This document shows, in pieces, positions 1 through 64,000 of a stretch of 64,000 nucleotides of DNA. The notes under the pieces were generated by a model. That model worked only from the letters and a program-made list of their open reading frames with translations, was not told the origin of the DNA and ran no database searches. The stretch is from Thauera sp. JM12B12 (GTDB lineage Bacteria > Pseudomonadota > Gammaproteobacteria > Burkholderiales > Rhodocyclaceae), in contig NZ_CP154859.1 of the NCBI RefSeq assembly GCF_039614725.1, positions 806,001-870,000 on the forward strand, given 5' to 3'. The position numbers and the translations under genes are program-made. Position 1 is the stretch's first letter, and each line of letters opens with the position of its first letter.

Positions 1-3289
<3,289 letters not shown>

Positions 3290-3315
3290 TATCCTCTGCG
3301 CTGAAGCGATTTGCG

Positions 3316-3342
3316 AAAGGCGGTCTGCGGGCCGCCTTTTTT
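3316..3342 (+). terminator. Rho-independent terminator after gltBD
   Basis: An 8-bp perfect stem (AAAGGCGG at 3316-3323 pairing with CCGCCTTT at 3332-3339) with an 8-nt loop runs into six consecutive T residues (3337-3342). It sits 27 nt after the gltD stop and before aroQ, so it should terminate the gltBD transcript and separate aroQ. Confidence 0.85.
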
Positions 3343-3370
3343 ACGACTGTGTCTTGCGGAGTCCTGCCCC

Positions 3371-3805
3371 ATGTCCAAGGTCCTCGTCATCAACGGCCCC
3401 AACCTCAACCTGCTCGGCACGCGCGAGCCGGAGATCTACGGCGCCACCACGCTCGCCGACGTCGAAGCGGGCCTGCGCGCGCAGGGCGGACAGCTGGGCG
3501 TGGAGGTGCTGTGCTTCCAGAGCAACCACGAAGGCGCGATCGTCGACCGCATCCACGCTGCACGCACCGAGGGCGTGGCCTGGATCCTGATCAACCCGGG
3601 CGCGTACACCCACACCAGCGTGGCGATCCGCGACGCGCTCGCCGGGGTGGCGATTCCCTTCGTCGAGGTGCACATCTCGAACGTGCACAGGCGCGAGCCC
3701 TTCCGCCACCACTCCTACCTGTCGGATATCGCCGAAGCGGTCATGGCCGGCTTCGGGACCGCGGGCTATGGCCTCGCGTTGCAGTTCATCGCCTCCCGCG
3801 GCTGA
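3371..3805 (+). CDS. aroQ: 3-dehydroquinate dehydratase, type II
   Basis: The 144-residue type II dehydroquinase catalyses the third step of the shikimate pathway, dehydrating 3-dehydroquinate to 3-dehydroshikimate. The N-terminal [17 protein letters not shown] motif carries the active-site Arg and Tyr. The NPGAYTHTS segment and [17 protein letters not shown] segment carry the catalytic His and substrate-binding residues. The ATG at 3371 is chosen because the family starts at this point; an upstream in-frame extension would run through the terminator hairpin. The gene stands alone here, away from accB, which often follows aroQ in related bacteria. Confidence 0.96.
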
Positions 3806-3919
3806 GACTGTGTGCAGGGTGGGCGACGCGTGGCACACGAGCGCCCATGGCTTCGTCACCCGGGCGCGTGCCTCGTGCGCTTGGCCCGCGGCGGCTTGGT
3901 GTGCGCAAGCGCAAGGCCT

Positions 3920-5377
3920 TCAGCGCAGCTGCGCTCCCGCCAGCTCGCCCAGCGTCATCAGCGCATGCACATGGCGGTCGCTGAAGGGGTAGCAGCCCGA
4001 CAGGCGCAGGTGGCGGGTGTAGCGGCCCGAGGGCGAGTAGAGCTTGCCGGGCGTCATGCCGATGCCGCGGCGCAGCGCGAGGTCGAACAGACGGTTGGTG
4101 TCGCAGCCCGCGGGCAGTTCCACCCACACCAGGAAGCCGCCGCTGGGCTGGGTGGCGCGCGTGCCGGGCGGAAAGGCGTCGTGGATCAGGCCGCGCAGGC
4201 GCTCGGTCTGCGCCGCATAGGTGCGGCGCAGGCGGCGGATGTGCTGGGCGTAGCCGCCGCTCTCGAGGAAACGCCCGATGGCCTCGCCGAGCAGGGCGGG
4301 CTGCGCCACCGACGAGCAGAACTTGAGCTCGGCCAGCTCGCGGCCGAAGCGTCCGCCCTCCATCCAGCCCACGCGCATGCCGGGCGCCAGCGTCTTGGTG
4401 TAGGACGCGCACACGATGATCCAGCCGTCGCTGTCGAAGGCCTTTGCGGTCGGTTGCAGCGGCGTGCTGAACTGCAGCTCGGCGTAGAGCGCATCCTCGA
4501 TCACCGGCACCTTGTAGCTGCGCGCCAGGTTGGCCAGCCGGCGCTTGTTGGCTGGGCTAATGCTGGTGCCCAGCGGGTTGTGCACGGTGGGCATGGTCAC
4601 CACCACTTTCAATCGTCCTTCTGACAGCAGCAGCTCGAGCGCGTCGAGCGACAGGCCGCCTTCGGGATGGGTGGGGATCTCGATCGCCTTCAGTCCGAGG
4701 CGGTCGAGCAGCGGGATCAGGTTGAAATAGGTCGGCGACTCCAGGCCCACCGTGTCACCCGCCTGGGTGGTGGCGCGTAGCGCCAGTTGCAGGGCCTCCA
4801 TGCAGCCGTTGGTGAGCAGGATGGCGTCGGGCTGCAGCTGCATGCCCAGCTCGGTGGCGTGGCGGCAGATCTCGCGGCGCAGCAGCAGCGGGCCCGGCGG
4901 CAGCGAATAGTCGGTCAGCAGCTCGGGGTGGCGGCGGGTGAGCTCGGCGACGATGCGGCCGAGCTTCTCGCCGGGATAGAAGTCGCTGCCCTTGGGGCAG
5001 GCGAGCGACAGGTCGATGGTGTCGGGCCGGGTCTGGGCGGCGAGCACGCTGGCGATGCGGCTCAGCACCGTGCTCTCGGCGGCGATCGCCGAGCTCGGCT
5101 CGGCGGCGGCTGCCTGCGGCGCCGGCGGCACGGCGAGCTGCGAGCGCACGAAGTAGCCGGATTGCGGGCGCGCGTCGACCAGGCCCTGGGCCTCGAGCTG
5201 GCGGTAGGCGGCCAGCACCGTGTTGATGCTGATGCCGCGGCTGGTCGCCGCCTCTCGCACCGAGGGCAGGCGGGCGCCAGCGACCAGCCGCCCGTCGCGG
5301 ATCGCTTCGCGCAGTTCTTCGGTCAGCGCCTGATAGAGCGGGGCGTTCTGGGGGGCCGTGGTCGCAGCAGGGGGCAC
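3920..5377 (-). CDS. MocR-type GntR/aminotransferase-fold transcriptional regulator
   Basis: The 485-residue protein has an N-terminal GntR winged helix-turn-helix (about residues 10-80, with RLPSVREAA and INTVLAAYRQLEAQG) fused to a type I PLP aminotransferase-like domain (about 115-480). Residues expected for PLP binding are present: N267, D295, Y298 and lysine K328 in SYTKTLAPGMRVGW. Proteins of this type are regulators rather than enzymes and sense PLP or amino-acid derivatives. It is divergent from a LysE-family exporter 135 bp away, so it probably controls that exporter and itself through the CTGTRACC half-sites between them. The effector cannot be read from sequence. Confidence 0.93.
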   Translation of the reverse strand: MPPAATTAPQNAPLYQALTEELREAIRDGRLVAGARLPSVREAATSRGISINTVLAAYRQLEAQGLVDARPQSGYFVRSQLAVPPAPQAAAAEPSSAIAAESTVLSRIASVLAAQTRPDTIDLSLACPKGSDFYPGEKLGRIVAELTRRHPELLTDYSLPPGPLLLRREICRHATELGMQLQPDAILLTNGCMEALQLALRATTQAGDTVGLESPTYFNLIPLLDRLGLKAIEIPTHPEGGLSLDALELLLSEGRLKVVVTMPTVHNPLGTSISPANKRRLANLARSYKVPVIEDALYAELQFSTPLQPTAKAFDSDGWIIVCASYTKTLAPGMRVGWMEGGRFGRELAELKFCSSVAQPALLGEAIGRFLESGGYAQHIRRLRRTYAAQTERLRGLIHDAFPPGTRATQPSGGFLVWVELPAGCDTNRLFDLALRRGIGMTPGKLYSPSGRYTRHLRLSGCYPFSDRHVHALMTLGELAGAQLR

Positions 5378-5396
5378 AGTGGGCGCGTCCTTGGGT

Positions 5397-5482
5397 GGTT
5401 ACAGCCGTTCTGTAAAACGGTCTGTGACCACTATAAACATGTTTTTCTGGATCTGTAACCTTCCTGCTGCGCCTCGTATAGT
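5397..5482. promoter_or_regulatory. Divergent promoters and repeated operator half-sites between MocR regulator and exporter
   Basis: A repeated half-site is visible as CTGTGACC (5422-5429) and CTGTAACC (5453-5460), in the same orientation with starts 31 bp apart, plus an inverted copy GGTTACAG (5397-5404). Both directions show a TATAGT -10 hexamer: plus strand 5477-5482, minus strand complement 5430-5435. Each is 17 bp from a weak -35 position that falls on the same CTGTAACC site (plus 5454-5459, minus 5453-5458). A regulator bound there would touch both promoters. Direct repeats of this kind are known for MocR proteins; assignment to this regulator is inference. Confidence 0.65.
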
Positions 5483-5512
5483 GATCTCCCGAAGCCCCTC
5501 GAGGAGAACGCC

Positions 5513-6115
5513 ATGATCGACCTGCCGCTGATGACCTACGTCGCCACGATGTCCGTGACGCCGGGGCCCAACAACATCATGCTCGCCGCCTCCGGGGTCA
5601 ATTTCGGTTTCCGCCGCACGCTGCCGCACCTGCTCGGCGTCAGCGCCGGCAACAGCGTCCAGGTGCTGATCGTCGCCAGCGGCCTGGCCTGGGTGATGGC
5701 CTGGCTGGACGCCTTGCGCCTGCCGCTGGTGGTGGTCGGCTGTGGCTATCTGCTATGGCTGGCGCTGCGCCAGGCACGCGCCGGCCAGCCGGGCCGCGGC
5801 GGCCGGGTCGCGCCGCTCGGGTTCGTGGCCGCGGTGCTGTTCCAGTGGGTGAATCCGAAGGCGTGGATGATGGTGCTCAACGTCGCCATCCTGTTCCTGC
5901 CGCGCGACGCCGACTGGACGACGGCCGCCGGGCTGGCGCTGCTGTGCATGTCGGTGAACCTGCCCTGCATCACCCTGTGGGCGGTGGCGGGGGCAAGGCT
6001 GCGGACCTGGCTGCAACAGCCGGCCGCGCTGACGGCATTCAACTACACGATGGCGGCGCTGCTCGCCGCGACCGCGCTGTGGATCGGCGCGGACGAGGCG
6101 GGCGCGTTGCTGTAG
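5513..6115 (+). CDS. LysE/RhtB-family amino acid exporter
   Basis: The 200-residue inner-membrane protein has about six hydrophobic segments and the family N-terminal signature TPGPNN (residues about 17-22). LysE/RhtB proteins export amino acids or related compounds using the proton gradient. A strong ribosome site (GAGGAG) precedes the ATG at 5513. It is divergent from a MocR-type regulator whose likely half-sites overlap its promoter, so export is probably induced by the regulator's ligand. Substrate is unknown. Confidence 0.93.
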   Translation: MIDLPLMTYVATMSVTPGPNNIMLAASGVNFGFRRTLPHLLGVSAGNSVQVLIVASGLAWVMAWLDALRLPLVVVGCGYLLWLALRQARAGQPGRGGRVAPLGFVAAVLFQWVNPKAWMMVLNVAILFLPRDADWTTAAGLALLCMSVNLPCITLWAVAGARLRTWLQQPAALTAFNYTMAALLAATALWIGADEAGALL

Positions 6116-6117
6116 GC

Positions 6118-7857
6118 CTACTGCTTCTGCACGATCGCGCTGCCGCCGCCGTGGCGCAGCGGCTCGCTGACTGCGGTCACCGTGCCGTCGGCGTTGAAGC
6201 GGATGCCGTTGGCGGCGCCGATCTGGTCGGTCTCGCGCCACGTGTGGCCCCTGGCCTCCAGCGCCTTCGCCTGTTCGCTGCCGGGGAAGTTCAGCAGGGT
6301 CTCGACCAGCGTGGTGTCGCCGTTGCGCTGGCTCATGCGTGGCGCGGCGAGCGCGTCGGCCAGGCTCATGCCCAGATCGACGTGATTGACGATGGTCTGC
6401 AGCGCGGTGGTGATGATGGTCGAGCCGCCGGGCGAGCCGATCGTGAACGCGGGCGCGCCGTCCTTGAGCACGATCGTCGGGCTCATGCTCGAGCGCGGGC
6501 GCTTGAAGGCTTCGGGTACGTTCGGGTGCGGGCCTTCGAAGTCGAAGTCGGTGAGCTCGTTGTTGAGCAGGAAGCCGCGCCCCGGCACCACGATGCCGCT
6601 GCCACCCCAGTCCTCGATGGTGAAGGTATAGGCGACCACGTTGCCTTCGCGGTCGGCGACCGCGAGGTGGGTGGTGTGCATCGACTCCTGCGCGAGCGGC
6701 CTTGGCTGCGGGCGCAGCGGCACCGAGCGGTCGTCCTCGAAGGGGTAGGGGTCACCGGCCGCGACCTTGCCCGGCGCCGCGCGTTCGCCGATCCGCTGCG
6801 CGCGCTCGCGGGCGTAGGCCTTTGACAGCAGGCCGTCCTTGGGAAAGTCCACGAACGCCTCGTCGGCGACGTAGGCGTTGCGGTCGGCGAAGGCCAGGCG
6901 CGAGGCCTCGAGGTAAAGGTGCTCGATTTCGGCGCGCGGCTTGCCCGCGAGATCGAAGGTCTCGAGCATGTTGAGCGCCTGCGCGATCGCGATGCCGCCG
7001 CTCGAGGGCGCGGGCATGCCGTACACCTCGTAGCCGCGGTAGGTCGAGCGCACCGGCTGGCGGATGCGCGCCTCGTAGTCCTTGAGGTCGGCCATGGTCA
7101 GGCCGCCGGCGATCACGCTCACGCCCGGATTGACCGGCGGGTGGTTCACCGCCGCCACCATGCTGGCCGCGATCGGACCCTCGTAGAAGGCCTTCACGCC
7201 GCCGCGCGCGATGTCGCGGTAGGTCTGCGCGAGGTCGGGGTTGCGGTGCACGCTGCCCACCGGCAGCGCCTTGCCGTCCTGCAGGTAGAGCGCCGACGCG
7301 GTCGAGAAGCGCGCGAACTTGGCCTCGTTGATCGTGTTGATGCGGTGGAAGTTGGGGCCGACGGTGAAGCCTTCCTCGGCCACGCGGATGGCGGGGGCGA
7401 GCACCTTGTCGAAGCCCATCGTGCCGTAGCGCGTCAGCGCCTCGTGCCAGCCGCGCACGGTGCCGGGCACGCCGACCGAGATGCCGTTGGGCACGGTGGC
7501 CTTCCAGTCCATCGCCTTGCCTTCGGCGTCGAGGAAGACGCCAGGGTGGAAGCTCGCCGGGGCGAGCTCGCGGTGGTCGAGCGCGATCACGCGCTTGTCC
7601 TTCGCCGAATAGATCAGCATGAAGCCGCCGCCGCCGATGCCGCAGCTGAACGGGTCGGTGACGCCGAGCGTGGCCGCGGCCGCGACCGCGGCGTCGACGG
7701 CGTTGCCGCCGGCGTTCAGGATCTGCATCGCCGCCAGGCTGGCTTCGTGCGAGATGGTGGCGACCGCGCCGCCGTGGCCGGTGTCGACCGGCTGCTTCGC
7801 CAGGGCGCCGAAGGCGGCCATCATGACCGCGGTGGCGAGGAGGGTGCGTGTTCTCAT
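6118..7857 (-). CDS. ggt: Gamma-glutamyltransferase (glutathione hydrolase), periplasmic
   Basis: The 579-residue precursor belongs to the N-terminal-nucleophile hydrolase family that cleaves gamma-glutamyl bonds of glutathione. A typical signal peptide spans residues 1-20 (ends FGALA). The autoprocessing site and nucleophile are visible as M-H-T395-T396-H, followed by the conserved small-subunit start, and the oxyanion GSPGGST loop lies further on. The ATG at 7857 is chosen for its signal peptide and a GGAG ribosome site; the frame stays open upstream but that part lacks family similarity. It ends two bases from the convergent LysE gene. Confidence 0.95.
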   Translation of the reverse strand: MRTRTLLATAVMMAAFGALAKQPVDTGHGGAVATISHEASLAAMQILNAGGNAVDAAVAAAATLGVTDPFSCGIGGGGFMLIYSAKDKRVIALDHRELAPASFHPGVFLDAEGKAMDWKATVPNGISVGVPGTVRGWHEALTRYGTMGFDKVLAPAIRVAEEGFTVGPNFHRINTINEAKFARFSTASALYLQDGKALPVGSVHRNPDLAQTYRDIARGGVKAFYEGPIAASMVAAVNHPPVNPGVSVIAGGLTMADLKDYEARIRQPVRSTYRGYEVYGMPAPSSGGIAIAQALNMLETFDLAGKPRAEIEHLYLEASRLAFADRNAYVADEAFVDFPKDGLLSKAYARERAQRIGERAAPGKVAAGDPYPFEDDRSVPLRPQPRPLAQESMHTTHLAVADREGNVVAYTFTIEDWGGSGIVVPGRGFLLNNELTDFDFEGPHPNVPEAFKRPRSSMSPTIVLKDGAPAFTIGSPGGSTIITTALQTIVNHVDLGMSLADALAAPRMSQRNGDTTLVETLLNFPGSEQAKALEARGHTWRETDQIGAANGIRFNADGTVTAVSEPLRHGGGSAIVQKQ

Positions 7858-7953
7858 GGTGCGCTCCGTCGTGCTGGGGAGCATGACGTTAGCACCGGGC
7901 GTGGAGCGCGCCCAAGGCGGGAATACCCGGGTTGTTTTGTGCAAAACGAGCTC

Positions 7954-7982
7954 GGGCGGCGGCGCCTGGGACGCCGCCGCCC
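7954..7982 (-). terminator. GC-rich hairpin downstream of ackA
   Basis: An 11-bp perfect inverted repeat (7954-7964 with 7972-7982, all G and C) with a 7-nt loop lies a few bases beyond the ackA stop. On the minus strand it is followed after several bases by a short TTTT run. It could be the terminator of the pta-ackA transcript, but the T-tract is displaced, so this is a moderate call. Confidence 0.5.
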
Positions 7983-7988
7983 CGGGGG

Positions 7989-9173
7989 TCACAGCCCCAG
8001 CGTCTGCGCGGTGTAGCGCGCGATCATGCGCTCTTCGTTGGTCGGCACCACGGCGACCGCGACGCGGCTCGCCGGCGTGTCGATGCGGCGCGCGTGGGCC
8101 GCGTTGGCGGCCGCGTCGATGTCCACGCCGAGCCAGGCCGACAGCGCAGCGACCTGCGTGCGCACCGGCGCGGCGTGCTCGCCGATGCCGCCGGTGAACA
8201 CCAGCGCGTCCAGCCCGCCCGCGGCCGCGGCCAGCGAGCCGAGTTCGCGCGCGATGCGGTAGCAGAACAGGTCGACCGCCTCCTTCGCCTCGGGCGCGTC
8301 GGAAGCAAGCAGGGTGCGCATGTCCTGGCTGATGCCCGACACGCCGAGCAGGCCCGACTCCTTGTACAGCAGCCGGGAGAGCGCGCGCGCATCCATGCCC
8401 TTTTCTTCCATCAGGTAGAGCAGGACGCCGGGGTCGAGGCTGCCGGTGCGGGTGCCCATCATCAGGCCCTCGACCGCGGTGAAGCCCATGGTCGAGGCCA
8501 CGCTCTTGCCGTCGCGCAGCGCGCACATCGAGGCGCCATTGCCCAGATGGGCGATCACCACCGCGCCCTGGGCACGCTCGCCGATGATCTCGGGCAACTG
8601 GCGGGCGACGTAGTCGTAGGACAGGCCGTGGAAGCCGTAGCGCTTGATGCCGCCCTTGGTGAGCCGGCGCGGCAGGGCGAACGCCTGCGCGATCGCTGGC
8701 TGGGTGCGGTGGAACGCGGTGTCGAAGCAGCCGACCTGCGGAATCCGCGGCATGAGCGCAGTGACCGCGTGAACCGCGCGCAGGTTGTGCGGTTGATGCA
8801 GCGGCGCCAGCGGCACGAAGTCCTCGAGCTCGTCGATGAGCTCGGCATTGAGCACCACCGGCGTGCTGTAGCGCTCGCCGCCATGCACGATGCGGTGGCC
8901 GGCGGCGACGATGTCGAGCGCCGGATTGTGGCGGGCGAGCAGCGCGAACACGTGGTTGAGCGCGTCGCGGTGCTGCTCGCCCTGGCTGCCGGCGGTGGGC
9001 ACTGCCTCGCGGATGCGTTCGCCGTCGGCGGTCTTCAGCGTGACCTCGGGCGTGGCGCCGATGCCCTCGACCTGGCCGGAGACCGCGGGGGCCTCGGCGA
9101 CGTCACCGTTGATCGGATAGAGCGCGAACTTCAGGCTCGACGAGCCCGCGTTGAGAACGAGGACGGCTTTCAT
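7989..9173 (-). CDS. ackA: Acetate kinase
   Basis: The 394-residue enzyme of the ASKHA fold interconverts acetyl phosphate plus ADP with acetate plus ATP. The N-terminal phosphate-binding LNAGSSSLKFAL motif, the GFHGLSYDYV segment, the HLGNGAS segment and the GGIGEHA motif near the C-terminus are all present. The ATG at 9173 overlaps the stop of the upstream phosphate acetyltransferase (ATGA), so the two are translationally coupled. The open frame extends upstream into that gene but the conserved protein begins exactly at MKAVLVLNAG. Together they form an acetyl-CoA to acetate route. Confidence 0.97.
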   Translation of the reverse strand: MKAVLVLNAGSSSLKFALYPINGDVAEAPAVSGQVEGIGATPEVTLKTADGERIREAVPTAGSQGEQHRDALNHVFALLARHNPALDIVAAGHRIVHGGERYSTPVVLNAELIDELEDFVPLAPLHQPHNLRAVHAVTALMPRIPQVGCFDTAFHRTQPAIAQAFALPRRLTKGGIKRYGFHGLSYDYVARQLPEIIGERAQGAVVIAHLGNGASMCALRDGKSVASTMGFTAVEGLMMGTRTGSLDPGVLLYLMEEKGMDARALSRLLYKESGLLGVSGISQDMRTLLASDAPEAKEAVDLFCYRIARELGSLAAAAGGLDALVFTGGIGEHAAPVRTQVAALSAWLGVDIDAAANAAHARRIDTPASRVAVAVVPTNEERMIARYTAQTLGL

Positions 9174-10576
9174 GCTTTCATCGCCTCGCGCTTCCTGTGG
9201 GCCATCAGCTGCACCACCGCGCAGGAGGCGGTGCGGGTCTCGGCGGTGTCGGCGCGGCTGGTGAGCACGATCGGCACGCGCGCGCCCAGCACCACGCCGG
9301 CCATCAGCGCGTTGGCCAGGTACTCGAGCTGCTTGGCGACCATGTTGCCGGATTCGAGATCGGGCACCACCAGGATGTCGGCGTTGCCGGCGACCACCGA
9401 CTTGATGCCCTTGGTCTTGGCGGCGACCAGCGACACCGCGTTGTCGAAGGCGAGCGGGCCGTCGAGGAGCCCGCCCTTGATCTGGCCGCGGTCGGCCATC
9501 TTGCACAGCGCGGCGGCGTCGATGGTCGAGCGGATCTTCGAGGTCACGGTCTCGACCGCGGACAGGATCGCCACCTTGGGCTCGGCCAGGCCGAGGATGT
9601 GGGCGAGCTCGATCGCGTTCTGGATGATGTCGACCTTATCCTCGAGCGTCGGCTCGATCATGATCGCCGCGTCGGTGATCATCAGCGGGTGCGGGTAGGT
9701 CGGCACGTCGGCGAGGAAGACGTGGCTGATGCGGCGGCCGGTGCGCAGGTTCTTGACCACCTGGCTCATCATCTCGTCGGTGTGCAGCGAGCCCTTCATC
9801 AGGGCTTCGGCGCCGCCGTCGCGGCACATCGCCACCGCGACCTCGGCCGAGGCATGGCTGTGCTCGGTGTCGACGATCCGGAAGCCCTTGATGTCGATCT
9901 CGTGCTCTTCGGCCACGGCGCGGATGCGCGCCTCGGGGCCGACCAGGATCGGCTCGACCAGGCCCGCCCGGGCGGCCTGGACGGGGCCGAGCAGGGATTC
10001 GCGGTCGCAGGGGTGGGCCACCGCGATCGGGATCGGCGACAGGCCCGACGACACCGACAGCAGGTGGCGGTAGCGCAGCTCGCGATCGGAGATGGTGACC
10101 TCGGGCAGGACCACGCGCGGACGCGAGATCTTCTCGGTCGGCGCCATCACCTCGGCGATGCCGTCGATCACCTTCAGGCCGTCCTGGTTCACCGCCAGGC
10201 AGTCGAAGATGATGTGATGGTTGTGCTCGAACTTTTCCCTGCAGGTGACGGTGATCGTCAGCGTGTCGCCGATCGTGATCGGCCGCCAGAAGTTGAGCCC
10301 CTGCGACACATACACGGTCCCCGGGCCGGGGAACTCGGTGCCGAGCACGGTCGAGATCAGCGTGCTGCCCCACATGCTGTGGCCGACCACTTCGCGGAAC
10401 TGGCTGGAGCGGGCGTATTCGAGATCGACGTGAGTCGGGTTGACGTCGCCGGACATCGCGGCGAACAGGTGGATGTCCTCGGGGCGGAGGGTGCGGACCA
10501 GCTGGGCGAAGTCACCCACCTGGATTTCGTCGAACGTTCGGTTCTGGATGGTCTGGGGTGCGGCTGCGGGTTTCAT
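9170..10576 (-). CDS. Bifunctional MaoC-like enoyl-CoA hydratase / phosphate acetyl- or butyryltransferase
   Basis: The 468-residue fusion has an N-terminal MaoC hot-dog domain (about residues 15-150, including the DVNPTH segment characteristic of R-hydratases) and a C-terminal PTA/PTB phosphotransacylase domain (about 180-460). The second domain transfers acyl groups between CoA and phosphate; with AckA it makes ATP from acyl-CoA. The first may hydrate crotonyl-CoA-like substrates, linking the operon to polyhydroxybutyrate or short-chain acyl metabolism, which is inference. This architecture is a recognised fusion. The start is preceded by a divergent gap to glmU. Confidence 0.93.
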   Translation of the reverse strand: MKPAAAPQTIQNRTFDEIQVGDFAQLVRTLRPEDIHLFAAMSGDVNPTHVDLEYARSSQFREVVGHSMWGSTLISTVLGTEFPGPGTVYVSQGLNFWRPITIGDTLTITVTCREKFEHNHHIIFDCLAVNQDGLKVIDGIAEVMAPTEKISRPRVVLPEVTISDRELRYRHLLSVSSGLSPIPIAVAHPCDRESLLGPVQAARAGLVEPILVGPEARIRAVAEEHEIDIKGFRIVDTEHSHASAEVAVAMCRDGGAEALMKGSLHTDEMMSQVVKNLRTGRRISHVFLADVPTYPHPLMITDAAIMIEPTLEDKVDIIQNAIELAHILGLAEPKVAILSAVETVTSKIRSTIDAAALCKMADRGQIKGGLLDGPLAFDNAVSLVAAKTKGIKSVVAGNADILVVPDLESGNMVAKQLEYLANALMAGVVLGARVPIVLTSRADTAETRTASCAVVQLMAHRKREAMKA

Positions 10577-10805
10577 GGTGCGCTCGTCGTTGAATGCATT
10601 GCAACATGCAGATTTTAGACGGTGTCTGTGACCGAGATGAGAACAAGCGTAATCGAATTGTGCAATGCGTCAATCAAAGCCTCCGTTATTCGCAGATCGG
10701 TTGGTTTTGACCCACATGCCATGCATTTGCTCACATTCCGCGCTGCAGCGCGGTGGTAAACTCCCGCGGTCGTCGAATTCGTCAGCCAATCACTGGAAGC
10801 CCCCC

Positions 10806-12164
10806 ATGCAAGTCGTCGTTCTCGCGGCCGGCCAGGGCAAGCGCATGCGCTCGATCCTGCCCAAGGTCCTGCAACCCATCGCCGGCAAGCCGATGCTGGC
10901 CCACGTGCTCGAGGCCGCCCGCACGCTCGACGCTCGGCGCATCTGCGTGGTCTATGGTCACGGCGGCGAAGTCGTGCGCGAGCGCCTCGACGCCCCCGAC
11001 CTGGCCTGGGCGCGGCAACAGCCGCAGCTCGGCACCGGGCATGCGGTGCAGCAGGCGCTGCCCCACCTCGACGATGGCGAGCTTGCCCTGGTGCTCTATG
11101 GCGACGTGCCGCTGATCGGCGTGCCCACCCTGCGCCGGCTGGTCGCCGCCGCCGGTGGCGAGCGCCTGGCACTGCTCACCGTCGAGATGGACAACCCCAC
11201 CGGCTACGGCCGCATCCTGCGCGATGCCGCCGGCAAGGTGGTCCGCATCGTCGAGGAGAAGGACGCCAGCGCCGACGAGCGCCGCGTGCGCGAAGTCAAC
11301 ACCGGCATCCTGGTCGCTCCGGTGGCGCGCCTGCGCGACTGGCTCGGCCGCATCGGCAACGACAACGCCCAGGGCGAGTACTACCTCACCGACATCATCG
11401 GCCTCGCCGTGGCGGACGGCGTCGAGGTGACCACCGTGCAGCCCGACGCCTTCGCCGAGACGCTCGGCGTCAATAACAAGCTGCAGCTGGCCGAGCTCGA
11501 GCGCATTCACCAGGGCAACATCGCCCGCCGCCTGATGGAAGAGGGCGTCACCCTGATCGACCCGGCGCGCATCGACGTGCGCGGCAGCCTCAGTGTGGGC
11601 CGCGACGTCGAGATCGACGTAAACTGTGTCTTCGAAGGCGAGGTCGAGCTCGGCGACGGCGTGCGCATCGGCGCCCACTGCGTCGTCCGCAATGCCCGCA
11701 TCGGCGCCGGCACCCGGCTCGAGCCCTTCAGCCACGTCGACAGCACCACCATGGGGCAGGCCTGCGTGATCGGGCCCTATGCGCGCACCCGTCCGGGCAC
11801 CGTGCTCGGCGCCGACGTGCATCTGGGCAACTTCGTCGAGGTCAAGAACAGCGTCATCGCCGACCACTCCAAGGCCAACCACCTGGCCTACGTGGGCGAC
11901 GCCGACGTCGGCAGCAAGGTCAACATCGGCGCCGGCACCATCACCTGCAACTACGATGGCGCCAACAAGCACCGCACCATCATCGAGGACGAGGTCTTCA
12001 TCGGCTCCGACACCCAGCTCGTCGCGCCGGTGCGCGTCGGCCGCGGCGCCACGCTCGGCGCCGGCACCACGCTGACCAAGGATGCGCCGGCCGAGCAGCT
12101 CACCGTCACCCGCGTCAAGCAGATCAGCCTCAACTGGAAGCGCCCGGTGAAGCAGCCGCGCTGA
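10806..12164 (+). CDS. glmU: Bifunctional UDP-N-acetylglucosamine pyrophosphorylase / glucosamine-1-phosphate N-acetyltransferase
   Basis: The 452-residue enzyme makes UDP-GlcNAc for peptidoglycan and lipopolysaccharide. The N-terminal nucleotidyltransferase domain begins with [11 protein letters not shown] (residues about 6-16) and contains the QLGTGHAV motif. The C-terminal part, from about residue 250, is a left-handed beta-helix of hexapeptide repeats with the acetyl-CoA site region NYDGANKH. The ATG at 10806 is the family start; an open upstream frame is not conserved. glmS lies 128 bp downstream, so two enzymes of the same pathway are adjacent, separated by a REP doublet. Confidence 0.97.
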
Positions 12165-12170
12165 GACCCC

Positions 12171-12239
12171 GTGGGAGCGGGCTTGCCCGCGAACAGGGCG
12201 GCAACGGGCGCCCTCATTCGCGGGCAAGCCCGCTCCCAC
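12171..12239. repeat. REP-type inverted doublet (REPIN-like), copy 1
   Basis: A 23-nt element (12171-12193, GTGGGAGCGGGCTTGCCCGC then GAA) is followed after 23 nt by its exact inverse (12217-12239). Each element is itself imperfectly palindromic (GCGGGCTTGCCCGC core). The same doublet with identical arms but a different spacer occurs at 29095-29162. The form matches the REP doublets known from Pseudomonas genomes, which are mobilised by RAYT transposases. Lying between glmU and glmS, the folded RNA could also modulate the glmU-glmS read-through. Confidence 0.88.
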
Positions 12240-12292
12240 GGAAAGCCGCGCCTGTAGCCGGCACCCGACAACCGAACAAGGAAGCCCCGACC

Positions 12293-14119
12293 ATGTGTGG
12301 CATCGTCACCGCAATCGCAACCAACAACGTCGTTCCGGTCCTGCTCGAGGGCCTGCGCAAGCTCGAGTACCGCGGCTACGACTCGGCCGGCCTCGCGGTG
12401 CTGTCGGGCGAGCTCACCCGCCTGCGCGCCTGCGGGCGCGTGGCCGAACTCGCCGCCCTGGCCGATGCGCGCCAGCTCTCGGCTCACGTCGGCATCGCCC
12501 ACACGCGCTGGGCCACCCACGGCGTGCCCTCCGAGCGTAACGCCCATCCGCACATCTCCGCCGGCCTGGCGGTGGTGCACAACGGCATCATCGAGAACTT
12601 CGAGGCCATCAGGGCCGAGCTGCAGGGCAAGGGCTACGTCTTCGAGTCCGAGACCGACACCGAGGCCATCGCCCACCTGGTGCATTTCAAGCTGCAATCC
12701 ACCCCCGACCTCTTCGAGGCCGTGCGCCAGGCCACCAACGAACTCGTTGGCGCCTACGCCATCGGTGTGGTGGCCGAGGCCGACCCCTTCCGCATCATCG
12801 TCGCCCGCCGCGGCTCGCCGCTGCTGCTCGGCATCGGCGAGGACGGCATGTATGCCGCCTCCGACACCGCCGCGCTGCTGCAGGTCACGCGCAAGATCGT
12901 CTATCTGGAAGACGGCGACCTCGCCGAACTGCGCCGCGACAGCTACATCGTGATCCGTCCCGACGGCAGCCCGGTCGAGCGCGCGGTGCACCTCTCCAGC
13001 CTGTCGGCCGATGCGGTGGAGCTGGGCAAGTTCCGCCACTACATGCAGAAGGAGATCTTCGAGCAGCCGCAGGCCCTGGCGCAGACGCTTGAACTGATCG
13101 CCGGCGGCGCCGGCATCACCCCGCAGCACTTCGGCGCACGCGCAGCGGAAGTCTTCGACGGCGTGCGCCGCGTGCTCATCCTGGCCTGCGGCACGAGCTA
13201 TCACGCCGGCCTGGTCGCGCGCTACTGGATCGAGGCCATCGCCAAGCTGCCGGTCACGGTCGAGATCGCCAGCGAATACCGCTACCGCGAGTCCGTACCC
13301 GACGCCGAAACGCTCGTCGTGGTCATCTCGCAGTCGGGCGAGACCGCCGACACCCTGGCCGCCCTCAAGCACGCCAAGACGCTCGGCATGGAACGCACGC
13401 TGGCCATCTGCAACGTGCCCGAGTCGGCCATCGTGCGCGAGACCGCGCTGCGCTTCATCACCCGTGCCGGCCCCGAGATCGGCGTCGCCTCCACCAAGGC
13501 CTTCACTACCCAGCTCGCCGCCTTCGCGCTGCTCACGCTGGCGCTCGCCAAGATCAACGGCCGGCTGAGCCAGGAAGAGGAGGAGCGCCGCCTCGCCGCG
13601 CTGCGCCACCTGCCGGTCGCGGTGCAGAAGGTGCTCGAGCTCGAGCCCGAGATCGAGCAGTGGGCCCAGCGCTTCGCCGGCAAGGAACACGCGCTCTTCC
13701 TCGGCCGCGGCAGCCACTGGCCGATCGCCATGGAAGGCGCGCTCAAGCTCAAGGAGATCTCCTACATCCACGCCGAAGCCTACGCCGCCGGCGAGCTCAA
13801 GCACGGCCCGCTGGCGCTGGTGGACAAGGACATGCCGGTGATCGCCGTGTCGCCCGCCGACGAGCTGCTGGAAAAGCTCAAGTCCAACCTGCAGGAAGTG
13901 CGCGCGCGCGGCGGCGAGCTCTACGTGTTCGCCGACGCGGGCAGCGAGATCCCGGAGTCGGAAGGCGTGCACATCCTGCACATGCCCGAGCACTACGGCA
14001 TGCTGTCGCCGGTGCTGCACGTGATCCCGCTGCAGCTGCTGTCGTACCACGCGGCGCTGGTGAAGGGCACGGACGTGGATAAGCCGAGGAACCTGGCGAA
14101 GAGCGTGACCGTCGAGTGA
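12293..14119 (+). CDS. glmS: Glutamine--fructose-6-phosphate aminotransferase (isomerizing)
   Basis: The 608-residue enzyme makes glucosamine-6-phosphate from fructose-6-phosphate and glutamine, the entry step of amino-sugar synthesis. The nucleophile Cys2 follows the initiator Met (MCGIV), the class II glutaminase domain covers about residues 2-220 with [13 protein letters not shown] residues, and two SIS sugar-isomerase domains fill the rest, including the GTSYHA and SQSGET phosphate-binding loops. The C-terminus ends with the conserved [13 protein letters not shown]. It lies downstream of glmU, separated by the REP doublet. No glmS ribozyme-like structure was recognised. Confidence 0.97.
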
Positions 14120-14332
14120 AGACGCGGCTCTCCGTAACAAAACCGGTTCGCACGATCCGCCTTGATGGCGTCGTGTGATGCCGGAGCGTCAGCCGTGCAA
14201 CTCGTCACCCCTTCACGGCTCGCTGCATCGAGGGCGCGCGCGCCGTAGCCGATGGTGCGGAATCGGCGGCTGTCCCGGTGAGCTGAGGGCGCCTTGCGGC
14301 TGGTGGCCGGGGCGCCTTCCCTGCGCGACGGT

Positions 14333-14593
14333 TCAAACCGCCGTGCTGCGCTTGCGCCAGGCCTCCAGGTCGCTGCGTTCGATGCAGGTTTCCCGCGGGT
14401 TGATGTTGCCAGGCAGGCCTTGGCCATCCCACTGTTCGGTGGCCCAGCGCTTGACGTTGGCGTGCAGCTCGCAGTGCTGTATCGCGTTTGCCAGCAGGAC
14501 TTCGGCATCGTGTGCCGACAGGTCCTGGCCGGCGAGCAAGCGCGCCGCGTCGCGCAGACTGAGGGGGGCGTCGTTGGCGTTTGCATCGTTCAT
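14333..14593 (-). CDS. Small hypothetical protein, 86 residues
   Basis: No family is recognised. The frame encodes an 86-residue soluble, mostly helical, Ala-rich protein preceded by a GGGAG ribosome site 7 nt before the ATG at 14593. The N-terminal half (LSLRDAARLLAGQDLSAHDA) has a helix pattern and the C-terminal half ends with ERSDLEAWRKRS, reminiscent of the end of small winged-helix/excisionase-type DNA-binding proteins. That resemblance is by eye only. Gaps of about 210 bp on each side (14120-14332 and 14594-14808) show no further gene. Confidence 0.6.
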   Translation of the reverse strand: MNDANANDAPLSLRDAARLLAGQDLSAHDAEVLLANAIQHCELHANVKRWATEQWDGQGLPGNINPRETCIERSDLEAWRKRSTAV

Positions 14594-14808
14594 GTTGGTC
14601 TCCCGGGAACTCGACCGTGTGCCAGCCACACGTGTGGACAATGGTGCCGGCAATCGGTGCGGGGAGCCACTGGCGGAGGTCCGCCCGAGCGTGCTCCCGC
14701 CCGTTCTTGAAGCAGTGCCCCAAGTGCCATGTGGCACACGGGGTTGGCGCAATTTCCCAGCCCCTGCCCCCAGCCTTATCCACAGGAAAGCTGGATAACT
14801 GCGCGGGG

Positions 14809-15498
14809 TCAGCGCGGCTGCGGATCCGACTCGGGCGCGATCAATCGCGCGCCTTCGTTGCGGACGTTGCCGACCGCCTTCGACACCGGATGCATGCTCA
14901 GCATGCCGTCCGGGCAGGGGGCAAGGAGTTGGCCGAGCCGCTCCGGTGCGGTGTCGCGGCTCAGCCACGGACCGTAGTCCGCGGGCTGAAGGATTACCGG
15001 CATGCGCTCGTGCAGCGCCTGCATGGTCGCGTTCGCCGCCGTGGTGATGACGGTGAAGGTGTCGATCGGCGTGCCCTCGGGGCGGGTCCATCGTTCCCAC
15101 AGGCCGGCAAGGCCGAACAGTTCGTCATTGGCGGGCTGGATGTAATAGGGCTGCTTGCCGCCGGGGACCGCCTTCCATTCGTAGAAGCCGGATGCCGGCA
15201 CGATGCAGCGGCGCGCCCGGTAGGCCGCGCGGAAGGCGGGCTTCTCGGCCAGCGTCTCGGCGCGCGCATTGATGAGCCGGGTGGCGATGCCCGGGTCCTT
15301 TGCCCAGCCCGGGAGCAGGCCCCAGCGCAGCAGGTGTGCCACGCGCTCGCCGCCGGGGCGCTGGCGGACGACGGGCAGCATCTGCATCGGAGCCGCGTTG
15401 TAGCGCGGCCCGAAGTCGGCCGGCAGCGCGTCGATGCTGGCCGCGAACCGCTCACTCAGGCGTGAGATGGGGCCGTAGAGCGCGTATCTTCCGCACAT
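14809..15498 (-). CDS. SOS response-associated peptidase family protein (SRAP/YedK/HMCES)
   Basis: The 229-residue protein belongs to the SRAP family that forms a thiazolidine DNA-protein crosslink with abasic sites in single-stranded DNA and so protects them. The catalytic set is complete: Cys2 right after the initiator Met, N77 in INARAET, E107 in ASGFYEW and H163 in LHERMP. Length is normal. The ATG at 15498 must be the start because Cys2 has to be N-terminal. It is divergent from the lutABC operon across 336 bp; no LexA-type box was recognised there. Confidence 0.95.
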   Translation of the reverse strand: MCGRYALYGPISRLSERFAASIDALPADFGPRYNAAPMQMLPVVRQRPGGERVAHLLRWGLLPGWAKDPGIATRLINARAETLAEKPAFRAAYRARRCIVPASGFYEWKAVPGGKQPYYIQPANDELFGLAGLWERWTRPEGTPIDTFTVITTAANATMQALHERMPVILQPADYGPWLSRDTAPERLGQLLAPCPDGMLSMHPVSKAVGNVRNEGARLIAPESDPQPR

Positions 15499-15834
15499 GG
15501 GGCGTGTCTCCGGATAGCTGCGAATGGCGCGCGCCGGGAAAGGATATTCGTCGCCCGGCTGGATCACAACGCCGTGCTGCATCCGGCGCCCCGCATGCGA
15601 ACGGCGCCGCGGAGAAAAAAGATCGTATGCTGTGAGGCGGCGCGAAGATGCCGAGAATGCACGCTGGCGCGCTGCTGGATTCGTCCGGCGCCGGTGGTTC
15701 GTGGCGGCTGCGCACGCTGACGGAAGACGCAGCGATCGCCGCCCATCGAGACCGGCCCGTGCCTGGCCAGCGCGCGCCGGTGCGCGGCGATGATCCGCGC
15801 GCGACCGCCCCGACAACGCAGGAGGAAGACCCCC
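15499..15834. other. Intergenic region between SRAP gene and lutABC
   Basis: This 336-bp divergent gap must hold promoters for the SRAP gene (minus) and lutA (plus). Several short open frames cross it, but none has a ribosome site with a recognisable protein. The lutA ribosome site AGGAGG is at its right end. No clear repeat, RNA gene or operator was seen. Confidence 0.5.
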
Positions 15835-16620
15835 ATGAACCAGCCCCGAAGCGATTCGCGCCCGACTTCGCCGCGCGTCGCGCTCTTCGTCACCTGCCTG
15901 GTGGATGCGATGCGTCCGAGCGTCGGCTTCGCCGCGCTCAAGCTGCTGCGCGACGCCGGCTGCCGGGTCGAGATCCCGCAGGCGCAGACCTGCTGCGGCC
16001 AGCCCGCCTTCAACAGCGGCGACACTGCAGATGCGGCCAGGTTGGCCCGTCACTTCATCGAGACCTTCGAGGGCTACGACTACGTGGTCGCGCCCTCGGG
16101 CTCCTGTGTGGGCATGACCAGGGTGCACTACGCCGAGGCGCTCGCCGGCGACCCGGCCTGGGCCGAGCGCGCGCGCCGGCTGGGCGAGCGGACCTTCGAG
16201 CTGATGAGCTTTCTGGTCGACGTGATGGGCTACGCCCCGGCGGACGTGAAGCTCGACGCCAGCTTCACCTACCACGACAGCTGCTCGGGCCTGCGCGAGC
16301 TCGGCGTGCATGATCAGCCGCGCGCGCTGCTCGGCAAGGTCGAGGGGCTCACCCTGAAGCCGCTCGAGGGCAACGACGTGTGCTGCGGCTTCGGCGGGAC
16401 CTTCTGCGTCAAGTACGCGGCGATCTCCAACGCGGTCGTGGGCGAGAAGGCCGAGGCCATCGAGCGCAGCGGCGCGCAGCTGCTGCTCGGGGGCGACCTC
16501 GGCTGCCTGATGAACATGGCCGGCAAGCTCAAGCGCAAGGGCGCGGAGGTACGCGCCTTCCATGCCGCCGAGGTGCTCGCCGGCATGGGCGGCGGCGCAG
16601 CGATCGGCGAGGAGGGCTGA
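15835..16620 (+). CDS. lutA: Lactate utilization protein A, (Fe-S) oxidoreductase subunit
   Basis: The 261-residue protein is the LutA/YkgE subunit of the LutABC complex that oxidises L-lactate to pyruvate. Two CCG-type cysteine motifs, each expected to bind a non-cubane Fe-S cluster in this family, are visible: C53-C54-G55 and C183-C184-G185, each with partner cysteines (C91 and others; C150, C191). The ATG at 15835 follows an AGGAGG site; the frame upstream is not conserved. lutB starts 3 nt after its stop. No regulator gene adjoins the operon, so control is not visible here. Confidence 0.93.
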   Translation: MNQPRSDSRPTSPRVALFVTCLVDAMRPSVGFAALKLLRDAGCRVEIPQAQTCCGQPAFNSGDTADAARLARHFIETFEGYDYVVAPSGSCVGMTRVHYAEALAGDPAWAERARRLGERTFELMSFLVDVMGYAPADVKLDASFTYHDSCSGLRELGVHDQPRALLGKVEGLTLKPLEGNDVCCGFGGTFCVKYAAISNAVVGEKAEAIERSGAQLLLGGDLGCLMNMAGKLKRKGAEVRAFHAAEVLAGMGGGAAIGEEG

Positions 16621-16623
16621 GCC

Positions 16624-18033
16624 ATGGAAGAAGCCACGCTGTCCTTCAAGGCGCGCGCCGAGCGCGCGCTCGCCGACCCCACGCTAAAGATCGCGATCGA
16701 CCGCACCACCGGCACCGCCGAGCGCAAGCGCGCGGTGGCGATGAGCCAGTTTCCGCAGTTCGAGGCGGCGCGCGAGCGCGGCAAGCGCATCAAGGACCAC
16801 GTGATCGCCAACCTCGACCACTACCTGCTCGAGTTCGAACGCAACGCCACCGCCTCGGGCGCCAAGGTGTACTGGGCCGCGACCGCCGAGGAGGCCTCGC
16901 AGATCGTCGTGCGCCTGTGCAAGGAAGCCGGCGCCAAGCGCGTCACCCGCGTCAAGTCCATGCTCGGCGAGGAGATCGGCCTGCCGCATGCGCTCGATGA
17001 GGCCGGCATAGAGCGCGTCGAGACCGACCTTGCCGAGCACATCGTGCAGCTCGGCGGCGACCGCCCCTCGCACATTGTGTGGCCGTCGATGCACCGCACG
17101 CGCGAGCAGGTCTCGGAGATGTTCAAGCGCCTGCACCGCGCCCCGCACCAGGAGGAGACCATCGAGGCGATGGTCGACAGCGCGCGCCGCGAGCTGCGCG
17201 ACAAGTTCCTCAGCGCCGACGTCGCCATCTCGGGGGCCAACTTCCTCCTCGCCGACACCGGCGCCACGTGCACGGTGACCAACGAGGGCAACGCCGAGCT
17301 CACCACCACGCCGCCGCGGGTGCACATCGTCACCGCCGGCATCGAGAAGCTCGTCCCCAGCATGGGCCACGCGATCGCCATGCTGCGCCTGCTGGTGCGC
17401 TCGGCCACCGGCGCGGACGTCACCCAGTACACCACCTTCCACTGCGGCCCCAGGCAGGCGGGGGATCGCGACGGCCCGGAAGAATTCCACATCGTGCTGG
17501 TCGACAACGGCCGCAGCCGCATGCTGCGCGAGGGCATGCAGGAGATGCTGCGCTGCATCCGCTGCGGCGCCTGCATGAACCACTGCGTGGTGTTCCGTCA
17601 GCTCGGCGGCCACGTCTATGGCGGCACCTATCCGGGGCCGATGGGCGCGGTGCTGACGCCGGTGTTCGACGGCCTGGAAAAATCCCGCGATCTGCCGCAC
17701 GCGTGCACGATGAATGGCAAGTGCCAGGAGGTGTGCCCGGTGGCGATTCCGCTGCCCACGCTGCTGCGCGGCTGGCGCGACCGCTCGTGGCGCGAGGGGC
17801 TCGAACCCTCGGTGGTGCGCTTCGGTCTGGGGATCCACACCTTCGTGGCCTCGCACCCGCGGCTCTACCGCCTGGGCACGGCGATCGCGGTGCGAGTGAT
17901 GCGGCTCTTCAGCCGCGGCGGCCTCGTCAAGGGCATGCCCGGGCTGGGCGCATGGACCGCGCACCGCGAGTTTCCCGCACCCGCCAAACGCACCTTCATG
18001 GAAATGGTCAAGGATCAGGAGAGCGCACGATGA
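16624..18033 (+). CDS. lutB: Lactate utilization protein B, iron-sulfur subunit with LUD domain
   Basis: The 469-residue LutB/YkgF protein has an N-terminal LUD domain (about residues 60-290) and a ferredoxin-like region with two 4Fe-4S motifs, CIRCGACMNHC at about 310-320 and CTMNGKCQEVCP at about 358-369. A C-terminal extension of about 90 residues is usual in the family. It should pass electrons from lactate oxidation towards the respiratory chain. The stop overlaps the lutC start (ATGA at 18030-18033), so the operon is translationally coupled. Confidence 0.94.
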   Translation: MEEATLSFKARAERALADPTLKIAIDRTTGTAERKRAVAMSQFPQFEAARERGKRIKDHVIANLDHYLLEFERNATASGAKVYWAATAEEASQIVVRLCKEAGAKRVTRVKSMLGEEIGLPHALDEAGIERVETDLAEHIVQLGGDRPSHIVWPSMHRTREQVSEMFKRLHRAPHQEETIEAMVDSARRELRDKFLSADVAISGANFLLADTGATCTVTNEGNAELTTTPPRVHIVTAGIEKLVPSMGHAIAMLRLLVRSATGADVTQYTTFHCGPRQAGDRDGPEEFHIVLVDNGRSRMLREGMQEMLRCIRCGACMNHCVVFRQLGGHVYGGTYPGPMGAVLTPVFDGLEKSRDLPHACTMNGKCQEVCPVAIPLPTLLRGWRDRSWREGLEPSVVRFGLGIHTFVASHPRLYRLGTAIAVRVMRLFSRGGLVKGMPGLGAWTAHREFPAPAKRTFMEMVKDQESAR

Positions 18034-18686
18034 GCGCCCGCGAAGCCATCCTCAACGCCGTGCGCGGCGCCCTCGGCCACCGCAGCTTCGATCCGGCGGC
18101 GCTGCGGCGCGAGGCCGACGCCCTGCTCGAAGACCTGCCCGCGATCCGCCCCGGCCTGCTTGCCGACGATCTGGTCGAGGCCTTCATCGCCCGCCTGGTC
18201 ACGCCCAAGGTGGCGGCCACCGCCGAGCGCATCGCCGACGCGCGCGAACTGCCGGCCGCGGTGGCGCGCTACCTCGACGCGCGCGACCTGCCCGCGGCGA
18301 TCGCGCTGCAGCCCGCGGCCGTGCTGAAGGCGCTCGACTGGTCGGGCTTCGAACTGCACGAGCGGGTCGCGCCCGACGAGACCCTGGCGGTGGGCTTCGC
18401 GCGCTGGGGCATCGCCGAGACCGGCTCGCTGGTCTTCCATTCGGATGCCGAGACCCCGATCCTCGCCAACTTTCTGCCCCTGCACCATCTGGTGATGGTG
18501 CGCGCGAGCACGGTGCTGGCCTACCTCGACGACTACGCCGCGGCCACCGCCGGCCAGCGCCCGCCGCGCAACGTCAACATCATCACCGGCGCCAGCGGCA
18601 CCACCGACATCGAGGGCAGCCTGGTGCTCGGCGCGCACGGTCCGCGCTACCTGCACGTGGTGATCGTCGACGACCTCCCCAGCTAG
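18030..18686 (+). CDS. lutC: Lactate utilization protein C, LUD domain
   Basis: The 218-residue LutC/YkgG protein consists of one LUD domain, the third subunit of the L-lactate oxidation complex. Conserved elements are the G-I-A-E-T-G-S-L segment, the LPLHHLVMV segment and the GASGTTDIEGSLVLGAHGPR motif near the C-terminus. The ATG at 18030 is fixed by the 4-nt overlap with lutB; the open frame upstream is antiphase to lutB and is not real. The gene ends 21 bp before the convergent mmsA. Confidence 0.93.
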   Translation: MSAREAILNAVRGALGHRSFDPAALRREADALLEDLPAIRPGLLADDLVEAFIARLVTPKVAATAERIADARELPAAVARYLDARDLPAAIALQPAAVLKALDWSGFELHERVAPDETLAVGFARWGIAETGSLVFHSDAETPILANFLPLHHLVMVRASTVLAYLDDYAAATAGQRPPRNVNIITGASGTTDIEGSLVLGAHGPRYLHVVIVDDLPS

Positions 18687-18707
18687 CGCAGGCGCCGCCG
18701 CCGGGGC

Positions 18708-20225
18708 CTACTTGTTCACCGGCATGACGAACTCCGGCCCCTTGGCGGCGCTGTCCGGCCAGCGCTGCATCACGCTCTTGTAGCGGGTGTAGAAGCGCAC
18801 GCCTTCCTCGCCGTAGGCGTGGTGATCGCCGAACAGGCTCTGCTTCCAGCCGCCGAAGGAGTGCCAGGCCATCGGCACCGGGATCGGCACGTTGATGCCC
18901 ACCATGCCCACCTGCACCGACTGCGCGAAGGCCTGCGCCGTGCCGCCGTCGCGGGTGAAGCAGGCGACGCCGTTGCCATAGGTGTGGCCGTTGATCAGCT
19001 CGATTGCCTCGGCAAAGCTGCCGACGCGCACCACCGACAGCACCGGCCCGAAGATCTCCTCCTCGTAGATGCTCATGCCCGGGCGCACGTGGTCGAACAG
19101 CGTGGCGCCGAGGAAGAAGCCCTGTTCGCGGCCGGGCACGGTCAGCTCGCGGCCGTCGAGCACCAGCGTCGCGCCCTCGCGCACGCCGGCGTCGATGCAG
19201 GCGCGGATGCGGTCGCGCGCGGCGGCGGTGACGATCGGGCCCATGTCGGTGCCGGGCGCCTCGCCGTCGCCGATGCTGAGTCTGCGCGCACGCTCGACGA
19301 CCTTCGCCACCAGTTCATCGGCAATGTCGCCCACCGCCACCGCGACCGAGATCGCCATGCAGCGCTCGCCTGCCGAGCCGTAGGCGGCGCCGATCAGCGC
19401 GTCGGCGGCCTGGTCGAGGTCGGCGTCGGGCATCACCACCATGTGGTTCTTGGCGCCGCCGAGCGCCTGCGCGCGCTTGCCGTGGCGGGCCGCGGTCTCG
19501 TAGATGTGGCGCGCGATCGGTGTCGAGCCGACGAAGCTCACCGCCTGCACGTCCGGATGTTGCAGCAGGCCATCGACCGCGAGCTTGTCGCCCTGCAGCA
19601 CGTTGAACACGCCGTCGGGCAGGCCGGCCTCGCGGAACAGCTCGGCGGTGAGCAGCGAAGGCGAGGGGTCGCGCTCGGAGGGCTTGAGGATGAAGCTGTT
19701 GCCGCAGGCGATCGCCACCGGCGCCATCCACATCGGCACCATGAACGGGAAGTTGAAGGGCGTGATGCCGGCAGTGACGCCGAGCGGCATGCGCTGGCTC
19801 CAGTTGGCGATGCCGCCGCCGACGTTGTCCGAATGGCGTCCGCTCAGCAACTGCGGGATGCCGCAGGCGAACTCGATGACCTCGAGCCCGCGCTGCACCT
19901 CGCCCTGCGCATCCGGAAAGGTCTTGCCGTGCTCGCGCGTGATCAGGCGGGCGATGTCCTTGCTGTAGCGCTCCACGAGTTCCTGCATGCGGAACAGCAC
20001 CTTGGCGCGGCGCTGCGGCGTGACCGCCGCCCAGCCGGGAAAGGCCGCGCGCGCGGCGGCGACCGCGGCCTCGACGTCGGCCGCGCTGGCGAGCGCGAGC
20101 GTGCGCGCCACCGCGCCCAGCGCGGGGTCGAACACCTCGGCACTGCGTTCGCCGGAACCGGCGTGGGGCTGGCCAGCGATCCAGTGCGGGATGTGTGCGG
20201 GGGCCTGGGTGTAGCTCGAAGTCAT
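18708..20225 (-). CDS. mmsA: Methylmalonate-semialdehyde dehydrogenase (CoA-acylating)
   Basis: The 505-residue aldehyde dehydrogenase converts methylmalonate semialdehyde (valine and thymine breakdown) or malonate semialdehyde to propionyl- or acetyl-CoA. Visible are the NAD-fold [11 protein letters not shown] segment, the [15 protein letters not shown] loop, the [15 protein letters not shown] motif typical of MmsA/IolA, and the catalytic Cys in YGSAGERCM near residue 290. Length is normal. It stands alone here without mmsB or other valine genes, so its pathway partner lies elsewhere. Confidence 0.94.
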
Positions 20226-20333
20226 CGTGGGGCTGCTCCGGTTGCGGTCGTGTCCTTTTCCAGGGGCCCCCGATCGACGAAGGGGGACGGCAGGGCAGGG
20301 ATGATAGCGTGCGCCACCCGCCCCGGCGGCGTC

Positions 20334-21686
20334 TCAGACCGCTGCCTTCAGCGCCGGCGCCTGCGCCGCGGGCTTACGGTGCTCGCGCACCAGGGTCTCG
20401 GCGCTGAAGCGGAAGCTCGACGGGTACTTGGCCTCGACCCGGTAGAGCACGCCCACCAGCCAGCGCAGGTAGGCCACGTCGCCACAGTGCTCGAAAGCCT
20501 CCTGCTGCAGGGTGGGCACTTCGCGCAGGTCGCGCAGGATCGCGCGCACCAGGCCTTCGCGGATGTCCGGGCCGTAGAACACCTCGTCGAGAATGTGCAC
20601 CCGCCGCGCGGGGGTCTCGGGGGCGGCGGGGTCGCAGGGGGTGTGCTCCCACTCGGTGTGCCACCAGTGCTTGTCGTCGAGGTAGCGCGAGCGCCGCACC
20701 ACGGTGTCGGGCGCGAACTTCAGGCGCAGGGTCTGCAGGGTCTGCGAGTCGATCGGCGCCAGCATGTCGTGCAGCGTGACCCAGCCGTCCGCGAACACGT
20801 GGTCGGTCCTGAAGATGAACTGCAGGTCGCCGTAGCGCGTGTCGACGGCGTCCTCGCCCACTTCCATGCGGAAGAACACGAAGTCGTAGTCGGCCTTCTG
20901 GTACTTGTCCGAAGCGGTGGTGAACTGCGAGCTGGGCACCACGTACCAGTCCTGCAGCCGCTGCAGCGACCACAGCATGCCGACGTTGGCGATGGCCTCG
21001 CGGTGCTGCGAGGCGGTGGCATGCTTGAGCCGGAACGGGAGGGCGAAGAGCGCGACGTAGAGGTCCTGCTCCGCGCGCGACATCGGCTTGAGGGCGCGGC
21101 GCAGCGCCAGCAGGTTCGCGCGCGACAGGGTGACGATGTCCTTGCAGTCGCCGCCTACCCGGCCTTCCTTGAGGGCGCGCCGCCAGATGCCGCCCTGTTT
21201 CACCTTGGCGTAGGCGCGCTTCGAGTACAGGAAGCGGAACAGCTTCTGCACCTTCTGCACTTCCTCGGCGGTGTAGGCGGTGCGCGCCTCGCGGGGAAAG
21301 CGCAGCTCGGGACGGGCGCGCGGGGCGGCCGCCCCGGACGCGGGCGCATGATCGTCCTTGTCGGGCGCGGGGGCGTCGGGTGCATCCAGCGCCCAGTAGG
21401 CCTCGCGCGCACGCTCGAGCACGGTGGCCACGTTGAGCAGGTCGAGGGCGACGTCGCGCATGAATGCGGGCGTCCCGCCGCCGTCCTCGCCCTGATAGGC
21501 CGGGATGTCCATCTCGAGCACGCCCCCTTCGCCGGCGCGGGTGTAGGGCGCCAGCACCGCCAGCGCCCCCTCGAGCAGCTCGATCGCGCGCGCCATGTCG
21601 GCGCTGGCGATGCCGTCCATGTGGCTCAGCTGGTCGGCGAGGCCTGCAGCGCTGCGCAGCAGGTCGCGAAAAGCCGAGGCCTTCAT
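20334..21686 (-). CDS. Conserved-looking hypothetical protein, 450 residues, second gene of unknown operon
   Basis: I do not recognise the family. The protein is soluble with no signal peptide or membrane segment. Residues 1-110 are helical, 110-135 are a Pro/Ala/charged linker, and 135-450 form a mixed alpha/beta region. The latter has an aromatic-rich strand pattern ([35 protein letters not shown] at about 266-309) and a Trp/His-rich stretch [14 protein letters not shown] (337-350). The strand pattern loosely recalls ADP-ribosyltransferase-like folds, but this is a guess. Its ATG overlaps the stop of the 891-residue upstream gene by 4 nt, so the products are likely made together. Confidence 0.85.
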
Positions 21687-24358
21687 GCGTGGGTTTCGGG
21701 CGGGGCGATCGTCAGGGTGACGCCGCTGCCGGCCGCGAGCGGGGGCGTGCCGCCTTGCTGCACATAGGTGGCCAGTGCGCGCTGGTACACGCTCGCCGCC
21801 AGCTTGGCCTCGACCTCGGCCGCGCGCAGCGCGACCTCCTGCGCACGCATCGCCTCGGAGTAGGGCTCCGTGCTCGGTCGCGCGCCGACCACCGCGTCGA
21901 GGTAGAGCCCGCCGGAGGCGAGCAGCAGGGAGGCGGGCTCGATCGGAGTCTCACGGTCGAGCGTGGCCTCGCGCAGGTCGGCGGCGAGGCTGGCGATGCG
22001 CTGCGCGAGCGCGGCGTCGGCCTCCTGCTCGCCGGGCTCGGCGGTGACGCCGAACAGCGCGCCGCGCGGCCTGACCGTCGCGCCCAGCGTCAGCAGGCCG
22101 ACCGAGGCGTCGAGTCCGGACCCCGGGCCTGCGCCCACCAGCAGCCGGTTGCGCGCACCGCGCGTCAGCGGCAGGGGAGCCGGCTTGGCGTATTCCTTCT
22201 TCAACAGCGTCTCGAGCGCGCCGATCACGCGCTCGAGACAGACGCCGCGTGCGTCCTCGTCGAGGTCGAAGGGCAGGCGTGCGTCGCGGAACTCCCGTAC
22301 CACGGCGTGGAGGTCGCCCAGCCCGAAGCGGATCGATTCATACACCCCGCTGCCGGCGATGATCTCGACGCCGGGGATGACCTCGAAGCCGAGCTCGTCG
22401 AGGAAGATGCCGCCCTCGTGGCGGTTGTACAGGCGGTGGAACATCAGGTTGAGGGTGCGGCCCTCGTTGATGTTGCGGATCGTGGCGCTGGTCTGGTCGC
22501 GGTTCTCGACCGTGCTCTTGGTGCTGGACGTCGTGGACACCTCTTCCCGCGAATGCTGGTTCACCGCCTGCGAGGCCTTGCGGGCGACCTTGCTCACCGC
22601 CTGGCAGAAGTTCTTCAGCGAGGTGCTGCTGCCGGCGCTGGCGCTGGCCTCGGCGGTGACGCCGAAGTAGCTGCCCGACACCGAGGTGGAGAGCTTCATC
22701 TCGCTCGAGCGCTCCTGTTCGGTGCGCGTCTGGTTCTCCATCTCGCTGCTGAGGTCGTTGCCCTCGGCGCGGCTGAGGTCGAACACCGAGGTGGCCGAGC
22801 GCGTCACCGTGGTTTCCTGGGTGTAGTTGCGCGCCACGGTGACGGTGCGTTGCTCCCCCGGGGCGAGGTTGATGCTGCTCACCAGCTCGCCGACATGGCT
22901 GCCCTGCCAGCTCATGCGGTAGGACAGCCCCTCCAGCAGCGACAGCCGCGGCAGCACGGTGGCGGTGACGCCCGGCAGCGGGTGCTTGAACACGCTGTAC
23001 TTCACCAGCGCCGAGCGCCCGGTGATGGAATCCTCGAACACCGGCAGCATCACCACGCAGCGCTGGCGGAAGGCCTCGCTCGCGGCGCACTGGTCCATGA
23101 CCGTGCGCAGCGTGGTGCCGTCGGCGGTGACGAAGCCCTCCGGGGCGCGGTGGAAGAGGTACACCGCCTTGCCCGCCTGGCGCAGCGCCGTCTGCGTGTC
23201 CGCGACCGGGTCGCGCGAGGTGTCGACCTGGGCGTAGTCGGCGACGACCTCGGTGTGCGCCTGTTCGTCGACCACGGTGCGCACGGTCGTGCCGACGCGG
23301 AAGAAGAGGAATTTCTTCGCTTCGTAGAGCGTGCGCGTGTAGCGCGAGGTCCACTTCGCCTCGCGGCGGAACTGGCGGTAGATCTCGCCCGGCTTGACCG
23401 CCACCTCCTTGCCGTCGGGGAAGGTGAACTTGTCGTCCTTCAGAAACAGGTAGTAGCCCAGGTCGGCGGCCTGCGACACCAGGCGCTCGAGCCGGCGCTC
23501 GACGTCGTACTGGCGCATCTGCAGGCGCAGCGATTCTGTCTGCAGGCGCTCGACGGCGTCGATGTCCAGACTCTGCGCGATGATCTGCTCGATCGAGCGC
23601 GTGGTGGCCTTGCCCACCTCCTCGGCGACCTTGGCGGCGAAGTCGCGCTGCTGCAGAAGCTCGCGGAAGCAACGCTGGATGATCGCCGGACGCAGGTCGA
23701 CCTCGGCGTACTCGGTGAAGGCCTGCGTCGCCTCGGCCTCCGAGGCGAACACCAGCTCGGCGCCCTCCACCTGCGCCCAGCCGGCGGCGTAGCCGTCGGG
23801 GGTGGAGAAACTGTCGAAGCGCAGCACCTCGCCGGCGCGCGGCTGCAGCAGGTAGCAGCGCCCGCTGGCGTGCTGCAGGGCGACGTCCGAGGGCGGCGTC
23901 TCCTCCGCCGCCCAGGTGATCCGCGCCGCAGCGGGTTTCGCGGGCGTGCCGAGCTCGGTGCGAAAGAGCGCGCGCCCGGGTGGCGCGCCTTCGGGCGGCG
24001 ATGCGGGCGCCACGCGTACGATGCGCGGCTGCCTGCCGCCGCACAGCTCGGCCAGGCGGGCCTCGTCGGGCGGCGCGAACAGCCCCCACGCGTGCTCGAA
24101 ATATTCGCGCAGCGCCGCGATCGAGACCTCGCCGCTCGGCGCCAGGCTTTGCAGGATCTCGCCCCACGGGATGTCGACCGCGCGCTTGCGGCGGAAGGCG
24201 AGCGTTGGCGCCGCCTGTCGCGCCGGAACGGGATCCTGTACGCCGAGCACCGTGGGCAGGGACGCAGACTGCGCTGCGTCATCCACCACCGGGTAGGCAG
24301 CCTCGGCGGCATCCGCGGCCAGGGGCGAAGGGGGTGTTTCAGGACCTTGCTGTGCCAT
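21683..24358 (-). CDS. Large hypothetical protein, 891 residues, first gene of unknown operon
   Basis: No known family is recognised. There is no signal peptide or clear membrane helix. Residues 1-60 look disordered; 205-300 contain long charged helices likely to form a coiled coil; 300-480 are mixed alpha/beta. Residues about 490-640 are a striking Ser/Thr/Gln/Glu-rich stretch with repeated polar runs (for example [18 protein letters not shown]) that then re-enters a hydrophobic core ([12 protein letters not shown]). The C-terminal 170 residues are Ala-rich helices. Such composition suggests an elongated or multimeric scaffold. It is coupled by an ATGA overlap to the 450-residue protein downstream. 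Confidence 0.85.
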
Positions 24359-24536
24359 GAGCGATCTCCATGCCTTGCCGCGTTCGATGGGGCGGACATG
24401 CCTTCACCATAGGAGTGCATGCCGCGATCGTCCACTTGGAGATGCCGATTTGCCGCCCACCCGCAGGGCAGCGTAGTCTGCGCGGCGCGGGACGATGGCG
24501 GGGCTGCACCCACCCGGCCCGCCCGGAGTGCATCTC

Positions 24537-25145
24537 ATGGAATTCGCCAAGATCTTCATCACCCTGGCCGCGCTGATCAACCCGTTCGGGGCGATCCCGG
24601 TCTTCATCGGCCTCACCCATGGCCAGTCCGCGCTCGAGCGCCGGCGCACGGCGCGCACCGCCGCGCTGGCGAGCTTCATCGTGGTCGCGATCACCGCGCT
24701 CGGCGGACAGTACCTGCTCGCCGGCTTCGGCATCACCGTGCCCTCGCTGCAGGTCGGTGGCGGTGCGCTGTTGTTCCTCGTCGCGATCTCGATGTTCAAC
24801 GCGCAGCCCACGCCGGGGCGCACCACCGCCGAGGAGACCCACGAGGCCGCCGAGCGCGCCAACATCGCGGTGGTGCCGCTCACCATCCCGCTGCTCACCG
24901 GGCCGGGCACGGTGAGCACGGTGATCATCTACGCCGACCAGGGGACGCGCGCGGTGCTGATGCTGCTCGGCGCCGGGTTGCTGATGGGCGTGGTGGTGTG
25001 GTTCGCCTTCAGCCTCGCCGGGCCGATCAGCCGGCTGGCGGGACGCACCGGGCTCAACATCATGACCCGGCTGATGGGCCTGGTGCTTGCCGCGCTGGCG
25101 GTGGAGTTCATCGCGGCGGGCATCCGCGCTTATGTGAACGCCTGA
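24537..25145 (+). CDS. MarC family (UPF0056) integral membrane protein
   Basis: The 202-residue protein has about six hydrophobic segments and the family motifs NPFGAIPVF near the N-terminus and PLTIPLLTGPGTVST in the middle. MarC proteins are inner-membrane proteins of unresolved transport function; the early link to multiple antibiotic resistance was not upheld. The ATG at 24537 is preceded by GGAG; an in-frame codon upstream would add residues not seen in the family. It is divergent from the unknown operon across 178 bp. Confidence 0.92.
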   Translation: MEFAKIFITLAALINPFGAIPVFIGLTHGQSALERRRTARTAALASFIVVAITALGGQYLLAGFGITVPSLQVGGGALLFLVAISMFNAQPTPGRTTAEETHEAAERANIAVVPLTIPLLTGPGTVSTVIIYADQGTRAVLMLLGAGLLMGVVVWFAFSLAGPISRLAGRTGLNIMTRLMGLVLAALAVEFIAAGIRAYVNA

Positions 25146-25275
25146 AGCGCGGGCGGCGAGCGCGGGGGCCGGCGCGGCGATCAGGCTACCGCGCGGCGTC
25201 GCGCCCCGCTTAAGGTCCGCTTAAGCCTCTCCCGGCAGCATCGATCCCGGTTTCACACATCGGGATCGAACAAGC

Positions 25276-25968
25276 ATGGATCTGCCGTGGCTCGACCACC
25301 CCTCCGCATACCCCTCGACGCGCGACGCCGCCCTGTCGCAGGTGCCGCGCAGCCTTCACCTCGTCCCCGCCGATGCCGCGCGCCGCGCGGCGGTGCAGGG
25401 CTTCATCCGTGACCGCTTCGCGGCGCACTACCAGGCCGACGTGCGCCACTTCATGCCCTGCCTGTTCGGTCTCGAGGCCGACGACGGCAGCCTGCACGGC
25501 GCGGTCGGCTGCCGCAGCGCGGCGGTGCAGCCGCTGTTTCTCGAGCGCTATCTCGACGAGCCGATCGAGGACCTGATCGCCGCCCGTGCCGGCACCACGG
25601 TGGCGCGCGCCGACGTGGTCGAGGTCGGCAACCTGGCCGCACGCGGCGCCGGCCTGTCGCGCCTGCTGATCGTCGCGCTCACCCGCCTGCTCGCCGCCGA
25701 GGGCGTGCGCTGGGCGGGCTTCACCGGCACGCCGGCGCTGATCAACAGCTTCCGCCGCCTCGGCATCGTGCTGCACGGCCTGGCGCCGGCTGATCCGCGC
25801 CGGCTGGGGGTGGATCCCGAGCAGTGGCGCGCAGAGTGGGGCAGCTATTACGACAACCGCCCGCAGGTGATGGTGGCCGAGGTGCCGGGCGCCGATCGCG
25901 CGCTCGCCACGGCCGGCACGTATCGCCAGTTCGGCGCGCTGGAGGCGACATATGGCTTGTGCGCCTAA
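25276..25968 (+). CDS. Thermostable hemolysin family protein (acyltransferase-like fold)
   Basis: The 230-residue protein resembles the Vibrio thermostable delta-hemolysin family. The features seen are the VRHFMPCLFGL and HGAVGCRSA strands, then EVGNLAARGAGLSRLLIVALTRLL, a region resembling the core of GNAT/AHL-synthase folds, and the GFTGTPALINSFRRLGI segment. There is no signal peptide. In this setting, with an AMP-forming ligase, an oxidase and a reductase in overlapping order, an acyl-transfer role in a biosynthetic pathway is more plausible than haemolysis; this is inference. Its 3' end overlaps the next gene by 17 nt. Confidence 0.85.
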   Translation: MDLPWLDHPSAYPSTRDAALSQVPRSLHLVPADAARRAAVQGFIRDRFAAHYQADVRHFMPCLFGLEADDGSLHGAVGCRSAAVQPLFLERYLDEPIEDLIAARAGTTVARADVVEVGNLAARGAGLSRLLIVALTRLLAAEGVRWAGFTGTPALINSFRRLGIVLHGLAPADPRRLGVDPEQWRAEWGSYYDNRPQVMVAEVPGADRALATAGTYRQFGALEATYGLCA

Positions 25969-27544
25969 GGCCCTGTGGGCGGCGCTCGCGGCCTATGGCG
26001 AGCGGACTGCGCTGCGCGATGTGGCCGGCGAATGGAGCGGGCGGCAGGTGCTGGCCGAGGTCGAGGCCCGGCGTGCGGTGCTCGATGCGCTGGGGGCGCA
26101 GCGCGTCGCGCTGGCGCTCGACAACGGCGCCGACTGGGTGGCCTGGGATCTGGCCTTGCTCGCCAGCGGGCGGGTGTGCGTGCCGGTGCCGGGCTTCTTC
26201 TCGCCGCAGCAGCAGGCCCATGTGCTCGACAGCGCCGGCATCGACACGCTGATCGGCGACCCGGCGGTGGCGGCGCGCGTCGCGGGTTTTGTGGCGGTGG
26301 CGGCTGACGCGGGCGTGATGCGTCGCGCGGCGGAAACCGCCCCGGCTGCGACCGGGGCCACGGCCAGTACGGCGGGGGCGAGCATCTTTCGCCGTACGCC
26401 GCGTTCGGTGGTGCCTGCGTTGCCTGCCGGCACCGTCAAGATCACCTACACCTCCGGCACCACTGGCCAGCCCAAGGGCGTGTGCCTGGATGCCGCCGCC
26501 CAGCTCGCGGTGGCGCGCAGCCTGGCCGCGGTCAGCACCGCCTGCGGCGTCGAACGCCACCTGTGCGTGCTGCCGCTGGCCACGCTGCTCGAGAACGTCG
26601 GCGGCGTGTATGTCGCCTTGCTGGCCGGCGCCCGCGTCGACCTGCTGCCGCAGGCCGCGCTCGGTCTCGCCGGCGCCAGCGGTTTCGATGTCGCGCGATT
26701 CATGCAGACCCTGCACGCGCGCCAGCCGCACAGCCTGATCCTGCTGCCGCAGCTGCTGCTCGCGCTGGTCGCCGCGGTGGAGCAGGGGGCCGCGCGTCCG
26801 TCCAGCCTGCGCTTCGCCGCCGTCGGCGGCGCACGCGTGGCGCCCGCGCAGCTGCGCCGCGCCGAGGCGCTCGGCATCCCGGCCTTCGAAGGCTACGGCC
26901 TGTCCGAATGCGCCTCGGTGGTGTGCGTGAACACGCCGGGCGCGTGCCGCATCGGCACGGTCGGGCCGCCGCTCGCGCATGCCGCGGTGCGCCTGGCCGC
27001 CGATGGCGAGGTCGAGGTGCGCGGCGCGCGCATGCTCGGCTACCTCGGCGAGCCGGCGCCTGCGGGCGAGTGGCTGCCGACCGGCGACCTCGGCCACTTC
27101 GAGGACGGCTTCCTGGTGCTGCACGGGCGCAAGAAGCACCAGTTCGTCACCGCCTTCGGGCGCAACGTCAATCCGGAATGGGTGGAGGCCGAGCTCGCCG
27201 AGCAGGCGCCGATCGCCCAGGCCTGGGTGCATGGCGAGGCGCTCGCCGCCAACGTCGCGGTGATCGTGCCGCGCCGCGCCGACTGCGCCGATGCCGAGAT
27301 CGACGCGGCGCTGGCGGCCGCCAACGCGACCCTGCCCGACTACGCCCGCGTGCAGCGCTGGCTGCGCGCCGACGCCCCCTTCACTCCGGCCAACGGGCTG
27401 CTCACCGCCAACGGCCGCCTGCGCCGCGCGGCGCTCGTCGAGCGCTACCTGGCGCGCATCGCCGCCTGCGCTGAGCTGGACGTCCTCGCGGATCCGGTCG
27501 ACCCCGCCCCCTTCCTTCCTCTTGAAAACGAGATCGACGCATGA
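25952..27544 (+). CDS. AMP-dependent synthetase/ligase (acyl-CoA synthetase-like)
   Basis: The 530-residue ANL-superfamily enzyme should adenylate a carboxylic acid. The P-loop YTSGTTGQPKG is at 166-176, YGLSE at 315-319, TGDL at 377-380, and the hinge region GRKKHQF near 392-398. At the C-terminal position where the catalytic lysine normally sits (the LTPxxK region), this protein reads LLTANGRLRR, with Arg489 in place of Lys. The alignment is by eye. That may alter the adenylation step. Residues 120-158 form an Ala/Thr-rich insertion. It overlaps both neighbours, indicating one operon with the hemolysin-family and oxidase genes. Confidence 0.9.
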   Translation: MACAPKALWAALAAYGERTALRDVAGEWSGRQVLAEVEARRAVLDALGAQRVALALDNGADWVAWDLALLASGRVCVPVPGFFSPQQQAHVLDSAGIDTLIGDPAVAARVAGFVAVAADAGVMRRAAETAPAATGATASTAGASIFRRTPRSVVPALPAGTVKITYTSGTTGQPKGVCLDAAAQLAVARSLAAVSTACGVERHLCVLPLATLLENVGGVYVALLAGARVDLLPQAALGLAGASGFDVARFMQTLHARQPHSLILLPQLLLALVAAVEQGAARPSSLRFAAVGGARVAPAQLRRAEALGIPAFEGYGLSECASVVCVNTPGACRIGTVGPPLAHAAVRLAADGEVEVRGARMLGYLGEPAPAGEWLPTGDLGHFEDGFLVLHGRKKHQFVTAFGRNVNPEWVEAELAEQAPIAQAWVHGEALAANVAVIVPRRADCADAEIDAALAAANATLPDYARVQRWLRADAPFTPANGLLTANGRLRRAALVERYLARIAACAELDVLADPVDPAPFLPLENEIDA

Positions 27545-28194
27545 CTTTCTTCCAGACTCTGCAGGACCGCACCGCCGCCGAACGCGACTATCTGCTCGCC
27601 GCTCCGGTGCTGCACCACGCGGTGGCGGGCACGCTGCCGCGCCACACCTACGTCGCTTTCCTCACCGAGGCCTACCACCACGTCAAGCACACCGTGCCGC
27701 TGCTGATGGCCTGCGGCGCCCGCCTGCCCGAGCGCCACGAGTGGCTGCGCAGCGCGATCGCCGAGTACATCGAGGAAGAGCTCGGCCACCAGGAGTGGAT
27801 CCTCAACGACCTCGCCGCCTGCGGCGCCGACCCCGAGGCGGTGCGCCACGGCCAGCCGGCGCTGCCGACCGAGCTGATGGTGTCCTACGTCTACGACCGC
27901 ATCGCCCGCCACAACCCGGTGAGCTTCTTCGGCATGGTCAATGTGCTCGAGGGCACCAGCATCGCGCTCGCCACCCGCGCCGCGAGCGCGATCCGCGGCA
28001 GCCTCGGCCTGCCGCCGGCGGCCTTCAGCTACCTCAACTCGCACGGCAGCCTCGACCAGGAGCACATCCGCTTCTTCGAGGGGCTGATGAACCGGCTCGA
28101 CGACGACGCCGACCGCGAGGCCGTGGTGCACACCGCGCGCGTGGTGTATCGCCTCTATGGCGACATGTTCCGCAGCCTGCCGCTGGCGCAGTGA
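27541..28194 (+). CDS. Haem-oxygenase-fold (TenA/PqqC-like) iron-containing redox enzyme
   Basis: The 217-residue all-helical protein belongs to the TenA/THI-4/PqqC fold. Candidate metal ligands typical of diiron haem-oxygenase-like oxidases are present: E43, H46/H47 and H50 in TEAYHHVKH, E78-E80 and H83 in IEEELGHQEW, E137 in VLEGTS, and D172, E174, H175 in SLDQEHIRFFE. Such enzymes perform oxidative decarboxylation or C-C/N cleavage on fatty acids or amino acids. The ATG overlaps the ligase stop by 4 nt. Thiaminase activity seems unlikely, as no thiamin genes are near. Confidence 0.88.
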   Translation: MTFFQTLQDRTAAERDYLLAAPVLHHAVAGTLPRHTYVAFLTEAYHHVKHTVPLLMACGARLPERHEWLRSAIAEYIEEELGHQEWILNDLAACGADPEAVRHGQPALPTELMVSYVYDRIARHNPVSFFGMVNVLEGTSIALATRAASAIRGSLGLPPAAFSYLNSHGSLDQEHIRFFEGLMNRLDDDADREAVVHTARVVYRLYGDMFRSLPLAQ

Positions 28195-28205
28195 GGGCGA
28201 AGGCG

Positions 28206-29012
28206 ATGGAGCTTGCGAACTGCAAGGTGCTGCTCACCGGCGCCAGCGGCGGCATCGGCCAGGCGCTGGTCGAGCAGCTGTGCGCGGCGGGTGCCGAGGT
28301 GCTGGCGGTGGCGCGTGACCCGGGCCCGCTCGCCGCGCTCATGGCGCGTTTCCCGGGCCGCGTGCGCCGTGTTGCCGCCGACCTCGCCGATGCGGCCGGG
28401 CTCGACGCGGTGGCCGCCGCCGCGCAGGCCTGGGGCGGGGTCGATTGCGTGATCCAGGCCGCGGGCGTGAATCGCTTCGGCCTGCTCGAGCAGCAGGACG
28501 ACGCCGCCCTCGCGCAGCAGCTCACGGTGAACCTGCTGGTGCCGATGCAGCTCACCCGCCGCCTGCTGCCGCTGTTGCGCCAGCCGCGGCGCGCGCTGCT
28601 GATGTTCGTCGGCTCGACCTTCGGCACCATCGGCTTTCCCGGCTTCAGCGCCTACAGCGCGAGCAAGTTCGGCCTGCGCGGCTTTGCCGAGGCGCTGCGC
28701 CGCGAGCTCGCCGACAGCGGCATCCGCGTGCTGTACCTGGCGCCGCGTGCCACGCAAACCGCGATGAACGCCGACGCCGTGGTGGCGATGAACGCCGCGC
28801 TGGGCGTGGCGATGGACGTGCCGCAGCAGGTCGCGGCGCAGATCGTGCAGGCCCTGCGCGACGAGGCGCCCGAGCGCGCGCTCGGCTGGCCGGAGAAGCT
28901 CTTCGTGCGCCTGAACCGGCTGCTGCCCCGGGTCGTCGATCGCGCGCTGCGCAAGCAGCTGCCCACGGTGAAGCGCTTCGCCGCGGCGCAGGGCGAGGGC
29001 GGCCGCGGCTGA
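28206..29012 (+). CDS. Short-chain dehydrogenase/reductase
   Basis: The 268-residue classical SDR has the nucleotide-binding TGASGGIG at 11-18, the NNAG-like position as QAAGVN at about 84-89, and the catalytic set S137, Y150, K154 (YSASK). The Arg/basic C-terminal extension after residue 235 is longer than the minimal SDR fold. The ATG at 28206 is chosen by position of the nucleotide motif. It is the last gene of the hemolysin-ligase-oxidase set, 11 nt downstream of the oxidase, and probably reduces a keto or aldehyde intermediate of that pathway. Substrate is unknown. Confidence 0.92.
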   Translation: MELANCKVLLTGASGGIGQALVEQLCAAGAEVLAVARDPGPLAALMARFPGRVRRVAADLADAAGLDAVAAAAQAWGGVDCVIQAAGVNRFGLLEQQDDAALAQQLTVNLLVPMQLTRRLLPLLRQPRRALLMFVGSTFGTIGFPGFSAYSASKFGLRGFAEALRRELADSGIRVLYLAPRATQTAMNADAVVAMNAALGVAMDVPQQVAAQIVQALRDEAPERALGWPEKLFVRLNRLLPRVVDRALRKQLPTVKRFAAAQGEGGRG

Positions 29013-29048
29013 GTTTCGCCCCCGATGCGCCGCGCGCCTGGCGCCCCG

Positions 29049-29096
29049 GGGAGCAACCGTCGGTAGGAGCAACGGTCTGCGGGAGCAACGGTCTGT
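29049..29096. repeat. Short tandem repeat of about 15-16 bp next to REP doublet
   Basis: Three imperfect tandem units share the core GGAGCAACSGTC and spacing of 15-16 bp (about 29049-29065, 29066-29080, 29081-29096). The last unit runs directly into the GTGGGAGC start of the adjacent REP arm. The core also resembles the first bases of the REP element, so these may be degenerate REP ends. Confidence 0.6.
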
Positions 29097-29162
29097 GGGA
29101 GCGGGCTTGCCCGCGAATGTCGCCAGATCAAGCACCACTTTCGCGGGCAAGCCCGCTCCCAC
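29095..29162. repeat. REP-type inverted doublet (REPIN-like), copy 2
   Basis: Arms at 29095-29117 and 29140-29162 are exact inverses and identical in sequence to the arms at 12171-12239; the 22-nt spacer differs. It lies between the SDR gene and the response regulator and may end transcription of the upstream operon. Identical arms at distant places indicate dispersal, presumably by a RAYT-type transposase elsewhere in the genome. Confidence 0.88.
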
Positions 29163-29242
29163 GCAACGCGCGCGTCGCTGCGCGCGAAGCTGGCACGCCC
29201 GCCGCGGAAGGCGTCAAATACACCCCCGAGGAGGAACCCCCG

Positions 29243-29902
29243 ATGCGCATCCTGCTGGTCGAGGACGACGAGGCGCTGGGCGAAGGCATCCGCGTCGCGC
29301 TCAAGCCCGAGCACTACACCGTGGACTGGGCGCACGACGGCGCCAGCGCGCTGCACGCGCTCACCCATGAGGACTTCGGCCTCGCGATCCTGGACCTTGG
29401 CCTGCCGCGCATGGACGGGCTCGAGGTGCTGCGCCGGCTGCGCGCCACCGCCAACCCGACACCGGTGCTGGTACTGACCGCGCGCGACGCCACCGCCGAC
29501 CGCATCGCCGGGCTCGACGCCGGCGCCGACGACTACCTGGTCAAGCCCTTCGACGTCGACGAGCTCAAGGCCCGCATCCGCGCGCTGCTGCGGCGCAGCG
29601 TCAATCGCGCCCAGCCCGCGCTGCACTACCGCGACGTCAGCCTCGATCCGGTCGCCCAGCAGGTGAGCTACCGTGGCCAGCCGGTGGCGCTGCAGAGGAA
29701 GGAGTTCCTGCTGCTGCACGAGCTGCTCGCCCAGCCCGGCCGCGTGCTCACCCGCGACCGCCTGCAGCAGGTGCTCTACGGCTGGGACGAGGAGGCCGAG
29801 AGCAACGCCCTCGAGGTGCATATCCACCACCTGCGCAAGAAGCTGTTCCCCGAGCTGATCCGCACCGTGCGCGGCGTCGGCTATCTGGTGGACAAGGCCT
29901 GA
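29243..29902 (+). CDS. OmpR-family DNA-binding response regulator
   Basis: The 219-residue regulator has a receiver domain with acidic pocket E7-D8-D9, phospho-acceptor D51, and K in DDYLVKPF, followed by an OmpR/PhoB-type winged helix ending in RTVRGVGYLVDKA. It resembles the QseB/PmrA branch. A GAGGAGGAA ribosome site precedes the ATG at 29243. Its stop overlaps the kinase start (TGATG), so the pair is coupled. The signal and regulon are unknown; the upstream hemolysin-ligase-oxidase set and the antisense CHAT gene are possible targets. Confidence 0.95.
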   Translation: MRILLVEDDEALGEGIRVALKPEHYTVDWAHDGASALHALTHEDFGLAILDLGLPRMDGLEVLRRLRATANPTPVLVLTARDATADRIAGLDAGADDYLVKPFDVDELKARIRALLRRSVNRAQPALHYRDVSLDPVAQQVSYRGQPVALQRKEFLLLHELLAQPGRVLTRDRLQQVLYGWDEEAESNALEVHIHHLRKKLFPELIRTVRGVGYLVDKA

Positions 29903-31710
29903 TGCGCTCGATCCGCAGCCGCACGCTGGCGCTGGTGCTCGGCCTGCTCGCGCTGGGGCTGAGCGCGATCTCGCTGGTCAGCTATCGCGACGCGCGCCAC
30001 GAGATCGAGGAGCTGTTCGACGCCGAGCTCGCCCAGCAGGCGCGCCTGTTGGCCGGCATGATCCCGGCCGGGATGGCGCCGGCGGCGCGGCTCGCGCTGC
30101 AGCAGGCGCTCGACGAGGCAGTGGTCGGTAGCGCGGCGGCGGGCGCACGAGAGGCGGAAGGCGCGGGCGCGGGTGAAGGCGATGAGGCGCGCCTGCAGGG
30201 CCATGAGTACGAGAGCAAGCTCGGCTTCGTGGTGCTCGACGACCAGGGCGCCAGCCTGCTGCGTTCGGCGAGTGCGCCCGTCGCCGCGCTCGCGCGCCTG
30301 CTGGGCGCTTCGTCGTCCGCCCAGTCCGCGGCTTTGCCAGCTGCGCCGGCCGTCCCGCCCGCCGCTGCGCCAGCCTCCGATCCGTCTGCCGCCGCCTCGT
30401 CGTCCCCGGGGTCGCCCGTCGCGCCGCCCGCTGCGTCGCCTGCCGAACCCTCCACGGCTGCCGCGGCGCACGCGCCGGCGGCTCCACGGCGGCTCGACGC
30501 GCATCTTGCCGGCTATCACACGGTCGCCATGGACGATGGCGACTGGCGGCTGTTCGTGCTGCGCGACGCGCGCGACCGCCAGTGGATCGTGGTCGGCGAA
30601 CGCCAGGACGTGCGCGGCGAGCTCGTCGGCCGCATCACGCTGCGCAGCCTGCTGCCCGACCTCGTCGGCTTGCCGCTGCTCGCCCTGCTGGTGTGGCTGG
30701 CGATCGGCTGGGGGCTGCGCCCGCTCGCGCGCGTGGTGCAGCGCCTCAAGGCGCGCGACCCCGACAAGCTGTCGCCGCTCGAGGTGGACGACGTGCCGCA
30801 GGAGCTCGAACCCGTGGTCGCCTCGCTCGACCGCCTGCTGCTGCAGCTGACCGCACTCCTCGAGCGCGAGCGCCGTTTCCTCGCCTATGCCGCGCACGAG
30901 CTGCGCACGCCGCTCGCGGTGCTGCGCATCCACGCCCAGAACGCGCTCCAGGCGCCCGACCCGGCAGACCGCGATGCCGCCCTGCGCCAGCTCGAGGGCG
31001 GCATCGAGCGCGCCACCCGGGTGGTGGCCCAGCTGCTGACCCTGGCGCGCCTGGAGCCCGAGGCCGGCAACCGGCAGACGGCGCCGATCGATCTGCTCGC
31101 GCTCGCGCGCCGGGAGCTCGCCGAGCTCACCCCGCTGGCGCTCGAGCGCGGGCAGGAGCTGGCACTCGAGGTCGCGGGCGAGGCGGACGAGGGGAACGAT
31201 CAGGGCGATGCGTCCGAGGTGGCCGGGTCGGACGAGCGGGGCGACGTGGCCGATACGCCCGGAACGACCGAGCTGGCGGGTCGGAGTACCCCGGCCGCCG
31301 GGCGCGCGCGTCCGTCCGACTTCCGTCTGTTCGCCGATGCGTCCGGGCTCGGCATCCTGCTGCAGAACCTGGTCGGCAATGCGGTGCAGCACACGCCGGC
31401 CGGCGGGCGGATCCGCGTGCTGCTCGAAGCCGGCGCCGAGGCGCTCACGCTGCGCGTGCAGGACAGTGGCCCGGGCGTGCCGCCGGCCCTGCGCAGCAAG
31501 GTGTTCGAACGCTTCTTCCGTGCCGGCAGCGGCTCGGGCGCCGGTCTCGGGCTGGCCATCGTGGCCCGTATCGTCGAACTGCACGGCGGCACGATCGCGC
31601 TCGGTGACAGCCCGCTCGGCGGGCTGGAGGTGCGCGTGGACCTGCCGCGGGCGTCGCGTCGGTCAGGCTTGCCGGGTCAGGCGCCGGTGAGCGCGAACGC
31701 CCCCCAGTAG
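29902..31710 (+). CDS. Sensor histidine kinase with low-complexity insertions
   Basis: The 602-residue kinase has membrane helices at about 7-27 and 250-270 flanking a periplasmic part, a HAMP-like linker, a HisKA domain with phospho-acceptor H332 (AAHELRTPL) and a HATPase domain (N-box N489/N493, DSGPGVP, FFRAGSGSGAGLGLAI). It is longer than QseC-like relatives because of two inserts: an Ala/Pro/Ser stretch at about 138-196 in the sensor and an acidic Gly/Asp/Glu/Thr stretch at about 425-472 between the HisKA and ATPase parts. The final 34 nt overlap the convergent CHAT gene. Confidence 0.93.
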   Translation: MRSIRSRTLALVLGLLALGLSAISLVSYRDARHEIEELFDAELAQQARLLAGMIPAGMAPAARLALQQALDEAVVGSAAAGAREAEGAGAGEGDEARLQGHEYESKLGFVVLDDQGASLLRSASAPVAALARLLGASSSAQSAALPAAPAVPPAAAPASDPSAAASSSPGSPVAPPAASPAEPSTAAAAHAPAAPRRLDAHLAGYHTVAMDDGDWRLFVLRDARDRQWIVVGERQDVRGELVGRITLRSLLPDLVGLPLLALLVWLAIGWGLRPLARVVQRLKARDPDKLSPLEVDDVPQELEPVVASLDRLLLQLTALLERERRFLAYAAHELRTPLAVLRIHAQNALQAPDPADRDAALRQLEGGIERATRVVAQLLTLARLEPEAGNRQTAPIDLLALARRELAELTPLALERGQELALEVAGEADEGNDQGDASEVAGSDERGDVADTPGTTELAGRSTPAAGRARPSDFRLFADASGLGILLQNLVGNAVQHTPAGGRIRVLLEAGAEALTLRVQDSGPGVPPALRSKVFERFFRAGSGSGAGLGLAIVARIVELHGGTIALGDSPLGGLEVRVDLPRASRRSGLPGQAPVSANAPQ

Positions 31711-34631
31711 CGCGCGGCAGAGAAGGGCCGGCTGGCTGGGTCGACGCTCCGGAAATGGCGATGCAGGCTGTCGAGCTCGGCGTCGGCGGCGCCGTCCTCG
31801 GCGTGCAAGGTGGCGCGGATGCGGATCGTGGCCGCGGCGAGGCTGCGTGCGTCGGCTTCGCGCAGCCAGGCGCGGGCGTGCGCGACCGCGGCCGCAGGCG
31901 TGGCGCCGTCGAGCAGCAGGGCGTACAGGCGGCTGTTGAACAGCATCGCGGCGGCGTCGTTCACCGCCCAGGTGGTGCCGATGACGCCCCCCACGCCGGC
32001 GAGCATGAGCGCGAGCGGGAAGCCGAGCGTCTCGTCGGGGAGCGCGCGGCGCTCCGCCTGGGCGGAGAAGCAGGCCGACAGCGTGGCGAGGCGCGCGCCC
32101 GCGATCGTCGTGCGTGCGCCCAGCAGGTCGGCGAGCTGCAGGCTGTCGTTGCCGGCGAGCAGGAGCGCGCTCTGCAGCGGGTCGGCGTGGGCGAAGTGGC
32201 CGTGGCAGGCGAGGTGCAGCCAGCGTGCCGGGGTGTCGTTATGCAGCAGGCGACCGAGCGTGGCCTGGTCGCCGACATGGACCTCGATCGCGAGGCCGCG
32301 CTGGCGGTGCAGGTGGGCGATCCAGCGTGCTTCGGCGCGGGCGAAGGGGAGCGGCGGCAGCTCCGCGCGTTCCGGGTCGGCGAGCACGATCGCGCCCGCG
32401 GGCTGCACACGAGCGCCTGCTGAGCTGGCGGCCGCGACCGCGAGCGCGGCAGCGGAGGGTGCGAGGCTGAAGGTGGCCCCGTCGCTGGTCGCGATCTGCA
32501 GCGGCAGGATGCCGAGCGAGCCCAGGGGAATCAGGCAGCTCGGCGCCGCGCCGAGCTGCACAAGCCAGTCTTCGAGCGGAGCCAGCAGCGGCATGCGCAA
32601 TGCGTGGTCGATGTCGCGCAGCGCGTCGTCGAGCTGCGCGCTGGCTGCATCCTCGCCGAGCAGGGTGGCGTCGGTGTCCATCAGCTGGTGGGCGAGCGGG
32701 CGGGCGCGGGCGCTGTCGAGGCCGTCGAGGAGCAGGACGTCCAGGCGGCCGTCGGCCAGCGCCGCCACTGCGGCAGTGCCGTGGATGGTCGCCATCAGGT
32801 AGACCAGGCTGCACCCGATCGATCGCGCCAGCGTGCGGATGGCCTCGGTGTCGACGGCCGTCGCACCCGCGCCTGCGTTGCTGCCGACGGTGCGCAGGAG
32901 CTGGCGCAGCGCGGCATAGGCCTGCTGCAGCGCGTTGCGCAGGCGTGCCTGCTCGGCCGCCGTGGGGTCGGGGCCGTCCTTGCCCGCGTCGGTGCGGCGG
33001 GCGTGGAGCAGCGTGGGGTCGACACCGAATGCCGCAGCCAGGCGGGCGACCGCGGTCGCCATTTCCTGCTCCGGGCTGAGCTCGCGGGCGCGGCGCAAGG
33101 CGTCCTCGCCCGCCTGCACCTGCCTCAGCGCGGCCAGCAGCCGTGCATGCTCGGAGCTGCGCCCCCGGGCAAAGAGATCGGCGGCCAGGTGGGCGGCGCG
33201 CAGCGCGTCGGCGAGCGCGCGGTTGCGCGACAGCTCTGCCAGGCGCAGGGCTTCGGCCGCTCGGCCGGTGCGTGCCGCCGCGTAGGCGGCGAAGAGCGCA
33301 TCGCCGCGCATGCTCTCGAGCTCGCGCGCGCGGTGCGTGGGGTCGGCGAAGTCCTCGAACACCTCGGTGCCGAGATCGGCGGCGGCGCGGTAGGCGGCGA
33401 AGGCGCGCTCGAAGTCCCCGATCTCGTGCGCGAACTCGCCCCAGCGGCGCGCCACCGCGAGCACCAGGCGCGGTTGCTGGCTGGCCTCGGCGGCGGCGAG
33501 CCCTTCGGCGAACACCGGGTGGGTGGCGTCGATGCGGTCCCAGCGCCCGAGGCTGGGCAGGCGCCCGAGCAGGCGTGCGGCGCCGCCGAGCCAGTGCGCA
33601 CGCAGCGCGGGCGGTGCGTCGGTGCCGAGCTGGCGCAGCACGCCCTCGTGTGCGGCGAGCTGCTGCAGCAGCCAGGGCATGCGATCCGCATCCGGCATGT
33701 GGTAGAGGGCGTCGAGCTCGGCATCGAGCGCCGAGGCCTGGCGGGCGATGGCGGCCCAGCCCTGCCTGCGCAGGGCGGCGTTGGCGTTGCGGGCCTCGAT
33801 CGCGTCGGCTTCGGCCTGCGCGGCGTCGGCCAGCTCGCGGGCAGCGGCGGGCGAGGCGGCACCCGACCATTCCGGATAGGCCAGCGCGAGGGCGCGCAGG
33901 GCGCGGACGCGGCCGACGGGGTCCTCGTGCTCGGGGCGCTGGTCCAGCGCGATGTGCAGTTCGCGGATGGCCTTGTCGACGTTGTTGGCGCGTACGCCGC
34001 CGCGGCGCTGCAGGTAGAGCCGCGCCAGGGTGTAGTGGGCGCGCGCCCGGACGGCGCGCGGCGCCGGCGGGTCGGCGGCGTCGACCAGGCCCACGGCTTC
34101 GGTCTGGCAGGCGATCGCCTCGTCGAGCGCGGCGTCGATGTCGCCGGTCCTGCGCAGGGACAGCAGAGTGGCGAAGTTGCCCAGCAGCGGCGGGAGTTGC
34201 GCAGGGTCGATGGCGCGCTGGGTGTCGATCGCCGCCCGATACAGCGCGGCCGCTTCGTCGAAGGCCGCCGGGGTGGCCGCGGGATGGACGAAGAGGGCGT
34301 TGGCGAGACCCGTGGTCGCGGCCAGCCAGGCGTCGGGATCCGGGCCGGGGGCGGCTCCCGCGAGGATGCGGCGATACAGGGCCTGGGCACGTTCGACGTT
34401 GTCGCTGCGGTCGCCCTGCGGGCATTCGAGCAGATGACTGGCGAGGAGCGCGGCCGCCTCGCGCCATGCTTCCGCGTTGGCGTCAGGGCTGAGGCTGTCG
34501 GTGACCTGCTGCAGCGCGGCGACCGTGTCTGCGCTCGTATTGTGCGGATCCCGGGTGCGCAGGCTGGCGAGCCGAGTGAGGGCGTCGTGCGTTTTCAGGG
34601 GAGCTCCGTCGCGTTCGTGGGCAGCCTTCAT
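31677..34631 (-). CDS. Helical-repeat (TPR-like) CHAT domain protease
   Basis: The 984-residue protein has a long N-terminal array of alpha-helical hairpins of TPR type (about residues 40-560) and a C-terminal CHAT domain, a caspase/separase-clan cysteine protease. The catalytic pair is present: H810-G811 in LHLACHGHF and C854 in ATLSACFSA. Further CHAT features, such as GVIGTTWAVND, follow. There is no signal peptide, so it acts in the cytoplasm. Such proteases cleave a partner protein, in some bacteria during defence or programmed death; no gasdermin, CRISPR or other known partner is nearby. The ribosome site is weak. The 3' end overlaps the convergent kinase. Confidence 0.92.
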   Translation of the reverse strand: MKAAHERDGAPLKTHDALTRLASLRTRDPHNTSADTVAALQQVTDSLSPDANAEAWREAAALLASHLLECPQGDRSDNVERAQALYRRILAGAAPGPDPDAWLAATTGLANALFVHPAATPAAFDEAAALYRAAIDTQRAIDPAQLPPLLGNFATLLSLRRTGDIDAALDEAIACQTEAVGLVDAADPPAPRAVRARAHYTLARLYLQRRGGVRANNVDKAIRELHIALDQRPEHEDPVGRVRALRALALAYPEWSGAASPAAARELADAAQAEADAIEARNANAALRRQGWAAIARQASALDAELDALYHMPDADRMPWLLQQLAAHEGVLRQLGTDAPPALRAHWLGGAARLLGRLPSLGRWDRIDATHPVFAEGLAAAEASQQPRLVLAVARRWGEFAHEIGDFERAFAAYRAAADLGTEVFEDFADPTHRARELESMRGDALFAAYAAARTGRAAEALRLAELSRNRALADALRAAHLAADLFARGRSSEHARLLAALRQVQAGEDALRRARELSPEQEMATAVARLAAAFGVDPTLLHARRTDAGKDGPDPTAAEQARLRNALQQAYAALRQLLRTVGSNAGAGATAVDTEAIRTLARSIGCSLVYLMATIHGTAAVAALADGRLDVLLLDGLDSARARPLAHQLMDTDATLLGEDAASAQLDDALRDIDHALRMPLLAPLEDWLVQLGAAPSCLIPLGSLGILPLQIATSDGATFSLAPSAAALAVAAASSAGARVQPAGAIVLADPERAELPPLPFARAEARWIAHLHRQRGLAIEVHVGDQATLGRLLHNDTPARWLHLACHGHFAHADPLQSALLLAGNDSLQLADLLGARTTIAGARLATLSACFSAQAERRALPDETLGFPLALMLAGVGGVIGTTWAVNDAAAMLFNSRLYALLLDGATPAAAVAHARAWLREADARSLAAATIRIRATLHAEDGAADAELDSLHRHFRSVDPASRPFSAARYWGAFALTGA

Positions 34632-34716
34632 TAGCCAATGTAGACCGCGCGGCGGCGGTCCCGCAATCGATGGAAGGCCGCCGCGTCCGGGGTCACGAAA
34701 GCGTCACATTGACGAG

Positions 34717-34738
34717 CTATATTTCGACTATATTTGAA
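34717..34738. promoter_or_regulatory. Tandem AT-rich repeat upstream of ars operon, candidate ArsR operator/promoter
   Basis: Two direct copies of an 11-mer beginning CTATATTT (34717-34727 and 34728-34738) lie 22 bp before the GAPDH start, in an AT-rich patch that stands out from the GC-rich flanks. A TTGACG at 34709-34714 could be a -35. The site is placed where the ArsR of this operon would be expected to act; binding is inferred. Confidence 0.45.
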
Positions 34739-34760
34739 GTGTTGATACGAGGGTTTGGTC

Positions 34761-35804
34761 ATGAAGCTTGGCATCAATGGCATGGGTCGCATCGGTCGCC
34801 TGGCGCTGCGTGCGGCGATGGGCGCCGCGGAGCGGCAGGCGGACGATCCGCGCGCGGGCAATCGCCTGGAGGTGGTGCACCTCAACGAACTGAAGGGTGG
34901 CGCCGCTGCCACCGCGCATTTGCTCGCCTTCGACAGCGTGCAGGGCAAGTGGCGCGCCGACATCCGTGCCGAGGGCGAGAATACGATCCGCATCGACGAC
35001 CGCAAGCTGTCGTTCTCGTCGCATGCAAGCGCGGCGGAGATCCCATGGGGCGAGCTGGGCGTGGATGTGGTGCTCGAATGCACCGGGAAATTCCTGACCC
35101 CCGAGACCCTGCGGGGCCATCTCGATCGCGGCGCCAGGCGCGTGATCGTGGCTGCTCCGGTCAAGACCGGCGGCGTGCTCAACATCGTGGTCGGCATCAA
35201 CCACGAGCTGTACGACCCGGCGCGCGACCGCATCGTGACGGCGGCCTCGTGCACCACCAACTGCCTCGCGCCGGTGGTCAAGGTCGTGCATGAGAACCTC
35301 GGCATCCGCCACGGCCAGATCACCACCATCCACGACCCGACCAACACCAACCTGGTGGTCGATGCGCCGCACAAGGACCTGCGCCGCGCGCGCAGCTCGC
35401 TGATGAGCCTGGCGCCCACCACCACCGGCAGCGCCACCGCGATCGCGCTGATCTACCCGGAGCTCGAGGGCAAGCTCAACGGCCACGCGGTGCGCGCGCC
35501 GGTGCTCAACGCCTCGCTAACCGACTGCGTGTTCGAGCTCCAGCGCGAGACCACGGCGGAGGAGGTGAATGCGCTGTTCAAGGCCGCCGCCGAAGGTCCG
35601 CTCGCGGGCATCCTCGGCTACGAGGAGCGCCCGCTGGTGAGCGTCGATTACGCCCGCGACACCCGCAGCTCGATCGTCGATGCGCTGTCGACCATGGTCA
35701 CCGACGGCACCCTGCTCAAGGTCTATGCCTGGTACGACAACGAGATGGGCTACGCCTGCCGCATGATCGATCTCGCCTGCCACATGGAAGCCGTGGGCAT
35801 CTGA
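34761..35804 (+). CDS. ArsJ-associated glyceraldehyde-3-phosphate dehydrogenase
   Basis: The 347-residue GAPDH has the N-terminal [10 protein letters not shown] nucleotide motif and catalytic C164 in [11 protein letters not shown]. It directly precedes arsJ with a 5-nt gap. In the ArsJ pathway, GAPDH uses arsenate in place of phosphate to form 1-arseno-3-phosphoglycerate, which ArsJ exports and which then falls apart outside, so arsenate is removed without reduction. The context makes this dedicated role far more likely than a glycolytic one. ATG 34761 is preceded by GAGGG; an in-frame TTG two codons earlier is less likely. Confidence 0.93.
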
Positions 35805-35809
35805 AATCC

Positions 35810-37063
35810 ATGCAACACGCCGCACGCAACTACGCCATCGTCACCGCCGCCTACTGGGGCTTCACGCTCACCGACGGCGCGCTGCGCATGCTGGTGCTGC
35901 TGCACTTCTATCGCCTGGGCTACTCGCCGTTCACGCTCGCCTTGCTGTTCCTGCTCTACGAGGCGGCGGGCGTGCTGGCGAACCTGGTGGGCGGCTGGCT
36001 CGCCACGCACTTCGGCATCGCACGCATGCTGGCGGCCGGGCTGGTCACGCAGATCATCGGCTTCGTGCTGCTGTCGGTCCTCGACCCCGGGTGGACGGCG
36101 GCGATGGCGGTGGCCTGGGTGGTGGTGGCGCAGGGCATCTGCGGCGTGGCCAAGGACCTGACCAAGACCGCGAGCAAGGCGGCGATCAAGCTCACGCAGT
36201 CGCAGGTCCAGGCCGAGGCGAAGGAGCAGGGGGCGGGCCAGCTCTTCAAGTGGGTGGCCTGGTTCACCGGCAGCAAGAACGCGATGAAGGGCATCGGCTT
36301 CTTCCTCGGCGGACTGCTGCTGGAGACCCTGGGCTTTCGCGGCGCGTTGTGGGCGATGGCGGGCTTGCTGGCGCTGGTGCTGGCAGGCGTGATGCTGTCG
36401 CTGCCGCCGATGATGGGCAGGAAGAAGGCATCGCGCTCGGTGCGCGAGCTGTTCGCCAAGAACCCGGGCATCAACGCCCTGGCCGCCGCGCGCGTGGTGC
36501 TGTTCGGCGCGCGCGACGTGTGGTTCGTGGTGGGCGTGCCGGTGTTCCTGTATTCCGCGGGATGGACCTTCACCATGGTTGGCACCTTCCTGGCCGTGTG
36601 GACGATCGGCTACGGGCTGGTGCAGGCGCTGGCGCCGCAGATCGTGCGCCGCAGTGCAGACGGGCTGAGCAACGAGGTGCCGGCCGCGCGCCTGTGGTCG
36701 GCGCTGCTGGCGGTGATCCCCGCCGCGCTCGCGGTGGCGGTGTGGCTGCAGGCGCCCAATCTGGAATGGATGGTGGTCGGCGGCCTGGGGCTGTTCGGCT
36801 TCGCCTTCGCGGTGAACTCCTCGGTGCATTCCTACCTCGTGCTCGCCTATGCGGGCTCGGAGAAGGCGGCCGAGGACGTCGGCTTCTATTACGCTGCCAA
36901 CGCGCTCGGGCGCTTCATCGGCACGCTGCTGTCGGGCCTGCTTTACCAGTGGGGCGGGCTGCCGTATGCGCTCGTCGGCTCGGCGCTGATGTTGTTGCTG
37001 TGCTGGTTGGCGACGCTGGCCTTGCCGATGGCGCACCACGAAACCGCCGCGACGGCACCGTGA
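35810..37063 (+). CDS. arsJ: Organoarsenical efflux MFS transporter ArsJ
   Basis: The 417-residue major facilitator protein has about 12 membrane segments and the ArsJ N-terminal pattern (RNYAIVTAAYWGFTLTDGALRMLVL). A large cytoplasmic loop holds AVAQGICGVAKDLTKTASK-like residues typical of the subfamily. It exports 1-arseno-3-phosphoglycerate made by the GAPDH encoded immediately upstream. The C-terminus contains LPMAHHE. It is part of a nine-gene arsenic set in one direction. Confidence 0.93.
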   Translation: MQHAARNYAIVTAAYWGFTLTDGALRMLVLLHFYRLGYSPFTLALLFLLYEAAGVLANLVGGWLATHFGIARMLAAGLVTQIIGFVLLSVLDPGWTAAMAVAWVVVAQGICGVAKDLTKTASKAAIKLTQSQVQAEAKEQGAGQLFKWVAWFTGSKNAMKGIGFFLGGLLLETLGFRGALWAMAGLLALVLAGVMLSLPPMMGRKKASRSVRELFAKNPGINALAAARVVLFGARDVWFVVGVPVFLYSAGWTFTMVGTFLAVWTIGYGLVQALAPQIVRRSADGLSNEVPAARLWSALLAVIPAALAVAVWLQAPNLEWMVVGGLGLFGFAFAVNSSVHSYLVLAYAGSEKAAEDVGFYYAANALGRFIGTLLSGLLYQWGGLPYALVGSALMLLLCWLATLALPMAHHETAATAP

Positions 37064-37085
37064 GCCGCCGGCCCGGAGAACGAAC

Positions 37086-37418
37086 ATGGAAAAGCGCACT
37101 GCACTGCCGATCTTCGAAGCGTTGTCCTCGGGTATCCGTCTGGACGTGTTCCGCCTGCTGGTGCGCGTCGGCCCCGCGGGCATGGTGGCGGGCGAACTGT
37201 CGGCCGCGCTCGACGTCCCGCCGACCAACCTGTCCTTCCACCTCAAGACGCTGGCCCATGCGGGCCTGGTGTCGGCGGAACAGGAAGGCCGCTTCCAGCG
37301 CTACCGCGCCAACATGGCGCTGATGCGGGAACTGATCGCCTACCTCACCGAGGAATGCTGCGCCGGCATGCCCGAGCTGTGCGGCCTGGCCGGCTGTGCC
37401 GACGGGCTCGACTGCTGA
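37086..37418 (+). CDS. arsR: ArsR family transcriptional repressor with C-terminal cysteine site
   Basis: The 110-residue winged-helix repressor has its recognition helix in the TNLSFHLKTLAHAGLV region (about 47-63). It lacks the CxC pair in the DNA-binding helix found in plasmid ArsR and instead has C91-C92 and C99 near the C-terminus, plus C104 and C110. Paired cysteines at this place form the As(III) site in the Acidithiobacillus-type ArsR, so a similar sensor site is inferred. As the third gene of the cluster it is likely to autoregulate the operon through the AT-rich site upstream of the GAPDH gene. Confidence 0.93.
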   Translation: MEKRTALPIFEALSSGIRLDVFRLLVRVGPAGMVAGELSAALDVPPTNLSFHLKTLAHAGLVSAEQEGRFQRYRANMALMRELIAYLTEECCAGMPELCGLAGCADGLDC

Positions 37419-37479
37419 GCGCTGGACAAGCGCATCACACCAGCCCGATCCGGGCGCAAAACGACAAATGGAGCCTCCC

Positions 37480-37986
37480 ATGTCCGACAAGATCTACAAC
37501 GTGCTCTTTCTGTGCTCGGCCAACTCGGCGCGCAGCATCATCGCCGAGGTCGTCCTCAACGCGCTCGGCAAGGGCCGCTTCCGCGCCTTCAGCGCCGGCA
37601 GCCAGCCCGGCGGCGCGGTACATCCGCTGACCTTGAAGGTGCTGCAGGGCCAGGGTTACGACACCACCGCGCTGCGCAGCAAGAGCTGGGAGGAATTCGC
37701 CCGCGCCGATGCCCCGCAGATGGACTTCGTGTTCACCGTGTGCGACCAGACCGCCGGCGAGGTCTGCCCGGTGTGGCCCGGCCAGCCGCTCACCGCGCAC
37801 TGGGGCTTTGCCGACCCGGTCAAGGTCGAGGGCAGCGAGCAGCGCCGCCTCGACGCCTTCAGCCAGGTCCAGCACCAGATCGTCAATCGCCTGCGCCTCT
37901 TCATGAGCCTGCCGCTGGCCAAGCTCGACCGCCTGGCCATCCGGCACGAGATCGAGCGCATCGGCCAGACGCCCGCGGAGGCCTGA
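37480..37986 (+). CDS. arsC: Arsenate reductase, low-molecular-weight phosphatase (thioredoxin-coupled) type
   Basis: The 168-residue protein has the LMW tyrosine phosphatase-like P-loop C12-x5-R18 (LCSANSARS), plus C84 and C91-type cysteines in the [14 protein letters not shown] stretch and the late acidic DPV motif. It reduces arsenate to arsenite for export by Acr3. ATG 37480 is preceded by GGAG; an ATG 12 nt earlier is possible. It is 2 nt from acr3, so the reductase and the pump are coupled. A second, unrelated arsenate reductase lies two genes on. Confidence 0.93.
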
Positions 37987-37987
37987 G

Positions 37988-39025
37988 ATGGGGCTGTTCG
38001 AACGCTACCTGACGGTCTGGGTGGGGTTGGGGATCCTCGCCGGCGTCGGCCTGGGGCTGCTCGCGCCGGGCGCCTTCCAGGCCATCGCCGGCCTTGAGTT
38101 CGCCCAGGTCAACCTCGTGGTCGCGGTGTTCATCTGGGTGATGATCTACCCGATGATGATCCAGATCGACTGGCATGCGGTGAAGGACGTCGGCAAGCGG
38201 CCGCAGGGCCTGATCCTGACCCTGGTGGTCAATTGGCTGATCAAGCCGTTCACGATGGCGGCGCTCGGCGTGCTGTTCTTCCAGTACCTGTTCGCGCCCT
38301 GGGTTGATCCACAGTCGGCCAGCGAATACATCGCCGGCATGATTCTGCTCGGCGTGGCGCCGTGCACCGCCATGGTGTTCGTGTGGAGCCAGCTGGTGAA
38401 GGGCGACCCCAACTACACCCTGGTGCAGGTGTCGGTGAACGACATCGTCATGATCTTCGCCTTCGCGCCCATCGCCGCCTTCCTGCTCGGCGTCACCAAC
38501 ATCACGGTGCCGTGGGAGACGCTGCTGCTGTCGACCGTGCTCTATGTGGTGCTGCCGCTCGTTGCCGGCATGGCGACGCGGCATGCGCTGGAGCGGCGCT
38601 CGGCGCAGGCGGTGTCCGAGTTCGTCGCCCGGCTCAAGCCGTGGTCAATCGTCGGGCTCATCGCTACCGTGGTGCTGCTGTTCGGCTTCCAGGCCAACAC
38701 GATCATCGACAAGCCGCTGGTGATCGCGATGATTGCGGTGCCGCTCATGCTGCAGACCTATGGGATCTTCCTCATCGCCTACTTTGCTGCGAAGGCGATG
38801 AGGCTGCCGCACAAGGTCGCCGGGCCTGCCTGCCTGATCGGTACCTCCAATTTCTTCGAGCTCGCGGTGGCGGTGGCGATCTCGCTGTTCGGGTTGAATT
38901 CCGGCGCGGCGCTGGCAACCGTGGTCGGCGTGCTGGTGGAGGTGCCGGTCATGCTGTCGCTGGTGGCCATCGTCAATCGCACCCGGCACTGGTTTCCCGG
39001 CGCCGCCCAAGCGCGCCGCAACTGA
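37988..39025 (+). CDS. ACR3 family arsenite efflux transporter
   Basis: The 345-residue membrane protein has about ten hydrophobic segments and the ACR3 signature [15 protein letters not shown] (about residues 121-135), whose cysteine is needed for arsenite transport in the family. Other conserved parts are [12 protein letters not shown] and [12 protein letters not shown]. It extrudes As(OH)3, the product of the two arsenate reductases encoded on either side. It is the ACR3, not the ArsB, type of pump. Length is normal. Confidence 0.95.
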
Positions 39026-39037
39026 ACAGGGACAGAC

Positions 39038-39460
39038 ATGAGCGACATCACGATTTATCACAACCCGCGCTGCGGCACCTCGCGCAACACGCTGGCCATG
39101 ATCCGCAACAGCGGGGTCGAGCCGACCGTCATCGAGTACCTGAAGACCCCACCCACGCGTGAAACGCTCGTTGAGTTGATCGCCGCCGCCGGCCTCGGGG
39201 TGCGCGGCATCATGCGCGCCAAGGAGGCGATCTTCAGCGAACTCGGCCTCGCCGATCCGGCGAAGCGCGACGAGGAATTGATCGACGCGATGATGGCCCA
39301 CCCCATCCTGATCAACCGCCCGATCGTCGTCACGCCGCTCGGCACGCGACTGTGCCGGCCGTCCGAAGTCGTGCTCGACATCCTGCCGCAGCGCCAGCGC
39401 GGCGCCTTCACCAAGGAAGACGGCGAACAGGTGGTCGATGCGGAGGGACGTCGTGTCTGA
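39038..39460 (+). CDS. arsC: Arsenate reductase, glutaredoxin-dependent ArsC type
   Basis: The 140-residue protein has the ArsC/Spx thioredoxin fold, with catalytic C12 in [12 protein letters not shown] and the typical [18 protein letters not shown] segment with substrate-binding arginines. It uses glutathione and glutaredoxin, unlike the phosphatase-type ArsC upstream, so the cluster has two reduction routes. It follows acr3 by 12 nt. The last bases overlap the start of arsH. Confidence 0.95.
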
Positions 39461-40190
39461 GTCTGTACACGTTCCGCAAAACACCGATCTGCCCAACGTC
39501 GATCCGGCGCTGTTCCGGGTGCCCGACCCCGCGCAGTTGCGCGCGGCGCAGCCGTCTTCCCACCCGCCGCGCATCGCCTTGCTCTATGGTTCGCTGCGCG
39601 TGCGCGCGTTCAGCCGCCTGCTGGCCGAGGAGGCTGCCCGACTGTTGCGCGCCATGGGTGCCGAGACGCGGATCTTCAATCCCAGCGGCCTGCCGCTGCC
39701 GGACGACGCGCCCGACACCCATCCCAAGGTGGTCGAACTGCGCGAGCTCACGCAGTGGGCGGAGGGCATGGTGTGGTGCTCGCCGGAGCGTCACGGCGCG
39801 ATGACCGGCATCATGAAGACGCAGATCGACTGGATCCCGCTGTCGGTGGGTGCGGTGCGCCCAACCCAGGGCAAGACGCTGGCGGTGATGCAGGTGTGCG
39901 GCGGTTCGCAGTCGTTCAATGCGGTCAACCAGATGCGCGTGCTCGGGCGCTGGATGCGTATGCTCACCATCCCCAACCAGTCGTCAGTGGCGAAGGCCTT
40001 CCTCGAGTTCGACGACCACGACCGCATGAAGCCGTCGGCCTACTACGACCGCGTGGTGGACGTGATGGAGGAGCTGGTGAAGTTCACGCTGCTCACGCGT
40101 GACATCGCCCCCTATCTGGTCGATCGTTACAGCGAGCGCAAGGAGAGCGCGGCCGAGTTGTCGGCGCGGGTGAACCAGAAGTCGATCTGA
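39453..40190 (+). CDS. arsH: Arsenical resistance protein ArsH, NADPH-dependent FMN reductase
   Basis: The flavodoxin-like protein (about 245 residues) has the ArsH pattern: NTDLPNVD near the N-terminus, the FMN-phosphate loop [33 protein letters not shown] and the [17 protein letters not shown] helix. ArsH oxidises trivalent organoarsenicals to less toxic pentavalent forms, or acts in redox defence. I prefer the GTG at 39453, which has GGAGGG 5 nt before it; an in-frame ATG at 39438 would add five residues. The next gene encodes an ArsP-like permease for organoarsenicals, which fits. Confidence 0.93.
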
Positions 40191-40235
40191 TGAGCGGACG
40201 CGCACAATGAGCGCTTCGCTGCGGGAGAAGGTTTC

Positions 40236-41705
40236 ATGGACATGGTGTTTGCCTGGGCGATGCCCGTCTTGTACGGCGGCATGGGTAACCTCGCCGCCTA
40301 TCTCGCTGCTCACGTGCTGCTGTGCCTGCTGCCGGCCTTCTTCATCGCCGGCGCGATGTCGGCGCTGATTCCCAAGGAGACCGTGACCCGCTTCCTCGGT
40401 CGCAACTCCCCCAAGGCGGTGTCGTATCCGGCCGCCGCCGCCGCCGGCTCCCTGCTCGCGGTGTGCTCGTGCACCATCGTCCCGCTCTTCGCCGGCATCT
40501 ACAAGAAGGGCGCAGGGCTCGGTCCGGCGATCACCTTCCTGTTCTTCGCGCCGGCGGCCAACATCCTGGCGCTGGTCTACACCGGCGGCATCATCGGCCC
40601 CGACCTCGCCGTCGCGCGCTTTCTGCTCTCGCTCACTTTCGGCATCGGCATTGGCCTGATCATGGCCTTGATCTTCCGCAGCGACGACGCCGCGCACGAC
40701 CGCGCCACCGACACCGCCTTCGGCGCGCAGGGCGCGGGCATGGGGCGGATGGCGCTGGTGTTCCTGTTCGTGTGGGTCGCGCTGCTGCTGGCAGGGACGC
40801 TGAAGCTCGACGTGCTCACCGGCACCTATCTGAATTTTCAGCTGCCGCTCGCCGATGCCCAGGCCTGGCAGGCCGCGCTCGACCGCCTGGTGCCTTACGA
40901 CGCCGCCAAGGGCGAGGAGGGCGTGTCGCTGCAGGGCGTGGTGCTGATCGGGCTGCTCGGCGCGATCGGCTATGCCGCCTGGCGCGGGCTGGAGAACATC
41001 GTCGAGGGTGCCAACGCGTGGACCTGGACCAGCCTGGGGCTGATCGCGGCGACGCTGCTGGTGGCGGCGCTGGCGGTGCAGCCGGTCGCAGGCGGGCTGC
41101 GCGTCGGTGTGACCGGCAAGTTCTTCGGTGTCGCCGCCGCACTCGCGGTGCTCGGCTACATCGTGCGCCACCGCCTGAGCGAGGACGAGCTGCGCGACTG
41201 GCTGTGGGAGTCGTGGCGCTTCGTGAAGCAGATCTTCCCGCTGCTGGTGGTGGGCGTGTTCATCGTCGGCATGATCCGCGTGCTCATCCGCCCGGAGTGG
41301 ATCGAGATGCTGGCCGGCACCAACTCGCTCACCGGCAATCTGGCGGGCGTGGTGTTCGGCGTGTTCATGTACTTCCCGACCCTGGTCGAGGTGCCGATCG
41401 CGAAGATGTTCCTCGAGCTCGGGATGCACCGCGGTCCGCTGCTCGCCTACCTGATGTCCGACCCCGAGCTGTCGCTGCAGAGCATCCTGATCATCTCGGC
41501 GATCATCGGGCGCAGGAAAACCTTCACCTACGTCGGCCTGGTCGCCGTGTTCAGCGCCATGGCCGGCCTGACCTACGGGGCCTGGATCGACGGCGTCGCG
41601 CTCGGCGTGCTCGCCGCCTGGCTGGCCGGTTTCATCGCGCTGCTCGCCGGCCTGCTCGCGCTCGCCAGCCGCCACGTCCCGTCCATTCCCCCGAAAGGAG
41701 TCTGA
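40236..41705 (+). CDS. ArsP-like permease (UPF0718 family)
   Basis: The 489-residue permease has two blocks of membrane helices (residues about 10-145 and 320-480) separated by a less conserved middle region with a further pair of helices. The first block has AVCSCTIVPLFAGIYKKGAG and FFAPAANILALVYTGG; the second has FGVFMYFPTLVEVPIAKMF. These are hallmarks of the family that includes ArsP, an exporter of trivalent methylated and aromatic arsenicals. Conserved cysteines in AVCSC are present. Placement after arsH and before a CxxC protein supports an organoarsenical role. Confidence 0.9.
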   Translation: MDMVFAWAMPVLYGGMGNLAAYLAAHVLLCLLPAFFIAGAMSALIPKETVTRFLGRNSPKAVSYPAAAAAGSLLAVCSCTIVPLFAGIYKKGAGLGPAITFLFFAPAANILALVYTGGIIGPDLAVARFLLSLTFGIGIGLIMALIFRSDDAAHDRATDTAFGAQGAGMGRMALVFLFVWVALLLAGTLKLDVLTGTYLNFQLPLADAQAWQAALDRLVPYDAAKGEEGVSLQGVVLIGLLGAIGYAAWRGLENIVEGANAWTWTSLGLIAATLLVAALAVQPVAGGLRVGVTGKFFGVAAALAVLGYIVRHRLSEDELRDWLWESWRFVKQIFPLLVVGVFIVGMIRVLIRPEWIEMLAGTNSLTGNLAGVVFGVFMYFPTLVEVPIAKMFLELGMHRGPLLAYLMSDPELSLQSILIISAIIGRRKTFTYVGLVAVFSAMAGLTYGAWIDGVALGVLAAWLAGFIALLAGLLALASRHVPSIPPKGV

Positions 41706-41707
41706 TC

Positions 41708-41950
41708 ATGCTGAACATCAAGGTGCTGGGCCCCGGTTGCGCCAACTGCCGGAAGGTCGAGGAGATCGTGCGCGAGGCGGTGGCCAGCCTCGGCGTCGAG
41801 GCGGAGATCGCCAAGGTCAGCGACATGGACCAGATCCTCGCCTACGACGTGCTCAAGACCCCCGGGCTGGTGATCAACGACAAGCTCGTCTGCTCGGGGC
41901 GCATCCCCGCGCCGGCCTCGGTCGCGGAGTGGCTGCGCGCGGCGCAATGA
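41708..41950 (+). CDS. Small thioredoxin-fold protein (glutaredoxin-like, TM0996/MTH895 type)
   Basis: The 80-residue protein has the redox motif GPGCANCRKVEEI (CxxC at residues 11-14), a TPGLVIND cis-proline segment, and the short thioredoxin fold without extra domains. These proteins often follow ArsP/UPF0718 permeases and may supply electrons or receive metal from the permease cysteines; the exact role is unknown. The ATG at 41708 lies 2 nt after the permease stop. It is the last gene of the arsenic cluster. Confidence 0.9.
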   Translation: MLNIKVLGPGCANCRKVEEIVREAVASLGVEAEIAKVSDMDQILAYDVLKTPGLVINDKLVCSGRIPAPASVAEWLRAAQ

Positions 41951-41989
41951 GCGGGTCCCCGTGGTCGCGCAAGGTCCAGCCAGGCAGCG

Positions 41990-42001
41990 TTTAGGCCTAA
42001 A
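41990..42001. other. Perfect 12-bp palindrome upstream of ovoA
   Basis: TTTAGGCCTAAA (41990-42001) is a perfect palindrome, and a related GGGCCTAGA follows 6 nt later. It lies between the end of the ars cluster and ovoA, where a promoter for ovoA would be expected. It could be an operator or part of a weak hairpin; no known regulator motif is matched. Confidence 0.35.
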
Positions 42002-42112
42002 CTCTCGGGCCTAGACAGCATCGACCGTGGCGCGGGACCCCGTTCGGGGCCTTTGCGCCGGTTACGCCGCGGCCGGGCTCGGACCCCGGTCGCATAGCCA
42101 GGGATTCGAACG

Positions 42113-44302
42113 ATGAGCGATACGCATGCCGCCGGCCGCAGGGGCTCGGCTTTCTCCTCCACCCCGTCGAGCGCCGGCAAGGACCGCAGCGCGCGGTTTC
42201 CGCGCACCCCGCTGCTCGCCGGCACCGACGTCGAGGCCAAGCGCGGCGAGCTGCTCGCCTACTTCCACGCCACCTTCGACCGCTACGAGTCGCTGTTCGA
42301 GGTGCTCGCCTGCGACGAGGCCTACTTCAGGAAGCCGATCAGCCTGCGCCATCCGCTGATCTTCTACTTCGGCCACACCGCGACCTTCTTCATCAACAAG
42401 TTCATGCTCGCCGGACTGATCGAACAGCGCATCGATCCGCGCCTCGAATCGATGTTCGCGGTCGGCGTTGACGAAATGAGCTGGGACGATCTCGACGATA
42501 CGCGCTACGACTGGCCCACCGTGGCCGAGGTCGCCGCCTACCGCGACAAGGTGCGCGCGGTGGTCGACCGGGTGATCCGCGAGACACCCTTCACGCTGCC
42601 GATCGGCTGGAAGGATCCGTTCTGGGCGGTGGTGATGGGCATCGAGCACGAGCGCATCCACCTCGAGACCTCCTCGGTGCTGATGCGCCAGCACGCGCTG
42701 CAGTACGTGAAGCCGCATCCCGCCTGGCAGCCCTGTGCCGAGTACGGCGAGCCGCCGGCCAACAGCCTGGTCGACATCCCCGCCGGCGTCGTGCACCTGG
42801 GCCGCGCCTTCGACGAACCGATCTACGGCTGGGACAACGAATACGGCCATCACCGCGCCGAGGTGCCGGCCTTCCGGGCGGCGCGCCACCTGGTCAGCAA
42901 CCGCGAATACCTCGGCTTCGTCGAGGCCGGCGGCTACGCCGACGACAGCGTGTGGGACGAGGAGGGCCTGGGCTGGAGGCGTTACGCGCGCGCCGAACAC
43001 CCCAGCTTCTGGGTGCCGGACGCCGCCGGCTGGAAGCTGCGCCTGATGACCGAGGAAGTGCCGATGCGCTGGGACTGGCCGGTGGAGGTTAACTGCCTGG
43101 AGGCGCGCGCCTTCTGCCGCTGGAAGGCGCGCGCGACCGGCCAGCCGGTGCGTCTGCCCACCGAGGACGAGTGGAACCGCATTTACGATCACGCCGGCCT
43201 GACCGACGTGCCGCATGACGCCCCCGCCAACGCCAACCTGCACCTGGACCACTGGGCGTCGAGCTGCCCGGTGACGCGGTTCGCCCACGGGGAGCTCTTC
43301 GACGTGGTCGGCAACGTCTGGCAGTGGTGCGAGACGCCGACCTATCCCTTCGACGGCTTCGACGTGCACCCGATCTACGACGACTTCACCACCCCGACCT
43401 TCGACGACCGCCACGCCATCATCAAGGGCGGCAGCTGGATCTCGGCTGGCAACGAGTCGCGCCACGCCTCGCGCTACGCCTTCCGCCGCCACTTCTTCCA
43501 GCACGCGGGTTTCCGCTACATCGTCAGCGAGGCGCCGGTGCTCAACCCCGCCTCGACCTACGAGACCGACGCGCTGCTGTCGCAGTACGCCGAGTTCCAC
43601 TACGGCGACGAGGCCTTCGGCGTGCCCAACTTCCCGAAGGCGCTCGCCGACATCGCGATCGCCGCCCAGCGCCGCTTCGGCAACGGCCGCTTCGGGCGCG
43701 CACTCGACCTCGGTTGCGCCACCGGCCGCGCCAGCTTCGAGCTGGCGCGTGCCTTCGAGCGCGTGGTCGGCATCGACTTCTCGGCGCGCTTCATCCAGGC
43801 CGGCGCCAGGCTCGCCGAAACCGGCGCGCTGCGCTACACCATGCCCGACGAGGGCGAACTCGTGACTTACCACGAGCGCCGGCTCGATGCCCTCGGCCTG
43901 GCCGAGACCGCCGGCCGCGTCGAGTTCTGGCAGGGCGACGCCTGCAACCTCAAGGAGGTCTTCACCGGCTTCGACCTCATCCTCGCCGCCAACCTGATCG
44001 ACCGCCTGTACAGCCCGCGCCGCTTCCTCGCCGACGTCCCCCGCCGGCTCAACCCCGGCGGCCTGCTGCTGCTCGCCTCGCCCTACACCTGGCTGGAGGA
44101 GCACACCAAGCGCGAGGAGTGGATCGGTGGCTTCAAGAAGGACGGCGAGTCCTGGACCACGCTCGATGGCCTCAAGGACCTGCTCGCCGCCGACTTCGAG
44201 CTGGTGCAGGGGCCGCAGTCCGTGCCCTTCGTGATCCGCGAGACGCGGCGCAAGCACCAGCACACGCTGTCGGAGCTGACCATCTGGAAGAAACGAACAT
44301 GA
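42113..44302 (+). CDS. ovoA: 5-histidylcysteine sulfoxide synthase / 4-mercaptohistidine N1-methyltransferase
   Basis: The 729-residue OvoA enzyme makes ovothiol A, a thiol antioxidant. Its parts are an N-terminal DinB-like helical domain with an H88 candidate ligand, the iron motif H179-x3-H183-x-E185 (EHERIHLE), a formylglycine-generating-enzyme-like sulfoxide synthase domain (about 210-480, with FPxxTPxxWxW-like elements such as VVGNVWQWCE and GGSW) and a C-terminal SAM methyltransferase domain (from about 526, LDLGCATGRASFE). Iron(II) and O2 couple cysteine to histidine; a separate lyase releases the thiol. Its stop overlaps the next gene's ATG. Confidence 0.96.
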   Translation: MSDTHAAGRRGSAFSSTPSSAGKDRSARFPRTPLLAGTDVEAKRGELLAYFHATFDRYESLFEVLACDEAYFRKPISLRHPLIFYFGHTATFFINKFMLAGLIEQRIDPRLESMFAVGVDEMSWDDLDDTRYDWPTVAEVAAYRDKVRAVVDRVIRETPFTLPIGWKDPFWAVVMGIEHERIHLETSSVLMRQHALQYVKPHPAWQPCAEYGEPPANSLVDIPAGVVHLGRAFDEPIYGWDNEYGHHRAEVPAFRAARHLVSNREYLGFVEAGGYADDSVWDEEGLGWRRYARAEHPSFWVPDAAGWKLRLMTEEVPMRWDWPVEVNCLEARAFCRWKARATGQPVRLPTEDEWNRIYDHAGLTDVPHDAPANANLHLDHWASSCPVTRFAHGELFDVVGNVWQWCETPTYPFDGFDVHPIYDDFTTPTFDDRHAIIKGGSWISAGNESRHASRYAFRRHFFQHAGFRYIVSEAPVLNPASTYETDALLSQYAEFHYGDEAFGVPNFPKALADIAIAAQRRFGNGRFGRALDLGCATGRASFELARAFERVVGIDFSARFIQAGARLAETGALRYTMPDEGELVTYHERRLDALGLAETAGRVEFWQGDACNLKEVFTGFDLILAANLIDRLYSPRRFLADVPRRLNPGGLLLLASPYTWLEEHTKREEWIGGFKKDGESWTTLDGLKDLLAADFELVQGPQSVPFVIRETRRKHQHTLSELTIWKKRT

Positions 44303-45390
44303 GCGCCATCGACCGTGAAACCCTCGCCGACCGCGCCGCCGGCGCGCTGATGGGCGCCTTCATCGGCGACGCGCTGGCGCTCGGGCCGCACTGGTACTAC
44401 GACCTCGACGAACTGCGCGCGCGCTACGGGCCGTGGATCTCGGACTACACCGCGCCGATGCCCGACCACTACCACGCCGGCATGAAGGCGGGCGAATCCT
44501 CGCAGGCCGGCGTTCTGCTGCGCCTGACGCTGGAATCGCTGGCCGAGCGCGGCGGCTATGACGAGGCCGACTTCTGCCGCCGCCTGGACGAGGCGTTCTT
44601 CCCCCAGATTGACGGCGTGCCGATGCACGGCCCCGGGGGCTACACCAGCCAGTCGATCCGCGAGGCCTGGCGCAAGCGCGTGCAGCAGGGCCTGCCCTGG
44701 GGCCAGGTCGGCGGCAACGCCGACACCACCGAAGCCGCCGAGCGCACGCTGGCGATCGCGGTGCGCTACGCGCTCGACCCGGCGGCGCTCGCCGACGCCG
44801 TCACCCGCAACACCGTGCTGACGCAGGCCGACGGCACCGTGGTGGCGATGACGGTGGCCTTCGGCGCGGTGCTCGGCATGCTGGTCGAGGGCCACACGCT
44901 CGATGCGTCGATCTCGGCGAAGCTGATGGCGCGGGTGAAGTCCGGCGCGCTGCCCTTCCACACCGTCACCACCGGCAACCTGCAGGCGCCCAAGGCTGGC
45001 GCCGCCGAGGCCCCGACCGCCGGCCGCTTCCCCTCGCCGGATGCGCTGCTCACGCCGTCCTCGATCGCGCGTGCAGCGCGCGACCCCGACGTGCGCATCG
45101 AGCCGGCGTGGAAGGTGTCGCTGGTATATGGCATGCCGTGCGCGGTGTACCACCAGTTCCCGGCGGCCTACTACCTGGCGGCGCGCTTCGCCGACGACTT
45201 CGAGTCGGCGGTGCTGCACGCGGTCAATGGCGGCGGGCAGAACCTGGCGCGGGCGATGCTGACCGGGGCGCTGGTGGGCGCGCAGGTCGGCATGAGCGGC
45301 ATCCCGCCGCGCTTCCTCGCCGGACTGGCGGACAGCGCGGCACTGGGGGCAATCGTGCAGCGCGTCGCCGCGCAGACGAGGGCCGCCTGA
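44299..45390 (+). CDS. ADP-ribosylglycohydrolase-fold protein lacking canonical metal-site aspartates
   Basis: The 363-residue protein has the ARH/DraG fold: an N-terminal GALMGAFIGDALALGPHWYY segment and a C-terminal GALVGAQVGMSGIP segment. Where active family members have T-D-D-T after the first helix, this protein has GESSQAG (65-71), and where they have G-D-x-D-T it has GGGQN (311-315), so the dinuclear magnesium ligands are missing. It may be inactive as a hydrolase, may have another chemistry, or may bind a ligand. The 4-nt overlap with ovoA implies a job tied to ovothiol formation. The open frame upstream is antiphase to ovoA. Confidence 0.9.
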   Translation: MSAIDRETLADRAAGALMGAFIGDALALGPHWYYDLDELRARYGPWISDYTAPMPDHYHAGMKAGESSQAGVLLRLTLESLAERGGYDEADFCRRLDEAFFPQIDGVPMHGPGGYTSQSIREAWRKRVQQGLPWGQVGGNADTTEAAERTLAIAVRYALDPAALADAVTRNTVLTQADGTVVAMTVAFGAVLGMLVEGHTLDASISAKLMARVKSGALPFHTVTTGNLQAPKAGAAEAPTAGRFPSPDALLTPSSIARAARDPDVRIEPAWKVSLVYGMPCAVYHQFPAAYYLAARFADDFESAVLHAVNGGGQNLARAMLTGALVGAQVGMSGIPPRFLAGLADSAALGAIVQRVAAQTRAA

Positions 45391-45435
45391 ACGGGCGTTC
45401 TTGCCAAATTTTGCCAAGCGACCTAGGCTCCTCGC

Positions 45436-45687
45436 ATGAGCACCATGAACATTTCCCTGCCCGACAGCCTGAAGTCCTTCGTCGACGAGCAGGTCAGCGA
45501 ACACGGCTACGGCAGCAGCAGCGAGTACGTGCGCGCGCTGATCCGCAAGGATCAGGACCGTCAGCGCCTGCGCAGCTTGCTGCTGGCCGGCGCAGCCAGT
45601 GCCCCCGCAGCCCCGGCCGATGCTGATTATTTCGAAGGCCTGCGTGACCGGGTCCGCCAACGTACCAAGGCAGATTCTCGCGGGTGA
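45436..45687 (+). CDS. ParD-like type II antitoxin
   Basis: The 83-residue protein begins with a ribbon-helix-helix pattern (MNISLPDSLKSFVDEQV, then GYGSSSEYVRALIRKD) typical of ParD/CopG antitoxins, followed by an Ala/Pro-rich toxin-binding tail. It binds DNA as a dimer to repress its own operon and neutralises the toxin encoded next. Its stop overlaps the GTG start of the toxin by 4 nt, the expected arrangement. It lies directly after the OvoA pair. Confidence 0.9.
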   Translation: MSTMNISLPDSLKSFVDEQVSEHGYGSSSEYVRALIRKDQDRQRLRSLLLAGAASAPAAPADADYFEGLRDRVRQRTKADSRG

Positions 45688-46016
45688 GGACGAAGCCCGT
45701 CGTTCCGCGTGCGCAGGCCAGCCAAGATGTTGACGCGGCGCTCGCCTGGTATCTGGAAGAGGGCGGGCCTTCGGTGGCGCTCGATTTCATCGACGCGCTG
45801 GAACGGGCCTACACCCACATCGGCCGCCATCCGGGGACGGGCTCGCCGCGATATGCCCATGAACTTGAGCTTCCCGGCCTGCGCGCGTGGTCGCTGTCCC
45901 GTTACCCCTACCTCGTCTTCTATGTCGAGAGACCAGATCACATCGATGTCTGGCGCGTGCTGCATGGCCAGCGCGACATTCCCGCCTGGATGGAGGATCC
46001 GGACAGCTTGGCCTGA
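45684..46016 (+). CDS. ParE/RelE-like type II toxin
   Basis: The 110-residue protein has the RelE/ParE fold: an N-terminal helix AQASQDVDAALAWYLEEGG and the C-terminal strands LRAWSLSRYPYLVFYVERPDHIDVWRVLHGQRDIP. The RVLHGQRDIP ending is typical of ParE, which targets DNA gyrase. It starts with GTG inside the antitoxin's stop codon. The residues that would be needed for RelE ribonuclease activity are not obvious, so ParE-type action is favoured. The following 262 bp (46017-46278) contain no gene. Confidence 0.9.
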   Translation: MRTKPVVPRAQASQDVDAALAWYLEEGGPSVALDFIDALERAYTHIGRHPGTGSPRYAHELELPGLRAWSLSRYPYLVFYVERPDHIDVWRVLHGQRDIPAWMEDPDSLA

Positions 46017-46278
46017 ACGCCACGGGACTGACAGTCGGCCGCTTCCCTTCGCCCGATGCGCAGCTCAGTCGTGTCGAGCTGCGGGTATGCGCCTGATGGC
46101 CGGCAGAGCGCCAGACCGCAAGGCGATTCGATGCATGGCGGGTGGCTGCTATCGGATGCTGAGTCCAGATAGCGGCAGCCGACCCACAAGAGACACTCAT
46201 GGCGTAGCTGGTCCTGTGGCAGGTCTCTGCGTGAAGCAGGCAGCCCAACGCACATAGGCCACGGGCCGCTACTGGCCG

Positions 46279-47616
46279 TTATGAACAGCTATCCATAACG
46301 GTCATGGTAAGGCCAACGCTCGTCGTTCCGGCAGCTGACCGCACAAAGGTGGCGCCGCCATGCATTCGCGCGATCGCAGCTACGATCGCCAAGCCGAGCC
46401 CGTGGTTATGGTCGCGATGTTCGCGGGCCCCATCAACCCGATAAAAGCGGTCGAATAGACGAGGCAAATGCTCCGGGGGGATGACAGGGCCCGTGTTGCT
46501 GACAGACAGGCAAATGCGGCCATCTGCGTCCTGCTTGATATCGACCTCGATCACCGATCCGCGCTCTGCAAAACGGGTCGCATTGGCGAGCAGGTTCGAG
46601 AGCGCACGCCTAACCAACCCAGCATCGACTGTGCCCATGCCGTCACCGCGTAAGCGCGCAGTCACGCCGGCCTCCTGCATTGACGCTTCGTGGAATTCGA
46701 TGACCTCGGACACCAGTTCGGCCAGGCTATCCACACGGTGGCGACGGGCGCGCTCCCCGCGATCGGCCCGGGACAAGAACAACATGTCATTGACCAGCCC
46801 CGCTAAAAGTTGAAGATCCTCGAGGTTCGATCCGAGCACATCGCGCAGTTCGGCGACATCGCGCTGACGACTCAGAGCTAGCTCGGTCTCACCAATCAAG
46901 GTCGCCAGCGGTGTGCGCAGCTCGTGAGCGACATCGGCGTTGAACCCTTCCAGTTGTTGATATGCGCGGTTCAATCGAACCAGGAGCGCGTTGAATTGTG
47001 TGACCAACGGCTGAAGCTCCTGTGCCTGGGCGGAGCCGTCAAGCGGCTGTCCAACGCTTTCCGGGCTTAGGGCCGCTGCTTGTCGAGCCAGGTCGCGAAC
47101 AGGCAAGAGCGCTCTACGAACGAGCCATGCGCCGCCCACTGAGATGGCCGCCGCTCCACCAAGGGCGCTCGCGAGTAGCGTCCAGGCCAACTGCTCCAAA
47201 AGCAGCGCGTCGGCGCTGCTGTCGAGTATCAATTCGGCGCGCAGCATGGTTGTGGGCGACCATGGCACGGAGATTTCGAACTCATCCCGCCGCAGGATTG
47301 CGCCGGGGCTTGAACGCGCCGGAGTTGCGTACAGAAGAGCGTCAGATCCCTGGATCAGCCGTAACTCGAGGTTGGCATGGCCCACAAAGAAGTCGTCGAG
47401 CTTGTGACGCAGGCTCGGCAACGCGTCCCGCGTTGCGATCTCGCCGACGAGATGGCGCACTATGTCCCGCTTGTGCCGCAGTTCGTCCGTCTGCTTGTTG
47501 GAGAGATTTAGACTCGCGCCCACGTAAACGATCGAGCAGACCAAGCCGAGCCCCAGCGAGGCCAGCACGGCGAGCCACCACGATAACCAGCGGCTAAGCG
47601 AACGCGGATTGCGCAT
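46279..47616 (-). CDS. Heavy-metal sensor histidine kinase (CusS/CopS-like)
   Basis: The 445-residue kinase has membrane helices at about 12-33 and 140-165 flanking a small periplasmic sensor of about 105 residues, a HAMP domain, HisKA with phospho-acceptor H231 (DVAHELRTPL) and an ATPase domain with NTGP and GLGLAIV motifs. The RVDGAREHRDHNHGLGLAI region is typical of metal-responsive kinases. It lies 2 nt from its response regulator and is divergent from the RND efflux genes, so it probably senses periplasmic copper, silver, zinc or cadmium; the metal is not determined. Confidence 0.93.
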   Translation of the reverse strand: MRNPRSLSRWLSWWLAVLASLGLGLVCSIVYVGASLNLSNKQTDELRHKRDIVRHLVGEIATRDALPSLRHKLDDFFVGHANLELRLIQGSDALLYATPARSSPGAILRRDEFEISVPWSPTTMLRAELILDSSADALLLEQLAWTLLASALGGAAAISVGGAWLVRRALLPVRDLARQAAALSPESVGQPLDGSAQAQELQPLVTQFNALLVRLNRAYQQLEGFNADVAHELRTPLATLIGETELALSRQRDVAELRDVLGSNLEDLQLLAGLVNDMLFLSRADRGERARRHRVDSLAELVSEVIEFHEASMQEAGVTARLRGDGMGTVDAGLVRRALSNLLANATRFAERGSVIEVDIKQDADGRICLSVSNTGPVIPPEHLPRLFDRFYRVDGAREHRDHNHGLGLAIVAAIARMHGGATFVRSAAGTTSVGLTMTVMDSCS

Positions 47617-47618
47617 TC

Positions 47619-48305
47619 TCAGGGCTTCCGGTCCTCAAGGACGTATCCCATGCCGCGCACGGTATGCAACAACTTCTTCTCGAAAGCGTCGTCGATCTTG
47701 CCGCGCAACCGGCGCACCGCAACTTCGACCACGTTCGTATTGCTGTCGAAATTCATGTCCCACACCTGCGCTGCGAGCGCGGTACGGGAAAGGACCTGCC
47801 CTTGCCGGCGCAGCAGCAACGTCAGCAACGTGAACTCCTTGGCGGTCAGGTCGAGGCGCTGCCCGGATCGTGACGCCTTGCGCCGAACCAGGTCGAGTTC
47901 GAGGTCCGCCAAACGGAGCACCGTTGAATCCTGGCTATCCGAGCGCAAGGCACCGCGCCGCAACAAGGCCTGCACGCGAGCGAGCAACTCGGACAGAGCA
48001 AACGGCTTCACCAGGTAATCGTCGGCACCCGCCTGCAGGCCTCTGACCCGATCCTCGACCTCGTCCCGCGCGGTCAGCATCAGGACGGGTACGTGTTTGC
48101 CCCGACGCAGTTCTTGCAAGACGGCATAGCCATCCAGCCCCGGAAGCATGACGTCGAGGAGGACGAGGTCGTAATGCCCTTCGGTCGCGAGATAGCGGCC
48201 ATCCGTGCCGCTGTGCGCGACATCCACGATGTAATTGCTTTCGGTGAGCGCCCTGCGTAGGTATTCGGCGAGCTTGGGCTCGTCTTCCACAACCAGAATC
48301 TTCAT
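47619..48305 (-). CDS. Heavy-metal response regulator (CusR/IrlR/CzcR-like)
   Basis: The 228-residue OmpR-type regulator has receiver residues E7, D8, D51 and K in DYLVKPF, and a winged helix with [23 protein letters not shown], the hallmark of heavy-metal regulators, ending [11 protein letters not shown]. It is paired with the metal sensor kinase. A TTACG-N4-CGTAA dyad 36 bp upstream of its start, in the divergent promoter region, is a likely binding site, so it would control itself and the efflux genes to the right. Confidence 0.95.
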
Positions 48306-48340
48306 GCAGCGATTATCGCGGAGATGCCGAAACCATCACA

Positions 48341-48354
48341 TTACGAAATCGTAA
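48341..48354. promoter_or_regulatory. Candidate operator of the metal response regulator
   Basis: TTACG (48341-48345) and CGTAA (48350-48354) form a perfect dyad around AAAT. It lies in the 169-bp divergent gap between the response regulator and the DUF4148 gene. Dyads of similar form, placed so, are the targets of CusR/CopR-type regulators; the assignment here is inferred from position. Confidence 0.6.
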
Positions 48355-48474
48355 TCTGGCAGTTCGCGATTCGACGAGGATGGACCCTTAAAGTCCGCGA
48401 CGTGTTCGGTGCAAGGCGACGCCAAGCGGCTTATGCCGAACGCCACCTCTCACGTTGAACGAAGGAGTCTCGTC

Positions 48475-48813
48475 ATGTCGAAAACTCGCACCACTGCCCT
48501 TTTTTCGCTTCTTGCTGCCGTCCTTGTCGTTCCTGCGGCTGCGCAAGCCAGCTCGCTGTGGCATCCCGCTCCCGGCGAGCAGGGGTTCACGTTCCATCCG
48601 GATCACTCCACGAGCACGAAAACCCGCGCCGAGGTGTTGCGCGAGCTCGAACAGGCAAAGGCCGATGGCAGCTATTTCTACCTGCAGCGTGGCCTCGCGG
48701 TGCCCTCGCGTGCTTCCGGACCCGGCAAGACCCGTGCAGAAGTCCTCAAGGAGCTGGTCGACATGACCCCGACAGAGCGCGCGTACATGAATGAACTGTA
48801 CAGTGGCTCCTGA
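48475..48813 (+). CDS. Small exported DUF4148-type protein
   Basis: The 112-residue protein has a signal peptide (cleavage near AAAQASS, residue about 24) and two copies of the KTRAEVLxEL motif (residues about 46-56 and 84-94), the core of DUF4148. Proteins of this type are common periplasmic proteins in betaproteobacteria and are often next to metal or stress regulators; no function is established. GAAGGAG precedes the ATG at 48475. As first gene on the efflux side of the candidate operator, it is likely metal-induced. Confidence 0.88.
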   Translation: MSKTRTTALFSLLAAVLVVPAAAQASSLWHPAPGEQGFTFHPDHSTSTKTRAEVLRELEQAKADGSYFYLQRGLAVPSRASGPGKTRAEVLKELVDMTPTERAYMNELYSGS

Positions 48814-48946
48814 AGCCACCTATCGGCGCGAGACGTCGGGCCGTCCAGGCGTTTCGCCCAGCAGGTTCTCGTAAAGCGCCGTTTGGTCTGCCCATTGGTA
48901 CCGTCGCTGTCGACGATAGCAAATCCTTATTGATAGAATCCGCGCC

Positions 48947-49297
48947 ATGCGTCGTTGGCTTGCGATTTTCCTCTTGATCCTGCTGCCTGCCCAACTGAGT
49001 TGGGCGGCGGTGGGCGATTACTGCGCGCACGAATCCGGTGCCGCAGCCAATCATTTTGGTCATCACGCGCATCGTCACACCGAAGATGCAAAAGGCAAGG
49101 AAAAAGGGGGCTTCACGAAGGGCGCACACACAGACTGCGCATCGTGCCAGGTGGTGGGCTCTTCAGCAGTAACGAGTGAGTCCAGCGCGCTATTCACACA
49201 GCATCAGGCATCCCTCCCCATCGGCGTCACACCTGGGTGCTCACTTGCGGAGCATCCCGCAGAGCCCGAACGCCCTAAATGGGCCCGCCCAGCCTGA
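48947..49297 (+). CDS. CzcI-like small periplasmic metal-resistance protein
   Basis: The 116-residue protein has a signal peptide (MRRWLAIFLLILLPAQLSWA), then a short His-rich mature chain (HFGHHAHRHTED, about residues 37-48), a CASCQ motif and the C-terminal PERPKW typical of CzcI. CzcI is a small protein encoded ahead of czcCBA that influences its expression or metal binding in the periplasm. A related copy lies at 58740-59078. It precedes the outer-membrane efflux gene by 130 bp. Confidence 0.85.
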   Translation: MRRWLAIFLLILLPAQLSWAAVGDYCAHESGAAANHFGHHAHRHTEDAKGKEKGGFTKGAHTDCASCQVVGSSAVTSESSALFTQHQASLPIGVTPGCSLAEHPAEPERPKWARPA

Positions 49298-49334
49298 TCG
49301 GCAGGGCGGTCGCCTTCATTCCCTCTTGATGTTC

Positions 49335-49385
49335 CTACCGCTTTGAGCGGTAGCGTCACGCGTCCATTGCGATCGGTCCGATCGC
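49335..49385. promoter_or_regulatory. Two palindromes in the leader of the RND operon
   Basis: A hairpin CTACCGC-TTTGA-GCGGTAG (49335-49353) and a near-perfect palindrome GCGATCGG-T-CCGATCGC (49369-49385) sit in the 130-bp gap before the outer-membrane subunit. They could be a transcript structure or a DNA-binding site. No T-run follows the first hairpin, so a simple terminator is unlikely. Confidence 0.5.
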
Positions 49386-49427
49386 CCTCTGCCGATTCCC
49401 CGTGTCTTTACATCAACGGAGAATTGG

Positions 49428-50696
49428 ATGTTTCAGCAACTTCGTCTCAAATGGCTGCCTGGGCTAATGCTCGGCCTTGCCGTCAATGGTGCCTGGGCGC
49501 AGCAGCCCGCCCCCCCGGCTCCAAGTACCGCCCTATCCCTCAAGCACGCTTTCGAGGCAGCATGGGCACGCCAGCCTGAAGCGCTGTCGCTCACGACTCA
49601 ACAGGAAGCGGCGCAAGCGCGCCGCGACAGTGCCGACAGTTGGTTTGTCGAACCGCCCGCCCTAGAGGTAGCCGGAAAAACCGATCAGTTGGACAGCAAT
49701 CGCGGGAGCCGTGAGTACGAGGTCGGCATCGCGGTTCCGATCTGGCTGTCGGGCGAACGTTCGAGCACTGCAGCCCTCGCCACTGCCGAAATAGCTGCCA
49801 CGGCGAGCCGGGCTCGCGGCGCGCAGTTGCGCACCGCTGCAGCGGTACGCACAGCATATTGGGATTGGCAACGCGCGCGCGTAGATGTGACGCTGGCGAG
49901 GGCGGGTCTCGAGAACGCCCGCGAACTGGCCGCCGACGTGGCCAAGCGCATCAAGGCGGGTGATCTGGCGCGCGCAGATCAGCATCAGGCCGACGGTGTG
50001 CAAGCTACAGCTGAAGCCGCCGTCGCCGAGGCAGAAAGCGCCCTTGCAGATGCTGCACAGCAGTTGCGCACGCTCACTGGAATCGGGCCAGAACGCTCAT
50101 CCGGCGGGGTGTCTGCGCCGGAGCCCGTCCCGTCCGCTGCGACACCGACACAGATTCTTGAGACGGCGCACCCTGCAGTGGCCGAGCTGCGTGATCGGGT
50201 CGACGTTGCGCGGCGCACGATGACCCTTGCCAGCGTTCAGGGCCGCGCGAATCCGGAGTTGAGTGTCACGACCACCCGCGAACGCGGCGCATCGGGTGAA
50301 TCCTGGGAACAGACAGTCACGCTGGGCTTGCGCATTCCGCTTGGTTCCGGTTCGCGCAGCCGGTCCCGCGTTGCAAGCGCCAATGCAGAGGCCATCGAGG
50401 CCGAGGCGCAACTCCAGATCGAACTCGAACGTCTGCTGGCCGAAACAGAGATGGCGCACCAGCGCGTCGAATTGAGACGGCAGCAGGTCGCCGCTGCTGA
50501 ACGGCGCTCCGACCTCGCACAGGCGTCACGCGGCTTCTTCGAGAAGGCGTTCCGCCTCGGTGAGGCCGATCTGCCGACCCGTCTGCGCATCGAATTCGAG
50601 GCGGCCGAGGCCGAACGCGAGCGCGCGCGCGCGCGTATTGATCTGGCAGCCGCCATCTCGGCCCAGCGCCAAGCGTTGGGCCTGCTTCCCGAATGA
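49428..50696 (+). CDS. TolC-family outer-membrane subunit of HME-RND efflux (CzcC-like)
   Basis: The 422-residue protein has a signal peptide (ends about GAWAQ, residue 25) and the paired helical repeats of TolC/CzcC proteins, with long charged helices at about 125-210 and 310-420. It forms the outer-membrane channel of the tripartite pump. Its stop overlaps the start of the next gene (ATGA at 50693-50696). It is typical in length for CzcC. Confidence 0.93.
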   Translation: MFQQLRLKWLPGLMLGLAVNGAWAQQPAPPAPSTALSLKHAFEAAWARQPEALSLTTQQEAAQARRDSADSWFVEPPALEVAGKTDQLDSNRGSREYEVGIAVPIWLSGERSSTAALATAEIAATASRARGAQLRTAAAVRTAYWDWQRARVDVTLARAGLENARELAADVAKRIKAGDLARADQHQADGVQATAEAAVAEAESALADAAQQLRTLTGIGPERSSGGVSAPEPVPSAATPTQILETAHPAVAELRDRVDVARRTMTLASVQGRANPELSVTTTRERGASGESWEQTVTLGLRIPLGSGSRSRSRVASANAEAIEAEAQLQIELERLLAETEMAHQRVELRRQQVAAAERRSDLAQASRGFFEKAFRLGEADLPTRLRIEFEAAEAERERARARIDLAAAISAQRQALGLLPE

Positions 50697-51277
50697 ATAA
50701 CAGGATCCCCAAAATGAAATCCACTCATACCCTCGCGGCATGGAGCCTCGCTGCCGTGCTTGCCGGGCTTGCCCCGCAAACGCTGGCCGGTGACGGACAC
50801 GACCATGGAGAAGCGCCCGCGACCACAGCGGGCCCGGCATTGCCGCGATTTACCGCCGTCTCGGAACTCTTCGAGCTGGTCGGCGTAGTGAATGGCAAGA
50901 ACGTCACCGTCTATCTTGACCACTTCGCTGACAACAGTCCGGTCAAGGACGCAAAGGTCGATCTGGAACTCGATGGGAAGGCCGTTGCGCTCACGCCCCA
51001 TGCCGACGGTGAGTTCGAGGCCACGCTCGAGGAGACGCTCAAGCCGGGTGTCGTCTCTGTCACGGCAACGGTGATTGCCGGTCAGGACGCCGATTTGCTC
51101 GCTGGTGAGCTCGACTTGCATGAGACCGCCGCCGAGGCGCACGAAGAGGTTGCCGAATTGGACATGAAACCCTACGCAATTGGGGCAGGCGCGGGGGGGC
51201 TTGTGCTAGGCCTCATCGGCTGGGTTGTGCTTCGCAAGGGGAATTCGCGTAATCGCTCGACTGGAGGTGCCGCGTGA
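50693..51277 (+). CDS. Exported, membrane-anchored accessory protein of RND metal efflux
   Basis: The 194-residue protein has an N-terminal signal (about residues 8-32), a His/Asp segment GDGHDHGEAP right after the cleavage site, a beta-rich domain (about 50-140) and one C-terminal membrane helix (about 160-182). The beta domain (SELFELVGVVNGKNVTVYLDH) resembles a region seen at the N-terminus of some longer RND adaptor proteins, so this may be a detached adaptor domain; that is inference. It lies between the channel and adaptor genes and overlaps both. An in-frame ATG at 50714 is an alternative start with AGGA before it. Confidence 0.82.
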   Translation: MNNRIPKMKSTHTLAAWSLAAVLAGLAPQTLAGDGHDHGEAPATTAGPALPRFTAVSELFELVGVVNGKNVTVYLDHFADNSPVKDAKVDLELDGKAVALTPHADGEFEATLEETLKPGVVSVTATVIAGQDADLLAGELDLHETAAEAHEEVAELDMKPYAIGAGAGGLVLGLIGWVVLRKGNSRNRSTGGAA

Positions 51278-52386
51278 AGCTGAGCGTACTGTTTGCTGCG
51301 CTGGCGCTGGTATCGGCCAGTGCCTCGTGGAATGCCTTTGCTGGCGAAGGCCATGATCATGGCGATGAAGGTCCAGTTGTGGCAGGAGGCAATGGGCCAC
51401 AACGGCAAGCCGATGGCAGTGTCTTTCTGCCAAAGCCGGCACAACGCCAGATCGGTGTTCGCACGTTGGTTACGGAAGCCGGCGAATTGCCGCGTACCAC
51501 CGCGCTGGCCGGCAAGGTGGTCATGGACCCGAATGCCGGCGGAAAGGTGCAGGCCATGGTGGCTGGGCGCCTGGAGGCGGGCCCGCAGGGGTTGCCAAGC
51601 GTCGGTCAGGCCGTGAAGAAGGGGGACGTGCTGGCTTACGTTAGTCCTTCGACGGACCAGATCGAGCGGTCTAACCAGATGGCGCAATTGGCCGAGCTGC
51701 ACGCGGCCAGGGCCCTTGTGGAAAAGCGCCTTGCGCGTCTGAAGGAACTCGCCGACACGGTACCGCGCAAGGAGATCGAGGCGGCCGAAAGCGAGCTTGC
51801 CAGCCTGAGGGCCAGATCGAAAGCGATCGGTGGTGGCCTCAATGCCCGTGATGTCCTGACCGCACCCGTCAGCGGTGTGATCGCATCGACTAACGCCGTG
51901 TCAGGCCAAGTGGTCGATGCGCGCGAGCTCGTGTTCGAGATCGTCGACCCGAAGCGGCTGCGTGTCGAGGCGCTCTCCTATGATCCAGAAATAGCGGCGG
52001 ATGTCGCCTCTGCAAGTCTTGCGGTCGGCGACCAGCGGATCCCGCTCACCTTCATCGGCGCCGCCCGCAGCCTGCGCGAGCAGGCCTTGCCGCTCACCTT
52101 TGCAGCCGAAGGGGAAGCGCTGGCCTTTCTTGCCGTGGGGCAGCCGGTCGAGGTCTTCGTCCAGTCGCGCAGCACGCAGCAGGGTGTAAGCGTTCCCGCA
52201 GCATCGGTGCTGAAGAATTCGGCAAACCAAACCATCGTCTGGGTAAAGACGGCGCCCGAACGTTTCGAGTCCCGGACCGTCACGATCGCGCCGCTGGACG
52301 GCGTGAACATTGCGGTGACGTCCGGCCTCGAAGCCGGCGAGCGGGTCGCCTCCCGTGCCGCCACGCTGATCAACCAGATCCGCTGA
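51274..52386 (+). CDS. HME-RND periplasmic adaptor subunit (CzcB/CusB-like)
   Basis: The 370-residue membrane fusion protein starts with GTG inside the preceding stop codon. It has a signal peptide (to about residue 23), a GEGHDHGDEG metal-binding-like start, lipoyl-like halves (about 80-110 and 195-225), a coiled-coil hairpin (about 125-185) and beta-barrel parts. It links the inner-membrane pump to the outer-membrane channel. It is shorter than many CzcB proteins, which fits with part of the N-terminal domain being carried by the upstream 194-residue protein. Confidence 0.93.
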   Translation: MKLSVLFAALALVSASASWNAFAGEGHDHGDEGPVVAGGNGPQRQADGSVFLPKPAQRQIGVRTLVTEAGELPRTTALAGKVVMDPNAGGKVQAMVAGRLEAGPQGLPSVGQAVKKGDVLAYVSPSTDQIERSNQMAQLAELHAARALVEKRLARLKELADTVPRKEIEAAESELASLRARSKAIGGGLNARDVLTAPVSGVIASTNAVSGQVVDARELVFEIVDPKRLRVEALSYDPEIAADVASASLAVGDQRIPLTFIGAARSLREQALPLTFAAEGEALAFLAVGQPVEVFVQSRSTQQGVSVPAASVLKNSANQTIVWVKTAPERFESRTVTIAPLDGVNIAVTSGLEAGERVASRAATLINQIR

Positions 52387-52401
52387 CCGGGAGTCTATCC
52401 G

Positions 52402-55400
52402 ATGTTCAAGTGGCTACTCGACAACAGCCTTGGTAACCGGCTGCTGGTGATTATCGCCAGCCTGGTACTGATGGCCTACGGTGCGTTCACGCTTTCGCGA
52501 ACACCCGTGGACGTATTTCCGGATCTCAACAAGCCGACGGTCACGATCATGACCGAAGCCGGCGGCATGGCGGCGGAGGAGGTCGAGCAACTCATCACCT
52601 TTCCGCTCGAGACCACCATGAATGGTTTGCCCGGCGTGGAGTCAGTGCGCTCTACCTCGAGCTCGGGGCTGTCCTTCATCTACGTGACCTTCGACTGGAG
52701 TACCGAGATTTTCCGCGCCCGGCAGATGGTGTCGGAACGCCTCTCAGCCATGGAGGAAGGGTTGCCTGAAGACGTGATTCCGCGCATGGGGCCGATCAGC
52801 TCGGTCATGGGCGAGATCATGCAGATCGCGATCCCGATCGACACGGCGAAGATCTCGCCGATGCAGGTCCGAGAGTATGCGGACTGGGTTCTTCGTCCGC
52901 GCCTGATGGCGATCCCCGGCATCGCGCAAGTCATCCCGATTGGCGGAGAGGTGCGGCAGTTCCAGGTTCAGCCCGACACCCGCCGTATGGCTGAGCTCGG
53001 TGTTTCGTTGGAGCAGTTGGAAGGGGCGATTCGAGGCTTCTCGTCGAACACCTCGGGGGGCTTTCTCGAACTGAACGGGCGCGAGTATCTCATCCGCCAT
53101 CTCGGTCGGACCTCGAGCCTGGAGGATCTGAAGAACCTCGCGATCACTGCGCGAGATGGCCAGCCGATCCTGCTGCGTCAGATCGCATCCGTGACCTTCG
53201 CAGCGGCGCCCAAACGGGGGGATGCGGGCTTCGAGGGCAAGCCGGCCGTCATCCTCGGCATTCAGAAGCAGCCTACGGCGGACACCATTCACCTGACTCG
53301 CTCGATCGAAACCGCGCTCGAAGAGATGAAGATATCGCTCCCGGCCGGGATGGATGCGCCGGAGGTGACCTTCCGGCAGGCGACTTTCATCGAGGCATCG
53401 ATCAGCACGCTCAAGGGTAAGCTGATTGGCGCATCGGTGTTCGTTGCGGCAATCCTCTTCTTTTTTCTCGGCACCCTGCGCCCGACGATCATCGCGCTCA
53501 CCGCGATTCCGGTGTCCATCTTCATGACGGCGTTGGTCTTCAAGTATTTCGGGCAGTCGATCAACACGATGACCCTTGGTGGTCTCGCGATTGCGATTGG
53601 CGGCTTGGTCGACGATGCGGTTGTGGGCGTAGAGAACGTGCTGCGCCGATTGAAGGAGGACCGCGCAAAGCATCACGACCATCGGCTTCACCCGATCGAA
53701 CTCGTGGCGCGCGCAACGATGGAAGTGCGCTCGGCCATCCTTTACGCGACGATCATCATCGTGCTGGTGTTCTTGCCGCTGTTCGCGCTGCCTGGCATGG
53801 AGGGGCGGCTGTTCGTGCCGCTCGGCGTGGCGTTCATCGTCTCCACGCTCGCCTCGTTGGTCGTTTCGGTGACCGTGACGCCGGTGCTGTCCTTTTACCT
53901 GCTTCCCCGGATGAAGTCCCTCGATCACGGTGACACGCGCTTGCTCGCCTGGCTCAAGGCACGTTATCGCGGGGCGTTGCAGGGGGTGCTCGAGCACCCC
54001 AGGGCGGCCGTCACCGCGGGTGCGGTTGCGGTGGCAATTGCTGCCGCTGCGGTACCGTTCTTCCCCACGACCTTTCTGCCGCCGTTCAACGAAGGCACCT
54101 TGCTGATCGGCATGCGGCTCAACCCGGGCGTTACCCTGGCGGAGTCGACCGTGCTCGCGCAGCAAGCGGAAGTGCTCGTGAAACAGGTTCCCGAAGTGAC
54201 GCACGTCGGGCGCCGAAGCGGGCGGGCCGAGCTTGACGAGCATGCGGAAGGTGTCCACGTCAGCGAGCTCGATGTGGGGCTGAAACCCGCCGGTGAGCTG
54301 AGCCGCTCAATGGGTGAGATCACCGCAGACATCCGGTCGCGACTGGTCAATCTGCCAGCTGCGATCGCGATCGGGCAACCGATCTCACACCGCATCGACC
54401 ACATGCTGTCGGGCGTGCGCTCGCAGATCGCGATCAAGATCTTCGGCGAGGATCTCGACACCCTGCGCGGTCAGGCTGACGTATTGCGAACGCGGCTTGC
54501 CGCCATTCCGGGGCTCGCTGACCTGGAGATCGAGAAGCAAGTGCTCGCGCCGCAGATCAAGGTGCGGATCGACTATGCGGCCGCTGCCCGTTACGGGGTG
54601 CCGGCACCGCAGATTCTGGCCGCGCTGCAAAACCTCGTCGAGGGCGAGAAGGTCACCCAGATCGTCGAGGGTGGTCGACGGTTCGCATTGGTCGTTCGCC
54701 TACCGGAAACGGCGCGCTCGGTCGACGGGCTGGCTCAGATCCTGATCGAAACGCCGACCGGACATGTGCCCTTGTCGAAGCTGGCGTCGATCGAGGATGG
54801 TGACGGGCCGAACCAAGTGAGCCGGGACGACGGTAAGCGCCGCATCGTGCTCTCGGCCAATGCGCAGCAGCGTCCGCTATCGGAGGTCGTAGAGGACATC
54901 CGCACCGTCGTGGCCGACCTTAAGTTGCCCGAGGGCTACTTCATCACCCTCGGCGGGCAGTTCCAAGCTCAGGAAGAGGCATCCCGTTTGGTCGGGTTGC
55001 TTTCGATCGTCTCACTCGTGCTGATGTTCGTCGTGCTCTACAGCCGCTACAAGTCGGTTCGACTCTCGGCGCTCATCATGGCGAACATTCCGCTCGCACT
55101 GGTCGGGGCGGTGATTGGACTGTGGATCTCCGGTCAGCCGCTGTCGGTGGCGGCACTCGTCGGCTTCATCACGCTTGCAGGTATTTCGGTGCGAAACGGC
55201 ATCCTCAAGGTGAGTCATTACCTCAACCTGATGCGTATCGAGGGCGAGAGCTTCGACCACACGATGATCCTGCGGGGCTCGATCGAGCGCCTGTCGCCGG
55301 TGCTGATGACCGCACTGGTAACCGCGTTTGCGCTTGCACCGCTGCTGTTCGAGGCCGAGCGCCCGGGTACCGAGATTCTGCATCCGGTGGCCGTGGTGAT

Positions 55401-55521
55401 CTTCTCGGGCCTCATCAGTTCGACCCTGCTGGATACCTTCCTTACCCCTGCAATGTTCTGGCTCTTCGGCCGCCGCGATGCAGAGAGTCTGCTCGACGAT
55501 CGAAACGCCGAAGCATTCTGA
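52402..55521 (+). CDS. HME-RND inner-membrane metal/proton antiporter (CzcA/CusA-like)
   Basis: The 1039-residue pump has the RND layout: 12 membrane helices with two large periplasmic loops (about residues 35-330 and 550-860). The metal-group signature in helix 4 reads GGLVDDAVVGVENVL (about 402-416), placing it among heavy-metal (HME) rather than drug pumps. N-terminal VFPDLNKPTVTI and the TRNG-like late signature ISVRNGILKVSH are typical. Substrate metal cannot be fixed from sequence. A GGGAG site precedes the ATG. Confidence 0.95.
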   Translation: MFKWLLDNSLGNRLLVIIASLVLMAYGAFTLSRTPVDVFPDLNKPTVTIMTEAGGMAAEEVEQLITFPLETTMNGLPGVESVRSTSSSGLSFIYVTFDWSTEIFRARQMVSERLSAMEEGLPEDVIPRMGPISSVMGEIMQIAIPIDTAKISPMQVREYADWVLRPRLMAIPGIAQVIPIGGEVRQFQVQPDTRRMAELGVSLEQLEGAIRGFSSNTSGGFLELNGREYLIRHLGRTSSLEDLKNLAITARDGQPILLRQIASVTFAAAPKRGDAGFEGKPAVILGIQKQPTADTIHLTRSIETALEEMKISLPAGMDAPEVTFRQATFIEASISTLKGKLIGASVFVAAILFFFLGTLRPTIIALTAIPVSIFMTALVFKYFGQSINTMTLGGLAIAIGGLVDDAVVGVENVLRRLKEDRAKHHDHRLHPIELVARATMEVRSAILYATIIIVLVFLPLFALPGMEGRLFVPLGVAFIVSTLASLVVSVTVTPVLSFYLLPRMKSLDHGDTRLLAWLKARYRGALQGVLEHPRAAVTAGAVAVAIAAAAVPFFPTTFLPPFNEGTLLIGMRLNPGVTLAESTVLAQQAEVLVKQVPEVTHVGRRSGRAELDEHAEGVHVSELDVGLKPAGELSRSMGEITADIRSRLVNLPAAIAIGQPISHRIDHMLSGVRSQIAIKIFGEDLDTLRGQADVLRTRLAAIPGLADLEIEKQVLAPQIKVRIDYAAAARYGVPAPQILAALQNLVEGEKVTQIVEGGRRFALVVRLPETARSVDGLAQILIETPTGHVPLSKLASIEDGDGPNQVSRDDGKRRIVLSANAQQRPLSEVVEDIRTVVADLKLPEGYFITLGGQFQAQEEASRLVGLLSIVSLVLMFVVLYSRYKSVRLSALIMANIPLALVGAVIGLWISGQPLSVAALVGFITLAGISVRNGILKVSHYLNLMRIEGESFDHTMILRGSIERLSPVLMTALVTAFALAPLLFEAERPGTEILHPVAVVIFSGLISSTLLDTFLTPAMFWLFGRRDAESLLDDRNAEAF

Positions 55522-55562
55522 CGCTGCTTAACCCGCCTCATGCAAACCAGAAAGGAAAAACC

Positions 55563-55949
55563 ATGAAGTTCTCAAAAGTCGTCGCCCTCGCTGCTCTCGT
55601 GTCTGTGGGCCCCGCCTTTGCAGCCGACGAGCATGACCATGCTCACGAGCATGAATCGATGCATGGAGGCGTGGTGGTCGAGGTCAAGGATCTCGATCTC
55701 GAACTCGTTGCCAAGCCCGAGGTGATCCAGTTGCATCTTCGCGATCACGGCAAGCCTGTTGATGTGGCAAACGGCAGTGCCAAGCTCACGCTGCTGTCTG
55801 GCGCAAACAAGCAAGATGTCGAACTCAAGCCTGCAGGTGATCGACTCGAAGCCAAGGGTAGCTTCAAGGTCGGCGCCGGCACCAAGCTGGTCGCGGTTGT
55901 CACCCTTCCGGGCAAGCCTTCCACCACGGCACGCTTCACACTGAAGTGA
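55563..55949 (+). CDS. His-rich periplasmic protein of the RND efflux operon
   Basis: The 128-residue protein has a signal peptide (ends VGPAFAADE, about residue 20), a His cluster DEHDHAHEHESMHGG (about 21-36) and a small beta-rich domain with two to three strand pairs. It probably binds metal in the periplasm for the pump. No named family is recognised. The ATG at 55563 is preceded by AAAGGAAA. A strong hairpin lies just downstream of its stop. Confidence 0.85.
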   Translation: MKFSKVVALAALVSVGPAFAADEHDHAHEHESMHGGVVVEVKDLDLELVAKPEVIQLHLRDHGKPVDVANGSAKLTLLSGANKQDVELKPAGDRLEAKGSFKVGAGTKLVAVVTLPGKPSTTARFTLK

Positions 55950-55957
55950 CTCCGCCC

Positions 55958-55988
55958 GACCGCCTGCGGCAACGGCGCGCAGGCGGTC
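55958..55988. terminator. Strong hairpin after RND efflux operon
   Basis: GACCGCCTGCG (55958-55968) pairs perfectly with CGCAGGCGGTC (55978-55988) over 11 bp around a 9-nt loop, 8 nt after the stop of the His-rich protein. There is no T-run on either strand, so it may stabilise the 3' end or pause transcription rather than be a classic terminator. Confidence 0.5.
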
Positions 55989-56101
55989 ACCTCAGGCGCT
56001 CGGCGGTAGCAAGTTGAAAGCACTGTTGTGAGTTAACCAGCGGCCTGCCCCGCAGATGTTGTTCGCGGCGCAGACGGCTCAGCGGTTCTGCACGCTTGCA
56101 C

Positions 56102-56120
56102 TATGATGCAACTATGCATC
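56102..56120 (+). promoter_or_regulatory. -10 element and dyad overlapping the start of the ArsR-type repressor
   Basis: TATGAT (56102-56107) fits a -10 hexamer, and its transcript would start at about the A of the ATG at 56114, giving a leaderless mRNA; no ribosome site is seen. A perfect dyad GATGCA-N4-TGCATC (56105-56120) overlaps both, a plausible autorepression site for this repressor. Confidence 0.5.
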
Positions 56121-56515
56121 TCATCACCGTCAAACCCGAAGAAGTCTTCCAAGCCTTGGCCGACCGCACCCGCATTCGCATCATGCGTCTGCTCGTAGAC
56201 ACCGGCGAAGAGATCTGTCTATGCGAATTGGTGGACAGCCTCCAAGAGCTGCAATACAAGCTCTCTCGCCACCTGAAAACGCTGCGTCAGGCTGGCCTGC
56301 TGAGCGCCATCAAGGATGGCCGCTGGCTCTACCATCGGCTGGTAACCGGCTCGCCGACGATGGGGCCCCTGTCCGATCTGATTCGCTCGGTACCCGATGA
56401 GGATGATGTCTTCTCGGGTGATCTTGGACGATTCCGCGAGCGCATCTGCTTGCGCGAAGACGGCCGTTGCCGGGTGGGCATCCAGACTTCTGACTTAGCG
56501 ACGGGGGCCAGATGA
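56114..56515 (+). CDS. ArsR/SmtB-family metalloregulator with CxC metal motif
   Basis: The 133-residue repressor has a winged-helix core and the sensor motif EEICLCELVDSL with C35-x-C37 in the DNA-binding helix, as in the As/Sb- or Cd-sensing ArsR type, and further cysteines near the C-terminus (ICLREDGRC). Metal binding should release it from DNA. ATG 56114 is chosen; an upstream TTG in frame would add six residues. It stands between the RND operon and a Met-rich protein and probably regulates itself or that gene; the dyad overlapping its start suggests autoregulation. Confidence 0.9.
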   Translation: MHLITVKPEEVFQALADRTRIRIMRLLVDTGEEICLCELVDSLQELQYKLSRHLKTLRQAGLLSAIKDGRWLYHRLVTGSPTMGPLSDLIRSVPDEDDVFSGDLGRFRERICLREDGRCRVGIQTSDLATGAR

Positions 56516-56637
56516 ACATCAATCGCCGATGCGCGCCGTTTCCCCCCGCTGCCCGTCCCCGGGCGCAATCCCCAGTGGTCATCGGTCCGTCGTAACAAGA
56601 CCGTCATGGCCTCCGCTTGTGACATAGGAGAATCGAG

Positions 56638-57135
56638 ATGAAGAACACGATCCTGGCAGCCGCGTTGTCCGCCGTTGTACTTTCGTCCATGCCCGCTCTC
56701 GCCCAGCCGGCGTCTGGTGCCCAAGCGAACCTCGAGCCGCCCAACGTGCAGGAGTTCGACAAGCGGATGGCGCAGGCGCAGGAGAACATGAAGAAGATGC
56801 AAGAGCAGATGGACAAGATCAACCAGACTCAGGATCCCGAAGCGCGGCAAAAACTACTCCAGGAGCACTGGGCCACGATGCAGAACAACATGCAGCTGAT
56901 GCACGGCATGTGGGGGCCGGGCGGCGGCATGGGCTGCTGCATGGGCGGCCCGGGGATGGGGCCCGGAATGACGATGGGCCCAATGATGGGATGGGGCCAT
57001 ATGGGCGGCTACTACTCGACGCTTACGCCCGAACAACAAAGGCAGCGCCAGTACATGATGGATCAATACATGCCGATGCAGCAGATGATGATGGACCACA
57101 TGATGCGACACCAGCAGTACATGTGGATGAGGTGA
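56638..57135 (+). CDS. Methionine-rich periplasmic protein, probable copper/silver binder
   Basis: The 165-residue protein has a signal peptide (ends PALAQP, residue about 23), a helical charged region with repeated MxxMQxxMD spacing (about 45-75), and a Met/Gly-rich C-terminal half (GPGMGPGMTMGPMMGWGHMGG and a run of MMxxHMM, about 98-160) with a CC pair. Such Met clusters bind Cu(I) or Ag(I) in periplasmic resistance proteins. GGAG precedes the ATG. A single gene, it sits with metal-efflux genes. Confidence 0.85.
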   Translation: MKNTILAAALSAVVLSSMPALAQPASGAQANLEPPNVQEFDKRMAQAQENMKKMQEQMDKINQTQDPEARQKLLQEHWATMQNNMQLMHGMWGPGGGMGCCMGGPGMGPGMTMGPMMGWGHMGGYYSTLTPEQQRQRQYMMDQYMPMQQMMMDHMMRHQQYMWMR

Positions 57136-57183
57136 GCGGTGTTTGCGGTCGCCAGAGCGCCCCGAGAAGCAACAATGATACTT

Positions 57184-57522
57184 TCAGGGAGAGGCGGCCG
57201 GTTGCAGCGCAATGATGGCCATGCCGACCAGCGCGACGCCGGCGCCCGCGACATCCCAGCGGGTCAGCGCAACGCCATCCACGACGCGAAGCCACACCAA
57301 CGCGACCGCGATGTACATGCCGCCGTAACCGGCATAGGTTCGCCCGGCTGCAGTCGGATGCAGTGTCAGCAGCCAGGCGAAGGCGGCGAGCGACAGCGCT
57401 GCGGGCACGAGCAGCCAGGCACTCCGGCCCTGCTTCAACACGAGCCAGGGCAGATAGCAGCCGACGATCTCGGCCACGGCCGTCAAGGCGAACAGGCCGG
57501 CGAGCTTGAACAAACCGATCAC
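57184..57522 (-). CDS. YnfA family (UPF0060) small membrane protein
   Basis: The 112-residue protein has four hydrophobic segments and the family pattern [29 protein letters not shown] and a WD motif before the last helix. YnfA proteins resemble small-multidrug-resistance transporters in size. The start overlaps the stop of the DsbA-like gene (4 nt), so it belongs to a minus-strand set of DsbB, DsbA-like and YnfA genes. Confidence 0.92.
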
Positions 57523-58175
57523 GGCTGCACTTTACCCACTTCCTCCGCTACCAGGCGTGCCAACTGCTCGGGGCCGAAGCTCGGCAGGCTGCGTCCATTG
57601 ACGAAGAAGGTTGGTGTCTTGCTGACCTGCAACGCGGTCAGATCCTCGATGTCCTGCGCGAGCACGGCCTGGATCTCGGGCGTCTCCATGTCCTGCCGGG
57701 CGCGTCCCATGTCCAGGCCGGCGCGGGCGGCTGCTTCGAAGGCGATGCCGATGTTGGGCGCCGCGTGGTCGGCCCACTCCGGTTGCGTGGCCAGCAGCGC
57801 CTCGAGCACCGGGGTGTAGAGTCCCTGCTTGCGCGCAGCCTCGATCAGTTTCACCACCTGGTCCGAGCCGTGATGGAAGGGCGCATAGCGCAGCGCAAGC
57901 CGGACCTTGTCCGGATGCTGGGCCATGATCTGCTTGACGATCGGATAGAAGGCGCGGCAGGTCTCGCAGGCGGGATCGAAGAACTCGACGATGGTGACCG
58001 GCGCGTTCTGCGGCCCGATGATCGGGGTATGCATCCGCACGAGGCGGCTTCCTTCCACAGCGACGCGCGTGTCCTGCTCGGCCTGTGTGCGGTCGCGATA
58101 GGCATCCATGCCGAAGTAAAAGGCCAGGCCGAGGATCAGCAACACGGCGAGTGCCAGGAGTTTTCGTGTGTTCAT
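57519..58175 (-). CDS. DsbA-family thiol-disulfide oxidoreductase, membrane-anchored
   Basis: The 218-residue protein has an N-terminal membrane anchor (about 5-23), a thioredoxin domain with active site C70-E-T-C73 in [12 protein letters not shown] and a cis-Pro segment [10 protein letters not shown], and a DsbA-type helical insert. It should form disulfides in exported proteins together with the DsbB-like protein encoded upstream (overlap at 58172-58175). Partners of this kind resemble BdbC/BdbD pairs. The metal-resistance setting suggests that its targets include Cys-containing periplasmic proteins. Confidence 0.92.
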
Positions 58176-58597
58176 TTACGGGTCCTTATCAGATAAATCG
58201 TCAGGGCGGCGGCGATGGCGAGGAAGGCCGCCAGCGATAGCCAGGGAATCTGGATGTCGCCAAGGATGACCAGGGCTTGCTGGCTGCACGAGGGGCCGGT
58301 GCCGCACGGCACCCACCACTGTGGCACCCAGCCTGCGATCAGTGCGCTGTGATAGGCGGCCAGCGCGAGACCAGCGAGCGCGAATGGCAGCGCATACACC
58401 GCACCGCGCCGGTCCTCGGCGAACACGGCCATGCCCAGAATGAGGGCGAGCGGGAACATGGCGATCCGCTGGTACCAGCACAGCACGCAGGGCGTCATGC
58501 CCATCACTTCACCGATGAAGAGCGCGCCCAGCGTGGATACCAGAGCCACGGCCCAGGCGGCCATCAGCCACCACCATTGGGTTCGTTTGTCGTGCAT
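58172..58597 (-). CDS. DsbB-like disulfide bond formation membrane protein
   Basis: The 141-residue protein has four hydrophobic segments, the first active pair TPCVLCWYQR (C37, C40) and a second pair in the WVPCGTGPSC loop. It re-oxidises the adjacent DsbA-like protein by passing electrons to quinone. I choose the ATG at 58597 because the first helix follows at once; the frame is open for about 76 residues upstream, but that part is not DsbB-like. Overlap by 4 nt with the DsbA-like gene indicates one operon. Confidence 0.9.
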   Translation of the reverse strand: MHDKRTQWWWLMAAWAVALVSTLGALFIGEVMGMTPCVLCWYQRIAMFPLALILGMAVFAEDRRGAVYALPFALAGLALAAYHSALIAGWVPQWWVPCGTGPSCSQQALVILGDIQIPWLSLAAFLAIAAALTIYLIRTRK

Positions 58598-58739
58598 CGA
58601 GTCGATCTCGAGGGTTGGTTCCCAGGCTTCGGGAGGGGCGGACGCCATAGGCAGTGCCCGGACGTCCGCAATGGAGCACACCGCCGCTACCGTGCGGCGC
58701 GCGCTCGAAGACGAGGGGAAGACAGGGGTGGGCTGCCGC

Positions 58740-59078
58740 TCAGGCAGCGAGGCGCCACTTGGGGCGTTCAGGCTCGGTGACCAGCGCAGACGCGTTGAAG
58801 TCCCGCCCGGCGTCGACGAGGACATGGCCCAGTCCTGTCAATGGCAGACGACCCGCATCGAGCAGTGCCGCGCTCGCCAGGATCTGGCAGAAACCGCAGT
58901 CGGCGTGAAGCTGCCCTTTCATCCCTTCATCGCCTTCATCCACCTGACAGGTATGTGGATGGTGGTCGCCGTGGCTGGTCGCGAAACCGGCCGATTCCAA
59001 GCAGTACGCCTCCAGGCCCGCCGAAGCGAACTGAAGTGGAACGAGCAGCAGGAAGAAGATGGCAAGCCAACGGTGCAT
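58740..59078 (-). CDS. CzcI-like small periplasmic protein, second copy
   Basis: The 112-residue protein has a signal peptide (MHRWLAIFFLLLVPLQFASA), the AYC motif after cleavage, a SHGDHHPHTCQ His-rich segment, a CGFCQ motif and the terminal PERPKW. Features and length match the CzcI-like protein at 48947-49297, but the sequence between the motifs differs. It lies upstream of the DsbB gene on the same strand and is 109 bp from the CadR-type regulator. Confidence 0.83.
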   Translation of the reverse strand: MHRWLAIFFLLLVPLQFASAGLEAYCLESAGFATSHGDHHPHTCQVDEGDEGMKGQLHADCGFCQILASAALLDAGRLPLTGLGHVLVDAGRDFNASALVTEPERPKWRLAA

Positions 59079-59187
59079 GGGCGACGATTTTAACTCCGGC
59101 CCGTTGGCTGACGGCTCATATCGCGACCATGAACGTACCGGAGCGCTGGCACCCCACATTGTGGTCACGCCGCCACCGAACCGCAGA

Positions 59188-59622
59188 TCATTGCGCATGC
59201 TCATCGTGGCACACACAGACATCCCCCCGCGTCGGCGCCTCGAGCTCATGCAGGATGCCGCATTGCGCCGCACGATCGGGGGCACCGCACTGGTTGCGCA
59301 GGGCGACGAGTTGGCGCTCGAGCATTTGCAGGGTGTCGAGACGCGCGCGGACACGGGTGAGTTGGGAGTCGATCAACGCGTCGACCTCAGCACAGTCGGT
59401 TGTGGGGTCGTCCACGAAGCGCAGCAGTTGCGCGACGTCGACCAAGGCAAGGTCCAGTGCCCGGCAGTGGCGGATGAACGCGAGGCGCTCAAGGTGCCCA
59501 CCCGCGTAGGCCCGATATCCATTGGGGCTGCGGGAAGGCGCCGGGAGCAGACCGATCCGTTCGTAGTAGCGGATGGTTTCGACCTCGACGTGCGCGGCCT
59601 TGGCCAATTCACCGATCTTCAT
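59188..59622 (-). CDS. CadR/PbrR-type MerR-family metal regulator
   Basis: The 144-residue MerR protein has an N-terminal winged helix-turn-helix (IGELAKAAHVEVETIRYYERIGLL) and the dimer helix with metal ligands C77 (DPTTDCAEV), C112 (LRNQCGA) and C121, close to the C77/C112/C119 set of Cd(II)-sensing CadR. A tail VCVCHDEHAQ adds Cys/His. It is divergent from a transporter, and a perfect dyad in a 19-bp promoter spacer sits between them, the classic target of MerR activators. ATG 59622 has GAGGAG upstream. Confidence 0.93.
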   Translation of the reverse strand: MKIGELAKAAHVEVETIRYYERIGLLPAPSRSPNGYRAYAGGHLERLAFIRHCRALDLALVDVAQLLRFVDDPTTDCAEVDALIDSQLTRVRARLDTLQMLERQLVALRNQCGAPDRAAQCGILHELEAPTRGDVCVCHDEHAQ

Positions 59623-59664
59623 CGCCTGCATCTCCTCATTGCAACCGCCCAACAGCTTAACCGC

Positions 59665-59695
59665 TTGACCCTGTAGTGGCTACAGGGTGTGTGAT
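59665..59695 (+). promoter_or_regulatory. MerR-type promoter/operator for the CDF-like transporter
   Basis: -35 TTGACC (59665-59670) and -10 TGTGAT (59690-59695) are separated by 19 bp, longer than the usual 17. The spacer holds the perfect dyad ACCCTGTAG-TGG-CTACAGGGT (59668-59688). This geometry is characteristic of promoters activated by MerR proteins, which twist the DNA; here the regulator would be the adjacent CadR-type protein. Confidence 0.85.
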
Positions 59696-59725
59696 GCACC
59701 CCTCGCCCACGTAAAGGAGAAAACC

Positions 59726-60361
59726 ATGGCCGGCTGTTGTTCCCACTCCACCTGCGATGCCAGCGCAGCGAGCCCGCGCTTCCGCCAAGCACTGTGGATT
59801 GCATTGATCGTGAATGCGGCGATGTTCTTGGTCGAATTCGTCGCCGGCCTTGCAGTCGGTTCGGTCGCCCTATGGGCCGACGCCCTCGATTTCGCAGGAG
59901 ATGCCGCCAACTATGCGCTGTCGCTGACGGTGCTGTCGTGGGGATTGATATGGCGGGCACGCGCGGCCTTGCTCAAGGGCGTGGCGATGGTGCTTTTCGG
60001 CGCCGTTGTAATGGCACGCGCCCTGTGGGCCTTCCAGCACGGCGTGACGCCTGAGCCGATTACGATGGGCGTGGTCGGCATCCTCGCACTGCTCGCCAAC
60101 GCAGGGGTGGCGATGATGTTGTATCGATTTCGCGCGGGCGACGCGAACATGCGTTCGGTGTGGCTGTGCAGCCGCAACGATGCGATCGGCAATCTCGCGG
60201 TGATCCTGGCGGCGGCAGGCGTCTTCGGTACCGGAAGCGCATTGCCGGACCTTGTCGTTGCACTGGTGATGTCCGGGCTCGCGCTGTGGTCGGGGCTTGT
60301 CATCGTCGCTCACGCCCGGCGCGACATCGGCGACGCACGACAAGTCCATCAGAAGGGATGA
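59726..60361 (+). CDS. Cation transporter related to CDF family
   Basis: The 211-residue membrane protein has about six hydrophobic segments, a Cys-rich N-terminus (MAGCCSHSTCD), the second-helix motif SVALWADALDFAGDAANY and a fifth-helix motif SRNDAIGNLAV. These correspond to the two metal-site motifs of cation diffusion facilitators, though the usual His of HxxxD is replaced. There is no cytoplasmic C-terminal domain, so it is shorter than CzcD. GGAG precedes the ATG at 59726. It is expected to be induced by Cd, Pb or Zn through the divergent MerR regulator. Confidence 0.88.
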   Translation: MAGCCSHSTCDASAASPRFRQALWIALIVNAAMFLVEFVAGLAVGSVALWADALDFAGDAANYALSLTVLSWGLIWRARAALLKGVAMVLFGAVVMARALWAFQHGVTPEPITMGVVGILALLANAGVAMMLYRFRAGDANMRSVWLCSRNDAIGNLAVILAAAGVFGTGSALPDLVVALVMSGLALWSGLVIVAHARRDIGDARQVHQKG

Positions 60362-60754
60362 GGACAGCGGAGCGACGTGCTTGAGGCAATGACAGGTTTC
60401 GAGGCCCAGCGGCCATCAGGATGGCAGGATTGTGGAGAGGAGGACGGGCAGCTGATGGCCGATAGTGTGAGTTGATGAAAAGAGTAAGCGGTCATCCCGT
60501 TCGGATAACTGCGTGCCGGCTTTGATGACCGCAGCGGCCCTCCCGCCAGGGTCCGATTGATACGCTCCCCGTCCAGCGCCATCTTGCTTTTCTTGCGCCG
60601 GATCGCCGCTAGATGATCGGGCGGCAGCGCCATCAGGCCGTGCTTCAGCAGCGCCCATTCCGCCGCGCTCAGGCGCGGAACGTCGGCCAGTTGGCGGCAG
60701 CAGGCAGTACGCCGGCGGCGGCTGGCAGCCGGTCGCGCTCGCGCACGCCTGAGC
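60362..60754. other. Gene-poor junction, possible remnant of an insertion sequence
   Basis: No convincing gene is seen in these 393 bp at the right edge of the metal-resistance block. On the minus strand a short relic-like frame (about 60690-60530) has helical, Lys/Arg-rich coding character (AAIRRKKSKMALDGERINR) but no start or family. Just beyond it, GTAAGCGG (60484-60491), with complement CCGCTTAC, resembles the ends of IS66-type elements. A remnant is possible but unproved. Confidence 0.3.
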
Positions 60755-61588
60755 TCAGGCGCGCTCCGGCGTGAGCCGGGTGAGGACTGCGCGGACGAAG
60801 GCGTGCGCATCGGCTGCGTAGTCCCAGCGCTCGATGACGCAGTCGCCGCGTCCCGCGTCCTCGCCCGGCGGATCTGCACCGCGTCCCCCGGGCCCCCCGT
60901 GCCAGCGCACGATATTCACCGAATTGGGAAACCCGGGGCGGGTGCGCGCGGACACGGCGGTGCCCGCCTGCACCACCCACAGCCGGCGCGCCAGGCCGGG
61001 CGGCGCCAGCATGTAGGGCAGGTGGATGTGCCCGCCCAGCACGAGGTCCGCGCCCGCGGCCGCCCACGCCCGCAGGGCGGCATGGTGGCCGCGCAGCAGG
61101 TGCCTGCGGTCCTCGGGCCGGCACACGGCCGCCGGCTGATGCACGACCACCACGCGCAGCTGCCGCGGTCGGGCCGTGCGGAGCAGGGCGGTCACGCGAT
61201 CGATCTGCAGCGGCGACACCTCGCCGTGCTTGTGCCGCCAGGCGCGGGTGGTGTTGACGCCGACGACGAGCAGGTCCCGCGACGCATGAACGGGCTCGAG
61301 ATCGGCCCCGAACGCGCGGGCATAGCGCGCGTAGGGCTGCACCGTGCGCGCCCACAGATCGAAGAGCGCGATGTCGTGGTTGCCCGGTATGGCGAGCAGC
61401 GGTGCGCCGAGGCGCTCGACGAAGGCCCTCGCGGCGCGGAACTGGGCAGGCCGTGCCCTTTGCGTGATGTCCCCCGACAGCACCACCAGGTCGGGGCGCT
61501 CGCGGGCGGCCAGCGCGAGCAGGGCCTCGATCACCTGCGCGCGCTCGGTGCCGAAATGGGTGTCGGAGAGATGGAGCAGCACGCTCAT
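60755..61588 (-). CDS. Metallophosphoesterase (calcineurin-like)
   Basis: The 277-residue protein has the complete metal set: D9-x-H11 (SDTHFG), D40 (SGDITQR), GNHD, a His in VVVHQP and GGHIH. Such enzymes use two metal ions to cut phosphodiesters or monoesters; the cAMP phosphodiesterase-like and UDP-sugar hydrolase-like subgroups are candidates. The ATG at 61588 overlaps the stop of the lipid kinase gene by 4 nt, so the pair is coupled and the phosphoesterase may act on lipid-head groups. The frame stays open upstream, antiphase to the kinase. Confidence 0.9.
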   Translation of the reverse strand: MSVLLHLSDTHFGTERAQVIEALLALAARERPDLVVLSGDITQRARPAQFRAARAFVERLGAPLLAIPGNHDIALFDLWARTVQPYARYARAFGADLEPVHASRDLLVVGVNTTRAWRHKHGEVSPLQIDRVTALLRTARPRQLRVVVVHQPAAVCRPEDRRHLLRGHHAALRAWAAAGADLVLGGHIHLPYMLAPPGLARRLWVVQAGTAVSARTRPGFPNSVNIVRWHGGPGGRGADPPGEDAGRGDCVIERWDYAADAHAFVRAVLTRLTPERA

Positions 61589-62625
61589 GGGGCCGCCCGC
61601 GGCGCGTGGGGCGTGTCCGCGGCGTCGTCGCCGCGGAGCAGGTACAGGGGCGTGTCGAGCACGCGGATTTCGATCGGCGTGCGCATGCGCGTCACCTCGC
61701 CGTCGCAGGCCACGACCACCTTGCGGTGTCCTGGCGCCAGGGTCGGCCTCACCACCATGTGCGTGAACTCGAAGCGCTCCACCCCGGCGGCCTCCCTGAG
61801 CCGGCCCATCGCCCCGTGCGCCATCAGCCCGAGCATCGCCAGCGTCCCGATCGGCCGCAGCACCAGCGCGGCGAGGCTGCCGTCGCCGGGCGTGCCGGGC
61901 AGGGTGTCCTCCGGTTCCGCGCCGAACTGCTGCAGCTGGAGCGGGTTGTTGCCCACGAAGAGCGTCAGCGTGTGCACGTCGCGCGCCGTGGCACCGGTCT
62001 CGATGTGCAGGCGCAGCCGGCGCTGCGCGCGCAGCAGCGTCGCGAAGGCCGCCACGAAAGCCACCCAGCGGCTGCGGCCGAAGCGCGCCTTGAAGGCCTC
62101 GCGGTCCTGCAGCAACTCCGGGTAGAGGCCGAGGCTGGCATTGACCAGGAAGACGCGGTCGTTGATCGACCCCACCTGCACCGGCTGCGGACGCGCATCG
62201 GCCAGCTGTCTTGCGGCGGCGAGCGGATCGGTGGGGATGCCGTGCGTGCGCGCGAAGTAATTGAAAGTGCCGTAGGGGATGACGCCCATCGCGCAACCCG
62301 CCGCGTGCGCCGCGCGCGCCACCGTGCTGAGGCTGCCGTCGCCGCCGACCGCCACCACCGCCGTGCTGCGCGCCAGCGCCGCCGCCGCGGCCTCGGTGGC
62401 CACGCGTGGCAGATCGTCGGGCTCGCAGACGAGCAGCTCGCCCTTGCGCCCGCGTTCGGCGAGGGCCGATTCGATCACCGCACGCTTGGCGTCGACGTCC
62501 TGCGCGCCCGCCGCGGCGTTGATCACGAACAGCAGCGGGGACGCCGGGTCGAGCCGGGGGGCCGCGATCGCGGCCGGCCGCGTGCGGGCTCCCCCCGGGG
62601 ACCAGGGCTCGACGTCTTCAGGCAC
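61585..62625 (-). CDS. Diacylglycerol kinase family lipid kinase
   Basis: The 346-residue protein has the DAGK catalytic fold: an NAAAG nucleotide loop at the start, AVGGDGSLSTVARAAHAAG for ATP binding, and GTFNYFAR where the family often has GTxNDFAR, so the Asp is Tyr. It should phosphorylate a lipid or sphingoid substrate at the inner membrane. The N-terminal 30 residues look disordered. It is translated together with the phosphoesterase that overlaps its stop. Confidence 0.9.
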   Translation of the reverse strand: MPEDVEPWSPGGARTRPAAIAAPRLDPASPLLFVINAAAGAQDVDAKRAVIESALAERGRKGELLVCEPDDLPRVATEAAAAALARSTAVVAVGGDGSLSTVARAAHAAGCAMGVIPYGTFNYFARTHGIPTDPLAAARQLADARPQPVQVGSINDRVFLVNASLGLYPELLQDREAFKARFGRSRWVAFVAAFATLLRAQRRLRLHIETGATARDVHTLTLFVGNNPLQLQQFGAEPEDTLPGTPGDGSLAALVLRPIGTLAMLGLMAHGAMGRLREAAGVERFEFTHMVVRPTLAPGHRKVVVACDGEVTRMRTPIEIRVLDTPLYLLRGDDAADTPHAPRAAP

Positions 62626-62743
62626 GCTGCGCCCGCGCGGAACTGTGCAAGTTCATCAGGAGTCCATCGATCGGTACTGAACAAAGTCTAGCGCCTGCCG
62701 ATCGGGACGGGGTCCGTCCAGCCTCGGCAGGTGCGCCATCGGG

Positions 62744-63418
62744 ATGATCGTGAAGCAGAAGAACGACGAGGCGCCGTCGGCATCGGGGCCCATGAACGAC
62801 AGACGCAGGGCGACCGTGGAACGGATCGCCGGGGCGCAGCTCGCGTCGATGAACGGCACGATGGCCGATGCGCTCGGCCAGAGCAACCGCCAGCGCGTGG
62901 TGTGGCTGGGCCTGCTGGCGATGCCGCTGCTGTTTCCGGTCGCGCTCCCCGGCATGGCCTCGGCGGTGGGCGCCGTCTGCCTGCTGATCGCGTTCGGGGT
63001 GGTGATGGGCCAGCCCCTGCCCTTGCCGCGCTGGCTCGCCCGGCGCGAGATGAACGGCCGCGCCCGCGCCTTGCTGGAACGCATGCTCGGCCGCGTCGTG
63101 AAGCTGATCGCCCTGTGGGGGCGGCCGCGCCTGCTGGCGCTGAGCGACCGGCCGGCCCGCGTGCTGAACGGGGTGATGCTGTCCGCCGCCGGGCTGTCGA
63201 TGATGGTGCCGGTGCCGATCATCAGCTTCGACAACGTGCTGCCGGCGCTGGCCATCGTGCTGATGTCATGGGGGCTGCGTCTGCGCGATGGCCTGATGCT
63301 GCTCGGCGGCTACCTGGCCACGCTGGTCGCGGTGGCCTCGGTGATGCTGCTGTGGTGGGGCGGGGCCTCGGTCGCAGCTGAAGTGCTGTCATGGGTCGGG
63401 CTGGCGCCCGGGCAGTGA
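62744..63418 (+). CDS. ExoD-family membrane protein
   Basis: The 224-residue protein has about four to five hydrophobic segments and the ExoD pattern: GMASAVGAVCLLIAFGVVMGQPLPLP, and PVPIISFDNVLPALAIVLMSWGLRLRDG. ExoD affects exopolysaccharide synthesis and alkali resistance in rhizobia; the molecular function is unknown. The ATG at 62744 begins a charged N-terminal tail; an in-frame ATG at 62792 is an alternative. It is divergent from the lipid kinase. Confidence 0.9.
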   Translation: MIVKQKNDEAPSASGPMNDRRRATVERIAGAQLASMNGTMADALGQSNRQRVVWLGLLAMPLLFPVALPGMASAVGAVCLLIAFGVVMGQPLPLPRWLARREMNGRARALLERMLGRVVKLIALWGRPRLLALSDRPARVLNGVMLSAAGLSMMVPVPIISFDNVLPALAIVLMSWGLRLRDGLMLLGGYLATLVAVASVMLLWWGGASVAAEVLSWVGLAPGQ

Positions 63419-63428
63419 GCACGCGGTC

Positions 63429-63650
63429 TCATGCCTGGCCGTGGCGCGCCAGGTAGCGTCGGATGGCCTGAACCAGCTGTTCTGCGCTCGCGTCGGGAGC
63501 CACCTCGATTCCGAGCCTGCGCGCCGTCTCGCGCGCGCTTTCGAGGTTCGCGCGGGTGCCGTCGCGCTCGGCGGTCCTGACCATCTCGCGCGCGCGCTCG
63601 ATGTCTTCGGCTGACTGCCGCTTGAACTGACTCAGGATCCAGTCGAGCAT
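63429..63650 (-). CDS. Small hypothetical protein, 73 residues
   Basis: No family is recognised. The 73-residue protein is helical and charged, with an N-terminal amphipathic helix (MLDWILSQFKRQSAEDIERA) and a C-terminal domain with EVAPDASAEQLVQAIRRYLA, similar in pattern to SAP/LEM-like short helical modules. A strong AGGAGG ribosome site precedes the ATG at 63650, supporting translation. It ends 11 bp from the convergent ExoD gene and lies next to a TrkA-type potassium protein gene. Confidence 0.75.
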   Translation of the reverse strand: MLDWILSQFKRQSAEDIERAREMVRTAERDGTRANLESARETARRLGIEVAPDASAEQLVQAIRRYLARHGQA

Positions 63651-63729
63651 TTTTCGGGACCTCCTGCGAAGACAGCGGGATGAAGCGGACGGTGTGCATG
63701 CGCGCAAGGCGCAGCGGCAGCCCTGCCGG

Positions 63730-64000
63730 CTAGGCGCGGCGTCCGCTCGCCGCGAATGCCTCGACCTTCTTGGTGGGGCCGGACACGATCAGCAGGTCGT
63801 CGGCCCGCACGATGCTCCCCGGCTTGCCATGCTGGAAGTCCTCGTTCGCACGCTTGATGCCGACGATGGTGACGCCGAACTTCTCGCGCACGGCCGACTC
63901 GGCGAGCGACAGGTCGTGTGTCGCGGCCGGTGCGTGGATCTTGGCGATCGCAAAGCCGTCGTCGAATTCAATGTAGTCCATCATCCGGCCACTGATGAGG
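63730..64000 (-). CDS. TrkA/KtrA-type potassium channel regulatory protein, C-terminal part
   Basis: This is the C-terminal end of a protein whose start lies beyond the right edge; the frame is open to the edge. It contains the LISGRMMDYIEF linker typical after the RCK_N domain, and a TrkA_C (RCK_C) domain with REKFGVTIVGIKR and the RADDLLIVSGP ending. These cytoplasmic proteins bind nucleotides and control K+ uptake systems of the Trk/Ktr type. The ATG at 63984 is internal to the family alignment, so it is not the true start. Confidence 0.88.
   Translation of the reverse strand, partial: LISGRMMDYIEFDDGFAIAKIHAPAATHDLSLAESAVREKFGVTIVGIKRANEDFQHGKPGSIVRADDLLIVSGPTKKVEAFAASGRRA

Follow-up and report, generated by a model that had tools for sequence, protein, structure and literature searches.

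A two-gene locus of Thauera sp. JM12B12 pairs a protein of an uncharacterised superfamily with an OspC3/CopC-like partner and may encode a modular two-component toxin

The locus lies in a window of 64,000 nucleotides (bases 806001-870000 of the 4.17 Mb single-contig genome of Thauera sp. JM12B12). Here, two minus-strand genes, called A (891 aa) and B (450 aa) below, are joined by an ATGA overlap whose sequence was inspected at the junction (Table 1), and the ORFs bear out the sequence-only reading of this DNA, which had described the same pair. Two further ORFs of 982 aa each run antisense to A and B; long antisense ORFs are common at ~70% GC. The minus-strand pair was taken as genuine because conserved relatives exist for both proteins: with scoring limited to the ~8000 candidates that had the most words in common, relatives of A fell into at least 25 protein clusters and those of B into at least 24, the window's own included in each case. 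The GC content (0.70-0.71) and GC3 (0.93-0.94) of both genes are the same as those of the two flanking genes, and there is therefore no compositional sign of recent arrival. These neighbours, which by their resemblance we take to be an aldehyde dehydrogenase-like gene (18708-20225) and a MarC-like gene (24495-25145), agree with the earlier description of ordinary flanking genes. Judged by eye, neither N-terminus has the look of a signal peptide.

Table 1. Features of the A/B locus, in positions of the window
Feature	Position	Strand	Remarks
Gene A	complement(21683..24358)	-	ORF, 891 aa; constant component; superfamily protein without known function
Gene B	complement(20334..21686)	-	ORF, 450 aa; OspC3/CopC-type ADP-ribosyltransferase-like, without ankyrin domain
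ATGA overlap, A stop and B start	21683..21686	-	junction sequence inspected
A, coiled-coil helical hairpin	23462..23692	-	model residues 222-298
A, core common to the wider superfamily	22391..22987	-	model residues about 457-655; recurs in larger proteins
A, Ser/Thr-rich stretch	22436..23035	-	model residues 441-640; S+T 20-40% per 40-residue window
A, amphipathic beta-hairpin-like tip, possible membrane element	22625..22726	-	model residues 544-577; low model confidence
B, catalytic-type domain	20418..21272	-	residues 139-423; OspC3/CopC profile and fold matches
B, N-terminal helical part	21273..21686	-	residues 1-138; model; outside the OspC/CopC match
B His222, counterpart of CopC His137	21021..21023	-	profile alignment, numbering of PMC9239266; invariant in 23 sequences
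B Asp260, counterpart of CopC Asp172	20907..20909	-	profile alignment; invariant in 23; Asn in the Legionella adelaidensis relative
B Phe271, counterpart of CopC Phe183	20874..20876	-	profile alignment; invariant in 23; Ser in the Streptomyces relative
B Glu418, probable counterpart of catalytic CopC Glu325	20433..20435	-	inferred; end of structural alignment

In single-protein scans against Pfam, NCBIfam and PHROGs, no convincing match was obtained for either protein, as the sequence-only reading had anticipated, and A had none above a curated cut-off. A phmmer search of PDB gave nothing convincing for A or B, and profile A3 returned only rows at E 0.58 and 0.59. Rows naming Presenilin, DUF3155, Rieske and telomere proteins were weak and were taken as chance. 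The predicted structure of A (mean pLDDT 72) combines a hairpin of coiled-coil helices with seven beta strands, each 19-28 residues long, and has low confidence at residues 509-581 and 599-621. Both sequence features that had been singled out in A were recovered: the coiled coil corresponds to two helices (model residues 222-261 and 265-298), and the Ser/Thr-rich region has its S+T peak (0.40) at residues 541-580, compared with 3-17% in 40-residue windows outside 441-640. An SH3-like N-terminal stretch was recognised by eye in the relatives at loci L011 and L020, and Pfam SH3_3 was matched at 0.0021 in one of 21 A members.

On sequence evidence, A is a member of an uncharacterised superfamily whose common core recurs in other proteins. 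One of the larger core-bearing proteins, L047, gave 29 matches in plasmid records: 18 in Streptomyces (16 of them in S. clavuligerus), two each in Haladaptatus, Ruegeria and Novosphingobium (the last outside the core), and one each in Embleya, Nostoc, Polaromonas, Caballeronia and Psychrobacter. When seven superfamily proteins were scanned with Pfam, the Haladaptatus protein carried a C-terminal DUF2272 (2.6e-15), the Psychrobacter protein an OmpA-like stretch below the cut-off (1.5e-5) and the S. clavuligerus protein a Tectonin match at the cut-off, while the other four gave no match of note. The C-terminus of the Nostoc protein, for which Pfam gave no match, presumably resembles a GH19 chitinase.

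Several observations bear on a relation of A to membranes. Of the 25 most beta-amphipathic sequence windows of A (out of 789), 13 fell within the 23 start positions of the tip; 0.13% of circular shifts gave as many or more, the overlapping windows not being independent. With 14 distant members included, 6 of 25 windows (out of 711) did so, which was reached by 2.5% of shifts. The strongest amphipathic helix of A directly follows the tip. In a Foldseek search, rows 1-14 were aerolysin-family pore formers (E 0.0046-0.089, probability at most 0.30, 4-11% identity), and AcrA rows of higher probability (0.87) stood further down. A second structural aligner gave generic coiled-coil matches only, with no aerolysin type among its best 50 rows. 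Together these results give a hint of a beta core in A that might insert into membranes.

We also considered A as a protective-antigen-like protein. A profile of the core searched against PDB at E <= 10 gave ten rows, eight of which were protective antigen (E 0.31-1.8, all one protein), whereas the reversed core alignment used as a control gave ten other rows with a best E of 0.021, and a wider alignment gave a single unrelated row at E 9.3. Since the reversed control scored better and the wider profile lost the match, it was given no weight and this candidate was not sustained. Pfam Binary_toxB_2 was matched by L050 only (0.076) and, when core stretches were scanned, in one of 17 members, again L050 (0.013).

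The catalytic-type domain of B is related to OspC3/CopC by profile, fold and aligned residues. The earlier statement that neither protein matches a recognised family therefore stands for A, which is without a named family, and not for B, which is akin to the OspC3/CopC catalytic domain. B-type domains occur also in Streptomyces proteins and in one Legionella adelaidensis protein. The aligned CopC residues His137 and Phe183 belong, with Glu325, to the His-Phe-Glu triad, and Asp172 is the first essential Asp. The profile alignment of B with CopC ends before CopC Asp230; Asp307 of B, kept in 6/6 sequences, is a candidate for this second essential Asp. At the end of the structural alignment, residue 422 of B pairs with residue 329 of CopC, which would put Lys420 at the place of the essential CopC His327; Glu418 and Lys420 are kept in all six sequences compared. 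According to PMC9239266, alanine changes of CopC His137 and of Phe183/Phe207 left CopC working. For this reason, and because the counterparts of Phe183 and Asp172 vary among distant relatives of B, these aligned residues speak weakly for activity. The same paper ascribes a C-terminal ankyrin-repeat domain to all OspC/CopC family members. In B, no ankyrin-repeat domain was found: the protein ends 27-28 residues past the matched domain, and no Pfam family was matched at E <= 5. The N-terminal helical part of B may contact A. In PMC9239266, PMC9596379 and PMC11598138, the characterised kin of the B domain are injected effectors; the OspC/CopC family is further marked by ADP-riboxanase activity, calmodulin binding and delivery through a type III secretion system. 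We did not file B as an OspC effector because, when both were tested, neither an ankyrin domain in B nor, over cut-off in this genome, the single type III marker tried was found.

The A/B pair is accessory. Within the genus, B occurs in two of the 29 genomes searched, counting this one; across the class, this genome is the sole carrier among 369; the phylum of the Desulfobacteraceae locus gave none in 345 genomes, an empty answer that carries little weight in that search. Full-length A was likewise confined to this genome among the 369 of the class (the distant core alone was present in three more). In three further sets, namely the genus of the Vibrio locus (148 genomes), the phylum of the Desulfobacteraceae locus (345) and the order of the Aquimarina locus (296), full-length A was seen in the starting genome alone; in the last set, two more genomes had the core only. 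Among the matches listed, the nearest named relative of B is from Thauera sp. WH-1 (90% identity), and a Thauera MAG holds pieces of A on two contigs (L005, L016). Aligned relatives of A range from 80% down to 22% identity to it and come from Thauera, Geothrix, Oricola, Vibrio, Aquimarina, Crocosphaera, Desulfobacteraceae, Acidobacteria and a Bugula symbiont, among others. One plasmid record, from Aureibacter, carries A.

Fixed pairing of A with B had been claimed, and this did not hold when the genes next to A were compared. We counted the 14 A loci in which the C-terminus and the downstream DNA are visible (the window, L008-L017, L020, L021 and L042). Loci with A interrupted or cut by a contig end (L005, L006, L007) were dropped, and we left out duplicates, whether of the window (L001, L018, L044) or of another locus (L019, L024-L041). 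A same-strand partner gene is present in 10/14 loci, being of the B type in two and of another kind in eight. It overlaps A or starts within 18 bases of it in the window, L008, L011, L012, L014, L016, L020, L021 and L042, and lies ~0.5 kb after A in L013. The remaining four loci are partnerless, with A intact in L009 and L010 and fragmentary in L015 and L017. The ten partners represent six kinds without detectable mutual similarity by blastp and phmmer: the OspC type (window and L016), the L013/L020 kind (mutual E 3e-40), the L014/L021 kind (E 3e-54), the L011/L042 kind (E 1e-7), and L008 and L012 as single loci. DUF6402 is matched above the Pfam cut-off in the L020 partner and below it in that of L013; a search of the open-licence literature found no paper on this domain. 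The L014 and L021 partners matched that of L011 at E 0.001 and 0.017 over ~36 hydrophobic residues, which was not counted as kinship, and the B profile (A2) failed to recover any of the eight partners of other kinds at E <= 10; the kinds may still be remotely akin. Two of the kinds have hydrophobic stretches. A Ruegeria superfamily gene overlaps a gene of 332 aa, in which no similarity to the other partners could be detected, and in L011 a membrane-protein-like gene follows the partner.

To judge from the identities, the kind of partner does not follow the similarity of A: L011 and L020 have the mutually closest A proteins (38%), yet their partners differ in kind, and those of L013 and L020 share 29% identity and have partners of the same kind. 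As evidence against its view, the sequence-only reading had named membership in a characterised family or homologues lying apart, and for B such evidence was found in part. A joint function of A and B is likely, in line with its proposal, but in place of a dedicated two-component complex there is a constant A whose partner can be exchanged.

This exchange also bears on whether A might protect the producing cell from B, as a chaperone, an inhibitor or an immunity protein. In favour of such a role, the overlapping genes suggest 1:1 production of A and B, and the dehydrogenase-like gene follows B on the same strand, so that from gene order and by eye B has no other evident immunity gene next to it. 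We nevertheless consider this role very unlikely: unlike a specific antitoxin, A is kept across loci with mutually dissimilar partners, and it is intact without any partner in L009 and L010.

Another possibility is that A and B defend the cell that makes them, against phage or by abortive infection, with the effector as the exchangeable part. Defence systems too typically have NAD-using and membrane-type effectors, the pair is rare, and one A locus adjoins genes that we take, by resemblance, to be SIR2-like and resolvase-like. Against this, PADLOC (2023 library, which contains described systems only) matched neither A nor B at E <= 0.1 and gave, in ten proteins scanned, one weak match (LeoBC, 0.004). 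The injected nature of the characterised relatives of the B domain also argues otherwise, and a defence model leaves the long beta core with its amphipathic tip unexplained. We therefore regard a defence role as quite unlikely. A reading of A as a phage protein was considered and rejected: there was no match among 50,697 phage records, and of 27 places in viral contigs that matched the A pattern, one codes for a relative (L020). Seven pattern matches of B in viral contigs included no relative. A BFVD search gave one row at E < 0.001, a Yasminevirus protein.

We then assessed which export machinery accompanies A. TssB (PF05591) is absent from this genome and present in 4/10 A-bearing genomes, and delivery by a T6SS was rejected on these counts. 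The T3SS secretin TIGR02516, the sole T3SS marker tried, was over cut-off in none of the ten A-bearing genomes, including this one; sub-cut-off matches occurred in 10/10 of them and in 6/14 control genomes, as expected of other secretins. The eCIS marker Pvc16_N (PF14065) was over cut-off in 5/10 A-bearing genomes, including this one, versus 0/14 controls, which are other than A-less relatives. In this genome it adjoins two sheath and two tube-type genes. For comparison, eCIS are put at 1.9% of the genomes surveyed, a differently composed set, in PMC8213781. These figures suggest that A and B could be tied to the eCIS as its cargo, in which case A would be no translocator of its own. However, the marker is absent in the other five A-bearing genomes, including the isolates of Geothrix, Oricola and Vibrio mytili; in this genome it is ~3.1 Mb from the window; and eight stretches around Pvc16_N matches of five genomes contained no A, core or B. 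An eCIS cargo role is thus unlikely in our judgement.

The reading that we prefer, and to which we give about an even chance, is a modular toxin of two components, with A as the carrier or translocator and B as the enzyme. B would be the catalytic part, with the NAD-using ADP-ribosyltransferase-like fold of OspC3/CopC, and would modify a protein of the target cell, perhaps by arginine ADP-riboxanation. A would be the constant part, binding its partner and bringing it as far as, or through, the membrane of another cell, perhaps a eukaryotic one; the Ser/Thr-rich amphipathic tip of its long-strand beta core would enter that membrane. In other bacteria, an A of the same family sits with an unrelated partner. 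Lysis, or the contractile injection system of the genome, are possible routes by which A and B would leave the cell. What the sequences show is the gene pair, the kinship of B with the OspC3/CopC domain, the wider family of A and the change of neighbouring gene from locus to locus; that A and B bind each other, that they leave the cell, that A enters membranes and that the target is another cell is inferred. A constant large protein with an exchangeable smaller one, of an NAD-enzyme fold in one kind and with hydrophobic stretches in two, corresponds to the arrangement of a carrier and its payloads. Against the toxin reading, the aerolysin-type matches are weak and have a lower probability than the AcrA rows, the protective antigen match does no better than its reversed control, the tip is where the model is least confident and its signal falls with distant members, four of 14 A loci are partnerless (two of them with A intact), the aligned residues of B are weak evidence of activity, and the search for an export route found neither TssB nor, over cut-off, a T3SS secretin in this genome.

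More tentatively, and well short of an even chance, A may represent an undescribed carrier or pore family with interchangeable payloads encoded by the next gene, a binary-toxin design in which one payload is ADP-riboxanase-like and does without a T3SS. Such a family would span Proteobacteria, Bacteroidota, Acidobacteriota, Cyanobacteria and Desulfobacterota, with its superfamily reaching Actinobacteria and haloarchaea. No published description of such a gene pair was found in the open-licence literature, where the lack of a family name makes this weak evidence of absence. If the modular-toxin reading is correct, an enzyme type of the injected effectors of gut pathogens would be one of several payloads of a two-gene system of environmental bacteria, which would bear on the origin of OspC-type effectors and on ways in which large proteins may pass through membranes with no injection machine to help them. 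A large unannotated protein family would also gain a testable carrier-and-payload logic.

The locus resembles several known systems in part. With the arginine ADP-riboxanases OspC3 and CopC it shares the catalytic-type domain of B; B differs in having no C-terminal ankyrin domain, in its extra N-terminal helical part, in a probable Lys for the second catalytic-motif His, and in being coupled to A in a genome where the T3SS secretin stayed below cut-off. In common with the cargo toxins of eCIS, there is an eCIS encoded in this genome, but A and B are distant from it and the eight eCIS stretches examined contain no relative of either. Aerolysin-type beta-pore-forming toxins have in common with A the long beta strands, the Ser/Thr-rich amphipathic stretch and the first Foldseek rows; all these matches have E > 0.001 together with low probability and identity, and we do not place A in any family of pore formers. 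In binary AB toxins such as C2 and iota, an ADP-ribosylating component acts with a separate pore component, and the A/B layout is alike in setting an enzyme gene beside the gene of a large beta-rich protein, whereas A shows no significant relation to their pore components and its partner varies by locus. Polymorphic toxins differ in that the effector of the A family is a separate gene and that no immunity gene is evident beside B, but they share with it a constant part and a variable effector, seen here as six partner kinds in ten loci, and some members of the A superfamily carry fused C-terminal domains as polymorphic toxins do.

A Foldseek search with the model of A, the 891-aa constant component of the gene pair, returned only one match with E < 0.001, BFVD entry A0A5K0U6Q4 from Yasminevirus (E 2e-4, probability 0.97, identity 14%), which is an uncharacterised giant-virus protein of 642 aa. 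In an IMG/VR viral contig, two further genes adjoin A and its DUF6402-type partner, and these we take to be a resolvase-like gene and a SIR2-like gene, the latter encoding 1272 aa.

Besides its first A gene, the genome of Oricola nitratireducens carries another, diverged one that encodes 877 aa. The gene of its 298-aa partner starts 2 bases downstream of this A gene, and on the upstream side an ORF of 129 aa ends 4 bases before the A gene. The A gene of a Crocosphaera MAG is interrupted, and its two parts flank an ORF that is presumably transposase-like.

Thauera sp. JM12B12 also has an extracellular contractile injection system locus outside the window, and the Pvc16_N marker of such systems was present in five of the ten A-bearing genomes examined.

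Loci outside the window (coordinates local to each locus, except for Thauera)
Locus	Source	Coordinates	Content
L020	IMG/VR contig	4220-8810	
L042	O. nitratireducens	5141-9067	
L007	Crocosphaera MAG	150-3896	
L059-L060	Thauera sp. JM12B12, contig 1	~4.000-4.011 Mb	Pvc16_N, two sheath proteins, gp19-type and CIS tube proteins
L058	Ruegeria plasmid	4936-9640	

As for B, the OspC3/CopC-type ADP-ribosyltransferase-like protein, a plasmid of Streptomyces sp. NBC_01320 (L022) holds a B-like domain inside one annotated gene (~79 kb); the record of this plasmid matches in 5 places, and those of two further Streptomyces plasmids in 12 and 2. On the Ruegeria plasmid, the gene of a 1237-aa superfamily protein overlaps a gene whose 332-aa product belongs to no known family, and this gene layout is the same as that of A/B.
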